A stretch of DNA of 53,225 nucleotides from Paracoccaceae bacterium (GTDB lineage Bacteria; Pseudomonadota; Alphaproteobacteria; Rhodobacterales; Rhodobacteraceae), in NCBI GenBank assembly GCA_020447005.1, contig JAGRDO010000028.1, positions 1,516 to 54,740 on the forward strand. The letters run 5' to 3'. The position numbers and the translations under genes are program-made. The notes under the pieces are model-generated. The model had not been told where the DNA came from. It was given only the letters and a program-made list of their open reading frames with translations, and searched no databases. Positions 1 through 53,225 of this stretch are shown one piece after another. Each line of letters begins with the position of its first letter. Position 1 is the first letter of the stretch.

Positions 1-716
1 GCCGCCTCATGGGCACCTTCGCCGAAGATTGCGCCGGCGCTTTCCAGTTCACCCGCGCCACGCAGGACGATTACGCGCTCGCATCGCTTTCGCGCGCGCT
101 GAAGGCGCAGGAAAACGGGGCATTTTCCAATGAGATCGCGGCCGTTGCCGTCGCAAGCCATGGCAGGGAAACGCTGGTCGATACCGATGAACAGCCGACG
201 AAAGCCCGGCCCGAGAAGATCCCGCATCTGAAACCGGCCTTTCGCAAGGACGGCACCGTCACGGCGGCCAATTCCTCGTCGATCTCCGATGGCGCGGCCG
301 CGCTCGTTCTGGCCTCGCGCGCAGGGGCCGAGGCTGCCGGGCTGAAGGTCCGCGCCCGTGTCCTTGGCCATGCAAGCCACGCCCAGGCCCCGGCCGATTT
401 CCCCACCGCCCCGGTCCCCGCCGCGCGCAAGCTGCTTGACCGGCTTGGCTGGACGACGGGGGATGTCGATCTGTGGGAGGTCAACGAAGCCTTCGCCGTG
501 GTTCCATTGGCCTTCATGCGCGAACTCGGCATCAGCCATGACATCGTCAACGTTAATGGCGGTGCCTGCGCGCTTGGCCACCCGATCGGCGCCTCGGGTG
601 CGCGGATCGTCGTTACCCTGCTCAATGCCCTTGAAGCGCGCGGGCTAAAACGCGGGGTGGCGGCAATCTGCATCGGCGGCGGCGAAGGGACCGCCCTTGC
701 GATCGAGCGCCCCTGA
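1..716 (+). CDS. Acetyl-CoA acetyltransferase (thiolase), 5' truncated
   Basis: This is the C-terminal part of a thiolase that begins before the window; the reading frame is open from base 3, so the ATG at 9 is probably internal. Thiolases join two acyl-CoAs or cleave 3-ketoacyl-CoA. The conserved C-terminal landmarks are visible: DGAAALVLAS, NEAFAVVPLAF, the GHPIGASGAR loop with the active-site His, and ICIGGGEGTA with the second catalytic Cys. The nucleophilic Cys lies upstream and is not visible. A second, complete thiolase at 4229 is clearly related but different in sequence, so this is a paralogue. Degradative versus biosynthetic use cannot be decided from this fragment. Confidence 0.93.
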   Translation, partial: RLMGTFAEDCAGAFQFTRATQDDYALASLSRALKAQENGAFSNEIAAVAVASHGRETLVDTDEQPTKARPEKIPHLKPAFRKDGTVTAANSSSISDGAAALVLASRAGAEAAGLKVRARVLGHASHAQAPADFPTAPVPAARKLLDRLGWTTGDVDLWEVNEAFAVVPLAFMRELGISHDIVNVNGGACALGHPIGASGARIVVTLLNALEARGLKRGVAAICIGGGEGTALAIERP

Positions 717-765
717 ACATCTTCCTTGAGAAAACGCGCCTCCGGCTGAACCTGAAAGGAAAACG

Positions 766-1221
766 ATGATCGCCGACTACCGCGAACTGGCCAGAGTGAT
801 CGACAGCCTGACCGCGTCCGAGACGGACGAAGTGGCCCTGATGGCAACCGTCGCTTGCGAGGTTCACCACGCCGATGACCGCTTTGACTGGACCGGCTTT
901 TACCGTGTCACCGAACCGGGTCTTCTGAAGATCGGCCCGTATCAGGGCGGGCATGGCTGCCTTGCGATCCCGTTTTCAAGGGGCGTCTGCGGCGCGGCGG
1001 CGCGCAGCGGGGAAATCCAGATCGTGCCGGATGTCGAGGCGTTCGACGGCCATATCGCCTGCGCGGCATCGACCCGTTCGGAAATCGTGCTTCCGGTCCG
1101 GGGCCGTGACGGCCGCCTGATCGGTGTTTTCGACATCGACAGTGACCAGCCCGACGCCTTCGGACCGGCCGATGCCGAAGGGCTGGCCGCGATCCTCGCT
1201 TCGGTCTTCGGGCGGATCTGA
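766..1221 (+). CDS. msrC: Free methionine-(R)-sulfoxide reductase (GAF domain)
   Basis: A 151-residue single-GAF protein of the fRMsr family (E. coli YebR/MsrC), which reduces free methionine-R-sulfoxide in the cytoplasm. Visible family motifs are DWTGFYRV, the GCLAIPFSRGVCG segment, VPDVEAF and CAASTRSEIVLP. The three family cysteines fall at residues 65, 75 and 99; their spacing of 10 and 24 equals that of Cys84, Cys94 and Cys118 in the E. coli enzyme. That makes the assignment firm and the protein probably active. A purine-rich AAAGGAAAACG stretch precedes the ATG. It starts 49 bp after the thiolase and may be co-transcribed with it. Confidence 0.9.
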   Translation: MIADYRELARVIDSLTASETDEVALMATVACEVHHADDRFDWTGFYRVTEPGLLKIGPYQGGHGCLAIPFSRGVCGAAARSGEIQIVPDVEAFDGHIACAASTRSEIVLPVRGRDGRLIGVFDIDSDQPDAFGPADAEGLAAILASVFGRI

Positions 1222-1266
1222 GGTTCGGCTGCCGGACAGGGCAGGGAATTGGCGCGAAAGAATAGG

Positions 1267-2238
1267 ATGGCTGCCATGCTCGGTATTTCCCTTGATGACT
1301 TTCCGATCGCCGGTGTCTTCAATATTTCGCGCGGTTCGAAAACGGTGGCCGAGGTGGTGACGGTCACGGCAAGCGACGGCGAAAACCGTGGATTGGCGGA
1401 ATCCGTGCCCTATGCGCGCTACGGTGAAACCAGGGACGGGGTCGCGCGCGACATCCTCGGTCTTGCCCCGACAGTCACGCGCGCCGCGCTGCAAGGGCTG
1501 TTGCCCGCAGGTGCCGCCCGCAATGCCGTCGACTGCGCCTTGTGGGACCTCGAGGCGAAGGCGGCCGGTCGGGCTGTCTGGGAACTCGCGGGTCTGCCCG
1601 CCCCGAAGCCGCTTGTCACGGCATTCACGCTTTCGCTCGACACGCCCGAGCGGATGCGGGCCGCGGCGATGCGCCATGCCGCGCGCCCGATCCTGAAGAT
1701 CAAGCTTGGCACGCCCGATGACATGAGCCGCCTTGAAGCCGTCCATCTTGGTGCCCCTTCGGCGCGGCTGATCGTTGACGCCAATGAAGGCTGGAGCGCC
1801 GATATCTACCGGGCCATCGCACCCGACCTTCTGCGGTTCGGGGTCGTGCTTGTCGAACAGCCGCTTCCGGCGGGGGATGACGACGCGCTGGCGGGCATCG
1901 CCCGCCCGGTGCCGGTCTGCGCCGATGAAAGCTGCCATGACCGGGCCTCTCTTGCCGCCCTTGCCGGCAAATACGATGTGATCAACATCAAGCTCGACAA
2001 GACCGGCGGGCTGACCGAGGCGCTGGCCCTGCGCGACGCGGCGCGAAAGGCGGGTTTCGGGATCATGGTCGGATGCATGGTCGGAACATCGCTTGCGATG
2101 GCGCCGGCCAGCCTTGTCGCGCAGGGGGCCGGTTTCGTCGATCTTGACGGCCCGCTTCTGCTTGGCCGTGACCGCGACCACGCGATCCGCTACGACGGAT
2201 CGACCATGCAGGTGCCGTCCCGGTCGCTCTGGGGCTAG
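1267..2238 (+). CDS. Dipeptide epimerase, enolase superfamily
   Basis: Enolase-superfamily TIM-barrel protein of the muconate-lactonizing-enzyme/L-Ala-D/L-Glu epimerase group, likely involved in recycling murein peptides. The barrel motifs are in order: a KIKLG strand with the two lysines of the KxK motif, DANEGW and EQPLPAGDD metal ligands, ADES, and a late INIKLDKTGG strand bearing the opposite catalytic lysine. The frame opens at a TTG at 1249, but the ATG at 1267 gives the usual N-terminus and is preferred; ATG 1276 is also possible. Substrate specificity within this group cannot be read from sequence alone. It follows msrC by 45 bp. Confidence 0.85.
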   Translation: MAAMLGISLDDFPIAGVFNISRGSKTVAEVVTVTASDGENRGLAESVPYARYGETRDGVARDILGLAPTVTRAALQGLLPAGAARNAVDCALWDLEAKAAGRAVWELAGLPAPKPLVTAFTLSLDTPERMRAAAMRHAARPILKIKLGTPDDMSRLEAVHLGAPSARLIVDANEGWSADIYRAIAPDLLRFGVVLVEQPLPAGDDDALAGIARPVPVCADESCHDRASLAALAGKYDVINIKLDKTGGLTEALALRDAARKAGFGIMVGCMVGTSLAMAPASLVAQGAGFVDLDGPLLLGRDRDHAIRYDGSTMQVPSRSLWG

Positions 2239-2390
2239 GATGCCGCCGTGTCGGGCGCGGGGGCGGTAACGCACCTCGCAGTCCCGTGCCATCCTGCCCG
2301 CCCCGGATTTTCCGCAGGCCTGACCCCGGACGATTGCATCCGGTCATGCCGTCGCGATAGGGTCCGCGCGGAAACACGGACCGGACAGAC

Positions 2391-3140
2391 ATGCGAACCT
2401 ACGCCATCGGCGATATTCACGGCCAACTCGACAAGCTTGCCGAAGCGCATCGCTGGATTTCAGACGATCGCGCGCAAAGCGGGGACGCGTCTGCGCCGGT
2501 TGTCCATGTCGGCGATCTGGTGGACCGGGGACCCGACAGCAGGGGGGTTATCGAATTCCTTGCCAATGGTCAGGCCGGTGGCGCGCCATGGGTGACACTG
2601 ATGGGGAACCACGACCGGATGTTTCTGGGATTCCTCGGCGATCCGGATCACCATGACCCGGGCCTGCGCCCGAACATTCACTGGGTCCACCGGAATTTGG
2701 GCGGGGCCGAAACGCTGGCCTCTTACGGTGTGGAGCGGGCCGGTGAGCGCCTGCTTTTCGAACTGCATGACGAGGCGGTGCGTCAGGTGCCGGCGTCGCA
2801 TGTCGCGTTTCTGACCGGTCTTCCCTATTCCTACCGCCGGGGCGATCTTTTCTTTGCCCATGCCGGCATCCGGCCGGGGATATCTCTTGAACGGCAAACA
2901 GAGGACGATCTGGTCTGGATCCGCCGCGATTTCCTTGACGATCCGCGTGACCACGGCGTGCTGGTCGTCCACGGTCACACCCCGGTCGACCAGGCCACGC
3001 ATTACGGCAACCGGCTGAACATCGACACCGGGGCGGGATATGGCCGTGCATTGACCGCCGTCGTGATCGAGGGTGACGAGGTCTGGACGCTCGGCCCGGA
3101 CGGACGAACGCCGGTTGCGCGTGCCGCTGGCCTTGTGTGA
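2391..3140 (+). CDS. Serine/threonine-type metallophosphoesterase (PPP family)
   Basis: Calcineurin-like phosphoesterase of 249 residues. The dimetal signature of PPP phosphatases and Ap4A hydrolases is complete: GDIHG near residue 7, GDLVDRGPDS near 42, MGNHD near 71, a later FFAHAGIRPG, and VVHGHTP near 195. Members hydrolyse phosphoproteins or bis(5'-nucleosyl)-tetraphosphate in the cytoplasm; the substrate here is not determined. The 152 bases between the epimerase stop and this ATG show no other gene. A perfect 9-bp GC hairpin follows the stop codon, so the gene probably ends a transcript. Confidence 0.86.
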   Translation: MRTYAIGDIHGQLDKLAEAHRWISDDRAQSGDASAPVVHVGDLVDRGPDSRGVIEFLANGQAGGAPWVTLMGNHDRMFLGFLGDPDHHDPGLRPNIHWVHRNLGGAETLASYGVERAGERLLFELHDEAVRQVPASHVAFLTGLPYSYRRGDLFFAHAGIRPGISLERQTEDDLVWIRRDFLDDPRDHGVLVVHGHTPVDQATHYGNRLNIDTGAGYGRALTAVVIEGDEVWTLGPDGRTPVARAAGLV

Positions 3141-3149
3141 TCCAAAGGC

Positions 3150-3170
3150 GCGCCCCCCCGAGGGGGGCGC
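3150..3170 (+). terminator. GC-rich terminator-like hairpin
   Basis: A perfect 9-bp stem, GCGCCCCCC against GGGGGGCGC, closes on a CGA loop ten bases after the phosphatase stop codon. No T-run follows, so it may stabilise a 3' end rather than terminate alone. A second perfect 7-bp hairpin (CCGATGC / GCATCGG, 3187-3204) lies just downstream. The rest of the 222-base gap to 3363 holds nothing recognisable. Confidence 0.5.
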
Positions 3171-3362
3171 ATTCCATCTCTCGCGCCCGATGCTGGCGCA
3201 TCGGACACTCGGGTTGCCTTCGGCGGGCGTCTTGCGGCCAGGAAAAGGACAGATGCCATATGCCAGATATCGCAACCGGGGCGCGCGGGGGTGTCGGAGC
3301 ATCGTGGGCGTGATGGCAAGGGCCGCGAGTTTGCCTGCCGCGGCCGCGCGGGGAGGTGATGC

Positions 3363-4199
3363 ATGAAACCGCGCCGGTTCTTTGCTCCGGTCACCTGTTT
3401 CAGCCATCCGCGCGTGGTGCGCTATCAGGTTTCCGACACGCGCTGGCCTTTGCCCGATCTCAAAATCGCGGTGGTGGCGGACCTGCATTGCTGCCGTCCC
3501 TGGACGCCCCTTTCTGCCATCGGCCGGATCGTGTCGATGACAAATGCGCTTGGCGCGGACATGATCCTGCTGCCGGGCGATTTCATCGCGGACCGCAACC
3601 TTGCGGCACGGCCCGAGCCCGCCGCCGCTATCGTGGCCGAGCTTGCCAGGCTGTCGGCGCCCCTTGGCGTGGCCGCGGTTCTGGGCAATCACGACTGGTG
3701 GGATTGCCCGTTGTCGCGGCGGACAGGTTTTCAGCGCAACTCGGTTGCCGAGGCTCTGGCGGCCAGTTCGATCCAACTTCTCGACAACCGCTCCATCGCG
3801 GTTTCGCATCGCGGCGCCGAATTCCGGCTTGTCGGGATGGACAGCCAGCGGGCGTTGCGCAAGCGGGGGCGGCCGGGATTGCACCGGCCGGATGCCGCCT
3901 TCGCCGATGTCGGGCCGGACATGCCGGCGATCCTTCTGGCGCATGAGCCCGATTACTTCGCCGAGCGCGACAGCCGCGCCTTCCTGCAGATTTCCGGGCA
4001 CACACATGGCGGGCAGGCCAATCTTTTCGGCTGGCGGCCAATGGTGCCGTCGAAATTCGGCGCCCGCTTTGGATATGGCCATATCCGCGAAGACGGCAGG
4101 CATCTGATCGTTTCCGGCGGGATCGGCTATTCCGGGCTGCCGCTGCGTCTTTTTCAGCCACCGGAAATCACGCTGGTCACGCTGCGGCGCAGCAATTAA
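3363..4199 (+). CDS. Metallophosphoesterase (YkuE-like)
   Basis: A 278-residue calcineurin-like phosphoesterase of the class annotated YkuE or membrane-associated UDP-sugar/phospholipid phosphoesterase. Motifs in order are VADLHCC (first metal pair), LLPGDFI, LGNHDWW, LLAHEPDYF and SGHTHGGQ with the last His pair. The N-terminus PRRFFAPVTCF is not an obvious signal peptide, and no strong transmembrane helix is seen. The start is well supported by GGGAGGTG ahead of the ATG. The acetyltransferase follows after 29 bp. Its substrate is unknown. Confidence 0.85.
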   Translation: MKPRRFFAPVTCFSHPRVVRYQVSDTRWPLPDLKIAVVADLHCCRPWTPLSAIGRIVSMTNALGADMILLPGDFIADRNLAARPEPAAAIVAELARLSAPLGVAAVLGNHDWWDCPLSRRTGFQRNSVAEALAASSIQLLDNRSIAVSHRGAEFRLVGMDSQRALRKRGRPGLHRPDAAFADVGPDMPAILLAHEPDYFAERDSRAFLQISGHTHGGQANLFGWRPMVPSKFGARFGYGHIREDGRHLIVSGGIGYSGLPLRLFQPPEITLVTLRRSN

Positions 4200-4228
4200 C
4201 ATGGGGCGAGGATCAACGGAGGGCTGAG

Positions 4229-5407
4229 ATGAACGACGATATCGTAATTCTTTCCGGCGCGCGGACCGCCATCGGGACCTTTGGCGGCAGCCTTGCCGGC
4301 ATGGCGCCGATCGACATTGCCACCGTGGCCGCCAAGGCCGCGCTGGAGCGGGCAGGGGTCGAGGGGGGGCAGATCGGTCAGGTGGTCTTTGGCCATGTCA
4401 TCAATACCGAACCGCGCGACATGTATCTCAGCCGCGTGACCGCGATCCAGTCCGGCATTCCCGATGTCGCGCCCGCGATGAATGTCAACCGGCTCTGCGG
4501 CTCGGGTGTGCAGGCCGTCGTTTCGGCCGCGCAGGCGCTTCAGCTCGGGGATGCCGATTTCGCGCTGGCCGGCGGGGCGGAATGCATGAGCCGCGCGCCC
4601 TATGCCCTGCCCGTCGCGCGCTGGGGTCAGAAGATGGGCGACACCAAGGCCATCGACATGATGACAGGGGCGCTGACCTGCCCCTTCGGCACCGGCCATA
4701 TGGGGGTGACGGCCGAGAATGTCGCGCGCGAGCATGACGTGACCCGCGCCGATCAGGATGCCTTCGCGATGGAAAGCCAGAACCGCGCGGCCCGGGCGAT
4801 CGCCGAGGGCCGGTTCCGCGACCAGATCGCGCCGGTCGAGATCGCCTCGCGCAAGGGTACGGTGGTTTTCGACACCGACGAACACCCCAAGGCCACAAGC
4901 CTTGAGGTGCTGGCCGGGCTGAAGACCGTTTTCCAGAAGGATGGCACGGTGACGGCGGGCAATGCCTCGGGCATCAATGACGGGGCCGGTGCGCTGGTTC
5001 TGGCGCGGGCGGGGGCGGCGTCGAAGGCGGGTTTGAAGCCGCGGGCGCGGATCCTTGGATATGCGCAGGCCGGGGTGCGGCCGGAAGTGATGGGTATCGG
5101 GCCGGTTCCGGCGGTCGAGGCGGTCCTGGGACGGACCGGCCTTGCCGTGGGCGATTTCGACGTGATCGAATCGAACGAGGCTTTTGCGGCGCAGGCACTG
5201 GCCGTCACCAAGGGGCTCGGGCTTGATCCGGCCCATGTGAACCCCAATGGCGGTGCGATTGCGCTTGGTCATCCGGTCGGCGCGACCGGCGCGATCATCA
5301 CCGTGAAGGCCCTCTATGAGCTGGAGCGGATCGGCGGCAAGCGGGCCCTGATTACCATGTGCATCGGCGGCGGACAGGGGATCGCGCTGGCAATCGAGCG
5401 GGTCTGA
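4229..5407 (+). CDS. Acetyl-CoA C-acetyltransferase (thiolase)
   Basis: Complete 392-residue thiolase with the full catalytic set: nucleophile Cys90 in NRLCGSG, His348 in GHPVGATGA and Cys378 in MCIGGGQG. These match the positions known from the Zoogloea biosynthetic enzyme. The N-terminus DIVILSGARTAIGTFGG is the family start. It condenses two acetyl-CoA (ketone body or polyhydroxybutyrate supply) or thiolyses short 3-ketoacyl-CoA. No phaB or phaC gene is adjacent, so a role in PHB synthesis is not supported by context. A strong hairpin lies about 40 bp after the stop. Confidence 0.93.
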   Translation: MNDDIVILSGARTAIGTFGGSLAGMAPIDIATVAAKAALERAGVEGGQIGQVVFGHVINTEPRDMYLSRVTAIQSGIPDVAPAMNVNRLCGSGVQAVVSAAQALQLGDADFALAGGAECMSRAPYALPVARWGQKMGDTKAIDMMTGALTCPFGTGHMGVTAENVAREHDVTRADQDAFAMESQNRAARAIAEGRFRDQIAPVEIASRKGTVVFDTDEHPKATSLEVLAGLKTVFQKDGTVTAGNASGINDGAGALVLARAGAASKAGLKPRARILGYAQAGVRPEVMGIGPVPAVEAVLGRTGLAVGDFDVIESNEAFAAQALAVTKGLGLDPAHVNPNGGAIALGHPVGATGAIITVKALYELERIGGKRALITMCIGGGQGIALAIERV

Positions 5408-5446
5408 CCCGCGCAAAGACGACACCCGTCCGCCGTCAAGGCCGTG

Positions 5447-5475
5447 GGTTCCCCTGCGTGGCATGCAGGGGGACC
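5447..5475 (+). terminator. Terminator-like hairpin after thiolase
   Basis: An 11-bp stem with one G-T pair (GGTTCCCCTGC against GCAGGGGGACC) closes on a 7-base loop, 40 bases after the thiolase stop. No T-tract follows. It separates the thiolase from the histidine kinase; the rest of the 186-base gap shows nothing else clear. Confidence 0.45.
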
Positions 5476-5593
5476 GGCCGCGCCAAGCGCCGATCGCGCG
5501 GTGCCTCTCCATCGCGATCCGCCGTGCCACTGTCGCTTCCGGTTTAAGTGTTCTTTCACCGGTCCAGGGGCAAGGTGCGATGGTATTTGATTT

Positions 5594-7954
5594 GTGAATC
5601 GGGCATCGCAGCGGAGACGGGTTTTGAGTATTGCCGAAAAACTCGCCATGGAAAGACGGGCGCGCCTGGCCGCAGAGCGCCTTCTGGAACAGAAGAAGAA
5701 AGAGCTTTTTGCGGCGAATACCAAGCTTGCCGTTCACGCCAGATCGCTGTCCGACCAGATCGTCGAACAACGCAACGGCCTTGCGCTGGCGCGCGACGAA
5801 GCGGATGCCCTGAAAGGGCAGACCAGCCGGGCCCTGCACGAACTGGAACGCGCGAACGGCGCGGCCGAGCTTGCCGAACGGCGCCTTTGGGAGGCGATCG
5901 AGACAATCGAGGACGGTTTCGCGGTGTTCGATTCCGGGTTTCGGCTCATCTTGGCCAACAGCGCCTATCTCAACCTCTTCGAACAGGGCCGCATCGCGGT
6001 CGGCGCCAGCTATGACGACATCCTTCGCGCGCTGTCGGGCGGCGTGATCGCCGGTCTTTGCGGCGAAGACGCGACGGACTGGCACCATGAAATGACCGCC
6101 CGCCTTTCCCGCGATATCATTGACCCGGTGGTGGTCACCCTGGCCGATGGTCGCCACATCCGGTTTCTGGATCGCTGGGGAGAGGCGGGGGACCTTGTCT
6201 CGGTGGCGCTCGACATCTCCGACGATATCCGGCGCGAGGCCGAATTGAAGGAGGCGCGCGAAAAGGCCGAGGCCGCGAACCGTGCGAAATCGGCTTTCCT
6301 GGCCAATATGAGCCATGAGATCCGCACACCAATGAACGGTGTGGTCGGCATGGCGGACCTGCTGATCGATACCGATCTGACCGGCGATCAGAAACTCTTC
6401 GCCGAAACCATCAAGTCATCCGGCGAAGCACTGCTCGCGATCATCAATGACGTGCTCGACTACTCCAAGATCGAGGCCGAGAAGCTGAAACTTTATCCCG
6501 AACCTTTCGATCTGGAACACTGCCTGCATGAGGTGATCCTCCTGTTGCAATCGGCGGCGCGCGATCAGGGGATCAAGCTTCTGGTCGACTACGATCTTTT
6601 CCTGCCAACGCGCTTTGTCGGTGACCGCGGGCGCATCCGTCAGATCCTGACCAATCTTCTGGGCAACGCGGTCAAGTTCACGCCAGTGGGTCACGTGCTT
6701 GCGCGGGTCGTCGGGCTGGAACAGCCCGACGGCCGCTATGATCTGCACGTGACCGTCGAGGATACGGGCATCGGCATTCCCGAAGATCTGATCGAACACG
6801 TTTTCGGTGAATTCAATCAGGTCGAGGATGCGTCGAACCGCAAGTTCGAAGGCACCGGGCTCGGGCTGGCGATTACCCGGCAGCTTGTCGAACTGATGGG
6901 CGGCGAAATCTGGGTCGATAGCGAACTTGGCCGCGGATCGTGTTTCGGTTTTTCCATCAAACTTCCGGTCGCCGAACCACGGGAACCGGCCGCGGAACCG
7001 GCAAGGCCCGTCTTGCTGAAACGCGCGCTGGTCGTCGGCGATGTCCAGATCAATCGTATCATTCTCGAACGGCAGCTTCAGACCTATGGTCTTTCCTCGC
7101 TGACCTGCGCCGACCCGGACGAAGCGCTTCGATCCGCCATCGCCGACGGGCCCTTCGATCTGGTGCTGACCGATCACGAAATGCCACAGATGTCCGGGGC
7201 GGATCTGGCCCGGGCGATGCGGGATCAGGGGGTCAAGGCGCCGATCGTGCTTTTGTCGTCGCACCCCGAGGCGGATGGATTGGCGCGGGACAATCTGGCG
7301 GCTGTCTTGCAAAAACCCGTCCTGCGCAGCGATCTGTTCCGGATTCTGCAGGAACTTTCCTATCCCGCCGCTGCCGAAGATCCTCTGCCGGTCGATCCGC
7401 AGCCGGACCCCCCGGATGAGCCCTTGGCGCCGGTTCTGCGCCAGATGCGTGTCCTCGCGGCAGAGGACAACCGCACCAACCAGCTGGTCTTTCGCAAGAT
7501 GGTTTCCGGCTACGATATCGACCTGACCTTCGCCAATAACGGCCGCGAGGCGGTCGAGCTTTGGCGCAGTTTCAGGCCGGATCTCATCTTCATGGATATC
7601 TCGATGCCCGAAATGGACGGGCGCGAGGCGACCCGCACCATCCGCGCGATCGAGGCCGAGAGCGGACTGGCCCGGGTGCCGATCGTGGCGCTGACCGCGC
7701 ACGCGATGGAAGGCGACAGCGACTCCATCTTCGCGGCCGGGCTGGACCACTACCTTACCAAGCCGCTCAAAAAAACGGTGATTTCGGAAATGATCGGGGA
7801 CTATTGCCCGGACACGGCCCGGCCATCGCTGGGCGCGACCGACCCTGCCGCCGACCCCGCGACCGACCCCGCCGCCGACCCCGCCGCCGACCTGCCGGGG
7901 CAAATGGGCGCAGGCGCAGGCCCCGCGCCGGCGACACCCCCGGCATCGGTCTAG
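5594..7954 (+). CDS. Hybrid sensor histidine kinase with two receiver domains
   Basis: 786-residue cytoplasmic sensor. In order: a charged coiled coil (residues ~8-85), a PAS-like domain starting EAIETIEDGFAVFD (~95-205), a second short coil, HisKA with the phospho-acceptor His241 in MSHEIRTP, an HATPase domain (DTGIGIP, GTGLGLA), and two receiver domains. REC1 has Asp527 in TDHEMP; REC2 has Asp668 in MDISMP, with a KP lysine. No transmembrane helix is visible, so it senses an internal signal. The start is a GTG; the nearest ATG is well inside. The C-terminus is an Ala-Asp-Pro-rich repeat tail. The stop overlaps the convergent recQ stop by 4 bp. The partner is unknown. Confidence 0.88.
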   Translation: MNRASQRRRVLSIAEKLAMERRARLAAERLLEQKKKELFAANTKLAVHARSLSDQIVEQRNGLALARDEADALKGQTSRALHELERANGAAELAERRLWEAIETIEDGFAVFDSGFRLILANSAYLNLFEQGRIAVGASYDDILRALSGGVIAGLCGEDATDWHHEMTARLSRDIIDPVVVTLADGRHIRFLDRWGEAGDLVSVALDISDDIRREAELKEAREKAEAANRAKSAFLANMSHEIRTPMNGVVGMADLLIDTDLTGDQKLFAETIKSSGEALLAIINDVLDYSKIEAEKLKLYPEPFDLEHCLHEVILLLQSAARDQGIKLLVDYDLFLPTRFVGDRGRIRQILTNLLGNAVKFTPVGHVLARVVGLEQPDGRYDLHVTVEDTGIGIPEDLIEHVFGEFNQVEDASNRKFEGTGLGLAITRQLVELMGGEIWVDSELGRGSCFGFSIKLPVAEPREPAAEPARPVLLKRALVVGDVQINRIILERQLQTYGLSSLTCADPDEALRSAIADGPFDLVLTDHEMPQMSGADLARAMRDQGVKAPIVLLSSHPEADGLARDNLAAVLQKPVLRSDLFRILQELSYPAAAEDPLPVDPQPDPPDEPLAPVLRQMRVLAAEDNRTNQLVFRKMVSGYDIDLTFANNGREAVELWRSFRPDLIFMDISMPEMDGREATRTIRAIEAESGLARVPIVALTAHAMEGDSDSIFAAGLDHYLTKPLKKTVISEMIGDYCPDTARPSLGATDPAADPATDPAADPAADLPGQMGAGAGPAPATPPASV
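7839..7892 (+). repeat. Short tandem repeat encoding an (A/T)DPA tail
   Basis: Tandem GAC-CCC-GCC-GCC-type units at the 3' end of the kinase gene encode about four copies of a PAADP-like unit. The unit is 12-15 bases and imperfect. It is a low-complexity, probably disordered tail that may vary in length between strains. Confidence 0.6.
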
Positions 7955-9993
7955 CCGGCGTTCAGGATCTCCAGAAATGCCGCGCCAAAGCGTTCGGTTT
8001 TCTGTTCGCCCATGCCGCCGATCCGGACCATGTCGGACATGGTCCGCGGGCTGAGTTCGGCGATCTTGCGCAATGTCGAATGGGTGCAGGACAGATATTT
8101 CCCGGTCCCGTCCGCTCCGCGTACAAGTTCGGCCTGAGCCGCCTGCAGACGGTCGAAGACATCGCCCTCGGCCCGTCCGGCCAGTTTTCTGCGTGACGGA
8201 TGCACCATGGCCACCGACCCGCAGATCACCGACAGGAACTCGGCGCCATAACGTTCGAGTTTTTTGGCGCCGATACCGGTAATCCGCGCCATCTGGTCAA
8301 GGTTTTCAGGCCGCGTTTCCGCCATTTCAATCAGGGTGCGGTCGGGAAAGATCACATAGGCCGGAACCCTTGCCGCTTCGGCCAGCGCGCGCCGCTTGGC
8401 CTTCAGGGCGGACAAGAGCGGCGCGTCCTCGTCCGAGACGAGCGCGCGAATGACCGGGCCTGTCGCCGCCTTGCGGATCGTGTCGCGGCGCAGCGTGATC
8501 GTGGCCTCGTCGCGCAGGATCGGACGGGCTGCCTCTGTCATGCGAAAGGCGCCGTGACGCTCCGGATCGGGGCGGATCAGATCGTGCCCCATCATCTGGC
8601 GGAATACGGCCTGCCACTGACCGCGCGGCATATCCCGTCCGACACCGAATGTCGGCAGATCGTCATGGCCGCGCTGGCGGACCTTTTCGGTCGCACTGCC
8701 CGTCAGAATGTCGATAAGATGACCCGCGCCATAGCTTTCGCCGGTCCGAAGGATCGCCGACAGGGCCTTGCGCACGGCTTGTGTGCCGTCGAACACTTCG
8801 GGCGGCGTGTCGCACAGATCGCAGTTGCCGCAAGGCCCCGCCGTCTCGTCGAAATAGGCCAGCAGGCGGCGGCGGCGGCAGCATGTGGCTTCGGCCAGAC
8901 CCAGAAGGGCGTTCAGCCGCGCGTGATCGGCCCCCTTGCGCTCTGCCGGGGCCAACCCCTCGTCGATCTGGCCGCGGCGAAAACGGATGTCGTCCGGTCC
9001 GTAAAGCGTCAGCGTCTCGGCCGGGCTGCCATCACGGCCCGCGCGGCCGATTTCCTGATAATAGGCCTCGATGGATTTCGGCAGGTCGGCATGGGCGACC
9101 CAGCGGATATCCGGCTTGTCGATCCCCATTCCGAAGGCCACCGTGGCCACGACGATCAACCCGTCCTCGCGCTGGAACCGGGTTTCGACGGCACGCCGGT
9201 CATCGGGGTCCATTCCGGCGTGATAATGGCAGGCCGCATGGCCTTCCTCGCGCAGGGCGGCGGCCAGTGTTTCGGTCTTGGCGCGGGTGCCGCAATAGAC
9301 GATACCCGACTGGCCCCTGCGTGCCGCCGCAAAGGCCAGGATCTGACGGCGGGGCTGGTCCTTCACCGCGAAGCCCAGATGGATGTTCGGCCGGTCGAAA
9401 CCGCGCAGAAAGGTTTCGGGCACATGCCCGTCAAACAGGCGCGCCACGATTTCTTCGCGGGTTTCGGCATCGGCGGTCGCGGTGAACGCGGCCAGGGGAA
9501 CGTTCAGCGCCCGGCGCAATTCCCCGATGCGCAGGTAATCGGGGCGAAAGTCATGGCCCCACTGGCTGACGCAATGCGCCTCGTCCACGGCGATCAGGCT
9601 GGTGCCGATGCGCCGCAGAAGCGTCAGCGTCCCGCCCGAGGCAAGCCGTTCGGGCGCCATGTAAAGAAGTTTCAACCGCCCGTCATCCAGGGCGCGGAAC
9701 ACCTCTTCCGTCTCATCCTCGGTATTGCCCGAGGTCAGCGCCCCGGCGGCGACGCCCGCCTCGCTGAGGGCGCGGACCTGATCGCGCATCAGCGCGATCA
9801 ATGGCGAAATGACGACGGTCACCCCTTCGCGCAGAAGGGCGGGAAGCTGAAAGCAAAGCGATTTGCCCCCGCCCGTCGGCATGATTGCCAGCGTGTTGCG
9901 GCCGTCGGCCACAGCGGCGACGATCTCGGCCTGTCCGGGCCGGAAAGACGAAAATCCGAAAACGGAGGAGAGGAGTTCCCCGGCGCGCTGCAT
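7951..9993 (-). CDS. recQ: ATP-dependent DNA helicase RecQ
   Basis: 680-residue RecQ helicase, a 3'-5' DNA unwinding enzyme of recombination repair. Motif I is MPTGGGKS near residue 42, motif II is VDEAHCVSQWGHDFRP, and motif VI is QEIGRAGRDG. Then come the RecQ zinc module (CCRRRRLLAYF...CGNCDLC), the winged-helix RQC region, and two HRDC-like segments in the C-terminal third (FPDRTLIEMA and SCTHSTLRKIA). The presence of both suggests duplicated HRDC domains, which some proteobacterial RecQs have. The ATG at 9993 gives a typical N-terminus. It is convergent with the kinase gene. Confidence 0.95.
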   Translation of the reverse strand: MQRAGELLSSVFGFSSFRPGQAEIVAAVADGRNTLAIMPTGGGKSLCFQLPALLREGVTVVISPLIALMRDQVRALSEAGVAAGALTSGNTEDETEEVFRALDDGRLKLLYMAPERLASGGTLTLLRRIGTSLIAVDEAHCVSQWGHDFRPDYLRIGELRRALNVPLAAFTATADAETREEIVARLFDGHVPETFLRGFDRPNIHLGFAVKDQPRRQILAFAAARRGQSGIVYCGTRAKTETLAAALREEGHAACHYHAGMDPDDRRAVETRFQREDGLIVVATVAFGMGIDKPDIRWVAHADLPKSIEAYYQEIGRAGRDGSPAETLTLYGPDDIRFRRGQIDEGLAPAERKGADHARLNALLGLAEATCCRRRRLLAYFDETAGPCGNCDLCDTPPEVFDGTQAVRKALSAILRTGESYGAGHLIDILTGSATEKVRQRGHDDLPTFGVGRDMPRGQWQAVFRQMMGHDLIRPDPERHGAFRMTEAARPILRDEATITLRRDTIRKAATGPVIRALVSDEDAPLLSALKAKRRALAEAARVPAYVIFPDRTLIEMAETRPENLDQMARITGIGAKKLERYGAEFLSVICGSVAMVHPSRRKLAGRAEGDVFDRLQAAQAELVRGADGTGKYLSCTHSTLRKIAELSPRTMSDMVRIGGMGEQKTERFGAAFLEILNAG

Positions 9994-10061
9994 TGGTCCT
10001 GCGGTATTGTTCTTGCCTGATTGCGGCCGACCCTGTCACAGGGGTCCGGCGGGGGCAAGCG

Positions 10062-10355
10062 TCAGTAGCCGTAGAACATGCCCTGATTGCGCAGAAGCGC
10101 ACGTTCCAGAACGATGATCAGGATGATCGCGGCCATCGGTGCCAGATCAAGCCCGCCCATCGGGGGGATGATGCGCCGGAACGGGCCGTAGATCGGTTCA
10201 AGCAGGCGGTTGATGCCGTACCAGATCTGCGAAATGGCCGGTTGATGCAGGTTCAGAACCTGGAAGCTGATCAGCCATGACATGATGAAATGCGCGATGA
10301 TGAAGAATTTCACGACGCCGAGAAACAGCATCAATGCGTCGAATATCATTCCCAT
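10062..10355 (-). CDS. YggT family membrane protein
   Basis: 97-residue YggT-family protein with two hydrophobic helices (about residues 3-28 and 70-90) and the family signature around GINRLLEPIYGPFRRIIPP. YggT proteins are inner-membrane proteins of poorly defined function, linked to osmotic stress, division or cytochrome assembly. The frame is open up to 10424, but the ATG at 10355 is preceded by AGGGAAAGG at good spacing and removes an atypical Arg-rich leader. It lies 68 bp upstream of recQ on the same strand and may be co-transcribed with it. Confidence 0.85.
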   Translation of the reverse strand: MGMIFDALMLFLGVVKFFIIAHFIMSWLISFQVLNLHQPAISQIWYGINRLLEPIYGPFRRIIPPMGGLDLAPMAAIILIIVLERALLRNQGMFYGY

Positions 10356-10491
10356 GTCGAAACCTTTCCCTGCCGTGCCGAAGAAGTAGTGGCGCAGCGC
10401 CCACAGTGCAACAGGCTTACGCAACGTTGCAGATTGACCCGATGGCGCGGCTGCTGCACGTCAGGGCAAGGCGCAACGAAAAGGTGGTCCG

Positions 10492-11022
10492 ATGTATCCG
10501 TTCGTCCGCATCGCCAAGGAACTGTTCAAGGCCGCCCGTCAGCCACGCATCGGACTGACCGACACCCATGTATCGCATCACTTGTGCTGGCCATGGGATA
10601 TCGATTTCTGGATGGAGTTGAACAACGGCCGGACACTGACGCTGTTCGATCTTGGCCGGGTGCCCATGGCCATTCGCACCGGGCTTGCCGGTGCCCTGCG
10701 CCGGAACGGCTGGGGTCTGACCGTCGCCGGTTCCTCTGTCCGCTATCGCCGGCGCGTGCGCATGTTCGACCGGATCGAGATGCGCAGCCGCTGCGTCGGG
10801 TGGGACGCGCGTTTCCTTTATATAGAACAAAGCATGTGGCGCGGCGGCGAATGCGCAAACCACATGATCCTGCGCGCGGCGATGACCTCGCCCGCGGGGA
10901 TCGTCCCCACCGCCGACGTCCTTGCGGCACTCGGATCGCATGACCCAAGCCCCGCACTGCCCGACTTTGTCGCGGCTTGGATCGCGGCAGACAGCCAACG
11001 TCCCTGGCCCCCGGCCCGATAA
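10492..11022 (+). CDS. Acyl-CoA thioesterase, hotdog fold (4HBT/THEM6-like)
   Basis: 176-residue thioesterase-like protein. The hotdog signature is clear: WDIDFWMELNNGRTLTLFDLGR corresponds to the 4HBT region DxxxHxNNxxY, here with Glu-Leu-Asn-Asn, and the RYRRRVRMFDRIEMRSRCVGWD strand follows. Such proteins hydrolyse acyl-CoA thioesters; the substrate is unknown. The ATG is used as given. It is divergent from yggT with a 136-base gap, which shows no recognisable feature apart from a GCAACGTTGC palindrome near 10420. Confidence 0.78.
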   Translation: MYPFVRIAKELFKAARQPRIGLTDTHVSHHLCWPWDIDFWMELNNGRTLTLFDLGRVPMAIRTGLAGALRRNGWGLTVAGSSVRYRRRVRMFDRIEMRSRCVGWDARFLYIEQSMWRGGECANHMILRAAMTSPAGIVPTADVLAALGSHDPSPALPDFVAAWIAADSQRPWPPAR

Positions 11023-11103
11023 GCGCACGAAAACCCGTCGCGGCGCTTGCGGGGCGGGTGGATTTCAGGCTCTATCCCGGCAACAGGGGCGAAAGGGCAG
11101 GTC

Positions 11104-12471
11104 ATGACGATATCGGCGAAAAAGCGGATCTGGGGATGGTGGTTCTTCGACTGGGCCAGCCAGCCTTACAACACGCTTTTGCTGACCTTCAGTTTCGGCC
11201 CCTACTTTGCCGATGTCGCGCGGGCCTATTTCGTGGCGCAGGGGCAGTCGGCCGAACTGTCGCAGGCCAGCGCCCAGGCCTACTGGACGGGCGCGCAGAC
11301 GATCACCGGGATCATCATCGCGATCCTGGCCCCGGTTCTGGGCGTGATCGCCGATGGCGGCGGGCGCAAGATGCCCTGGATTTGGTTGTTCTCCGCAATG
11401 TATGTCGTTGGCGCCTACCTCCTGTGGTGGACGATGCCGGAAATGCCGACGCTGTTCTGGGCGGCATTCTGGTTTTCCTTCGGCTTCATCGGGATGGAAC
11501 TGGCCACGAATTTCACCAACGCGCTGTTGCCGTCGCTGGCGTCGCAGGAAGAGATGGGGCGGATCTCGGGGACGGGATTTGCCTTCGGCTATCTTGGCGG
11601 GGTCATCGCGCTTTTCATCTTCCTGCTGTTCTTCGCCGAAGATCCAAAAACCGGAAAGACACTGATCGGGTTTTCCCCGGCCTTCGGACTTGATCCCGAA
11701 ACCCGCGCGGGCACGCGTTCGGTCGGCCCTTTCACGGCGATCTGGTATATCGTCTTCATGGTGCCTTTCTTCCTTTGGGTGAAAGAGCCCATCGCGCGCG
11801 GAAAGCGCCGCATCGGCGATAGTTTCGCCCAGCTTGGGACCGCCCTGCGCGGGCTGAAGGATCGCCCGAGCCTTCTGGTCTTCCTGATCGCCTCGATGTT
11901 CTACCGCGACGCCCTGAACGCCACCTATGCCCTTGGCGGGGCATTTGCGTCGAACGTGATGGGCTGGACGGTCATTCAAAGCGGGATATTCGGGATCGTC
12001 GCGGCGATTGCGGCGACGATCGCCTCTTGGGCGGGGGGCAAGCTCGATTCCTCGATCGGGCCGAAACCGGTGATCGTGCTTGCGGTCATGGTCCTGACCG
12101 TCACCATCATTGTCATGATGAACCTGACACCTGTCAGCCTTTTCGGGGTGATGCTGGGCGAAGGTTCGAACCTGCCGAACATGGTCTTTTACGGCTGCGG
12201 CGTCGTGATCGGTGCCGCGGGCGGGATCGCGCAGGCCGCCAGCCGGACGCTGATGGTCTTTCATACCAACAGCGAAGACGCGGCGGGGGATTTCGGCTTC
12301 TACGGTCTTTCGGGCAAGGCGACCGCCTTTCTGGCGCCCGGTCTGATCACGATCGTCACCACGATGACCGGCAGCGCGCGGATGGGGATTGCTCCGCTTG
12401 CGGTTCTGTTCCTGATCGGGCTTGTCCTGCTTGTCTGGGTCAATCCACGGGGGGAGGGGGCGGCAAGATGA
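11104..12471 (+). CDS. MFS transporter, UMF1/Atg22-like
   Basis: Integral membrane protein with about 12 predicted helices and the UMF1-family N-terminus KKRIWGWWFFDWASQPYNTLL. Between helices 2 and 3 it has the loop VLGVIADGGGRKMPW, and further on a long central loop. UMF1 proteins resemble yeast Atg22, a vacuolar amino-acid exporter; bacterial substrates are not known. The frame opens at 11047, but the ATG at 11104, after GAAAGGGCAGG, is preferred. Its stop overlaps the mepA start as ATGA, so the two are translationally coupled. Confidence 0.85.
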   Translation: MTISAKKRIWGWWFFDWASQPYNTLLLTFSFGPYFADVARAYFVAQGQSAELSQASAQAYWTGAQTITGIIIAILAPVLGVIADGGGRKMPWIWLFSAMYVVGAYLLWWTMPEMPTLFWAAFWFSFGFIGMELATNFTNALLPSLASQEEMGRISGTGFAFGYLGGVIALFIFLLFFAEDPKTGKTLIGFSPAFGLDPETRAGTRSVGPFTAIWYIVFMVPFFLWVKEPIARGKRRIGDSFAQLGTALRGLKDRPSLLVFLIASMFYRDALNATYALGGAFASNVMGWTVIQSGIFGIVAAIAATIASWAGGKLDSSIGPKPVIVLAVMVLTVTIIVMMNLTPVSLFGVMLGEGSNLPNMVFYGCGVVIGAAGGIAQAASRTLMVFHTNSEDAAGDFGFYGLSGKATAFLAPGLITIVTTMTGSARMGIAPLAVLFLIGLVLLVWVNPRGEGAAR

Positions 12472-13358
12472 TCGGCCGCCTTCTGCTTTGCCTCGCGTTG
12501 ATCCTGCCGGCCCCGGTCATGGCCGCGCCGCTGGCCAATCAGCTTTTCGGCGCCAAGAAATCAGCCTCTGACCAGACACCCCAGTCGATCGGGACCTATG
12601 CCAAGGGCTGCGGGGCGGGGCTGCTGCAATTGCCCGAAACCGGTCCGACATGGCAGGCCATGCGCCTTTCGCGCAACCGGAACTGGGGCCACCCGGACCT
12701 TGTGGATTACCTGATCGGCCTTTCGCAGAAGGCGCGGGCGCTGGGCTGGGCCGGGCTTTACATCGGCGATATGAGCCAGCCGCGCGGCGGGCCGATGACA
12801 TCGGGCCATTCCAGCCATCAGATCGGGCTGGATGCCGATATCTGGATGCTGCCGCCGAAGAAGCTGACGCTAAGCAGGGCGGATCGCGAAAAGCTTTCGT
12901 CCATCTCGGTCAGGACCGATGACCAGACCCGGGTGAACGGCAACTGGACGCCAACCCATGCCGCGATCCTGAAAGCGGCGGCATCGGACCCGCGCGTCGA
13001 CCGGATATTTGTCGCGGCGGCGGTCAAGATCGCGATGTGCAAGGCGGCGCGCCCCTCTGACAAGGCGTGGCTTCAGAAAATCCGCCCGCTTTACGGGCAT
13101 AACACGCATTTTCACGTCCGGCTGAAATGCCCCAGGGGGTCACGCAGCTGCGAGAAGCAAAAGCCGACGGTGGCAGAGCTTTCCAAGGGGGGGGACGGTT
13201 GCGACGATACGCTGAACTGGTGGGTCACGACCTATCTTGACCAGTTGAAGAACCCGCCCAAACCGACAGGCAAGCCCGCACCTCGCAAGAAGGGTCCGCG
13301 GGATTACACGATGGCCGATCTGCCGAAGCAATGCTCTGCCGTTCTCTCTTCGAAGTGA
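12468..13358 (+). CDS. mepA: Penicillin-insensitive murein endopeptidase MepA
   Basis: Periplasmic LAS-family metallopeptidase that cuts D-Ala-mDAP cross-links in peptidoglycan. A signal peptide is visible at residues 1-21 (cleavage near PVMA-AP). The zinc site is visible as SGHSSHQIGLDADIW and HNTHFHVRLKCP, and the family cysteines are present (SCEK, GDGCDD). Length 296 residues is normal for the family. It starts within the MFS stop codon (ATGA). The following gene begins within its stop codon, so the three form a tight run. The linker near the end is Pro-Lys-rich. Confidence 0.92.
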   Translation: MIGRLLLCLALILPAPVMAAPLANQLFGAKKSASDQTPQSIGTYAKGCGAGLLQLPETGPTWQAMRLSRNRNWGHPDLVDYLIGLSQKARALGWAGLYIGDMSQPRGGPMTSGHSSHQIGLDADIWMLPPKKLTLSRADREKLSSISVRTDDQTRVNGNWTPTHAAILKAAASDPRVDRIFVAAAVKIAMCKAARPSDKAWLQKIRPLYGHNTHFHVRLKCPRGSRSCEKQKPTVAELSKGGDGCDDTLNWWVTTYLDQLKNPPKPTGKPAPRKKGPRDYTMADLPKQCSAVLSSK

Positions 13359-14260
13359 AGCTGCGCCCGCTTTTCGCGCTCATGTGCGGACTGGCAAGCC
13401 CCTGCCTATCTTGGGCGGCGCCCCATGCGGAATGGGTTGGCAGTTTCGTCTGGCATGAGGAATCGCCGCTTTTCGGGGGGTTTTCGGGTTTCGAGACGGA
13501 TGCCGACGGCCGTTCCTTCCTGGCTGTCACGGATTCGGCCGCAACGGTGTCGGGCCGGCTTGACCGGGGCGCAGACGGGGCCGTCGTCAGTGTCTGGGCG
13601 GAACGGCCGCTTCTGCTGACCTCGGTCCATGACGTTCCCTATCAGGATCACGTGGCCGACAGCGAAGGTCTGGCCCTCTTGCCCGATGGCCGCTTCGCCG
13701 TGAGCTTCGAGACATGGGACCGGGTCACGGTATTCCCGTCGCCGGCCAGCCAGCCGTCGCTGGAAGTCTGGACACAGGCGCTCGTGCATTTTCCGACCAA
13801 TGCCGGCGCCGAGGCGCTGGCCACCGCGCCCGACGGTTCGCTGATCTTCCTGCCGGAACGCCCGCTTCGCGCCGGAGGTGATTTTCCGGTCTTCCGGATG
13901 GATCCCAGAACCGGCGCTTTGGCCCAGTCCTTCAGGCTGCGCCATGACGAAAGCTGGAGCGCGGTCGGCGCGGATTTCGACGCGGACGGCCGGCTTTACC
14001 TTCTGGAGCGGGACTACTGGCCTCTGATCGGTTTTCGCACGCGTGTGCGGCGCATCACGCTGACCGCCGGCGCGGAAGGCGCGATGTCGGTGGCGCAGGA
14101 TGTCGTCCTGTTTTCCACCCCTGCCGGCCGCCACGACAATCTGGAAGGGATCGCGGTCTGGCGCGACGCCGAAGGCGGGACGCGGCTGACGATGATTTCC
14201 GATGACAACTTCCTGCCGACGCAAAGGACCGAAATTGTCGATTACCGCGTGGTCGAATGA
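13355..14260 (+). CDS. Secreted esterase-like/phytase-like protein
   Basis: About 301 residues, belonging to the family annotated 'esterase-like activity of phytase'. It is a predicted beta-propeller protein with repeats such as FETDADGRSFLAVTD, ALLPDGRFAVSFE, DADGRLYLLERDYWP and ISDDNF. The GTG at 13355 overlaps the mepA stop as GTGA and gives a clean signal peptide ending near SWAAP. The ATG at 13331 in the same frame is an alternative that adds eight residues. It is exported; the substrate is unproven, and the family name rests on fold similarity to phytases. Confidence 0.78.
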   Translation: MKLRPLFALMCGLASPCLSWAAPHAEWVGSFVWHEESPLFGGFSGFETDADGRSFLAVTDSAATVSGRLDRGADGAVVSVWAERPLLLTSVHDVPYQDHVADSEGLALLPDGRFAVSFETWDRVTVFPSPASQPSLEVWTQALVHFPTNAGAEALATAPDGSLIFLPERPLRAGGDFPVFRMDPRTGALAQSFRLRHDESWSAVGADFDADGRLYLLERDYWPLIGFRTRVRRITLTAGAEGAMSVAQDVVLFSTPAGRHDNLEGIAVWRDAEGGTRLTMISDDNFLPTQRTEIVDYRVVE

Positions 14261-14267
14261 CTTGACC

Positions 14268-14350
14268 GTCGCGGCCGGCGGGCGTAGAGGCGCGCTGTTC
14301 CCCGGAACAGGGGGCCAAGTCGCCGCGACCTTGTAAAAAACGGAAACGTA
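14268..14350 (+). promoter_or_regulatory. Structured leader of queuosine-precursor transporter gene
   Basis: The 92 bases between two genes fold well on paper. An outer 8-bp perfect stem (GTCGCGGC 14268-14275 with GCCGCGAC 14322-14329) encloses a 6-bp hairpin (CTGTTC 14295-14300, loop CCCG, GAACAG 14305-14310). An A-rich tail CTTGTAAAAAACGG then runs into the ribosome-binding site GGAAA. A stem followed by a run of A before a queuosine-related gene recalls class-I preQ1 riboswitches, but the core consensus is not met. The assignment is inference. Confidence 0.35.
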
Positions 14351-14352
14351 AC

Positions 14353-14988
14353 ATGACCCGCAATCTGATCCCTGGCATTCTTGCCATGGCCGCCATCGTG
14401 GTGGCTTCGAACATCCTTGTGCAGTTCCTGTTCGGGGACTGGCTGACCTGGGGTGCCTTCACCTATCCCTTCGCCTTTCTGGTGACCGATCTGACCAACC
14501 GCCTTCAGGGGGCCGCTGCCGCGCGCAAGGTTGTGGTGGCCGGTTTCGTGACCGGCCTGATCTGTTCGCTGATCGGCACGCAGATCGTGCTGCAGGGGGA
14601 CGGGTTCACCTATCCCGCCGTGACGCTCCGGATCGCGCTTGGTTCGGGCCTTGCCTTTCTGGCCGCGCAGCTCATGGACGTGCATGTCTTCAACCGCCTT
14701 CGCGTGGGCAGCTGGTGGCGCGCGCCACTGGTCTCGACGCTGATCGGTGCATCGCTCGACACCGCGATCTTCTTCACGATCGCATTCTCGGCCACGCTGA
14801 CCGTTCTTGAGCCTTCAAACGATGTCAGCTGGGCCGGAGAGATGCTTCCGCTTCTGGGGCATGGGCCTTTGGCGCCGCTCTGGGCCTCGCTCGCAACCGC
14901 CGACTGGCTGGTCAAGCTGGCCCTGGCCGCTGTGGCGCTGATACCCTTCCGGGTCATTGTTTCAAGATTGACGGAAAAAGTTGCGTAA
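14353..14988 (+). CDS. yhhQ: Queuosine precursor transporter (YhhQ/DUF165/VUT family)
   Basis: 211-residue inner-membrane protein with about six helices and the DUF165 signature FTYPFAFLVTDLTNRLQG near residues 37-54. YhhQ family proteins import preQ0/preQ1 for synthesis of the tRNA wobble base queuosine. The two conserved charged stretches, around LTNR and the LMDVHVFNRLR segment, are present. The start follows a GGAAA site. The 92-base upstream region is foldable and may be regulatory. The next genes downstream are unrelated. Confidence 0.88.
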   Translation: MTRNLIPGILAMAAIVVASNILVQFLFGDWLTWGAFTYPFAFLVTDLTNRLQGAAAARKVVVAGFVTGLICSLIGTQIVLQGDGFTYPAVTLRIALGSGLAFLAAQLMDVHVFNRLRVGSWWRAPLVSTLIGASLDTAIFFTIAFSATLTVLEPSNDVSWAGEMLPLLGHGPLAPLWASLATADWLVKLALAAVALIPFRVIVSRLTEKVA

Positions 14989-14994
14989 AAACGT

Positions 14995-15000
14995 TTGACA
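14995..15000 (+). promoter_or_regulatory. Perfect -35-like TTGACA
   Basis: TTGACA lies seven bases after the transporter stop and about 40 bases before the 16S-complementary leader. No good -10 hexamer is found at 16-18 bases; GATAAC at 15026-15031 is 25 bases away. It is the only promoter-like element for the RNA region downstream, and is therefore tentative. Confidence 0.3.
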
Positions 15001-15041
15001 GCCGGAAAATCTGTGGCAGCCTGTGGATAACGGCAACGCAG

Positions 15042-15059
15042 AGAAAGGAGGTGATCCAG
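15042..15059 (+). promoter_or_regulatory. 18-nt perfect complement of 16S rRNA 3' end
   Basis: The 18 bases AGAAAGGAGGTGATCCAG are an exact reverse complement of the 3' terminus of alphaproteobacterial 16S rRNA (CTGGATCACCTCCTTTCT, from established knowledge). Ordinary Shine-Dalgarno sites pair over 4-8 bases. The core AGGAGG sits six bases before a GTG codon at 15059, so it can serve as an extreme ribosome-binding site. It could also act as a sequence that traps or senses 30S subunits. Confidence 0.8.
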
Positions 15060-15115
15060 TGTCTAGAGTGATATTGGAGAGAGGTGTCGGGACAGTCAGG
15101 GGGGCCGTGGCCTAA
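15059..15115 (+). CDS. 18-codon leader peptide MSRVILERGVGTVRGAVA
   Basis: Starting at the GTG placed optimally behind the extended Shine-Dalgarno, an 18-codon frame runs to TAA at 15113. It encodes a basic, Val/Gly-rich peptide with no recognised motif. The 5' arms of the downstream stems (15083-15089 and 15093-15101) lie inside this frame, so a translating ribosome would melt them. That arrangement is typical of leader peptides that control downstream expression. Whether the peptide itself matters is unknown. If the TAA were read through, the frame stays open for another 18 codons. Confidence 0.5.
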   Translation: MSRVILERGVGTVRGAVA

Positions 15116-15235
15116 GGGCAAACCCAAGGGTTTCAAACCCTGACTGGGCCTCGTCGACCTTCGACACCCTAACTGGCCCATCTCCGTAGATCTCGGAGGG
15201 CCGCTCCAACCCGGAGCGGCCCTTTCCGTTTTCCG
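15083..15235 (+). ncRNA. Structured RNA with terminator, unknown family
   Basis: Nested perfect stems: GGTGTCG (15083-15089) with CGACACC (15162-15168), and CAGTCAGGG (15093-15101) with CCCTGACTG (15138-15146). An inner AAACCC-AA-GGGTTT hairpin (15120-15133) lies within. A further hairpin CTCCG/CGGAG (15182-15186 with 15194-15198) leads into a rho-independent terminator. With the preceding leader ORF this makes a discrete transcription unit or attenuator of about 190-240 bases. It does not match tmRNA, RNase P, SRP or 6S RNA as far as can be judged by eye. Confidence 0.55.
15198..15232 (+). terminator. Strong rho-independent terminator
   Basis: A perfect 10-bp stem GGGCCGCTCC / GGAGCGGCCC with loop AACCC is followed by TTTCCGTTTT. 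It is the best terminator in the window and stands 96 bases before the zinc-finger gene. The rest of the interval 15233-15327 shows nothing else. Confidence 0.85.
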
Positions 15236-15327
15236 GAAAGAAGAAGTCCCCGTGCGGCGCTGGCGGCGCTTGTCCGCGCCGCCGTAATCGCTAAGATTGC
15301 ACGGCGTGACGAGACGGAGCCAGTACC

Positions 15328-15513
15328 ATGAAATTCCCCGCCCCCGAAACCGAGGTTGTGACAAGCTGGAAGGTCGCCTGCGATGGCGGTGACGGCGCAT
15401 TGGGGCACCCGCGTGTCTGGCTGACGATTCCCGCCGATGACGGGTTTGTCGAATGCGGCTATTGCGACAAGAAATATGTGATCGACCGCGATCACGCCGG
15501 CGACGGGCACTGA
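15328..15513 (+). CDS. Small zinc-finger protein (zf-CHCC, NDUFS6-like)
   Basis: 61-residue protein with the CHCC zinc motif: Cys18, His27, Cys43 and Cys46 (C-x8-H-x15-C-x2-C), with HPRVWL and [11 protein letters not shown] as in the NDUFS6-like family of small alphaproteobacterial proteins. In mitochondria the homologous domain belongs to complex I; the bacterial role is not established. The ATG has an ACGGAG-like site. It is preceded by the terminator-bearing leader RNA, which could control it if the terminator is conditional. Confidence 0.88.
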
Positions 15514-15527
15514 GACAGCCGGTAATG

Positions 15528-15580
15528 CGGGAGGGCGCTGCCCTCCCGGACCCTCCCGGGGTATTTTGGCAATGAAGAAA
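15528..15580 (+). repeat. REP-like palindromic element, copy 1
   Basis: A perfect 9-bp palindrome CGGGAGGGC-GCT-GCCCTCCCG is followed by GACCCTCCC and a tail containing GGGGTATTTTGGCAATGA. The tail's 22 bases (15558-15579) recur exactly at 44158-44179. The whole element recurs in reverse orientation near 51735-51775 with base changes that keep the pairing. It lies directly after the zinc-finger gene, where it may also terminate transcription. Confidence 0.7.
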
Positions 15581-16023
15581 TGGCGGTGGGGCGTCAGATG
15601 CGGTCGGCCGCGCGCAAGGGGGGCGGCGCAGGCTGTGGCTGGCCGGGTGGTCGGCTGGGCCGTGCGGGTGGCGGGCTTGCCCTTGTCGCATCCGGCGGCG
15701 GACTATCTGGTCGTCGGCTGGGGTGCCGCGACTTCTGCACCAGCGCCGGGAGGTATCGCGATATTCGCGCGGGCGCGGTCCTTCGCGGGTTGACGGGCGA
15801 TGCCGCGGTCATGCGGATCGGCGTGGCCGGGGCGCTCGGGCGGAATGACGGGGCGCGGTTTCTTGAGGCGAGCGAGGCACAGAATGCCGCACTTCTGGCG
15901 GCGATCGAGGCGAGCCTGGCGCGCGAGGCGGGAGGCGATCCGCAGGTGCTCGGGGGCGTGCATCCGGGGCCGGGGGATGCCTTCTTTGCCGCGCGCCTCT
16001 CGCTCTGGCGCTTCGGGTTCTAG
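15572..16023 (+). pseudogene. Frameshifted, truncated DUF2459 (TIGR02117)-like gene
   Basis: Two overlapping frames together give one recognisable protein. The first frame, from ATG 15572, ends in HPAADYLVVGWGA. The other continues as RDFCTSAGRYRDIRAGAVLRGLTGD and ends with an LAAIEASLAR helix and a GPGDAFFAARLSLWRF motif. Adding one C at about 15727 joins them as VGWGA-RDF. This matches the VGWGxRxFY core and GPxDAFYxARG region of DUF2459 proteins as recalled. The N-terminal half and the C-terminal 'RTCN' part are missing, so this is a decaying remnant. Alternatively, 15592-16023 is a 143-residue hypothetical gene behind a GGTGGGG site. Confidence 0.6.
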
Positions 16024-16077
16024 CGCCGCCCGGCGGATCGTGTCACAAGGGAACAGAGCCGGGAAAGGGAAAGCGAC

Positions 16078-18912
16078 ATGACATTCGGCAAGGGCAGCCA
16101 TCTGCACCTGATCGACGGATCGGCCTTCATCTTTCGTGCCTATCACGCGCTGCCGCCGCTTACGCGCAAGTCCGACGGGTTGCCCATCGGCGCGGTTGCG
16201 GGGTTTTGCAACATGCTCTGGGGCCAGATTCTGGCCAATCGCGGCAAGGACGGGCCAACCCATGTCGCCTGCGTCTTCGATTATTCCTCCAAGACCTTCC
16301 GCGACGACATCTATGACCTGTACAAGGCCAACAGGCCCGAATTGCCCGAGGACCTGCGCCCGCAATTCCCGCTGACGCGCGAGGCGACGCGCGCCTTCAA
16401 TGTCGCCTGTCTGGAGATGGAGAATTACGAGGCCGATGACATCATCGCGACGCTGGCGCGGCAGGCGACCGAGGCCGGGGGCGATGTCACGATCATCTCG
16501 TCGGACAAGGACCTGATGCAGCTGGTCGGCAATGGCGTGGTGATGTTCGATGCGATGAAGTCAAAGCGGATCGATGTCGACGAGGTTGAGGAAAAGTTCG
16601 GGGTGAAGCCCGGACGGGTGATCGACGTGCAGGCCCTTGCCGGAGATTCCGTCGATAACGTGCCCGGCGCGCCGGGGATCGGGATCAAGACCGCCGCCCT
16701 TCTGATCAACGAATTCGGCGATCTCGAAACGCTTTTGGCGCGGGCCGATGAAATCCCGCAGCCGAAGCGCCGGCAGACGCTGATCGAGAATGCCGACCTG
16801 ATCCGCATTTCCAAGCGGCTGGTGACACTTGACCGGCACACGCCGGTGACATGGACCCTCGACGAGCTCGAGGTCAAGGCGCCGGAGGCGGAAACCCTGA
16901 TGGCGTTTCTGACGGCAATGGAATTCCGGACCCTGACGAAGCGTGTTGCCGAGGCGTTGAAGATCGAGGCGCCGGTCATGGCTGAAAACAGCCTGACGCC
17001 GCCCCATGCCGAGAGGGTCGACGGCCCGGCGCCCGAGATCGCGCAAGCGCCCTTTGATCACGCCGCGTATGAATCTGTGCGCGATGTGGCCGCGCTGAAC
17101 GGCTGGATCGAACTGATCCGCGAGCGGGGGCATGTCGCCGTCGATACCGAAACGACGAGCCTCGATGAGATGCGCGCCGAACTGGTCGGCATTTCGCTTT
17201 GCGTATCGGCGGGCGAGGCCTGCTACATCCCGCTGGGCCACAGGCAGGGCGGCGGCGACCTTTTCGGTTCCAACGATCTGGTTGAAGGGCAGATGCCGTC
17301 CGACGTGGTTCTCAAGGCGCTCAAGCCGGTTCTGGAGGACGCCGCCGTTCTCAAGATCGGCCAGAACATGAAATATGACTGGAAGATATTCGCGCGTCAC
17401 GGGATTCGCGTGACCCCGATCGACGACACGATGCTGATGTCCTATGCGATGTATTCCGGTTTGCACAATCACGGCATGGATGCGCTTTCCGAGCGGTATC
17501 TGGGCCATGAGCCGATACCGATCAAAGCGCTTCTGGGGACCGGAAAATCGGCGGTGACCTTTGACCGCGTGCCGGTTGACGAGGCGGTGAAATATGCCGC
17601 CGAGGATGCCGACATCACGCTACGGCTCTGGCAGGCGTTCAAGCCGAACCTTCATCGGGCCGGGGTGACGTCGGTTTATGAGACGATGGAGCGGCCGCTG
17701 GTGCCGGTGCTGGCCGAGATGGAAATGGCCGGGATCCGGGTCGACGGTCAGGTTCTTGGCCGCATGTCGAACAGCTTTTCCCAGAAGATGGCCGGGCTTG
17801 AAGCCGAAATACAGGAGATTGCCGGCCAGCCCTTCAATGTCGGCAGCCCCAAGCAGCTGGGCGAGATCCTGTTCGATACGATGGGTGTCGAGGGCGGGCA
17901 GAAGGGCAAGACCGGCGCCTATGCCACCGGGGCGGATGTTCTGGAAGACATCACGACGCTGGAGGATGTGAACCCCGAAGCGGCAAAGCTGGCATCGGCG
18001 GTCCTCGACTGGCGTCAGCTGTCGAAGCTGAAATCGACCTATACCGACGCATTGCAACTGGCGATCAACCCCGAAACGGGCCGGGTGCACACATCCTATT
18101 CCATTGCCGGGGCGAATACCGGAAGGCTGGCTTCAACCGACCCGAACCTGCAGAACATCCCGGTCAGGACCGAGGAAGGGCGGCGCATCCGCGAAGCCTT
18201 CGTCGCCGGGCCGGGCATGCGGCTCGTCTCGCTCGATTACAGCCAGATCGAATTGCGCATCCTCGCCCATGTCGCCGATATTCCCGCGCTGAAACAGGCG
18301 TTTCGCGACGGCATCGACATTCACGCGATGACCGCGTCCGAGATGTTCGGCGTGCCCGTCGAGGGGATGGACCCGATGGTGCGCCGTCAGGCCAAGGCGA
18401 TCAATTTCGGGGTGATCTATGGGATCTCCGGTTTCGGCCTGGCGCGCAATCTGCGCATTCCGCGTGCCGAGGCACAGGGCTTCATCGACCGCTATTTCGA
18501 ACGCTTTCCGGGGATCAGGGCCTATATGGACGACACCGTGGCCTTTGCGAAGACGCATGGTTTTGTCCGGACGCTGTTCGGCCGCAAGATCCATACGCCA
18601 GAGATCAACGCCAAGGGGCCGACCGCGGGCTTTGCCCGGCGTGCGGCAATCAATGCGCCGATCCAGGGGGCGGCGGCCGATGTGATTCGCCGCGCGATGA
18701 TCCGGATGCCCGGAGCCATCGCTGACCTGCCGGCGAAGATGCTTTTGCAGGTGCATGACGAGCTGTTGTTCGAGGTCGAGGAAGCTGCGGCCGACAGGCT
18801 GATCGGCGTGGCGCGCGAGGTGATGGAAGGGGCGGCACATCCGGCTGTCCATCTTGACGTGCCGCTGGTGGTCGATGCCGGGCAGGGCGCCAACTGGGCA
18901 GAGGCGCATTGA
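16078..18912 (+). CDS. polA: DNA polymerase I
   Basis: 944-residue PolA with all three activities apparently intact. The N-terminal 5'-3' exonuclease (residues 1-~300) has IDGSAFIFRAYHAL and EADDIIATLA. The 3'-5' proofreading domain (~330-530) has Asp356 and Glu358 in VDTETTS, then GQNMKYD and YAAEDADIT. The polymerase domain has LDYSQIELR, RRQAKAINFGVIYG and QVHDELLFE. It fills gaps and removes RNA primers. The start follows GGGAAAGGGAAAG. A GC hairpin lies after the stop, between it and the convergent regulator gene. Confidence 0.97.
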   Translation: MTFGKGSHLHLIDGSAFIFRAYHALPPLTRKSDGLPIGAVAGFCNMLWGQILANRGKDGPTHVACVFDYSSKTFRDDIYDLYKANRPELPEDLRPQFPLTREATRAFNVACLEMENYEADDIIATLARQATEAGGDVTIISSDKDLMQLVGNGVVMFDAMKSKRIDVDEVEEKFGVKPGRVIDVQALAGDSVDNVPGAPGIGIKTAALLINEFGDLETLLARADEIPQPKRRQTLIENADLIRISKRLVTLDRHTPVTWTLDELEVKAPEAETLMAFLTAMEFRTLTKRVAEALKIEAPVMAENSLTPPHAERVDGPAPEIAQAPFDHAAYESVRDVAALNGWIELIRERGHVAVDTETTSLDEMRAELVGISLCVSAGEACYIPLGHRQGGGDLFGSNDLVEGQMPSDVVLKALKPVLEDAAVLKIGQNMKYDWKIFARHGIRVTPIDDTMLMSYAMYSGLHNHGMDALSERYLGHEPIPIKALLGTGKSAVTFDRVPVDEAVKYAAEDADITLRLWQAFKPNLHRAGVTSVYETMERPLVPVLAEMEMAGIRVDGQVLGRMSNSFSQKMAGLEAEIQEIAGQPFNVGSPKQLGEILFDTMGVEGGQKGKTGAYATGADVLEDITTLEDVNPEAAKLASAVLDWRQLSKLKSTYTDALQLAINPETGRVHTSYSIAGANTGRLASTDPNLQNIPVRTEEGRRIREAFVAGPGMRLVSLDYSQIELRILAHVADIPALKQAFRDGIDIHAMTASEMFGVPVEGMDPMVRRQAKAINFGVIYGISGFGLARNLRIPRAEAQGFIDRYFERFPGIRAYMDDTVAFAKTHGFVRTLFGRKIHTPEINAKGPTAGFARRAAINAPIQGAAADVIRRAMIRMPGAIADLPAKMLLQVHDELLFEVEEAAADRLIGVAREVMEGAAHPAVHLDVPLVVDAGQGANWAEAH

Positions 18913-18925
18913 GGGGGACGGCCTC

Positions 18926-18944
18926 GGGGGGCATCGAGCCCCCG
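18926..18944. terminator. Bidirectional GC hairpin between polA and WYL regulator
   Basis: A perfect stem GGGGGC (18927-18932) / GCCCCC (18938-18943) with loop ATCGA stands 14 bases after the polA stop, between convergent genes. It has no T-run. The remaining ~60 bases are extremely GC-rich without further structure noted. Confidence 0.45.
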
Positions 18945-19003
18945 CTCGGCCGCGGGCCGCGGACGGCCCGGCCCCGGGCGGGCGAGTTCGGGCCGGGAAG
19001 AGC

Positions 19004-19696
19004 TTACCGCATCGGGCGGCGGCAGGCATCGCTTTGCAGGAACGCGGCAAGGCTTTTGTCGCGTTCGGGGTGAAACGGGCCGGCCTCCCCGGCCGACGCG
19101 ATGCGGTCGATGCGGAACATGCGGAAATCGTCGCGAAGCTCGCACCAGGCGACGAGCGTCCAGACCTTGCCCCAGAACCACAGGCCAAGCGGGCGCACGG
19201 TGCGATGCGTCGCCGTGCCTTCGACATCCCGGTAATCGAGGGCAAGCCTGCACCGGTCTTCCGTGGCCCGGTCCAGCCTGTCGAGCAGCTGGCGCATGTC
19301 AGGGGTCAGCCCTCCGGTGTCCATCGCGTGAATGGCGATTGCATCGGACGGCGCGCGCAACGCATCGGGAAGCACCGCCCGTATCTTGACCAGAGATTCT
19401 TCCGCCGCCAGCGCCATCTCTGCGCCGCCGAAGCTGCGCACCATCCGCGCCCCGACGATCAGTGCGGAAAGTTCGGCCCGGGAGAACATCAGGGGGGGCA
19501 GGTCGTAACCTGACCGCATCAGATAGCCGACGCCCGCCTCTCCGTCGATCGGCACGCCGGATCCGACAAGATCGGCGATGTCGCGATAGATCGTGCGGTC
19601 GCTGACCTCCAGCTTCTCGGCAAGCATGCGCGCGGTCACGAGCCGACCGCCCCTCAGATACTGGACGATCTGAAAGAGACGGTCGGCCCGGCGCAT
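19004..19696 (-). CDS. YafY-type HTH/WYL transcriptional regulator
   Basis: 230-residue regulator. The N-terminal winged helix-turn-helix (about residues 1-60, RLFQIVQYLRGGRLVTARMLAEKLEVSDRTIYRDI) is of the HTH_11 type. It is followed by a WYL-type effector domain with the variant CRLALDYRDVEG and the LGLWFWGKVWTLVAWCELRDDFRMFRIDRI core. The frame is open to 19819, but ATG 19696 is the family start and overlaps the upstream VOC gene's stop by one base (TGATG). It probably controls the VOC gene and perhaps the divergent crotonase through the palindrome at 20113. Confidence 0.88.
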   Translation of the reverse strand: MRRADRLFQIVQYLRGGRLVTARMLAEKLEVSDRTIYRDIADLVGSGVPIDGEAGVGYLMRSGYDLPPLMFSRAELSALIVGARMVRSFGGAEMALAAEESLVKIRAVLPDALRAPSDAIAIHAMDTGGLTPDMRQLLDRLDRATEDRCRLALDYRDVEGTATHRTVRPLGLWFWGKVWTLVAWCELRDDFRMFRIDRIASAGEAGPFHPERDKSLAAFLQSDACRRPMR

Positions 19697-20067
19697 CAGG
19701 CGGCCTTCACAGGTTCGAAAAGCCCGATCGAATTGCCGTCGGGATCGTGGGCATAGACAAAGCGGCCCGGCGGGATGGTGATGATGTCTCCGATCACCTG
19801 ACCCCCGGCCTTGCGGCACCGGATCGCGGCATCTTCCAGCCGGTCGGGCACGGCTATGTGAACCGTCGGTCCGTTGCCGGACGCGGGCTTGCCCGGGTAA
19901 AGGTGGCCGCCGGCGGTTTCCATGTTGCCACCGAGAACGGCCATCGGGTTCGGTCCTGATTCGTCAATTGTCATCTGCCAGTCGAAAGTCGCGTTATAGA
20001 ACCCGATGGCTTTGTTCAGGTCGGACACCGGAATTTCGCTCCAGATTACAGTGGGTTGGGTGCTCAT
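19696..20067 (-). CDS. VOC family (glyoxalase/bleomycin-resistance-like) protein
   Basis: 123-residue single-domain vicinal-oxygen-chelate protein: IWSEIPVSDLNKAIGFYNATFDWQM at the start, a central VHIAVPDRLEDAAIRCRKAGG, and the closing FVYAHDPDGNSIGLFEP. Such proteins bind a metal and act as dioxygenases, isomerases or drug binders; no specific substrate can be assigned. The start ATG follows AAAGGATTC. It is the first gene of a two-gene operon with the WYL regulator, with a 10-bp palindrome 45 bases upstream of the start. Confidence 0.85.
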   Translation of the reverse strand: MSTQPTVIWSEIPVSDLNKAIGFYNATFDWQMTIDESGPNPMAVLGGNMETAGGHLYPGKPASGNGPTVHIAVPDRLEDAAIRCRKAGGQVIGDIITIPPGRFVYAHDPDGNSIGLFEPVKAA

Positions 20068-20112
20068 AGTGAATCCTTTCAAGTTGATCGAGGACACTCT
20101 TGTCGCATACCC

Positions 20113-20136
20113 CTCCTGACAGGGTTCTGTCAGGAG
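20113..20136. promoter_or_regulatory. 10-bp inverted repeat, probable operator of WYL regulator
   Basis: CTCCTGACAG and CTGTCAGGAG are exact inverted repeats separated by GGTT, in the divergent region between the VOC-regulator operon and the crotonase gene. On the minus strand CTGACA with TATGCG 18 bases on could be a weak promoter, which the palindrome would cover. Autoregulation by the adjacent WYL protein is the natural inference. Confidence 0.6.
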
Positions 20137-20238
20137 CAGAGGGCGCGGGCAAACTTTTCTTCCCGCGCCGGACCGATCCGGTGGTTTCCATCCCGCCCGC
20201 ATACATCCATGATGCGTGCAAGGGAACCGGAGGCTGGC

Positions 20239-21039
20239 ATGAGTGATGTCGTTGAACTGACGGTCGGGGATGACGGGGTCGCCGTGGTTCGCCTGAACCG
20301 GCCGGAACGCAAGAACGCCTGGACATTGGAGATGTTCGACGCATTGGCCGCGGCCGCGGACAGGCTTGCGGGCCGAAAGGGTCTCAGGGCGGTCATCCTG
20401 ACCGGCGCGGGCGGCACCTTTTCCTCGGGCCTTGATCTTTCGGTCCTGCAGGGTTTCGCCGGCGATATCGAGGCGCTGAAACGCGAAATCCTGACACCGC
20501 CCGACGGCGCCCTGGCGAACCGGTTTCAAAAGCCCTGCACCGCATGGGCCGCCCTGCCCGTGCCGGTCATCGCCGCGATTGAGGGCGTGGCATACGGGGC
20601 GGGCCTGCAACTGGCACTGGCAGCCGATTTCCGCATTGCCGCACCCGGGGCGCGCCTGTCGATCATGGAGGCGAAATGGGGGCTGATACCGGATATGGGG
20701 ATCAGCCAGTTCCTGCCAAGGCTGATCAGGGCCGATCAGGCGAAAGAGCTGATCATGAGCGCGCGGGTCATGGCCGCCGAAGAAGCGCTGTCCCTTGGTC
20801 TTGTCACCCGGATCGCCGAAGACCCGCTGGCCGCCGCGCGCGCGCTTGCCGCCGATCTTGCGCGGAAGTCGCCCGATGCGCTGGCCGCGGCAAAACGGCT
20901 GGTCGATGAAAGCTGGACCATGCCGCCCGGGCCCGGACTGGCGCTGGAGGCGAGACTTCAGGCGTCGATCATCGGGCAGCCCAATCAGGTGGCGGCGGTG
21001 ATGGCGGGTCTGACGGGCAAGCAAGCGACCTATCGCTGA
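20239..21039 (+). CDS. Enoyl-CoA hydratase/isomerase (crotonase family)
   Basis: 266-residue crotonase-fold protein. The oxyanion-hole segments are GAGGTFSSGLDLS and IEGVAYGAGLQLALAADFRIA. The position of the second catalytic acid reads MEAKWGLIPDMG. Members hydrate or isomerise acyl-CoA double bonds; the exact substrate is unclear. The frame extends upstream to 20056, but the ATG at 20239 after CCGGAGG is the family start. It is divergent from the VOC/regulator pair. Confidence 0.88.
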   Translation: MSDVVELTVGDDGVAVVRLNRPERKNAWTLEMFDALAAAADRLAGRKGLRAVILTGAGGTFSSGLDLSVLQGFAGDIEALKREILTPPDGALANRFQKPCTAWAALPVPVIAAIEGVAYGAGLQLALAADFRIAAPGARLSIMEAKWGLIPDMGISQFLPRLIRADQAKELIMSARVMAAEEALSLGLVTRIAEDPLAAARALAADLARKSPDALAAAKRLVDESWTMPPGPGLALEARLQASIIGQPNQVAAVMAGLTGKQATYR

Positions 21040-21124
21040 CGCCGGGCATCAAATTCGCCGAAATCGCTTGCAAAGCCGGGCCGCCCGATCGAACCTGACG
21101 GCAGGGCAACGCATCGGGGTTGAG

Positions 21125-21706
21125 ATGTATCGCATCCGCTTGTTCGCTGTCAGGCAGTCATCCGTGTTCGAATGGATCTATGCGCGGGTGGAACGGACGA
21201 TGGTGGCGCTCGATCCCGTCTTCAGAAAGATCGGATACAACCGCGTCGAGGCGCCCGTCGCCCTTGTCGAACGCGCGATCAAGACCGTGCTTTTCGATTG
21301 CAAGATGTGCGGGCAATGCGTCCTGTCCTCTACCGGCATGTCCTGCCCGATGAATTGCCCGAAGGAATTGCGCAACGGCCCCTGTGGCGGGGTTCGCCCG
21401 GGCGGCTATTGCGAGGTGAAGCCAGAGATGAAATGCGTCTGGTCGCTGGCATGGGACGGGGCGGCGCGCATGAAGGGCGGCGACAAGATCCGCGAGGTGC
21501 TGCCCCCGGTCGACCGCAGCCTGAAAGGTTCGTCGTCATGGCTGCGCGTGAGCCGCGAAAAGGCCGGCAAGCTGCGCGAAGCGCGCGAGGCGGCGCGGAC
21601 CGCCGTGGCGCAGGCCTTCCCGGAGGCGCGCGCCATCGAACCCGCCAGCGCGCCGCTCGCGGACGAGCCGGAACAGGCGGTCAATCGCGACGCGCGGGGG
21701 GCATGA
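21125..21706 (+). CDS. Methylenetetrahydrofolate reductase C-terminal-domain protein (MetV-like)
   Basis: 193-residue protein with the cysteine-rich MTHFR_C module: CKMCGQC, SCPMNCPKELRNGPCGG and YCEVKPEMKC. In acetogens the homologous zinc protein (MetV) partners MetF to make a reductase that does not use NADH alone. In Rhodobacterales such pairs accompany tetrahydrofolate-linked demethylation of methylated amines or DMSP. The ATG at 21125 is chosen over an upstream in-frame start at 21068. Its stop overlaps the metF start (ATGA), so the two are coupled. The C-terminal 60 residues are helical and charged. Confidence 0.85.
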   Translation: MYRIRLFAVRQSSVFEWIYARVERTMVALDPVFRKIGYNRVEAPVALVERAIKTVLFDCKMCGQCVLSSTGMSCPMNCPKELRNGPCGGVRPGGYCEVKPEMKCVWSLAWDGAARMKGGDKIREVLPPVDRSLKGSSSWLRVSREKAGKLREAREAARTAVAQAFPEARAIEPASAPLADEPEQAVNRDARGA

Positions 21707-22695
21707 CCATGGCTGATTATACCGATACCGTTCCGCTCTACGCCCCACCGCCCGAAGGGCACGTCTCGCATTCGCGGCTGGAACGGGTGCTGCGCGCCGG
21801 ACGCTTTGCCGTCACGGCCGAGCTGAACCCCCCTGACAGCGCCGATCCCTCCGACGTCTTCGATGCCGCGCAGCCGCTGGGCGAGGTGGCCGATGCCATC
21901 AATGCCACCGACGCCTCGGGCGCGAATTGCCACATGTCCTCGATCGGGATTTCGGCCCTTCTGACGCGGGCGGGCTATTCGACCGTCTACCAGATTTCCT
22001 GTCGCGACCGGAACCGGATCGCCATTCAGGGCGATGTTCTGGGTGCGGCGGCGATGGGGGTGACGAACGTGCTTTGCCTGACCGGCGACGGGGTCGGCGT
22101 TGGGGACCAGCCGGGCGCCAAACCGGTCTTCGACTTCGATTCCCTGACCCTTCTGCGCACGATCCGCACCATGCGCGATCAGGGCATGTTCCTTTCGGGC
22201 CGCAAGATCACGCGCCCGCCGCAGATGTTTCTGGGTGCGGCCGAAAACCCCTGCATCCATCCCGTCGACTGGCGCCCCGACCGGCTGGCCAAGAAGGTCG
22301 AGGCAGGGGCCGAGTTCATCCAGACCAATTACATCTATGACATTCCGGTCTTTGAACGCTTCATGGCGCGGGTGCGCGACATGGGCCTCGACAAGCGGGT
22401 TTACATACTGGCGGGTGTCGGGCCTCTGGCCTCGGCCAAGGCGGCGCGCTGGATGCGTTCGAACGTGCCGGGTATCCACGTGCCCGACGCGCTGATCGAG
22501 CGGATGGAAAAGGCCGACAAGCCCGGCGCGGAAGGCAAGAAGATCTGTATCGAGCTTATCCAGCAGATCCGCGAAATCGCCGGTGTATCGGGCGTGCATG
22601 TCATGGCCTACCGGCGCGAACATCAGGTGTCCGAGATCATCCTTGAATCGGGCGTCCTCGATGGCCGCGTCAAACGCGGTCGGAAGGGTGGTTGA
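21703..22695 (+). CDS. metF: Methylenetetrahydrofolate reductase, MetF-type
   Basis: 330-residue TIM-barrel flavoprotein that reduces 5,10-methylene-THF to 5-methyl-THF for methionine synthesis, or runs in reverse during methyl oxidation. Landmarks are FAVTAELNPPDSADP, DAINATDASGANCHMSS, QISCRDRNRIAIQGDVLGAAAMGVTNVLCLTGD, and the QTNYIYDIPVFERFM segment. The N-terminus YAPPPEGHVSHSRLERVL differs from E. coli MetF and suits the partner-dependent subgroup. It starts inside the stop of the Cys-rich partner gene. Its 3' end overlaps the convergent GFA gene by 26 bp. Confidence 0.92.
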   Translation: MTMADYTDTVPLYAPPPEGHVSHSRLERVLRAGRFAVTAELNPPDSADPSDVFDAAQPLGEVADAINATDASGANCHMSSIGISALLTRAGYSTVYQISCRDRNRIAIQGDVLGAAAMGVTNVLCLTGDGVGVGDQPGAKPVFDFDSLTLLRTIRTMRDQGMFLSGRKITRPPQMFLGAAENPCIHPVDWRPDRLAKKVEAGAEFIQTNYIYDIPVFERFMARVRDMGLDKRVYILAGVGPLASAKAARWMRSNVPGIHVPDALIERMEKADKPGAEGKKICIELIQQIREIAGVSGVHVMAYRREHQVSEIILESGVLDGRVKRGRKGG

Positions 22696-23056
22696 TCCCG
22701 TCGTTCCACCCCACCGGGCCAAGGTCACGCGGGTTCACGCCTTCCAGACAGGCGACATTCACACCATATTCGTTCGGGTTCGACCGGCGGCGGTGATGGG
22801 TGTAGATACCGCAGGTCTTGCAGAAGTAATGCTTCGCCGTGCCGGTATTCCATGTGTAAAGCGTCAGGTTCTCCTCGCCCCGGACAACCTTCACATCGCC
22901 CATAAGGGCGGATACGGCGATCGCGCCGCGCCGGGCGCAGAACGAACAGTCGCAGCGCCGTGCGGTGTTGAAACCATCCGCCAGCGTGACGGCCAGTTCG
23001 ACCGCCCCGCAATGGCAGGTCGCGCGATGGGGGGTGTTCAGCGATGGCAGCGTCAT
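22670..23056 (-). CDS. GFA family protein (glutathione-dependent formaldehyde-activating-like)
   Basis: 128-residue zinc protein with the GFA cysteine pattern CHCG, CDCSFC, and CKTCGIYTHH. The family is named after glutathione-dependent formaldehyde-activating enzyme, but most members have unknown substrates. The start ATG at 23056 overlaps the stop of the upstream rhomboid gene (ATGA), so they form an operon. The 3' end overlaps metF on the other strand. A formaldehyde link to the neighbouring one-carbon genes is suggestive only. Confidence 0.88.
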   Translation of the reverse strand: MTLPSLNTPHRATCHCGAVELAVTLADGFNTARRCDCSFCARRGAIAVSALMGDVKVVRGEENLTLYTWNTGTAKHYFCKTCGIYTHHRRRSNPNEYGVNVACLEGVNPRDLGPVGWNDGINHPSDRV

Positions 23057-23796
23057 CGGCGGCGTCTCCTGATGATCGGGATGTTCGAAGGCGAATAGGC
23101 GGCCTCGGGATGCGGCGGGTGGCCGTCGGTTTCCTGCCAGTAGCCCCGCGCCCCGCGCCGCAGCCATGCCGGCAGGGCAAAGACGATCCCGGCAATGAAG
23201 CCCCCCGCATGGGCCCAATAGGCCACGCCGCCGCTTGCCGCTGAAACCGATATGCCCGAGAAGATCTGCAGCGCAAACCAGATACCCAGCATCACGAAGG
23301 CCGGGATGGTGAAGATGCGGAAGAAGATGATGAAGATCACAAGGATATCGACCTTCGCCCGCGGGAAAAGCAGAAGATACCCCCCCATCACCCCGCCGAT
23401 GGCCCCGGATGCGCCGACCGTCGGCACCACTGAAAGGGGATCGGCCGCAACATGCGCGATGGCCGCCAGTGCCCCGCAGGCAAGGTAAAAGATCAAAAAG
23501 CCCAGATGGCCAAGCTGATCTTCCATGTTGTCGCCAAAGATCCACAGAAACAGCATGTTCCCCGCCAGATGCAGCAATCCGGCATGCAGGAACATCGAGG
23601 TGAAAATGCCCTGCAGCGCCCCCGATTGCGTCACCGCCGCCGGGATCAGCGCCCAATCGCGAAAAAGGATCGAAGCGCTGCGCTCATCGCCAAGATAGGG
23701 CAGTTCGACCATGAACACGGCGATATTCGCCGCGATCAGCGCATAGACCACGAACGGTGTGCGAAGCGAAGGGTTATGGTCGCGGATCGGAAACAT
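23053..23796 (-). CDS. Rhomboid intramembrane serine protease
   Basis: 247-residue protein with about six transmembrane helices. The rhomboid active site is complete: SMFLHAGLLHLAGNMLFLWIFGDN in helix 2, the catalytic Ser in VGASGAIGGVMGG, and the catalytic His in YWAHAGGFIAG. These enzymes cut membrane proteins within the bilayer. The frame continues upstream to 23919, but ATG 23796 gives the usual N-terminus FPIRDHNPS. Contrast the second rhomboid-like protein at 31800, which lacks these residues. Confidence 0.93.
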   Translation of the reverse strand: MFPIRDHNPSLRTPFVVYALIAANIAVFMVELPYLGDERSASILFRDWALIPAAVTQSGALQGIFTSMFLHAGLLHLAGNMLFLWIFGDNMEDQLGHLGFLIFYLACGALAAIAHVAADPLSVVPTVGASGAIGGVMGGYLLLFPRAKVDILVIFIIFFRIFTIPAFVMLGIWFALQIFSGISVSAASGGVAYWAHAGGFIAGIVFALPAWLRRGARGYWQETDGHPPHPEAAYSPSNIPIIRRRRR

Positions 23797-23827
23797 GAAA
23801 CAACGTTTTCCGATCCGCGAGGGGGCG

Positions 23828-26800
23828 TCAAGCGGAACCCGCTTCCGCCAGCAATTGCGCGTTCCCGCCCGAGGCCGTCGTGTCCACGCAGACATGGCGT
23901 TCCAGCGCCACATGGCCAAGATCGGGCATCGCGGTGATCAGGGGCAGGATCGGCCCGCTGCGTTCCGCCAGCGCCGCGGCGAAGGCGCGCGCCTCCCGCT
24001 CATCGCCCCAGAACAACACGCCGGCAAAGCCCGAAAGCGTGGTCAGGGCCTCTGGCGCCAGCGCACCCGCCACCGCCACGGCCTGCCCGCCAAGCGCCTT
24101 TACCGCCGCGGCCTGTGCATCGGCGGCTGCCTTGCCCGGACCAAGGCAAAGGAAGGGCGCGCGGGTCACAAGGGTCAGCCGGTTGGATTCGCCCGTGGGG
24201 CCGGGCAGGTCGATCTGGGTCAGGACTTTCGGCAGGTGCGCGGCCGTCAGCGCCTTTTGCACCGCTGCCACGTCTGCGCTGCCATCGGCCCCGCTCTTCG
24301 CCGCCGCCGCTGCCACAGGGGCAGTGAAGCGCGCCAGATATTCCGGACCGCCCGCCTTTGGGCCGGTGCCCGACAGCCCTTCGCCGCCGAAGGGCTGGCT
24401 GCCCACGATCGCCCCGATCTGGTTGCGGTTGACATAGATATTGCCGACATGCAGCGCCTCGGTCAGTTCCTGCACGCGGTTGTCAATCCTTGTATGCAGA
24501 CCGAAGGTCAGGCCATAGCCGGTGGCATTGATGTCACCGATCACCTTGGGCAACTCGTCGGCATCGAAGGTCGCCACATGCAGGACGGGGCCGAAGATCT
24601 CGCGCTTCATGTCGGCGATGCCGTTCACACGGATGACGGATGGCGCGATGAAATGCCCGCCCCTGGGCGTCGAAAGCTGCCGCAGAAGGCGGCCTTCCTT
24701 GCGCGCCTTCTCGATATGGGCGCGAATGCCGCCTTCGGCCTCTTCGTCGATGACCGGGCCGACATCGGTCGACAACTCCCAAGGATCGCCGACGACCAGT
24801 TCCTCCATCGCGCCGAACAGCATGTCGGTGAAATGGGCGGCGATGTCTTCCTGCACGTAAAGGCAGCGCAGGGCCGAACAACGCTGACCCGCCGACTGGA
24901 AGGATGACGCGACGATATCGCGCACGGCCTGTTCGGGCAGCGCCGTCGAGTCCACGATCATCGCGTTCAGCCCGCCGGTTTCGGCGATCAGCGGCGCGCC
25001 GGGGGCAAGGTGGCGTGCCATCGCCTTGCGGATCAGCATGGCGGTTTCGGTCGAGCCGGTGAAGCAGACGCCGTTGACGCGCGCGTCCGAGGTCAGGCCA
25101 GCCCCAACCGTCGCGCCGTCGCCGGGCAGCAGTTGCAGCGCCGAGGCCGGAACCCCGGCCTTGTGCATCAGCGCGACCGCATAGGCGGCGATCAGCGGCG
25201 TCTGTTCGGCCGGCTTGGCCAGCACCGCGTTGCCGGCGGCAAGGGCGGCCGAGATCTGCCCGGTGAAGATCGCCAGCGGGAAGTTCCACGGGCTGATGCA
25301 GGTAAAGACACCCAGCGGCGGCTGGCGCAGTTCCAACCCGCGCGCGGCGTAATAGCGCAGGAAATCCACCGCCTCGCGCAATTCGGCCACGGCATCGGCC
25401 AGCGATTTGCCGGCCTCGCGGGCCAGCAGCGCAAAGATCGCGCCGAAATTCTCTTCGTAAAGATCGGCGGCACGGTTCAGGATCGCGGCGCGTTCGGCGG
25501 CCGGTGCAGACCACGGCCGGGCGGCGCCGATGGCGCGGCCGACATCCGCGGCCGAGGCATCGGTGACACGGCCGACCAGCTGGCCCGTCGCGGGGTTCAC
25601 GACACGGCGCGGTTTCAGCCCTTCGACCTTGCAGGCAAGGATCGGCTGGGCGGCAAACTCGGTCTTGGCGAAGGCATCGCGCTCTGCGTCGATCCGCGCC
25701 AGCGTGGGCGCGTCGGTCAGATCGAAGCCCAGCGAATTCGCGCGTTCGGGGGCGAAAAGCTCTGGCCCCTTGCGGATGGCGCGGTTGGTCAGGCCCGGCA
25801 GCATCGCCTCGACCGCATCGAAGGGGCAGCCGGCAACGGTTTCGGGCGCCACATCCTCGTCCACGATCTGGTTGACGAAGGATGAGTTCGCACCGTTCTC
25901 CAGCAGCCGCCGCACCAGATAGGCCAGAAGGTCGCGATGCGCGCCGACCGGCGCATAGATCCGGCAGCGGGTCTTTTCGCGCTTCAGGACAATGTCATGA
26001 AGCCGCTCGCCCATGCCATGCAGGCGCTGGAACTCAAACGGCTTGCCCTTGCCCATGTCGAGGATCGCGGCCACGGTATGGGCGTTGTGCGTGGCAAATT
26101 GCGGATAGATGCGGTCAGTCATCCCCAGAAGCTTTTTCGCATTGGCGATATAGCTGACATCGGTCGCTTCCTTGCGGGTGAAGACCGGAAAATCTGTCAG
26201 GCCAAGCACCTGCGCCCGTTTGACTTCGGCATCCCAATAGGCGCCCTTCACAAGGCGCACCATGATCTTGCGGTCCAGCCGTTCGGCCGTGGCATGCAGC
26301 CAGTCAAGCACGGCACCCGCGCGACGGCCATAGGCTTGCACGACGACGCCGAACCCGTCCCATCCCTTCAGCGCCTCATCGGCCAGAACCGCCTCGATCA
26401 CCCGCAGCGAAAGGGTCAGGCGGTCGGCCTCTTCGGCGTCGATGTTGAAGCCCATGCGGGCCTTGGCGGCCTGCCGGGCCAGATCGCGCACCACGGGGAC
26501 AAGCTCGGCCATCACGCGCGCTTCCTGCGCGATCTCATAGCGCGGATGCAGGGCTGAAAGCTTGACGGAAATGCCCGGATTGGCGCGGATGTCGTCGCTG
26601 CGCGCCGCCGCCGAAATCGCACTGATCGCCTTGGAATAGGCCAGCGCATAGCGTTCGGCATCCTCGGCCGTCTTCGCGGCCTCGCCCAGCATGTCGTAGG
26701 AATAGGTATAGCCCTGCGCCTCCATCTTGGCGGCGCGTTCCATCGCCGCGTTGATGGTTTCGCCCAGCACGAACTGGCGGCCCATTTCCTTCATCGCCTG

Positions 26801-27271
26801 ACGTACGGCGCGGCGGATCACCGGCTCGCCCAGACGCTTTACCGCGCCGCGCAGATGGCCGACGATACCGGGTTCCTTTTCCTCCAGCACCTTGCCCGTC
26901 AGCATCAGCGCCCAGGTCGAGGCATTGACCAGGGACGAGGCGGAATGGCCCAGATGCTTGCCCCAGTCCGACGGCGCGATCTTGTCCTCGATCAGCGCAT
27001 CCATGGTTTCGGCATCGGGCACGCGCAAGAGCGCCTCGGCCAGACACATGAGCGAGATGCCCTCTTCGGTCGAAAGACCGTATTCGGCGAGGAAAACCTC
27101 CATGAGGCCGGGGCGCACATCCGCGCGGATCTGGCGGACAAGCGAGGCACCCTCGGACACGATGCGGGCACGGTCGGCCGCATCCAGTGCCGCATCGGCG
27201 ATCAGTTGCTTCAGCAGCGGCGCCTCTGCCGCAAGGGTTCCGGTGTCGATTTTCTGCCAAAGTTCCTGCAT
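23828..27271 (-). CDS. putA: Bifunctional proline dehydrogenase / glutamate-semialdehyde dehydrogenase
   Basis: 1147-residue PutA that oxidises proline to glutamate in two steps with substrate channelling. The N-terminal arm and flavin-containing PRODH barrel (~1-470) show [22 protein letters not shown] and [11 protein letters not shown]. The aldehyde dehydrogenase (~560-1000) has [11 protein letters not shown] with the catalytic Glu and [12 protein letters not shown] with the catalytic Cys. A C-terminal extension follows, as in type B PutAs. There is no N-terminal ribbon-helix-helix, so unlike the E. coli protein it cannot repress its own gene; the divergent Lrp-type gene probably does that. 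CGGAGGG precedes the ATG. Confidence 0.96.
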
Positions 27272-27350
27272 TTTTCCCTCCGCGATTTCCGCCTATCATA
27301 TATATAGTGGCCAAGTGCTTCAGACCAAATTTTGCAAGGTTGCAGTCAAT
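27272..27350. promoter_or_regulatory. putA / putR divergent promoter region
   Basis: This 79-base AT-rich interval separates putA (minus) from the Lrp-type regulator (plus). On the putA strand TTGGTC and ATATAT are 17 bases apart and could be -35/-10. The TATCATATATATAG block is unusually AT-rich for this genome. Two TTGCA units (TTTTGCAAGGTTGCAG) lie near the regulator start and could be Lrp-type binding sites. Confidence 0.5.
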
Positions 27351-27839
27351 ATGACCAAAGATAAGAAAAACGATGGTCAGAATGAACTTTTCGATCTGGA
27401 TCGTTTCGATACCGCCATCCTGCGCCTGTTGTCCGAAGACGGGCGGATGTCGCTGACCGAACTTGCGCGCAAGGTCGGGCTGACCAAGACCCCGGTTCAG
27501 GCAAGGGTCAAAAGGCTTGAGGGTGCGGGGGTCATCGCCGGTTATCGAGCGGTGCTTAATCCGATCCGCATGGGCCTTGCGCATGTCGCCTATGTCGAAG
27601 TGCGGCTTTCGGACACGCGCGAGGCGGCGTTGCAGGCCTTCAACAAGGCCGTGCGCGGCATGCCCGAGATCGAGGAATGCCACATGATGGCGGCCGGCTT
27701 CGACTATCTGATGAAGGTGCGCACCAGCGATATCGCCGATTACAGGCGGGTTCTCGGCGAACGTATCTCAACCCTTCCCTTCGTCGCGTCAACCTCGACC
27801 TACGTCGCGATGGAAGCGGTGAAAGAGGCCGGTCTCTGA
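27351..27839 (+). CDS. putR: Lrp/AsnC-family regulator of proline utilisation
   Basis: 162-residue Lrp/AsnC protein. The N-terminal HTH is [55 protein letters not shown]. The C-terminal RAM effector domain includes [36 protein letters not shown] and [14 protein letters not shown]. Divergent pairing with putA is the known layout of PutR in Agrobacterium and Rhodobacter, where it activates putA in response to proline. The frame is open far upstream over putA; ATG 27351 in the intergenic region is the sensible start. tRNA-Leu follows 40 bp after the stop. Confidence 0.9.
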
Positions 27840-27879
27840 TCTTGCCGCCGCCGTCCAGATGGCTATGGTCGCCGGGCGT

Positions 27880-27965
27880 GCCCGCGTGGTGGAATGGTAG
27901 ACACAGGGGACTTAAAATCCCTAGGCCGAAAGGCCGTGCCGGTTCAAATCCGGCCGCGGGTACCA
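27880..27965 (+). tRNA. tRNA-Leu (anticodon TAA)
   Basis: An 86-base class-II tRNA including an encoded CCA end. The acceptor stem GCCCGCG pairs with CGCGGGT (one G-T), the D-loop region is GTGGTGGAATGGTAGAC, and the anticodon arm GGGGA-CTTAAAA-TCCCT carries TAA. The long variable arm AGGCCGAAAGGCC is typical for leucine, and GGTTCAAATCC is the T arm. It stands between putR and the capsule-export genes. Confidence 0.95.
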
Positions 27966-27986
27966 CCGGCAACAGCCACCATGTTG

Positions 27987-28649
27987 TCAGCCCGGCCTGC
28001 GCATGATGTCCTCATGATGCGCGATCGCGTCCCCGATATCCTCATGATAGGTCAGCCGGCCGCCCTCCAGAACGGCGCCATGCCGGCACAGGCGCTGCAC
28101 CATGCCAAGCGCGTGCGACGCGATGATCGCGCCGCGATGCTCCAGCCGTTCGGCAAAGATGCGTTCGCTTTCCGCGCGAAAGGCGGCATCGCCGACCGAG
28201 GTCACTTCGTCGACCAGATAGGTATCGAAATCGCATCCCATCGAAACCGCGAAGGCCAGACGCGATTTCATGCCCGAGGAATAGCCGCCGACCGGCAGAT
28301 GGAAACTGCGCCCGAGGCCCGAGATGTCTTCGGCAATCCGCGCCAGCGCATCGGAATCGATACCGTAAACCCGCGCCACAAAGCGCGTGTTCTGCAACCC
28401 GGTCAGTTCCGGGTGAAAACTGCCCGCGAACCCGACGGGCCATGACACGCTGCCTTCGATCCGGACCTCGCCCGAACTGGGTTGCAACGTGCCGGCAATC
28501 ATCTTCAGCAGCGTGGATTTTCCCGCCCCGTTGCGCCCCAGAAGCGCAACCGAGGCCCGGGCGGGAAAAACCGCGTTGATCCGGTCGGCAACCGTGATTG
28601 CCGTGCCGCGGACATGAAAGGTTTTCGACAGATCGACAAGCCGGATCAT
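27987..28649 (-). CDS. kpsT: Capsular polysaccharide ABC exporter, ATP-binding protein
   Basis: 220-residue ABC ATPase of the KpsT/BexA class that powers export of capsular polysaccharide. Walker A is [11 protein letters not shown] near residue 37, the signature is [10 protein letters not shown], and Walker B is [12 protein letters not shown], with the His switch in [10 protein letters not shown]. The short N-terminal [11 protein letters not shown] start is typical of the group. It starts within the kpsE stop (ATGA overlap), so kpsE-kpsT form an operon. The membrane partner kpsM is encoded divergently at 29887. Confidence 0.92.
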
Positions 28650-29815
28650 CGCCGGTCGCGTATCGAATAATAGATCAGGACCGCGATCGCCCAGCCAAGC
28701 GCCAGGAACCCGGCGATCATCGCCAGAAGGATGCCGCGGCGCGGGTATTTGGCCGTTTCGGCAAGCGTGGGCGCGACATAGGTCGCCAGATAGCGCGACT
28801 GCTTTTGCGCATCCGCCAGCGCGGATTCATAGCCCGTCAGTGCCGCGACATAGTTCTTTTCGGCAAATTCCAGATCGACATGCAGCGCCTCATATTCGCC
28901 GACAAGCTTGGAATAGGGGATCTCGTCCTTCGTCCGGCTGGTTGAAAAGCTGGCGCGCTCGTCCTGAATGCGCTGTTCGATGGCGGCAATGCGCTGGCGC
29001 GTCTGGATGATGCGCGGATCGCTCGGGCTCGTGTTCTTCAGCAAGAGGTCAAGATCGACCAGCGAGGTCGCAAGCGCGGATTGCAGCGAATTGAGAATGC
29101 CCATCCGCCCTTCGATATCCGCCGCCGGATCGACGATCTGGGTGGTGCTGCGAAATTCGGTCAGCGTCTGGCGCGCGGTCTTCAGCTGATCCACCGCGCG
29201 GTCAAGCTCGTCCTTGGCATATCGGGTGACGTCGCTGCGCGCGATTGCCGTCAACTCGTTGATCATGCGGCTGCTTTCGGCAAGGATCGCCTGCGCCACG
29301 CTTTGCGCGCTGGCCGCATCGAAGGCCAGAACCCGCACCTCGATCAGCCCGTCCGAGGAATCGTAGAAAACCGTCACGACCCGGCTCCAATAGGCCTCCA
29401 GATCCTCGATCGACGCATCGCTGGCCAGCGAAAACACCGGATCGCCCTGCCGCTGATAGATGGACGAAAGGTCCAGTTCCCTGTCCACCACCTGAACCAT
29501 CTGCCGGCCGCGGATGTACTTGTTGAGAAAATCGGTGTCCGAGGTGCTCGACCCGCTGAATTCCGTGATGCCGCCAAGGATCTCGACGGCGGACTGCGTC
29601 TGTTCCTTGCGGACCGAAAAGCCGAAGCGCGATTCGTACTGGTCGGCCGCGACCAGCCACAGATAGGCCGCCGAAACGAGTGCGGGCAGAAGAACGACAA
29701 GCAGGAAACTGATGCCGATGGCCCGGTGGCGGCGCCGCAGCCGCGCGCCGCCGGCGGTCTGCCGCGCACCCGGGTGATCGGTCAGGTCCGGCTTCGGGAT
29801 GGTTTGCTCTTTCAA
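28646..29815 (-). CDS. kpsE: Capsule export inner-membrane/periplasmic adaptor KpsE
   Basis: 389-residue polysaccharide co-polymerase/adaptor of the KpsE/CtrB/BexC family. A basic N-terminal tail precedes helix 1 (about residues 33-52), followed by the YESRFGFSVRKEQTQSAVEILGG Wzz-like region, a long periplasmic coiled coil (~170-345, with ALATSLVDLDLLLKNTSPSDPRI) and a C-terminal helix. It links the ABC exporter to an outer-membrane polysaccharide channel (KpsD/Wza), which is not in this window. It is the first gene of kpsE-kpsT. Confidence 0.9.
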   Translation of the reverse strand: MKEQTIPKPDLTDHPGARQTAGGARLRRRHRAIGISFLLVVLLPALVSAAYLWLVAADQYESRFGFSVRKEQTQSAVEILGGITEFSGSSTSDTDFLNKYIRGRQMVQVVDRELDLSSIYQRQGDPVFSLASDASIEDLEAYWSRVVTVFYDSSDGLIEVRVLAFDAASAQSVAQAILAESSRMINELTAIARSDVTRYAKDELDRAVDQLKTARQTLTEFRSTTQIVDPAADIEGRMGILNSLQSALATSLVDLDLLLKNTSPSDPRIIQTRQRIAAIEQRIQDERASFSTSRTKDEIPYSKLVGEYEALHVDLEFAEKNYVAALTGYESALADAQKQSRYLATYVAPTLAETAKYPRRGILLAMIAGFLALGWAIAVLIYYSIRDRR

Positions 29816-29886
29816 AGAGGGCCCCTTTGTCTAGAATGCGCAACCGGGCCGGGTTCCGGCCATCCCCGGGAAAGATGCCAGAAGTC

Positions 29887-30684
29887 ATGCCAGATCGAAC
29901 CGGACTTGTACAGCGACCGAACGGCACCCGCACGCTGCGGACCATCGCCGCGCTGGTCTTGCGGGAAATGTCGACAAGCTACGGGCGCAACATCGTCGGC
30001 TATCTCTGGGCGGTCCTCGAACCCGTCGCCGGCATCATCCTGATAACCGTCGTCTTCACCGTGGTGTTTCGCGCGCCCCCCATCGGCACCAGCTTTGCGC
30101 TCTTTTACGCATCCGGACTCCTGCCGTTTCTCGCCTATATGGACATCTCGCAAAAGGTGGCCACCTCGCTGCGTTTTTCGCGGGCCCTGCTGGCCTATCC
30201 CGGTGTCACCTATTTCGATGCGCTTATGGCAAGGTGGCTCCTGAATGCGCTGACGCAGATCATGGTTTTCACGCTGGTTCTGGGCACGATCATCATCGGC
30301 TCGGGCGTCGAGGTCATCCTCGACATCCCGGCAATCTGCCTCGGCGGCGCGATGGTGCTGGCGATTGCCCTCGGTGTGGGGGCCATGAATTGCCTTCTGC
30401 AGTCGCTCTTCCCGGTCTGGGAACGGATATGGGGTATTCTGAACCGGCCGATGCTGATCCTTACATGCGTGTTCTTCCCGCTGGCCAGCGTGCCCGAACC
30501 CTATCGTTCATGGCTGTGGTGGAACCCGCTGGTTCATGTCGTGGGCCAGATCCGCAAGGGGATTTACCCGACATATGCAGGCGACTACCTGTCGCCTGTC
30601 TATGTATTCGGCGTGTCGCTTGGCCTCTTGGCGCTGGCGCTTCTGCTTCTGAACCGCTTTCACAGCGATATCGTCAACCGTTAG
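29887..30684 (+). CDS. kpsM: Capsular polysaccharide ABC exporter permease
   Basis: 265-residue ABC-2 type permease with six hydrophobic helices. The KpsM-type N-terminal segment [32 protein letters not shown] is clear, and the C-terminal region has [24 protein letters not shown]. It forms the pore with KpsT. The start is uncertain: in-frame ATGs occur at 29836, 29875 and 29887, and 29887 gives the most typical N-terminus. It is transcribed away from kpsE, an arrangement that puts its promoter in or before the first codons of kpsE. The stop overlaps the convergent trpS stop by 4 bp. Confidence 0.9.
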
Positions 30685-31718
30685 CGGCGGCGTGACCGCA
30701 CCATCCCGGTGATGTCGTAAACCCGGTCAAGGATCGGCTGGGCGATGGCCGCGGCCCGGTCGGCACCGTCGCCAAGGATACGGTCGATCTCGGCCGGATC
30801 GGCCATCAGGCGCTGCATCTCGGCCGCCAGCGGCGACAGCTTGGCAACCGCCAGATCGGCAAGCGCCGGCTTGAACGCGCCAAAGCCCTTGCCCGCGAAC
30901 TCGCCGATCACCGCTTCGGGCGAAGTTTCGGCAAGCGCGGCGTAGATATTGACAAGATTGCGCGCCTCGGGCCGGTCCTTCAGCCCCTCCAGTGTCGCGG
31001 GCAGGGGTTCGGCATCGGTCCTGGCCTTGCGGAACTTCTGCGCGATGGTGTCGGCATCGTCGGTCAGGTTGATGCGGCTGGCATCCGAGGGATCGGATTT
31101 CGACATCTTCCTGGTGCCGTCGCGCAGCGACATGACCCGCGTCGCGACCCCTTCGATCACCGGCTCGGTCATGGGGAAGAAATCGACGCCATAATCGTGG
31201 TTGAACTTCGCCGCGATGTCGCGCGTCAGCTCGACATGCTGTTTCTGATCTTCGCCCACGGGCACATGGGTCGCGTGATACAGCAGGATGTCGGCCGCCA
31301 TCAGCGACGGATAGGCGAACAGGCCAAGCGAGGCTTTTTCGGCGTCCTTGCCGGCCTTGTCCTTCCACTGGGTCATGCGGTTCATCCAGCCCATGCGGGC
31401 CACGCAATTGAAGATCCACGCCAGTTCGGCATGGGCCGGAACCTGGCTCTGGTTGAACAGGATCGACCGCTTGGGGTCTAGTCCCGATGCGATATAGCTC
31501 GCCGCCAGTTCGCGCGTGGCATTGCGCAGATCGCCGGGGTTCTGCCAGACCGTGATCGCGTGCAGGTCGACGATGCAATAGATCGTCTCGACCCCACTGT
31601 TCTGCATCTCGACAAACCGCTTCACCGCGCCAAGGTAATTGCCCAGTTGCAGGTGGTTCGTCGGCTGGATGCCGGAAAATACGCGCGGGGTGAATTTGGA
31701 CTTCGCCGCGTCGGTCAT
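30681..31718 (-). CDS. trpS: Tryptophan--tRNA ligase
   Basis: 345-residue class-I aminoacyl-tRNA synthetase. The HIGH-type motif is [18 protein letters not shown] near residue 14 (LQLGN replaces the commoner LHLGN) and the KMSKS motif is intact in [25 protein letters not shown] is the typical tryptophan-site region. The frame extends upstream to 32297, but ATG 31718 with AGGAAAACC upstream is the family start. It is convergent with kpsM and divergent from the rhomboid-like gene. Confidence 0.95.
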
Positions 31719-31799
31719 GGTTTTCCTCACAGGTTCGGCTGGATATTCAAGCCTTGCTCGCGTATCGCAAGGGACAAAGCCCGTCAACAAGGAGCGTCC

Positions 31800-32486
31800 A
31801 TGCAGCCCGGCCATCACGCCTCTCCGATCAACCAGCTTCCACCGGTGGTCTGGCTGATCCTTCTGCCGATCGTCGCGATGGAACTGGTGCTGAATGCGGG
31901 CAGCCTCGGTCTGGCCGGGGGGGCAGGCGGGATCGGCTGGCGCAACGAGGCATTGCAGCGCTTTGCACTTTCGCCCGCGATGCTCGATTACATGCTGGCA
32001 AGCCGGACGTTCAGCGCCGACGACCTCATGCGCTTTTTCACCTATTCGGTGGTGCATGGCAGCCTGATGCATGCGGTCTGGGCCGGGGTCTTCATTCTGG
32101 CAATGGGCAAGTTCGTGGGCGAGGTGTTCAGCGGCGCGGCGGTGCTGGCCGTCTATGTCGCCTCGGTCGTGATCAGTGCGGTGGTCTATTCGCTGATACC
32201 GGGGCTCGTTTACCCGCTCTTTGGCGCCTATCCCGGAGCGTTCGGCCTGATCGGCGCCTTTACCTTCATTCTCTGGACCCGGCTTGGCGCGGTCCATGCC
32301 AACCGGAACCGGGCCTTTTCGCTGATCGGCTTTCTTCTGGGCATCCGGCTGGTCTTTGCGATCTTCTTCGGAAGTTCACCGGACTGGATCGCCGAAGTGG
32401 CGGGCTTTGCGACCGGTTTCGGCCTGTCATTCCTGGTCGGCCCCGGCGGGCCAGCCCATATGATCGCGCGCATCCGTCAGCGCTGA
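31800..32486 (+). CDS. Rhomboid-fold membrane protein, probably inactive
   Basis: 228-residue membrane protein with about six helices and rhomboid spacing: [25 protein letters not shown] in helix 2, a helix-4 turn [13 protein letters not shown], and helix 6 [12 protein letters not shown]. Compared with active rhomboids, the GxSG serine is missing (GAYPG), the catalytic His of AHxxGFxxG is Glu, and the helix-2 Asn is Ala. It therefore looks like a pseudoprotease of the iRhom or derlin kind. AAGGAGCG precedes the ATG. The 3' end overlaps murJ on the other strand by 10 bp. Confidence 0.8.
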
Positions 32487-34021
32487 CGCGGCGCCCCGCC
32501 CCGGAAATCGGCAATGCGGAAGCCGCCAAGCGCATAGGCCGCGGCACCGTAAACCGCCATTCCGGCCAGGATGAGCACCGCCAGCGCCCAATAGCGATCG
32601 GTCCGGTCCGCCAGGGGCGCGGCCAGCGCCGATTGCGCCACGGCAAGGAAAATCCCCATGATGAGCGAGGCCAGAACGATGCGCGGCACCCGGAACCGCA
32701 ACCGCTCATCCGCGCGGGCGGCATCGCCCATCGCCCGGGTTCCGCGCCAAAGCTGAAAGGCCATCGCCCATCCGGCCAGCGTGGTGCCAAGCGCTGCCGC
32801 CGCAAAGCCGAAAACCGGCGCAAGCCCGATGGCAAGCACCGCGTTCACCACCATCGACCAGACCGCGTATCTGAACGGCGTCGCGGTATCCTCGCGCGCG
32901 AAATACAAGGGTTGCAGCACCTTTTGCAGCACGAAGGCGGGCAGGCCCGCGCCATAGATCGCCAGTGCCAGCGCCGTTGGCGTCACATCCGCCGGGCCGA
33001 AGGCCCTCCGCTCGTAAAGGACCGAGATCAGCGGGCCCGCAATGACGACAAGGGCAATGCCCGCAGGCACCGTCAGGAACAGCGCGAATTCGGTCGCGCG
33101 CGAATAGGCATATCGGCTGCCAATCCAATCGGCCGCCTTCAGGCGCCGCGACAGGTCGGGCAGAAGAACGATCCCGATGGCGATGCCCACGACACCCAGC
33201 GGCAACTGGTAAAGCCGGTCGGCAAAGCTCAGCCATGCAATCGCGCCGTCAAAGAAACTGCCGATCTGACGGCCGACCAGAAGGTTGACCTGCACCACGC
33301 CACCCGCCAGAACCGCAGGCGCGGCGATGGTCAGAAGCCGCCGCAGATCGGGCGTCATGCGCGGGCGGCGCAGCCGCAAGGGAAAGCCCATCCGCGCCGC
33401 GGCAAACCAGACGAGCGCCAGTTGCGCCAGCCCCGTCGCCGGTGTCGCCCATGCCATGGTCAGACCCATGTCCCAGCCCAGCCGGTCCGCCGTGACCATC
33501 GCCGCGATGAAGATGACGTTCAGCAATACCGGCGCGCCCGCCGCCGCGATGAAACGCCCGCCCGCGTTCAGAAGGCCCGACAGAAGGGCGGTGAGCGAGA
33601 TCAGCAGGATATAGGGAAAGCAGATGCGCCCGTATTCGACCGCCAAAGGCAACCGCCCGTCGCCCGCAAATCCGCCCGCCATGGCAAGAACCAGCCACGG
33701 CATCACAACCATCGCCAGCACCGAAACCACCAGCGTGACGAAGGCAAGGCCCGAAAACGCATCCTCGGCAAAGCCGCGCGGATCGTCTCCGGTCTCAAGC
33801 TTCTTGGAAAAGAGCGGCACGAAAGCGGTGTTGAACGCCCCTTCGGCAAAGAAGCGGCGGAACATGTTCGGCAGCGTGAAGGCCACCAGAAAGGCCTCGG
33901 CCACCGGCCCGGTGCCCAGATAGGCGGCGAGCAGCACATCGCGGACGAATCCCGCGATCCGCGACAGAAACGTCCAGGCCCCGACCGTCAGGAAGCCCCG
34001 GATCAGACGGATCGGTTTCAT
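32477..34021 (-). CDS. murJ: Lipid II flippase MurJ
   Basis: 514-residue MOP-superfamily protein with about 14 helices that moves lipid II across the inner membrane for peptidoglycan synthesis. Landmarks are RDVLLAAYLGTGPVAEAFLVAFTLPNMFRRFFAEGAFNTAFVPLF at the N-terminus, LMSLTAL-like segments, and LPLGVVGIAIGIVLLPDLSRRL in the middle. The start overlaps the glnD stop as ATGA. The glnD-murJ order is widespread in alphaproteobacteria. Confidence 0.95.
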   Translation of the reverse strand: MKPIRLIRGFLTVGAWTFLSRIAGFVRDVLLAAYLGTGPVAEAFLVAFTLPNMFRRFFAEGAFNTAFVPLFSKKLETGDDPRGFAEDAFSGLAFVTLVVSVLAMVVMPWLVLAMAGGFAGDGRLPLAVEYGRICFPYILLISLTALLSGLLNAGGRFIAAAGAPVLLNVIFIAAMVTADRLGWDMGLTMAWATPATGLAQLALVWFAAARMGFPLRLRRPRMTPDLRRLLTIAAPAVLAGGVVQVNLLVGRQIGSFFDGAIAWLSFADRLYQLPLGVVGIAIGIVLLPDLSRRLKAADWIGSRYAYSRATEFALFLTVPAGIALVVIAGPLISVLYERRAFGPADVTPTALALAIYGAGLPAFVLQKVLQPLYFAREDTATPFRYAVWSMVVNAVLAIGLAPVFGFAAAALGTTLAGWAMAFQLWRGTRAMGDAARADERLRFRVPRIVLASLIMGIFLAVAQSALAAPLADRTDRYWALAVLILAGMAVYGAAAYALGGFRIADFRGGAPRQR

Positions 34022-36828
34022 TCGCCCCTTGCCCGTTCGGCACCTTCGCTGATCGCTTGGCGCAATTTGCGTTCAAGGCTGTCCTGCTTTGATTTCGTGT
34101 GCAGTTTCAAGCCGAACATGTCCTTCACATAGAAGGTATCCACGACCTGCGCCCCATAGGTCGCGATCACCGCGCTGGCGATATAGATGTTGCTGGCCGC
34201 CAGCGTGCGGGTCAGATCGTAAAGCAGGGCGGGGCGGTCGCGCGTATCGACCTCGACGATCGTGTAGATTTCGGACCCGTCATTGTCGAAGGTAACGTGC
34301 GTCGGAAACTGGAACTGGCGTTCGCGTTTCTTGATCTTGTCGCGGTCCTTCAGGGCATCGCGTGCGATCACCTCGCCCTTCAGCGTCTTCTGGATCATCG
34401 TGCGCAAGCGCGGCAGGCGCTCGGCCTCGTAGGGGTGGCCTTCGCTGTCCTGCACCCAGAAGACGGCCGTGGCATACCCATCCTTCGTGGTATAGGTGCG
34501 CGCATCGACGACATTGGCCCCGACCAGCGCCAGCGCCCCCGCAAGGCGCGAGAAGATGCCCGGATGATCGGCCAGCGCGAAACAGGCGCGCGTCGCGTCA
34601 TGATCGGGATCGGGCTTGATGTCGATGCGGATGGCATTGTCGGGAATATCCCGCAGAAGCTTCGCGAAGACCACCTGCGCCGCTGTCGCAAGCCCTTGCC
34701 AATAGGGGCCGTAATGCCGCGCCGTCTCCTTGCGGACATCCTTCGCATCCCAGTCGGACAATGCGTCGCGCAGGGCGCGCTTTGCCTCGGCCTCCCGCTT
34801 GCCCGCGTTGATATTTTCAAGCCCGGCTTCCAGCGCGTCGGCCGTTTCCGCGTAAAGACGGCGCAGAAGCATGGCCTTCCAGTTGTTCCACGTATTCGGC
34901 CCGACGCCACGGATGTCGCAGACCGTCAGCACCGTCAGAAGATCGAGCCGCTTGCGGGTCTTCACGATCTTGGCGAAATCGCGCACCGTGCGCGGGTCCG
35001 AGATATCGCGCTTTTGCGCCATGTCCGACATGGTCAGGTGATAGCGCACCAGCCATTCGACGGTTTCGCTTTCCTCTGGCGTCAGCCCAAGCCGCGGCGC
35101 AACCTTGCGGGCGATCTGGGCGCCAAGGATCGAATGGTCCTCGGGCCGTCCCTTGCCGATGTCGTGCAGCAGCAGCGCGACATAAAGCACGCGCCGGTTG
35201 ACCCCCGCATCGAGGATGGAGGACGAGAGCGGCAGTTCCTCGATCAGTTCCTTGCGCTCGATCTGCGCCAGTGTCGAGATCGTCTGGATCGTGTGCTCGT
35301 CGACCGTGTAATGGTGATAGACGTTGAACTGCATCATGGCGACGATGGGTTCGAACTCGGGGATGAACGCGGACAGGACGCCCAGTTCGTTCATCCGCCG
35401 CAATGCCCGTTCCGGGTTGCCATGCTTCAGCATCAGGTCAAGGAAGATGCGGGTGGCTTCCTTGTCCTCGCGCATCTCGTCATCGATCATGCTCAGGTTC
35501 TGAACGACGACGCGCATCGCTTCGGGGTGGATCAGGTTGCCCGTCCGCAGGCCTTCCTCAAAAAGCCGCAAGAGGTTCAGCTTGTTGGCAAGAAACGCCT
35601 TTTCGTCGACGATGTTGATCCGGCCCCGGTCGACGCGAAAACCCTCGCGGGTCTTGCGGCGGCTGCGGCGCAGCAGGCCGGCCAGCATCGCCTCTTTCTT
35701 GGCGTGGCGTTCCTCAAGCGCGGTCAGGAAGACACGGGTCAGTTCGCCGACATGGGTGGCATGGCGGAAATAGTCCTGCATGAAATGCTCGACGGCGCGC
35801 CGCCCGGCGCCATCCGCATAGCCCATCCGCGCGGCGACCTCGACCTGAAGGTCGAAGGTCAGCTGATCCTGCGGGCGCCGCGTGATCAGGTGCAGGTGGC
35901 AGCGCACCGCCCAGAGAAAATCCTCGGCGGCGGCGAAGGTCTGATATTCCTCGCGCTTCAACAGCCCCTGCGCGACCAGCTCGTCCGCATGACGCACCGC
36001 ATGGATGTACTTTCCGATCCAGTAAAGGGTCTGAAGGTCGCGCAACCCGCCCTTGCCCTCTTTCACATTCGGCTCAAGCACATAGCGTTGGCCGCCCTGC
36101 CGCTTGTGGCGCTCCTCACGCTCAGCCAGCTTGGCCTCGATGAATTCGATGCTGGTTCCCTTGAAAAGATCGTCGCGCAGCCGCGTCTTCAACTCGGCCG
36201 CAAGCGGCTGATGGCCACAGATGAAGCGACGCTCCAGAAGGGCCGTGCGGATGGTGAAATCCTCGCGCCCCAGACGCAGGCAATCCTTTACCGTGCGGCT
36301 GGCATGGCCGACCTTCAGGCGCAGATCCCAAAGGATGTAAAGCATCGATTCGATGACGCTTTCGGCCCAAGCGGTGATCTTCCATGGCGTCAGGAACAGA
36401 AGGTCGACATCCGATTGCGGCGCCATTTCGGCGCGCCCGTAACCGCCGACGGCCATGACGGCCAGAGCCTCTACCTTGGTCGGCATCGGTTGCGGGTGCA
36501 GCACTTCCGAAGCAAGATGGAAGACGCATTTCACGATAGCGTCCATCAGCATCGCATAGGAATACACCGTCTGACGGGCGCGGCGCGGATGATCGGCGAA
36601 ATCCGAAGCGATCGCGGCCGTGACCTCTGCCTGCGCGGCCGCGATCATCTCGACGATGACCGGGCGGGCCGGGCGCTCATTGCCCGCCAGACAAGCAGCC
36701 ACACTTGCGGCAAAGGCGCCGGTGTCGAAGATCGGGTGCCCGGCGATCGTCGCGGGCAGATCCGACGGCGGCCATGCCGCCGCCGCGTCAGAACCCGGCG
36801 CCGCCGAAGCTTCTTGGAGCAGGATCAA
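34018..36828 (-). CDS. glnD: Bifunctional uridylyltransferase/uridylyl-removing enzyme (PII)
   Basis: 936-residue nitrogen sensor that adds UMP to PII when glutamine is low and removes it when high. Nucleotidyltransferase domain: VGGYGRAEMAPQSDVDLLFL (~residues 112-131). HD hydrolase domain: LLHDIGKGRPEDHS (~500). Two C-terminal ACT domains (FALADHPGIFSRLAGALAL and VDTRDRPALLYDLTRTLAA) sense glutamine. An in-frame stop at 36829-36831 leaves TTG 36828 as the first possible start. The next ATG would remove about 60 residues. The start overlaps the upstream lipoprotein gene's 3' end by about 41 bp. Confidence 0.95.
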   Translation of the reverse strand: MILLQEASAAPGSDAAAAWPPSDLPATIAGHPIFDTGAFAASVAACLAGNERPARPVIVEMIAAAQAEVTAAIASDFADHPRRARQTVYSYAMLMDAIVKCVFHLASEVLHPQPMPTKVEALAVMAVGGYGRAEMAPQSDVDLLFLTPWKITAWAESVIESMLYILWDLRLKVGHASRTVKDCLRLGREDFTIRTALLERRFICGHQPLAAELKTRLRDDLFKGTSIEFIEAKLAEREERHKRQGGQRYVLEPNVKEGKGGLRDLQTLYWIGKYIHAVRHADELVAQGLLKREEYQTFAAAEDFLWAVRCHLHLITRRPQDQLTFDLQVEVAARMGYADGAGRRAVEHFMQDYFRHATHVGELTRVFLTALEERHAKKEAMLAGLLRRSRRKTREGFRVDRGRINIVDEKAFLANKLNLLRLFEEGLRTGNLIHPEAMRVVVQNLSMIDDEMREDKEATRIFLDLMLKHGNPERALRRMNELGVLSAFIPEFEPIVAMMQFNVYHHYTVDEHTIQTISTLAQIERKELIEELPLSSSILDAGVNRRVLYVALLLHDIGKGRPEDHSILGAQIARKVAPRLGLTPEESETVEWLVRYHLTMSDMAQKRDISDPRTVRDFAKIVKTRKRLDLLTVLTVCDIRGVGPNTWNNWKAMLLRRLYAETADALEAGLENINAGKREAEAKRALRDALSDWDAKDVRKETARHYGPYWQGLATAAQVVFAKLLRDIPDNAIRIDIKPDPDHDATRACFALADHPGIFSRLAGALALVGANVVDARTYTTKDGYATAVFWVQDSEGHPYEAERLPRLRTMIQKTLKGEVIARDALKDRDKIKKRERQFQFPTHVTFDNDGSEIYTIVEVDTRDRPALLYDLTRTLAASNIYIASAVIATYGAQVVDTFYVKDMFGLKLHTKSKQDSLERKLRQAISEGAERARGE

Positions 36829-37960
36829 TCACCACCACCTGTGCGTTCTGGATCTGGGCAACGGCAAGGCCGCGTTCATTGGTGCCGTTGGGCAGGAGGC
36901 GGAAGACGCCGTTGACCCCGGCAAAGCCCGCCGACTGCGTCAGCGCGGCGGCTGTCAGCGCATCGGTCCGGCCACTTCGGATCAGCGCGCCGATCGCCGC
37001 GATGCCGTCATAGGCAAGGCCCGCGATGGGATGCGGCGATTCGCCGTAAGCCGCGACAAAGCGCGAATCGAACTGCTGGGCAAGCCCCGGATCCGGCAGC
37101 GCGAACCAGCCGCCCTGAATGCCCGGCATCGAAAGCGTTGCCGACGGGATATCCCACCGCGTCAGCCCGATGAACTGAACGGTCTGCGCTGCAATCCCCG
37201 CCTCGGGCAGCAATTGCGCGAGCAGCGGCAGCGAACCGGCCGTGTCGGCGGTGAAAAAGACCGAATCCGCCCCGGCAGAGCGGATCTGGCTGGCAATCGA
37301 TGGCGCGGCATTGATCACGCCCTGCTGCGAGAACTCGTATGTTGCCGCCCCGACGACGGTGACCCCACTGGCCGCCGCCGCGGACGAGATCGCCCGGTTG
37401 CCAAGCTGACCGGCCGCGTTGTTGTCGTAGACAAGCATCAGCCGGCTCTTGCCCGCGCGCTTGGCGTATCGGGTCAGCCGGTTCGCGGTGTTCTGGAACG
37501 TCGGTCCCAGAACGAAAAGATTGCCGCCGGCGATGTCGGTATTGTTGGAAAAGGACAGGACATTCACGCCGCTGCCGCTTACCGCCACCGCGGCGGCATT
37601 GGCGGATTCGGCGAAGACCGGGCCAAGAATGATCTTCGCGCCCTCATCGACGGCCTGCCGCGCCATCGCCGCGGACGTGGACGGATCGGATCCCGCATTG
37701 TAGACGCGCAGGTCGATCTGCACGCCGTTAAGGTCGGCAATCGCCAGATCGGCGGCCTGTTTCAGGTTGCGCGCCAGCACCTCATCGCCGGAATTGCCCG
37801 AGCCCGAAGGCAGGATCAGCGCCACCGCAACCGGCGCGTTCAGATCCACGGCCGGCCCGCGCGAGGATGGAACGGGGTCGCAGGCGGAAAGCGCCAAGGC
37901 CGACGCCGCGGCGGCAATGAACCTCAGTGCCTTGCGGCGGGTACTCAAAACAGTGAACAT
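36788..37960 (-). CDS. Penicillin-binding protein activator, LpoA-like lipoprotein
   Basis: 390-residue secreted lipoprotein. The N-terminus has Arg-Arg-Lys followed by a hydrophobic stretch and the lipobox LALSAC. The rest is a type-I periplasmic-binding fold (VALILPSGSGNSGDEVLARNLKQAADLAI, DEGAKIILGPVFAESANAAA) as in LpoA and Leu/Ile/Val-binding proteins. In Gammaproteobacteria LpoA activates PBP1a; here the same genomic setting next to rsmI-yraN supports the name. It may share a transcript with glnD, with which it overlaps. It is divergent from rsmI across 62 bases. Confidence 0.85.
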   Translation of the reverse strand: MFTVLSTRRKALRFIAAAASALALSACDPVPSSRGPAVDLNAPVAVALILPSGSGNSGDEVLARNLKQAADLAIADLNGVQIDLRVYNAGSDPSTSAAMARQAVDEGAKIILGPVFAESANAAAVAVSGSGVNVLSFSNNTDIAGGNLFVLGPTFQNTANRLTRYAKRAGKSRLMLVYDNNAAGQLGNRAISSAAAASGVTVVGAATYEFSQQGVINAAPSIASQIRSAGADSVFFTADTAGSLPLLAQLLPEAGIAAQTVQFIGLTRWDIPSATLSMPGIQGGWFALPDPGLAQQFDSRFVAAYGESPHPIAGLAYDGIAAIGALIRSGRTDALTAAALTQSAGFAGVNGVFRLLPNGTNERGLAVAQIQNAQVVVIDPAPRSFGGAGF

Positions 37961-38022
37961 GGCAACGTCCTTGGATCCGTCTTTGGGTCATTGGATTGGC
38001 GGCAAGACTAGGGTCTCTGCCA

Positions 38023-38916
38023 ATGGAAGTAAACGCAGGAGCAAAGCCATTGGCGACGACCGGCCGCAAAGAGGCGCTTTCGCCGGGCCTCTACTTCCTT
38101 GCCACCCCGATCGGAGCGGCGCGGGACATCACACTGCGCGCCCTCGATATCCTTGCCAGCGCCGATATCATCGCCGCCGAGGATACACGAAGCCTCCGGC
38201 ACCTGATGGATATCCACGGCATCGCTCTCGGCGACCGCCCGCTTCTGGCCTATCACGACCACAACGGCGCGAGGATGCGCCCAAGACTGTTGCAGGCGCT
38301 GGCCGAGGGGCGTTCGGTGGCCTATGCCTCCGAGGCCGGAACGCCGCTGGTGGCCGATCCCGGCTTCCAGCTGGGCCGCGCCGCCATCGAGGCAGGCCAT
38401 GCCGTGACCAGCGCCCCCGGACCCTCGGCCGTGCTGGCGGCGCTGACGGTTTCGGGCCTGCCGTCCGACCGTTTCCTCTTTGCCGGATTTCCGCCCTCCA
38501 GCGGCGCGCAACGCCAAAAATGGCTGGCCGAGCTGTCGAATATCCCCGCGACGCTGATCCTTTATGAAAGCCCCAGGCGTCTTCAGAGATTGTTAGATGA
38601 TCTGGGGCAGTATTTCGGGGCGGACCGCCGGGCGGCCGTTTGCAGAGAGCTGACAAAACGCTTTGAAGACGTGTCGCGCGGCAGTATCGGGGATCTTCGC
38701 GACGCCTATCGGGGGCGGGCCGTCAAAGGGGAAATCGTCGTCGTCGTCGACCGCGCGGGCGACCGTGCGTCCGATCCCGATGATGTCGATGCCGCGTTAC
38801 GGGAGGCTTTGGAATGCCATTCGATGAAGGATGCCACCGATCTGGTGTCGAAAGCGTTCGATCTGCCGCGGCGGCAGGTCTATCAGGCCGCCTTGAAAAT
38901 CGGGCGCGACGGCTGA
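38023..38916 (+). CDS. rsmI: 16S rRNA 2'-O-ribose C1402 methyltransferase
   Basis: 297-residue SAM-dependent methylase of the tetrapyrrole-methylase fold that modifies C1402 in the ribosomal decoding centre. Landmarks are GLYFLATPIGAARDITLRALDIL, AAEDTRSLRHLM, VAYASEAGTPLVADPGF, SAPGPSAVLAALTVSGLPSDRF and LYESPRRL. A TTG-initiated extension to 37996 is possible; ATG 38023 is preferred. Its 3' end overlaps yraN by about 100 bp, and yraN uses another frame. Confidence 0.94.
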   Translation: MEVNAGAKPLATTGRKEALSPGLYFLATPIGAARDITLRALDILASADIIAAEDTRSLRHLMDIHGIALGDRPLLAYHDHNGARMRPRLLQALAEGRSVAYASEAGTPLVADPGFQLGRAAIEAGHAVTSAPGPSAVLAALTVSGLPSDRFLFAGFPPSSGAQRQKWLAELSNIPATLILYESPRRLQRLLDDLGQYFGADRRAAVCRELTKRFEDVSRGSIGDLRDAYRGRAVKGEIVVVVDRAGDRASDPDDVDAALREALECHSMKDATDLVSKAFDLPRRQVYQAALKIGRDG

Positions 38917-39266
38917 AGGGGGCGATCGCCTACCACAGCGGCGCGGCAGCGGAAGATCAGGTGGCCCGGCACTATGCCCGGATGGGCCATTCCGTTACGG
39001 CCCGGCGCTGGCGCGGACAATCGGGAGAGATCGATCTGGTTTTTCGTGGCCCCGACGGGCTGATCTTCACCGAAGTCAAATGCGCCTCGACCCACGCCAT
39101 CGCCGCGGAACGGCTCAGTGAACGCCAGATGTGGCGCATAATGTCGGCCGCGTCGGAATTCGTCGCTTCCGAAGCCGATGGGCAGGACAGCGCCATGCGC
39201 TTTGACGTCGCGCTGGTCGACCGGCGGGGCCGGATCGAGATCATCCCGAATGCACTGGGGCACTGA
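38814..39266 (+). CDS. yraN: YraN family (UPF0102) endonuclease-like protein
   Basis: 150-residue protein. The restriction-endonuclease-like core is seen in GAAAEDQVARHYARMGHSVTARRWRGQSGEIDLVFRGPDGLIFTEVKCAS, with the Asp and Glu-x-Lys residues of the PD-(D/E)xK fold. The function is unproven; Holliday-junction or DNA-uptake roles are proposed. The first 35 residues overlap rsmI and have no family likeness, so the true start may be a CTG or other non-ATG codon near 38910. The rsmI-yraN-gshB order is standard for alphaproteobacteria. Confidence 0.85.
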   Translation: MPFDEGCHRSGVESVRSAAAAGLSGRLENRARRLKGAIAYHSGAAAEDQVARHYARMGHSVTARRWRGQSGEIDLVFRGPDGLIFTEVKCASTHAIAAERLSERQMWRIMSAASEFVASEADGQDSAMRFDVALVDRRGRIEIIPNALGH

Positions 39267-39335
39267 TCGCCGATTGCATCCCGCGCCGTGCTCGTTCATC
39301 AATCGCCTGAACCGGTGAAGCAATAGGTCAGGCAG

Positions 39336-40277
39336 ATGTCGCTTAAAGTCGCATTCCAGATGGATCCGATCGGAAACGTCAATATCGATGCGGATTCGAG
39401 TTTTCGCTTGGCGCTCGAGGCGCAGGAGCGGGGGCATGCGCTGTTTTACTACACGCCTGACCGGCTGTCTTACCGCGAAGGCCGGGTCATGGCACGCGGC
39501 TGGCCGATGACCGTTCGGCGCGAGAAGGGCAATCACGTCACGCTCGGCGCCGAAACCGAGGTTGATCTTGCGACACTGGATGTCGTCTGGCTGCGTCAGG
39601 ACCCGCCCTTCGACATGGGCTATATCACCACGACACATCTTCTGGACATGATCCACCCCGGCACGCTGGTCGTGAACGATCCGTTCTGGGTGCGCAATTT
39701 TCCCGAAAAGCTTCTTGTCCTGAAGTTCCCGCATCTGACGCCGCCAACGCTGATCGCGCGCGATCTTGCGACGATCCGCGCGTTCAAGGCGGCCCATGGC
39801 GACATCATCCTCAAGCCGCTTTACGGCAATGGCGGCGCCGGCGTCTTCCGGCTTGACCCGAGCGACCGCAATCTGGCGTCGCTGCACGAATTGTTCACCG
39901 GCATCAACCGCGAACCCCTGATCGCCCAGAAATACGTGCCGGCCGTGGTCAAGGGCGACAAGCGCATCATCCTTGTCGACGGCGAGCCGGTCGGCGCGAT
40001 CAACCGCGTCCCGGCCGAGGGCGAGACGCGGTCGAACATGCATGTGGGCGGGCGGCCCGAAAAGGTCGGGCTGACGGCGCGTGACCGGGAAATCTGCGCC
40101 GCGATCGGGCCGACATTGCGCGAAAAGGGGCAGGTTTTCGTCGGGATCGACGTGATCGGCGACTGGCTGACCGAGATCAACGTGACCTCGCCCACCGGTA
40201 TTCAGGAGCTGGAGCGATTCGACGGAACCAACGCGGCTGCCCGGATATGGGAGGCGATCGAGGCCAGGCGGAGGTGA
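39336..40277 (+). CDS. gshB: Glutathione synthetase
   Basis: 313-residue ATP-grasp ligase joining gamma-glutamylcysteine and glycine. Landmarks are [100 protein letters not shown] and [19 protein letters not shown]. Length and all motifs are those of the E. coli enzyme. It follows yraN by 69 bases with AGGCAG as a weak ribosome site. Confidence 0.96.
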
Positions 40278-40317
40278 CCGCGGGGCCATGGACCGGGGCG
40301 CGGGTGCCGCCGTTTCC

Positions 40318-41832
40318 TTACTGGCCGAACCGCGCGTTCAGCCGATAGCTGACCGCTTCGGCCACATGGGGCTTGCGGATGTCTTCGGCAGTGTCGAGAT
40401 CGGCGATCGTGCGGGCGACGCGAAGGATGCGGTGATAGCCGCGCGCCGTCAGGCCAAAGCGCTCGGCCACCCTCGCCAGCAGGTCGCGCCCTTCGGAATC
40501 CGGGCTTGCGACCTCTTCCAGCAGCCTGCCCTCGATATCGGCATTCACGCGGATATCGCCCTTGTTTCCGTAGCGTTTCCGCTGGACCGACCGGGCGCGG
40601 TCCACACGCGCGGCAACGCTGGCCGAGCTTTCGCCCGTCGGCGGAAGGTCGAGATCGCCGTAAGCCACCGGCGGCACCTCGACGCGCAGGTCGATCCGGT
40701 CCATCAGCGGGCCCGAGATGCGGCCAAGATAATCCTCGCCACAGTGCGGGACGCGGGCGCAGGCGCGCGCGGGGTCGGAAAGATAGCCGCATTTGCAGGG
40801 GTTGGCGGCCGCGATCAGCAGGAAACGGCAGGGATAGCGGATATGGGCATTGGCCCGCGCCACCACGACCTCGCCCGTTTCGATCGGCTGGCGCAGCGTT
40901 TCAAGAACGGTGCGCGGAAATTCGGGGAATTCGTCAAGGAACAGGACGCCGTTATGCGCCAGGCTGATCTCGCCGGGTTTCGCACCGCGTCCGCCGCCGA
41001 CGATTGCGGCCATGGATGCGGTGTGATGCGGCTCGCGGAAGGGGCGGGTCCGGCTGATCCCGCCTTCGTCGAGCAGCCCTGACAGCGAGTGGATCATCGA
41101 GGTCTCCAGCGCCTCGGGCGCGGTCAGGGGCGGCAGGATACCGGGCATGCGCGCGGCCAGCATGGACTTGCCGGATCCGGGCGCGCCCACCATCAGCATG
41201 TGGTGACGGCCCGCCGCCGCGATCTCGAGCGCGCGCTTGGCGCGTTCCTGCCCCTTCACGTCGCGCAGGTCCCGGGTGCTGCCTTCCTGGCGCACCTCGC
41301 CCGGCGTCGCCGGCGTGATCGGGGCCTGTCCGCAGAAATGCCGCAGGACGTCGTTCAGCGTTGCCGCCGCTATGACCGGTACCGTGCCGACCCATGCCGC
41401 CTCGGCCCCGCACGCCCGGGGGCAAAGCAGGGTCCGGTCTTCCTCTGCGGCGGCCATGGCCGCCGGCAACGCGCCGATCACCGGCACCAGCCGCCCGTCG
41501 AGCGACAATTCCCCAAGCGAGACGGTTGCCTCGACCTCTTCGCGCGGCAGGATGTCGATCGCGGCCAGAAGCGCCAGCGCAATCGGCAGATCGAAATGCG
41601 AACCCTCTTTTGGCAGGTCCGCGGGCGACAGATTGACGGTGATCCGCTTGGATGGCAGCGCGATCGACATCGATGTCAGGGCGGCGCGCACGCGGTCGCG
41701 GGCCTCGCTGACCGCCTTGTCGGGCAGGCCCACCACGGCAAAGGCGGGCATCCCCGCCGCGACGCTGCACTGCACCTCGACCAGCCGCGCCTCGATCCCT
41801 TCGAAAGCCACCGTATAGGTGCGCGCCACCAT
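40318..41832 (-). CDS. comM: YifB/ComM-family AAA+ ATPase (Mg-chelatase-like)
   Basis: 504-residue ComM, a hexameric branch-migration helicase that helps integrate incoming DNA during natural transformation. The N-terminal Lon-protease-like domain starts TVAFEGIEARLVEVQC. Walker A is GAPGSGKS near residue 216, Walker B is GVLFLDEFPEF, and the C-terminal Mg-chelatase region includes CKCGYLSDPARACARVPHC and RVARTIADLD. The start has a well-placed ATG. The upstream 60 bases carry duplicated GAATGGTTAACG units that resemble CtrA half-sites. Confidence 0.93.
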   Translation of the reverse strand: MVARTYTVAFEGIEARLVEVQCSVAAGMPAFAVVGLPDKAVSEARDRVRAALTSMSIALPSKRITVNLSPADLPKEGSHFDLPIALALLAAIDILPREEVEATVSLGELSLDGRLVPVIGALPAAMAAAEEDRTLLCPRACGAEAAWVGTVPVIAAATLNDVLRHFCGQAPITPATPGEVRQEGSTRDLRDVKGQERAKRALEIAAAGRHHMLMVGAPGSGKSMLAARMPGILPPLTAPEALETSMIHSLSGLLDEGGISRTRPFREPHHTASMAAIVGGGRGAKPGEISLAHNGVLFLDEFPEFPRTVLETLRQPIETGEVVVARANAHIRYPCRFLLIAAANPCKCGYLSDPARACARVPHCGEDYLGRISGPLMDRIDLRVEVPPVAYGDLDLPPTGESSASVAARVDRARSVQRKRYGNKGDIRVNADIEGRLLEEVASPDSEGRDLLARVAERFGLTARGYHRILRVARTIADLDTAEDIRKPHVAEAVSYRLNARFGQ

Positions 41833-41851
41833 GAACCGCCGTCCCCTTTGC

Positions 41852-41896
41852 GAATGGTTAACGGCTACCGCGAACGTGGTTTAAGAATGGTTAACG
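41852..41896. promoter_or_regulatory. Duplicated GAATGGTTAACG units upstream of comM (possible CtrA sites)
   Basis: GAATGGTTAACG occurs twice in the same orientation (41852-41863 and 41885-41896), 33 bases apart, with a further TTTAA (41880-41884) between. TTAA-type half-sites are the CtrA recognition element. In Rhodobacter capsulatus, CtrA controls competence genes including comM. The second copy overlaps the GST stop codon. Confidence 0.5.
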
Positions 41897-42760
41897 CGCG
41901 AGCATCGCCATGAATGCCGGCCAGGCTTCGGGGTCGGCCAGCGTCCTGTCCCGGCAAAAGGGGTTGCAAAAGCCCCAGACGCGGCCCTCAAGACGCAGGA
42001 AATCCGTGACCGGATCGCCCGAGTAGGGGCAGGCGGTGTTCTCTGACGGGCCATCGGCGATCTCGGCGGGCAGGGGCGCCGGCCCGGGCCACGCGCGTTC
42101 CGCAAAGGGTTTGGCATAGCTCGGCTGGATCAGGTTCTGCGCCTTGCCCATCGCCCGCCAGCGGCGAAAGGACGGATCGGAAAGATGGGCGTTCACATAG
42201 TCCATCGCGCCCGCCGAAACCGGCAGGTTGTAGGTTGCGATCCGTGTCGCCACCGGGGCAAAAAATGCATCCGCCGCCGTGTAGCGGCCGAAAAGCCACG
42301 GGCCCGCAGTGCCGAACCGGTCACGTGCCCGCGCCCACAAGACCCCGATCCGCGCCAGATCGGCCAGAACCTCGGCCCGCGGGGCGCTGTCTTCATAGCT
42401 GACCAGAAGGTTCATCGGGCAATCGCCGCGAAGCGCCGAAAAGCTCGTGCACATTTCGGCCGCCATGGAACGGGCCATGGCGCGGGCGGCCGGGTCCTCT
42501 GGCCACAGGCCCGCCTCGGGGTGGCGTTCGGCCAGTGTTTCGGCGATGGCAAGGCTTTCGGAAATGACATCTCCCTCGGGCAGGCGCAGGGCGGGCACGG
42601 TCCGCGCAGGGGGAAATTCCGCAAGCAGCCTTTGGAAATCCTCGGTATAAAGCACGCCGGCATGGCACCGGACCGGCAGGCCGAATTTCTCGAACAGCAG
42701 CCAGCCGCGCAGCGACCAGCTTGAATAGGACCGGTCCCCGATAGCCAGATGGTAGGTCAT
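41891..42760 (-). CDS. Glutathione S-transferase with C-terminal YHS/TRASH-like module
   Basis: 289-residue protein. The N-terminal thioredoxin-fold GST domain begins YHLAIGDRSYSSWSLRGWLLFEKFGLP with the zeta-like catalytic serines, and VPALRLPEGDVISESLAI follows. An all-helical domain fills ~85-225. A C-terminal tail from about 240 (CPYSGDPVT, GFCNPFCRDRT, ADPEAWPAF) has the Cys pattern and the E-G-x-x-x-G-F-C core of YHS/TRASH treble-clef metal-binding modules. That makes it longer than ordinary GSTs. Substrate and metal are unknown. Confidence 0.85.
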   Translation of the reverse strand: MTYHLAIGDRSYSSWSLRGWLLFEKFGLPVRCHAGVLYTEDFQRLLAEFPPARTVPALRLPEGDVISESLAIAETLAERHPEAGLWPEDPAARAMARSMAAEMCTSFSALRGDCPMNLLVSYEDSAPRAEVLADLARIGVLWARARDRFGTAGPWLFGRYTAADAFFAPVATRIATYNLPVSAGAMDYVNAHLSDPSFRRWRAMGKAQNLIQPSYAKPFAERAWPGPAPLPAEIADGPSENTACPYSGDPVTDFLRLEGRVWGFCNPFCRDRTLADPEAWPAFMAMLAR

Positions 42761-42835
42761 TTCATATCCCCGTTTGTCCGGGTCGAGCCATAGCGCCCCG
42801 GCGCCACGCGGTCACGCGCAACTTTGTGGATGCAC

Positions 42836-42854
42836 CCATCACGAAACGTGATGG
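42836..42854. promoter_or_regulatory. Inverted repeat CCATCAC-GAAAC-GTGATGG
   Basis: A perfect 7-bp inverted repeat (8 bp if the G-C inside the loop is counted) lies in the 174-base divergent region between the GST gene and coaBC, 81 bases before the coaBC start. It could be an operator or a hairpin in the coaBC leader. Nothing else is evident in this gap. Confidence 0.4.
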
Positions 42855-42934
42855 CCCCGCCAGCCGGCAGCCCACCGCTTGTCATTGGCCCGATGGCGAC
42901 CTAATCCTTGGGGACCCAAAGAAGCGAGGCCTCA

Positions 42935-44140
42935 ATGCTGTCGGGCAAGCGCATCCTGTTGATCATCGGCGGCGGCATTGCCGCCTTCAAGTCGCTTGAC
43001 CTGATCCGGCGGCTGAAGGAACGCGGCGCCACGGTTACGCCGGTGCTGACGAGGGCTGGCGAGGAATTCGTCACCCCGCTTTCGGCGGGCGCGCTGGCGG
43101 GCGCGAAATGCTACCGCAATCTCTTCGATCTGACCGATGAGGCCGAGATGGGCCATATCGAGCTCAGCCGGGCCGCCGATTTGGTCGTCGTGGCCCCGGC
43201 CACGGCCGATCTGATGGCGAAGATGGCGGGGGGGCATGCCGACGATCTGGCCTCGACCCTTCTGCTGGCGACCGACAAGCGGGTGCTGATCGCGCCGGCC
43301 ATGAATGTGCGGATGTGGCTGCATCCCGCGACGCAAAGAAACATCGCCGCCCTTCGCGGCGACGATGTTCTTTTTGCCGGACCGAATGAGGGCGACATGG
43401 CCTGCGGCGAGTATGGGCCGGGGCGGATGGCGGAACCTCTTGAAATCGTCGCCGCGATCGAGGCGGCGTTCGGCGAGGGGCCCTTGCGGGGGCGCCATGT
43501 CGTCGTCACCTCGGGCCCGACGCATGAGCCGATCGACCCGGTGCGCTATATCGCGAACCGGTCTTCGGGCGCTCAGGGCGCGGCTTTGGCGCGCGCGCTG
43601 CGCGATCTGGGCGCGAAGGTCACCTTCGTGACCGGCCCCGCGCAGGTGCCCCCGCCCGGCGGTGTCAGGGTTGTCGCCGTGCAGACCGCGCAAGAGATGC
43701 TTGACGCGGTGAAGGCGTCGCTTCCGGCCGATGCGGTGATCTGCGCGGCCGCCGTGGCGGATTGGCGCGTGGCCAATGCGCAGGCCTCGAAGATGAAGAA
43801 GGACGGCAGCGGCATGGTTCCGGCGCTGGAATTTGCCGAAAACCCCGACATACTGGCCCATGTCTCGCAGTTGAAAACGGGTCGTCCGGCGCTTGTCGTC
43901 GGGTTCGCAGCCGAAACCGACGACGTGGCCGCCCATGCGGCGGCAAAGCGGCTGCGCAAGGGTTGCAACTGGATCGTGGCCAATGATGTGCGCCCCGCGA
44001 CCGGCATCATGGGCGGTACCGAGAATGCCGTGACGCTGATCACCGAAGACGGGGCCGAGGACTGGCCGCGCCTGCCCAAGGACGACGTCGCCCGCCGTCT
44101 GGCGGCGCGTGTCGCCGATGCGCTTGGCGCGCGAGGATAG
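42935..44140 (+). CDS. coaBC: Phosphopantothenoylcysteine synthetase/decarboxylase
   Basis: 401-residue bifunctional enzyme of coenzyme A synthesis. The N-terminal flavin decarboxylase (CoaC) shows GKRILLIIGGGIAAFKSLDLIRRLK, VVAPATADLMAKMAGG and the AMNVRMWLHPAT region. The C-terminal CTP-dependent synthetase (CoaB) shows VVTSGPTHEPIDPVRYIANRSSGAQG, AAVADWRV and VGFAAETDD. The frame opens at TTG 42908; ATG 42935 with AGCGAGG upstream is preferred. A REP-like tail separates it from dut. Confidence 0.95.
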   Translation: MLSGKRILLIIGGGIAAFKSLDLIRRLKERGATVTPVLTRAGEEFVTPLSAGALAGAKCYRNLFDLTDEAEMGHIELSRAADLVVVAPATADLMAKMAGGHADDLASTLLLATDKRVLIAPAMNVRMWLHPATQRNIAALRGDDVLFAGPNEGDMACGEYGPGRMAEPLEIVAAIEAAFGEGPLRGRHVVVTSGPTHEPIDPVRYIANRSSGAQGAALARALRDLGAKVTFVTGPAQVPPPGGVRVVAVQTAQEMLDAVKASLPADAVICAAAVADWRVANAQASKMKKDGSGMVPALEFAENPDILAHVSQLKTGRPALVVGFAAETDDVAAHAAAKRLRKGCNWIVANDVRPATGIMGGTENAVTLITEDGAEDWPRLPKDDVARRLAARVADALGARG

Positions 44141-44149
44141 GGCGGATGC

Positions 44150-44180
44150 CTCCGGCGGGGGTATTTTGGCAATGAAGAAG
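44150..44180 (+). repeat. REP-like element, copy 2 (tail only)
   Basis: The 22 bases at 44158-44179 are identical to those at 15558-15579 (core GTATTTTGGCAATGAAGAA), again between the end of one gene and the start of another. The palindromic half seen in the other copies is absent here; only CTCCGGCGGGG precedes. Confidence 0.65.
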
Positions 44181-44203
44181 GACGAGGGAAGAAGGATGAG
44201 GCC

Positions 44204-44671
44204 ATGCCGCCTGTGATCCGGGTGCTGCGCGAGGATTGGGCCGACCGGTCGGTTGCCTTGCCCGCCTATGAGACGGCCGGCGCGGCCGGGGCCGACATTC
44301 GCGCCAACCTGCCGGAAGCCGGGCGGGCAGGGGGGATCACGCTTGCCCCGATGGAGCGGCGGATCGTTCCGACCGGGCTGCGCATCGAGATCCCCGAAGG
44401 ATATGAGGCGCAGATTCGCCCGCGATCCGGGCTGGCGCTGAAACACGGGATTTCGCTGCCCAACACGCCGGGCACGATTGACAGCGACTATCGCGGGCCG
44501 CTCGGTGTTCTCTTGATCAATCTCGGCACGGAAGCCTTCGTGATCCGCCACGGCGAAAGGATCGCGCAGATGATCGTGGCCCCGGTGAAACGCGCCGTTT
44601 TCGAAGAGGTCGGGTCCCTTGCCGAAACGCGGCGCGGCGACGGCGGGTTCGGATCGACGGGGCGGGAATGA
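44204..44671 (+). CDS. dut: dUTP diphosphatase
   Basis: 155-residue trimeric dUTPase that keeps uracil out of DNA. All five motifs are visible: [48 protein letters not shown] and [10 protein letters not shown] at the C-terminus. The stop overlaps the next gene's start (ATGA). The coaBC-dut order is common in Proteobacteria. Confidence 0.96.
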
Positions 44672-45693
44672 GCGTTCTTCTGATCGCCTGTGCACTGGTG
44701 GCGCTGGGTCTGGTGCTTCGGCTGCCGGCGCGGGTGATTGTCCTCATGCTGGGCTGCCTCTGGGCGGGGGTCGTCCTTGCCCTGCTCGCCCTGCCGGAGG
44801 CCCATCCCCTGCGCGATGCCCTTGGCGGCGACTGGCGGCCGTGGCTGGCGCTCGGGCTGGGCGCGGCGCTGGTTCTGGGCTACCGGCGGGTTCTTGTCCG
44901 GCTGCGCGGGCGGGCGCGGCCGGCCGCCGAAGAGCCTGCCGGCCCGTTCAAGCCGGTCGAGCTGGATCGCTATGCCCGCCACATCGTCCTGCGCGAAATC
45001 GGCGGCATGGGGCAGCGGAGGCTGAAGGATGCGCGTGTGCTGGTGATCGGCGCCGGCGGGCTTGGCTCACCCGTGCTGCTTTATCTTGCCGCCGCGGGTG
45101 TGGGAACCATCGGGGTCATCGACGACGATACGGTATCGAACTCCAACCTGCAGCGTCAGGTGATCCACAGCGACGACCGCATCGGCCAGCCCAAGGTGTT
45201 TTCCGCAAGGGCGACGATGCTGGCGCTCAACCCGCATATCACGGTCAGGCCCTATCACCGGCATCTGCGGGACGAGGACGCGGCCGCGCTTTTCGCGGAC
45301 TATGATCTGATCCTTGACGGATCGGACAATTTCGACACGCGCTATCTTGTGAACAAGGCCGCGGTCGCTGCGGGCAAGCCGCTGATATCCGGGGCCATTT
45401 CGCAGTGGGAAGGGCAGATCAGCCTTTACGATCCCGCGCGCGGCGCACCATGTTACGCCTGCATCTTTCCCGACCGCCCCGCCGACGGGCTGGCGCCCGC
45501 CTGCGCCGAGGCCGGCGTTGTCGGCGCCTTGCCGGGCGTCATCGGCACGATGATGGCGCTCGAGGCGATCAAGGAAATCACCGGCGCGGGCGAGGGCCTG
45601 CGCGGGCGCATGCTGATCTATGACGGCCTTTACGGGGAAAGCCGCCAGATCGCGCTGAAGCGCAGCCCGTCCTGCGCCGTCTGCGGCGGCTAG
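44668..45693 (+). CDS. moeB: HesA/MoeB/ThiF-family adenylyltransferase
   Basis: 341-residue E1-like enzyme. The ThiF fold starts near residue 95 with [46 protein letters not shown]. It continues with the [18 protein letters not shown] adenylation segment, [18 protein letters not shown] and two Cys pairs (CYAC near 265, CAVC at the C-terminus) for zinc. It adenylates the C-terminus of a small sulfur carrier (MoaD or ThiS). Unusually, the first ~75 residues hold three hydrophobic stretches, so it is probably membrane-tethered. It is coupled to dut by an ATGA overlap. Confidence 0.88.
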
Positions 45694-45753
45694 CGGGGCG
45701 CTTCTGGAATTTCCCCCCGTCGCTTCCTAAGTTCGCCTGCAAAGGAGACCGCG

Positions 45754-47781
45754 ATGACCAATCCCCTGCTTGCCGAATGGGCCGGCGACTTCGCCCTTCC
45801 GCCCTTCGCCGCGATCGGTGACGAAGATTTCGCCCCCGCCTTCGCGGCGGCGCTGGACGAGGCGCGCGCGAATATCCGCGCCATCGCCGACAATCCCGCG
45901 CCCGCCGATTTTGCCAATACCATCGCGGCCCTCGAACTGTCGCAAGACAGCCTCGACCGGGTCGCGGCGGTGTTTTTCAACCTTTCCGGGGCCGACAGCA
46001 CACCCGCGCGCGAGGCTTTGCAGCGCGATCTGGCGCCGAAGCTCGCGGCCTTCTCTTCGGAAGTGACGATGAATACCACGCTTTTCGCGCGCATCGATGC
46101 GCTGTGGCGCGAACGGGACGGGCTTGGGCTCGGACCGGAAGAGATGCGCCTGCTCGACCTTTACCGGCGGATGTTCGTCCGGGCCGGGGCGGCGCTTGCG
46201 CCCGAGGGGCAGGGGCGGATGGCCGCCATCAAGGAACGGCTTGCCGTCCTGTCGACCGCGTTCAGCCAGAACCTTCTGGCCGATGAGCGCGGCTGGTTCA
46301 TGGCCCTGGATGAGGGCGATCTGGAAGGGCTGCCCGATTTCGTGATCGCCGCCGCGCGCGCGGCGGCCGAGGAACGCGGTCGGCCGGGCCATGTGCTGAC
46401 GCTCAGCCGCTCGCTCGTGGTGCCGTTCCTGCAGTTTTCCCCGCGCCGCGACCTGCGCGAGGCCGCCTATACGGCCTGGGTGGCGCGCGGGGCCAATGGC
46501 GGGGAAACCGACAACCGCGCACTGGCCGCCGAAATCCTCGCCCTGCGCGAAGAACGCGCCCGGCTGCTCGGCTATGAAAGCTTCGCCGCCTACAAGCTTG
46601 AACCCGAGATGGCCAAATCGCCCGAACGGGTCCGTGACCTCCTGATGCGCGTTTGGGAACCGGCGCGCAAAAAGGCCATGTCCGATGCCGCGACCCTGAC
46701 CGCGATGATGCAGGCCGACGGGATCAACGGCGATCTGGAACCGTGGGACTGGCGCTATTATTCCGAACGCCGCCGTCTTGCCGAACACGATCTGGATGAA
46801 GCGGAACTGAAGCCCTATTTCGGGCTTGAAGCGATGATCGATGCCGCGTTTGACTGCGCCGGGCGTCTCTTCGGGCTGCAATTCCGGCCGCTGGACCTGC
46901 CGCTTTACCATCCCGATGCCCGCGCATGGGAGGTGACGCGCGACGGGCGCCACATGGCGGTTTTCATCGGCGATTACTTCGCGCGGGGATCGAAGCGGTC
47001 CGGCGCATGGTGCTCGGCCATGCGCAGCCAGCGCAAGCTGGGGGGCGAGGTCCGCCCTGTCGTCGTCAATGTCTGCAACTTCGCGAAACCTTCGGCAGGC
47101 GAACCCGCGCTGCTTTCATGGGACGATGCGCGCACCCTCTTTCACGAATTTGGCCATGCCCTGCATCAGATGCTGTCGGATGTCACCTTCGGGTTCATGT
47201 CCGGCACATCGGTCGCCCGCGACTTCGTGGAACTGCCAAGCCAGCTTTACGAGCATTGGCTTGAGGTGCCCGAGGTTCTGGACCGCCACGCGCGTCATGC
47301 CGTCACCGGCCAGCCCATGCCCGCGGAACTGCGTGACCGGCTTCTGGCGGCGTCCGCCTATGATCAGGGGTTCGCGACCGTCGAATACATCGCGTCGGCG
47401 CTGGTCGATCTGGCGTTTCACGAGGGCGCGGCCCCGGCCGACCCGATGGCGGTTCAGGACGCCGTCCTCGTCACGATCGGCATGCCGCGGGCGATCCGGA
47501 TGCGCCATGCAACGCCGCATTTCGCCCATGTCTTTTCGGGTGACGGCTATTCGGCCGGGTATTACAGCTACATGTGGTCCGAGGTCATGGATGCCGATGC
47601 CTTCGACGCTTTCCGCGAGGCGGGCGATCCCTTCGACCCTGACGTTGCCAAAAGGCTTGAGCGGCATATCCTGTCGGCCGGCGGATCGGCCGACGAGGGC
47701 AGCCTCTACACGGCGTTTCGCGGGCGGATGCCCGGGGTCGAACCCCTGTTGAAGGGGCGCGGACTGCTCGAAGAGGTCTGA
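45754..47781 (+). CDS. M3 family oligopeptidase (Dcp/OpdA-like)
   Basis: 675-residue zinc peptidase that trims short peptides in the cytoplasm. The active site is HEFGH at residues 464-468 in TLFHEFGHALHQML, and the downstream zinc-ligand and substrate region includes FVELPSQLYEHWLEVPEVL and HVFSGDGYSAGYYSYMWSEVMDADAF. No signal peptide is visible. The start follows AAAGGAG. It could be oligopeptidase A or peptidyl-dipeptidase Dcp; the sequence alone does not decide. Confidence 0.92.
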   Translation: MTNPLLAEWAGDFALPPFAAIGDEDFAPAFAAALDEARANIRAIADNPAPADFANTIAALELSQDSLDRVAAVFFNLSGADSTPAREALQRDLAPKLAAFSSEVTMNTTLFARIDALWRERDGLGLGPEEMRLLDLYRRMFVRAGAALAPEGQGRMAAIKERLAVLSTAFSQNLLADERGWFMALDEGDLEGLPDFVIAAARAAAEERGRPGHVLTLSRSLVVPFLQFSPRRDLREAAYTAWVARGANGGETDNRALAAEILALREERARLLGYESFAAYKLEPEMAKSPERVRDLLMRVWEPARKKAMSDAATLTAMMQADGINGDLEPWDWRYYSERRRLAEHDLDEAELKPYFGLEAMIDAAFDCAGRLFGLQFRPLDLPLYHPDARAWEVTRDGRHMAVFIGDYFARGSKRSGAWCSAMRSQRKLGGEVRPVVVNVCNFAKPSAGEPALLSWDDARTLFHEFGHALHQMLSDVTFGFMSGTSVARDFVELPSQLYEHWLEVPEVLDRHARHAVTGQPMPAELRDRLLAASAYDQGFATVEYIASALVDLAFHEGAAPADPMAVQDAVLVTIGMPRAIRMRHATPHFAHVFSGDGYSAGYYSYMWSEVMDADAFDAFREAGDPFDPDVAKRLERHILSAGGSADEGSLYTAFRGRMPGVEPLLKGRGLLEEV

Positions 47782-47820
47782 TGCCCGCCACAAGGGCACG
47801 GTAACGATCCCTTAACCCCT

Positions 47821-47835
47821 TTAACCGAAGCTTAA
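47821..47835 (+). promoter_or_regulatory. CtrA-type full site TTAA-N7-TTAA
   Basis: TTAACCGAAGCTTAA matches the CtrA consensus TTAA-N7-TTAA exactly, and another TTAA lies at 47812-47815. It is 62 bases before the start of the secreted protein gene at 47897, a position suited to control by the master regulator CtrA. In this GC-rich sequence three TTAA in 24 bases stand out. Confidence 0.6.
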
Positions 47836-47896
47836 CCAGGGCCGGCAGCGGTTTTGGGTTCCGCTCTCCGGTCACGGGTTATGGGACGGGTTGGTC

Positions 47897-48547
47897 GTGC
47901 CGGTAGGAACAGGTCTGACAAAACTTGCGGCAATCGCCGTGTGCATCCTCATTCTGCCCTTTGCCGAAGCGCGGGCGGCGACGCTGACGATCGGCCTGCG
48001 TGACGGGGCATCGGCGGCCGTCGCGCTGGCGCGCTGGCGGGGCGGTTACGGCGCCGAAACCCTGCCGCTATCTGCGGTGGCGGATCTTTCGGCGAAAGAC
48101 GGGGCGGATGGCGCCACCGTCCTGCCGGACGGGACCTGCGTTCTGGCGCGCCCGATCGGCCAACGGCCCGAGCGGCTTGGCCTGACGGTGCCGGTTTTCG
48201 GCAGTTGCCGGGGGCGTCCGGCAGATGTCACCTTTGCATCGATCCGGGGCTTTGCCGAAGCGAAGGGGGGGCAGGTTCCGCACCCGATCACCCTCGGCAC
48301 GCGGTTCGAGACGCTGAAATTTCGCACCGAAGGTCTTTGGGGCGAACCGCTCTGGCGGGTCTGGCTTCTGTCTGTGGAACAGACGCAGGGTTCCGCGCCC
48401 GGTACCGCGCCCGGCGGCACCGGACCGGGATTGCCGCCGCCCGCGCCAGCCCCCCTTCCGCCCTCTCTCTCCGTGCTTGCGGCGGCGATCTTCGCAATTG
48501 TCGCGCTTGGCCGGAAACCCCGGCTTTTCCTTCGGCGAAAGGCATGA
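47897..48547 (+). CDS. Secreted hypothetical protein with C-terminal sorting-like helix
   Basis: About 216 residues, not recognised as a named family. Residues 1-~28 form a signal peptide ending EARA-AT. A soluble domain follows (TLTIGLRDGASAAVALARW, LPDGTCVLARPIG), then a Gly/Pro-rich linker and the C-terminal segment PAPLPPSLSVLAAAIFAIVA ending in Arg/Lys-rich sequence. That layout of PxPLP-like motif, hydrophobic helix and basic tail resembles VPLPA-CTERM exosortase signals, but the motif is not exact. GTG 47897 and TTG 47891 are both possible starts. A CtrA-type site lies upstream. Confidence 0.65.
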   Translation: MPVGTGLTKLAAIAVCILILPFAEARAATLTIGLRDGASAAVALARWRGGYGAETLPLSAVADLSAKDGADGATVLPDGTCVLARPIGQRPERLGLTVPVFGSCRGRPADVTFASIRGFAEAKGGQVPHPITLGTRFETLKFRTEGLWGEPLWRVWLLSVEQTQGSAPGTAPGGTGPGLPPPAPAPLPPSLSVLAAAIFAIVALGRKPRLFLRRKA

Positions 48548-48559
48548 CACTCTGCCGCC

Positions 48560-49639
48560 ATGAGCTGGGATTTTTGTATCATTGGCGGCGGAATCGCCGG
48601 CGTGTCTGCGGCGGCGCGGCTGTCGCATCTGGGGTCTGTGCTTCTGCTCGAGGCAGAGGCGCATCTGGCCCATCACACCTCGGGCCGGTCCGCCGCGCTC
48701 TATGAACCGAATTACGGGCTGCCGCCTGTCGTCGCCCTGTCGCAGGCAAGCGGCGGCGATCTGCGAACGATCGACGGCGGCGTGCTTGGTCCGCGCGGCA
48801 TGCTGCTGGTCGCCGGGGCCGATCAGGACCGCGAATTCGCCGGCGATTGCCACGCTCTGGGCCTTGCGCCGGTCAGCGTCGAAGAGGCACGCGACATGGT
48901 GCCGATCCTGAACCGCGATACGGTCGCACTCGCCGCCTATGGCAGCCATGCCGAAGACATCGACACCGACCGCCTGCTGCAGGCCTTCGCACGTGAGGCG
49001 CGGAAAAACGGTGCCGCCATCGAAACCGGCGCGCGCGTCACCGGGATCCTTCGCGGCGAAGGATCGTGGCGGATCCGCGCGGCCGGAACGGATCATGCCG
49101 CGCGCATCCTTGTGAATGCGGCAGGTGCCTGGGCCGATGAGGTGGCGCAGATGGCCGGGGTGCAACCGCTGGGCTTCACGCCGCTCCGCCGCTCGATGGC
49201 CCGCATGGCCGCGCCCGGCGGCGCCAACCTGTCGGGCTGGCCCCTGATCATGGGCGTCGGTGAAAGCTGGTATGCCAAGCCCGATGCGGGGGCACTGATC
49301 ATATCCCCGGCCGAGGAAGACCCTTCCTTTCCGCATGACGCATGGGCCGATGACATGGTTCTGGCCGAAGGGCTGGCCCGCTATCAGGAAATGGTGCAAC
49401 CCCCCGTCACCCGCCCCATCGCGACATGGGCGGGATTGCGCACCTTCGCCCCCGACCGGGTGCTGGTGATCGGACCCGACCCGCGCCAGCCGTCCTTCTT
49501 CTGGCTGGCCGGGCAGGGCGGCTACGGGTTTCAGACCTCGCCCGCCGCCAGCCGGCTTGCCGCCGATCTGCTGGCCGGAACGCCGCCCGCAATTGACAGG
49601 GCCACCGTCGCGGCACTCTCGCCGGCCCGTTTCGGCTGA
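48560..49639 (+). CDS. FAD-dependent oxidoreductase (DAO family)
   Basis: 359-residue D-amino-acid-oxidase-fold flavoprotein. The Rossmann motif is at the start (FCIIGGGIAGVSAAARLSHLG, then LLEAEAH), HHTSGRSAALYE is the family FAD-contact segment, and the C-terminus has GQGGYGFQTSPAASRLAADLL. Members oxidise glycine, sarcosine, D-amino acids or similar; the substrate is not identifiable. It follows the secreted protein gene by 12 bp and may be co-transcribed with it. Confidence 0.87.
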   Translation: MSWDFCIIGGGIAGVSAAARLSHLGSVLLLEAEAHLAHHTSGRSAALYEPNYGLPPVVALSQASGGDLRTIDGGVLGPRGMLLVAGADQDREFAGDCHALGLAPVSVEEARDMVPILNRDTVALAAYGSHAEDIDTDRLLQAFAREARKNGAAIETGARVTGILRGEGSWRIRAAGTDHAARILVNAAGAWADEVAQMAGVQPLGFTPLRRSMARMAAPGGANLSGWPLIMGVGESWYAKPDAGALIISPAEEDPSFPHDAWADDMVLAEGLARYQEMVQPPVTRPIATWAGLRTFAPDRVLVIGPDPRQPSFFWLAGQGGYGFQTSPAASRLAADLLAGTPPAIDRATVAALSPARFG

Positions 49640-49650
49640 AACCGCCCTCA

Positions 49651-49664
49651 TTGACGCAGGTCAA
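49651..49664. promoter_or_regulatory. FNR/FnrL-type site TTGACGCAGGTCAA
   Basis: The palindrome TTGAC-N4-GTCAA fits the FnrL/NnrR consensus TTGAY-N4-RTCAA of Rhodobacter relatives. It is 57 bases before the ATG of the AhpD-like gene. A GGCCGG-GCAAT-CCGGCC hairpin (49665-49681) directly follows and could be the terminator of the oxidoreductase gene. Confidence 0.6.
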
Positions 49665-49720
49665 GGCCGGGCAATCCGGCCCGTGCCATCGCTCGCGGAC
49701 CGCAGTGATGGAGATCCCCG

Positions 49721-50062
49721 ATGAGCTACCTCGCCAGTATCAGGCAAACCCGCAACCAGTTGCGAGAGCTTTACAAGACCATCCCCGCCGCGACCGGCGC
49801 CTTCAACACCCTGTCGGCGGCCGTCAAGGACAATGGGCCCCTCAGCGTCAAGGAAAAGGAATATGTGGCGCTCGGCATGGCCGTGGCCCTGCGGTGCGAG
49901 CCCTGCATCACCTTCCACGTCGAGGCGCTGATGCGCGCCGGCGCCACGCGCGAGGAACTGGGCGACGTTCTGGCGATGGCGGTGCAAATGGGCGGGGGGC
50001 CGACGCTGATGTACTCGGCCGCGGCACTCGCCTGCTGGGACGAAATGGCCGCGGCGACATAG
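49721..50062 (+). CDS. Carboxymuconolactone decarboxylase / AhpD-like protein
   Basis: 113-residue AhpD-like protein with the redox CxxC motif in ALRCEPCITFHVEALMRAGATREELGDVLAMAVQMGGGPTLMYSA, which also holds the family His. Proteins of this group act as alkylhydroperoxidase-like reductases or decarboxylases. The CxxC-H pattern favours a peroxidase-type role. The ATG follows GGAGATCC. The FnrL-type palindrome upstream suggests oxygen-responsive expression. Confidence 0.88.
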   Translation: MSYLASIRQTRNQLRELYKTIPAATGAFNTLSAAVKDNGPLSVKEKEYVALGMAVALRCEPCITFHVEALMRAGATREELGDVLAMAVQMGGGPTLMYSAAALACWDEMAAAT

Positions 50063-50205
50063 ACCGGCTCCGCACATGCCGGGCGGGTAAGGATTCCCGC
50101 ACTAAGCCCGGCGACCCCCTTGTGATAGGCTGAACGCGTATTCGGTAAACCGCTTTTCCGGTTCGTTACGTCGATTTTCATTTCAGTTATTCAGGGGATT
50201 TCACC

Positions 50206-51168
50206 ATGGGGCGCACCTGCCGCGAGATCCACGAATGGATCGAAGAGGACATAGAACAACCCATCGAGGAATGGGAAGAGCGGCAGGAGGAACGCTGTCG
50301 CAACGAACCCTGCAAATGGTGGATGCTCTGCCTGAACAAGCTGGTCTGCTGGCTGGTCACGGTTCTGGTCAAGGTGGTCCGCTGGGTGGTGGTGACCGTC
50401 GGAAAATGGGTCATCCGCGTCGTCTGCACGGTGGTCAATCTCGTCCTCGACGTGATCGGCTTCATCGTCGGCCTGATCCTTGCGATCCCGGTCATCGGGG
50501 GCATCATCCGCACCGTGCTCAACTGGCTGGTCGAGATCGTCTGGCGGACCGCCGGCTTTTTCGACTTCCTGCTCAGCCTCATCGGCATCCGTCCCCGCAA
50601 GAAGCTCTATTTCGGTGTGGTCATCCCCGTCATCGACGGAACCCCTCTGGCGACCGAAGCGCAGTTGCAGCCCCTCGTCGATGCGGTGGTCGAGGTCTAT
50701 GACCGCACCTGCAACATCGACGCCCGCTTCACCGGCTTTTGCGAAACCGGCATCCGGCCACCCGGCGGTACGATCACCGTCGATTGCGGCGCTGGCGGGT
50801 TCTTCGCCGATTGGTGGCTGGACGGGTCGTGGTTCGAATTCGCCGGCCGCATCTGCAAGTTCGAAAGCAATTGGCGCCGCCTCTCGGGCTATGGCGGCGA
50901 GGTCATCGGCTTCGTGGTGAACGACATCCAGCCGCCCTCGACCAATGGCTGCTCGATGGCCGGAACCCATGACTATGTCACGATCGAGGGGCCGACATTG
51001 CGGCCGCCGGCGCTGCTGGCCCATGAAATCGGCCATGCCTGCCTGCTCAGCCACCACAGCGACACCGACAACCTGATGAACGCGGTCACGCCCTCGGTGG
51101 CCCAGCCGCAACTCACCAACTGGCAATCGAGCGTGGTTCGCTGGTCGCGCCACGTCACCTATCTGTGA
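50206..51168 (+). CDS. Membrane-associated metzincin-like metalloprotease, unknown family
   Basis: 320 residues, not recognised as a named family. Residues 5-33 are an acidic amphipathic helix (WIEEDIEQPIEEWEERQEER). Residues 44-76 are an 11-residue repeat: K45/K56/K67 and W49/W60 recur at 11-residue spacing among Val/Leu/Ile. Then comes a very hydrophobic 77-128. The C-terminal domain has HEIGHACLLSH at 273-283, a metzincin zinc site with Leu replacing the usual Gly, followed by SDTDNLM as in matrix-metalloprotease-like Met-turns. There is no signal peptide. Many Cys (5, 31, 36, 42, 48, 74). It heads a three-gene cluster with spacing of 15 bp and an overlap. Confidence 0.75.
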   Translation: MGRTCREIHEWIEEDIEQPIEEWEERQEERCRNEPCKWWMLCLNKLVCWLVTVLVKVVRWVVVTVGKWVIRVVCTVVNLVLDVIGFIVGLILAIPVIGGIIRTVLNWLVEIVWRTAGFFDFLLSLIGIRPRKKLYFGVVIPVIDGTPLATEAQLQPLVDAVVEVYDRTCNIDARFTGFCETGIRPPGGTITVDCGAGGFFADWWLDGSWFEFAGRICKFESNWRRLSGYGGEVIGFVVNDIQPPSTNGCSMAGTHDYVTIEGPTLRPPALLAHEIGHACLLSHHSDTDNLMNAVTPSVAQPQLTNWQSSVVRWSRHVTYL

Positions 51169-51183
51169 AAAGGGGGAATAGCC

Positions 51184-51324
51184 ATGTCCGGCCATCTGCA
51201 CGATCATGGGTCCGATGCGCATGACCACGGGGACAATTGCGGCGTGCCCCATCCCCTCTTCGGCCTTGGCGTCGCGGCCGCGATCGTCGCGCTTGTGGCG
51301 CTGGCCTTGATGGTGGCGATGTGA
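51184..51324 (+). CDS. 46-residue His-rich single-pass membrane protein
   Basis: A short gene whose first half is HLHDHGSDAHDHGDNC (five His and several Asp, likely to bind Zn, Ni or Cu). The second half is one transmembrane helix (about residues 27-46). AAAGGGGGAATAGCC precedes the ATG, 15 bases after the metalloprotease stop. Its stop overlaps the GTG start of the next gene (GTGA). No known family was recognised. Supplying metal to the upstream metalloprotease is one guess. Confidence 0.7.
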   Translation: MSGHLHDHGSDAHDHGDNCGVPHPLFGLGVAAAIVALVALALMVAM

Positions 51325-51704
51325 AACCCCGGGCGCGCGTGATCACCGGCGCGGCCGATCTTGACGGGCTGTCGCTCGTCTCCGGTCCCCGGCAAGTGAA
51401 GTTTCACCCGCCGGTCGCCGATGCCGAAGACGCCAGCCAATGGCAAACGCGCCTGAACCGCGCCCTTTCCCGATGCGGATGCACCGAAGGCGGCGTCGCC
51501 ATGGCGCTGGCCCTCCCGGTCGCGGCACTCTGGGCCGGATGGCTCGCGCCCGAAGGCGCGGGCGTCCTGCTTCGTGCCGGGGCGGGCTTCGCTCTCATGG
51601 TCGCCGCGGCCCTCGCAGGCAAGCTTGCCGGGCTCGCCCGTGCCACCCGCCATCTCAGGGCCGAAATCGCGGCCTGCCGCAACTGGATGCACTCCCGGAA
51701 CTAG
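51321..51704 (+). CDS. Two-helix membrane protein of unknown function
   Basis: 127 residues starting at a GTG that overlaps the preceding stop (GTGA). The first ~50 residues are soluble (RARVITGAADLDGLSLVSG, RQVKFHPPVADAEDASQWQ). They are followed by CGCTEGG and two hydrophobic helices (about residues 58-75 and 80-100), then a basic C-terminal helix with one Cys. The frame is open up to 51237, inside the previous gene, but the coupled GTG is the likely start. Not recognised. The tight linkage argues for a joint function with the His-rich protein and the metalloprotease. Confidence 0.65.
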   Translation: MKPRARVITGAADLDGLSLVSGPRQVKFHPPVADAEDASQWQTRLNRALSRCGCTEGGVAMALALPVAALWAGWLAPEGAGVLLRAGAGFALMVAAALAGKLAGLARATRHLRAEIAACRNWMHSRN

Positions 51705-51734
51705 CGGGCCAGCCATCCGGGCCTTTCATCGTGG

Positions 51735-51775
51735 CCGAAATACCTCGGGGGTCCGGGGGCAGCGCCCCCGGCCTG
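51735..51775 (-). repeat. REP-like palindromic element, copy 3 (reverse)
   Basis: Read on the minus strand it has the same build as copy 1: palindrome CCGGGGGC-GCT-GCCCCCGG (51753-51771), GACCCCCGAGGTATTTC and a diverged tail. Stem bases differ from copy 1 but stay paired. It lies between two convergent genes, where it probably also works as a terminator. Confidence 0.65.
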
Positions 51776-51786
51776 CCCCGGAAAAC

Positions 51787-53225
51787 TCAGCCGTTGACGC
51801 GGATGCGCTCGTTGGACGGATCGAACGGGCTGTCCTCGACCACCTCGGCATCCCATTCCTGCCGCAGCATCCGCACCTTCAGCTTCGTGCCCACCGCGGC
51901 CAGATCGGGGCGGACATAGCCCATGCCGATCTGCTTGCCGAAGGCCACCGACCAGCCGCCCGAGGTCAGGCGGCCAACCTTCTCGCCCCCCGAAAGCAGC
52001 GCCTCCTTGCCCCAGGGGTCGGTGTCCTTTGGCCCGTCGATCAGCACGGTGACGCATTTCGCGCGGATGCCGGTGTCGATCATCGCCTGCTTGCCCTGAA
52101 ACTCCTTGGACAGGTCGATGAACCGGTCCAGCCCGGCTTCGGCGGGGGTCGCGTCGCGGCCCAGCTCGGTGCCGAAGGCGCGATAGCTCTTCTCCTGCCG
52201 CAGCCAGTTCTGCGCCCGCGCGCCGACCAGCTTCATCCCGTGCCTGTCACCCGCGGCCAGCAGCAGATCCCAAAGATAGCGCTGCATCTCGATCGGGTGA
52301 TGCAACTCCCAGCCCAGCTCGCCCGTATAAGCCACGCGGATCGCGTTCACCGGGCACATGCCCAGTTCGATCCGGCGCGCCGAAAGCCACGGGAACCGCT
52401 TGTTCGACAGCGCCGTATCCGGCTCGGCATCCTTGATGATCTCCTTCAGGATGTCGCGCGATTTCGGGCCGGCGATGGCGAAGACGCCCCACTGGGTCGT
52501 CACGTCATGCATATCCACATGCGCGCCGCCATTGGCGATGAAATCCTCGATCGACTTCTTCAGGTAATCGGCGTCATAGGCGGTCCAGGCCCCGGCGGAG
52601 ACGAGGTAATAGTCGTTTTCGCCATTGCGCACGATGGTGTATTCGGTCCGCGTCGTGCCGGTGGGCGTCAGCGCATAGGTCAGGTTGATGCGGCCGATCT
52701 TCGGCAGCGCGTTGCAGGTGAACCAGTCGAGGAAGGCCGTCGCCCCCGGCCCGCGCACGATATGCTTGGTAAAGGCCGTGGCGTCGATCAGGCCGGCCGT
52801 CTCGCGGATCGCCCGCGCCTCGGCTTCGGCATATTGCCACCACGCGCCACGGCGGAAACTGCGCGCGTCATGGTCGAACGAGGCGGGCGCATCCTTCGGT
52901 CCGTAATAGTTCGGCCGCTCCCAGCCGTTGACCTGCCCGAATTGCGCGCCAAGCGCCTTCTGGCGGTCATAGGCGGGGGCGGTACGCAACGGCCGGCAGG
53001 CTTCACGCTCTTCATCGGGGTGGTGCAGGACGAAGACATGCTCATAGCATTCCTCATTCTTGCGCGCGGCATATTCCGTCGTCATCCAGCCGCCGTAACG
53101 CTTGGGATCAAGGCTTGCCATGTCGATCTCGGCCTCGCCCTCGACCATCATCTGGGCAAGGTAATAGCCGGTGCCGCCCGCCGCCGTGATCCCGAAGGAA
53201 AACCCTTCGGCCAGCCACATGTTGC
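51787..53225 (-). CDS. Dimethylglycine/sarcosine dehydrogenase-type FAD protein, 5' truncated
   Basis: C-terminal 479 residues of a gene that begins beyond the window. The first ~50 residues end the FAD-oxidoreductase domain (GITAAGGTGYYLAQMMVEGEAEIDMA). A linker (YEHVFVLHHPDEEREACRPLR, RPNYYG) follows, then the folate-binding GcvT-like domain with RETAGLIDATAFTKHIVRGPGA, FAIAGPKSRDIL, IRVAYTGELGWELHHP and the C-terminal barrel. Such enzymes demethylate dimethylglycine or sarcosine and pass the methyl to tetrahydrofolate. This fits the one-carbon genes at 21125-22695. The exact substrate is not decided. Confidence 0.9.
   Translation of the reverse strand, partial: NMWLAEGFSFGITAAGGTGYYLAQMMVEGEAEIDMASLDPKRYGGWMTTEYAARKNEECYEHVFVLHHPDEEREACRPLRTAPAYDRQKALGAQFGQVNGWERPNYYGPKDAPASFDHDARSFRRGAWWQYAEAEARAIRETAGLIDATAFTKHIVRGPGATAFLDWFTCNALPKIGRINLTYALTPTGTTRTEYTIVRNGENDYYLVSAGAWTAYDADYLKKSIEDFIANGGAHVDMHDVTTQWGVFAIAGPKSRDILKEIIKDAEPDTALSNKRFPWLSARRIELGMCPVNAIRVAYTGELGWELHHPIEMQRYLWDLLLAAGDRHGMKLVGARAQNWLRQEKSYRAFGTELGRDATPAEAGLDRFIDLSKEFQGKQAMIDTGIRAKCVTVLIDGPKDTDPWGKEALLSGGEKVGRLTSGGWSVAFGKQIGMGYVRPDLAAVGTKLKVRMLRQEWDAEVVEDSPFDPSNERIRVNG

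Follow-up and report, generated by a model that had tools for sequence, protein, structure and literature searches.

Comparative sequence evidence indicates that the window (the whole stretch of DNA analysed, 53,225 nt) carries a real, well-conserved element of about 190 nt, in which a ribosome-binding site (RBS) complementary to the tail of 16S rRNA opens a frame of 18 codons. The element looks like the Rhodobacterales form of an old, class-wide alphaproteobacterial element resembling the catalogued RNA CC2171. We propose that it is a mini-mRNA that would be opened by invasion of the 30S subunit and would act as a translation-capacity switch, a reading that we hold to be evenly balanced between right and wrong; the occlusion of its RBS is predicted from folding models, and the switching and its output are what we infer. 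If the reading is true, what is catalogued as a family of non-coding sRNA is in fact a widespread alphaproteobacterial mini-mRNA, and it would give a handle on the question of whether bacterial RNA devices read free 30S subunits or initiation capacity directly.

The original prediction started from an exact complement of the last 18 bases of alphaproteobacterial 16S rRNA, and direct reading of the sequence bore this out: AGAAAGGAGGTGATCCAG matches the reverse complement of the 16S 3' end CTGGATCACCTCCTTTCT at all 18 nt, and its last base is also the first base of the GTG start at 15059. By arithmetic, the chance expectation of such an 18-mer on both strands of the window is about 2 × 53,225/4^18, or about 1.5e-6. 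A search of 16 related genomes located the 16S end CTGGATCACCTCCTTTCT in 3, namely G045 (twice), G141 and G211, and the other 13 had no match to a 34-nt 16S-end pattern with up to 3 mismatches allowed. No copy of the 16S end was seen in the draft assembly to which the window belongs, where the sole match to GGATCACCTCCTTTC (at most 1 mismatch) was the element itself. Across 114 family loci the Watson-Crick run to the 16S tail measures 16–18 in 65 and 10–14 in 49, and with G-U pairs it reaches 18–19 in 92. The uninterrupted 18-nt Watson-Crick run is the window's own version of the landing site. The site was also rightly described as far longer than a normal Shine-Dalgarno (SD), here within a conserved element; the spacing from the AGGAGG core to the GTG, given as six bases, is 7 nt. 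The features of the locus are collected in Table 1.

Table 1. Features of the element and its neighbours (positions in the window)
Feature	Position	Strand	Basis
Queuosine precursor transporter (YhhQ/Vut_1), upstream neighbour, outside the element	14353..14988	+	Pfam PF02592, E 1.1e-27; TIGR00697
TTGACA, probable -35 of the element's own promoter	14995..15000	+	Hexamer conservation; 49 nt before the SD
Anti-16S ribosome-binding site, AGAAAGGAGGTGATCCAG	15042..15059	+	Direct sequence read; comparison with related 16S ends and family loci
SD arm GGAGGUG of the predicted long-range helix, partner 15179-15185	15047..15053	+	RNAalifold, MFE
Predicted start-codon hairpin, 15055-15062 (UCCAGUGU) with 15071-15078 (AUAUUGGA, codons 5-7)	15055..15078	+	RNAalifold, MFE
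18-codon ORF, GTG start, TAA stop, peptide MSRVILERGVGTVRGAVA	15059..15115	+	Length conserved across family loci
Proposed helix P3, 15094-15101 (codons 12-15) with 15138-15145	15094..15145	+	Arm-swap test
16S-tail-like segment ACUGGCCCAUCUCC, 3' part predicted to mask the SD	15172..15185	+	RNAalifold
Intrinsic terminator, 13-bp stem, 5-nt loop, T-rich tail to 15232	15195..15225	+	Own hairpin scan
zf-CHCC protein, downstream neighbour in the window's genus, outside the element	15328..15513	+	Pfam PF10276, E 1.9e-17

The element is widespread in the window's family. DNA similarity (E ≤ 1e-3) found it in 161 of 198 family genomes, and the search of Rhodobacterales genomes with a covariance model, which the original prediction had proposed as a check, showed it to be conserved, with matches in 175 of 197 family genomes to a model built from 58 members. 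The 22 genomes without a covariance-model match include G003, a single-contig assembly; the window's genome has one copy. At E ≤ 1e-5 the full family model matched 31 of the 35 family loci outside the training set. The family set comprised 120 loci, from which we removed the duplicates L040 and L044 and four loci without the core at up to 3 substitutions, leaving 114. The four set aside (L042, L098, L045 and L052) all proved on reading to have 18-codon frames, which brings the total of distinct loci to 118; the frames of L045 and L052 were read by eye, and both have a spacer one base shorter.

The stem-loop and terminator that had been claimed to follow the frame were recovered both by our hairpin scan and by fold prediction. 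Of the 114 family loci, 106 reached a terminator score of at least 25, as did 87 of the 100 loci of a second, pooled set (among the matches listed), compared with 37 of 861 control windows; these 106 and 87 loci are the ones used in the structure and terminator tests. A stricter scan for T-runs called no terminator within 14900–15400. At the other end, 89 of the 114 family loci have a TTGAC[AC]-like hexamer (at most 1 substitution) 38–62 nt 5' of the SD, mostly at 48–50 nt, compared with 54 of 342 control windows. A sigma-70 promoter scan of 14900–15400 found none. From the conserved hexamer we infer that the element probably has its own promoter.

The reading frame is the second constant feature. 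As claimed, a GTG (15059–15061) opens 18 codons that end at a TAA (15113–15115), and the length is exactly 18 codons in 105 of 114 distinct family loci, or 109 of 118 once the four later-added loci are counted. The nine exceptions among the 114 have 17, 20 (four loci), 25, 26 (two loci) and 31 codons. GTG is the start in 108 of the 114 loci and ATG in 6, with TTG in one of the four added later, and the stops are divided among TGA (56), TAG (40) and TAA (18). Comparison of the loci thus indicates that the frame is under selection, since start, length and stop are kept although the start and stop codons alternate, and the mini-ORF is probably translated. A non-coding base-pairing sRNA would have no selected frame, and the 18 codons kept in those 109 loci speak against that class.

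The same evidence bears on whether the RNA is a decoy that holds 30S subunits, comparable to 6S RNA, which holds RNA polymerase. Such a 30S-sequestering small RNA was among the earlier suggestions, and it would agree with the long 16S-tail complementarity in loci across the class and with the very stable duplex predicted with the 16S tail. A decoy would have no need of a start codon, an 18-codon frame or a stop, yet all three are selected, and it would require an abundance near that of ribosomes. We therefore disfavour this role and regard it as very unlikely.

Selection on the frame could also mean that the locus is a strongly translated micropeptide gene, with the peptide as the product and the RNA folds incidental. 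This would suit the fixed ORF length, the selected start and stop, and the SR, LE and GVGT residues conserved in the family. Among the 103 GTG-started 18-codon family loci, codon 2 is a TCN serine (TCT, TCG, TCA or TCC) in 99, codon 11 is mostly GGG or GGA, the changes at both codons being synonymous, and codon 18, before the stop, is free to vary. Codon 7 is GAG in all 103 and codon 12 is ACA in 100, the third base being fixed too; together with compensation in the proposed helix P3, this suggests a constraint at the RNA level on top of the coding constraint. In an arm-swap test, P3's own arm beats swapped arms in 87 of 106 family loci; P3 was not called by RNAalifold (58 sequences), and the window's single-sequence MFE pairs the region differently. 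The RNA-level constraint argues against incidental folds, as do the free C-terminal codons against a peptide product. Across orders, moreover, the peptides share little past an initial MS and run to 14–35 aa, with three of 57–59 and one of 104 (among the matches listed). We consider the micropeptide reading distinctly improbable.

In Rhodobacterales the locus is linked to the ribosome-rescue gene arfB. In 106 of the 114 family loci yhhQ precedes the element in the same orientation; arfB follows it (+) in 94 of the 114, and in 87 of these 94 the match starts within 350 nt of the SD. L007 (976–1398) is an example of the order yhhQ, element, arfB on one strand, in which a ribosome-rescue gene adjoins a translation-related RNA. 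By tblastn, the zf-CHCC gene follows the element at 2 of the 114 family loci, that of the window and that of its congener; in the window's genome an ArfB match is on another contig (C131), and zf-CHCC follows the element instead. The proposal of a leader controlling the downstream zinc-finger gene therefore fails, ArfB being the usual neighbour.

Outside the family type the neighbourhood is open. The non-Rhodobacterales set was defined by type of ORF rather than by taxonomy (82 of 100 loci, 69 of them with a terminator, among the matches listed). Of its 79 loci for which a downstream gene was called, 40 have that gene on the element's strand and 39 have it on the other one (among the matches listed), a split that again tells against control of the zinc-finger gene. 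The downstream proteins, 76 of which were called with our own simple gene finder for comparison with Pfam, are diverse, the commonest Pfam family, DUF188, accounting for 7 of the 76 (among the matches listed). Because downstream genes outside the family type are diverse and lie on both strands equally, the element looks autonomous on present sequence comparisons and not like a zinc-finger leader. The DUF188 proteins are of the YaiI/YqxD type. Three of the 76 proteins match Pfam RNB and three the cold-shock domain CSD2, both RNase R-like (among the matches listed); the RNB loci are probably L152, L168 and L206, a guess from start sequences and lengths.

Since the element usually sits between yhhQ and arfB in the family, a role in cis on arfB is the main rival to an autonomous mini-mRNA. 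The element would then be a ribosome-dependent attenuator of the next gene, mostly that for ArfB: whenever the leader ORF is translated poorly, RNA polymerase would read through the terminator and ArfB would be made. The conserved order of the three, all on the (+) strand, fits this, a sensor of translation status makes sense ahead of a ribosome-rescue gene, and the S. meliloti duf1127 leader works in a similar style, as far as the accessible part of that paper shows (PMC12218461). The window's genome keeps the element although its ArfB match sits on another contig, and outside the Rhodobacterales type neither the strand nor the identity of the next gene is constant (among the matches listed). 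We judge the attenuator to be unlikely. On the constant target expected of a trpL-type leader the neighbourhoods point both ways: arfB is frequent in the family, missing from the window's locus, and outside the family the downstream genes are mixed (among the matches listed).

Folding predictions supply the case for a switch. An alignment of 58 of the 106 family loci with a terminator score of at least 25 gave, with RNAalifold, a start-codon hairpin (consensus columns 13-20:29-36) and, unguided, a long-range SD helix (columns 5-10:152-157), and both also appear in the window's single-sequence MFE. The segment before the terminator that masks the SD reads CACCUCC in other branches, and each of the two masks is similar to one half of the 16S tail. 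Predicted pairing of the SD was 0.952 against 0.713 in shuffles and lay above the shuffle in 98 of 106 family loci; for the start codon it was 0.858 against 0.581 and lay above in 93 of 106. In this control the sequence 3' of the start region was shuffled. We left the difference in folding energy between real and shuffled sequences out of the argument because the shuffles destroy the terminator. The RBS is thus predicted to be folded shut in the window's family. Among the 58 sequences, both-sided changes occur in 8 of 27 predicted pairs; seven of these pairs belong to the terminator and the eighth is at columns 138:146. The SD and start-codon helices, where the RBS side is nearly invariant, have none. 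A fourth family helix, involving codons 16–18 and the stop, is weak (67 of 106 in the arm-swap test).

In non-family loci (among the matches listed) pairing did not exceed that in shuffles, either for the SD (0.701 against 0.748) or for the start codon (0.527 against 0.595), and we rejected SD occlusion as a class-wide trait. The lack of excess suggests that switching by occlusion may have arisen as an elaboration within Rhodobacterales rather than being the ancestral function. Of the original ideas on function, the translation-strength sensor fits best; its basis in an RBS occluded beyond shuffles stands as a prediction within the family and does not extend outside it.

The predicted energies favour opening by the ribosome. 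Exposing the site would cost about 10 kcal/mol and the duplex with the 16S tail would yield about −33, a net of about −23. With a 7-nt core SD the net is −4.7 kcal/mol, and it is favourable in 103 of 106 family loci. Because the 7-nt core is already predicted to open the fold, the long match is not strictly needed, and energetics alone leave the match length unexplained.

In the switch that we propose, the element would be a stand-alone mini-mRNA of about 190 nt that has a terminator, and probably also a promoter, to itself. A 30S subunit would land on it by near-complete base pairing between the landing site and the 16S tail, and translation would yield an 18-residue peptide. At rest, two segments in cis, each resembling half of the 16S tail, would mask the landing site: UUGGA in codons 6–7 would cover UCCAG and the start codon, and CAUCUCC or CACCUCC before the terminator would cover GGAGGUG. 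The extended complementarity would allow a free 30S subunit to displace both masks. The RNA would thereby toggle between a closed state when free 30S subunits are few and a ribosome-loaded state when they are many, and would report initiation capacity. The output might run through the stability of the RNA or through exposure of the released 3' segment. One form of the latter is speculative, and we give it little credence: capture of the 30S subunit would free the anti-SD sequence CACCUCC/CAUCUCC, which would mask strong-SD mRNAs in trans and provide negative feedback on initiation without a protein. If that were true, surplus initiation capacity would be converted directly into repression of messages with a strong RBS.

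Related loci recur across the class. An exact 17-mer RBS pattern matched 24 of 289 class genomes, the window included, and all 24 matches open an ORF of 18–30 codons, the landing site itself being set by the pattern. A scan of named genomes gave at least 120 stretches, from Bradyrhizobium, Methylobacterium, Bosea, Azospirillum, Brevundimonas and others. We pooled loci into a set of 100 (L121–L224 less the duplicates L138, L166, L187 and L201), which used 80 of these stretches; the 40 remaining, examined for ORFs only, comprised 3 duplicates and 37 new loci (among the matches listed). An ORF of 14–33 codons is present in 97 of the 100 distinct pooled loci and one of 14–31 codons in 36 of the 37 further stretches, so that short ORFs were seen in 133 of 137 loci outside the first family set (all among the matches listed). 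In most of the non-family loci examined the landing site matches 16–18 nt of the 16S tail (among the matches listed). In the Azospirillum loci L184, L208 and L217 it opens frames of 57–59 codons that look by eye like signal-peptide proteins (MSHGA...); there the longer frame may have grown out of the short ORF or taken its place. L255, where a frame of 104 aa follows the same 21-nt landing site, is the only clear departure from short ORFs among the 137 loci (among the matches listed). Given these four longer frames, the RBS block is not unique to short ORFs.

The original prediction recognised no known RNA family. This holds at Rfam's curated gathering threshold, at which the element has no match and the whole window yields only a tRNA, but not below it: RF01867 (CC2171) aligns with the window's element end to end (1–159 of 159) at 39.2 bits (E 4.3e-7; cut-off 75). 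RF01867 exceeds its cut-off in 0 of 100 family genomes, 80 of which match at E ≤ 1e-3, against the 175 of 197 found with the dedicated model, so the Rfam cut-off hides the Rhodobacterales form. At E ≤ 1e-3 it matches 58 of 278 class genomes, 7 of them over the cut-off, and among 14 control genomes it matches only Caulobacter vibrioides. In the best 30 RF01867 loci the landing site is present with no more than 2 mismatches, and the ORF has 18–35 codons; 16 of these loci lie in genomes outside the exact-pattern set.

CC2171, a Caulobacter sRNA, reportedly comes from the study of Landt et al. 2008, and we know of no function for it. It shares with the window's element the GAAAGGAGGUGAUCCAGUGUC block, a short frame opening at the same base, a terminator and a similar length. 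Rfam classes it as 'Gene; sRNA', whereas the window's element carries a selected reading frame. In many class members the pre-terminator segment pairs with early codons, and in the window's family it pairs with the SD instead. In the arm-swap test, the CC2171-type helix between codons 2–5 and the pre-terminator segment finds no support in the family (own arm 11.89, swapped 11.98, higher in 45 of 106). Outside the family the own arm beats swapped arms in 60 of 69 loci, against 53 of 69 for a control arm next to it (among the matches listed). Because the swap test is not clean, the early-codon helix there rests on visible compensations in fixed register, such as CAUUGUC/GACAAUG, CAUUGCC/GGCAAUG, AUGAGAUU/AAUCUCAU, CAUGAAU/AUUCAUG and others; among the 60 of 69 loci listed in the same comparison there are also some with no good early-codon helix.

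Covariance models set bounds on the relationship. Model R1 placed a match (E ≤ 1) on the element in 32 of the 39 non-family loci, with scores of at most 32 bits that are explicable by the shared RBS block alone. Model R2, without that block, gave a body-length match in 2 of 39 non-family loci and otherwise short pieces, mostly of the terminator. These matches do not demonstrate class-wide homology of the RNA body. Given these results, those for SD occlusion and the Rfam scores, a shared origin rests on the RBS block plus the architecture. By this measure the window's element appears related to CC2171, yet it is below Rfam's own cut-off for membership. In the literature searched, as far as its accessible text goes, CC2171/RF01867 has one table line each in the Rfam 15 and M. 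huakuii (MH_s33) papers, and we found there no trace of the coding evidence, the Rhodobacterales extension or the split masking by 16S-tail-like segments that the sequences suggest.

The nearest experimentally studied analogue, judging from the accessible part of the report, is the S. meliloti duf1127_1 leader. It has a uORF with an RBS that pairs in cis with early codons of that uORF, which the authors propose to monitor ribosome availability (PMC12218461). A short ORF and pairing of the RBS with early codons are common to both. The duf1127_1 leader acts in cis on a DUF1127 gene with presumed Rho-dependent attenuation, whereas the window's element has an intrinsic terminator and, across loci, varied downstream genes; the gene downstream in the window encodes zf-CHCC by Pfam, not DUF1127. 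S. aureus, in the portion of that paper available, has extended SD-anti-SD motifs and a GUG-started leader peptide, rbfL (PMC13009471); there the 16S match is shorter and control of rbf is in cis through RBS overlap, and we noticed no sequence resemblance. The S. meliloti rnTrpL/peTrpL system is described, in the text accessible to us, as a small attenuator-derived RNA encoding a 14-aa peptide (PMC10117765). It has a leaderless start at the 5' end and belongs to a trpE leader, whereas the window's element has an SD-led frame and no trp operon, and MSRVILERGVGTVRGAVA has no run of any one amino acid that could serve as regulatory codons of the trpL type. The accessible part of the same paper also reports SEP1 of S. 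meliloti, a 23-aa peptide with the top translation efficiency among non-annotated sORFs (PMC10117765), which could be the Rhizobiaceae member of the element class.

Two minor observations came from the Rfam and tRNA searches. The sole tRNA found in the window is a tRNA-Leu (taa) at 27880–27965. The terminator end of L144 (1312–1383, − strand) weakly overlaps Rfam RF02603 (BASRCII26), at 30.1 bits against a cut-off of 218.
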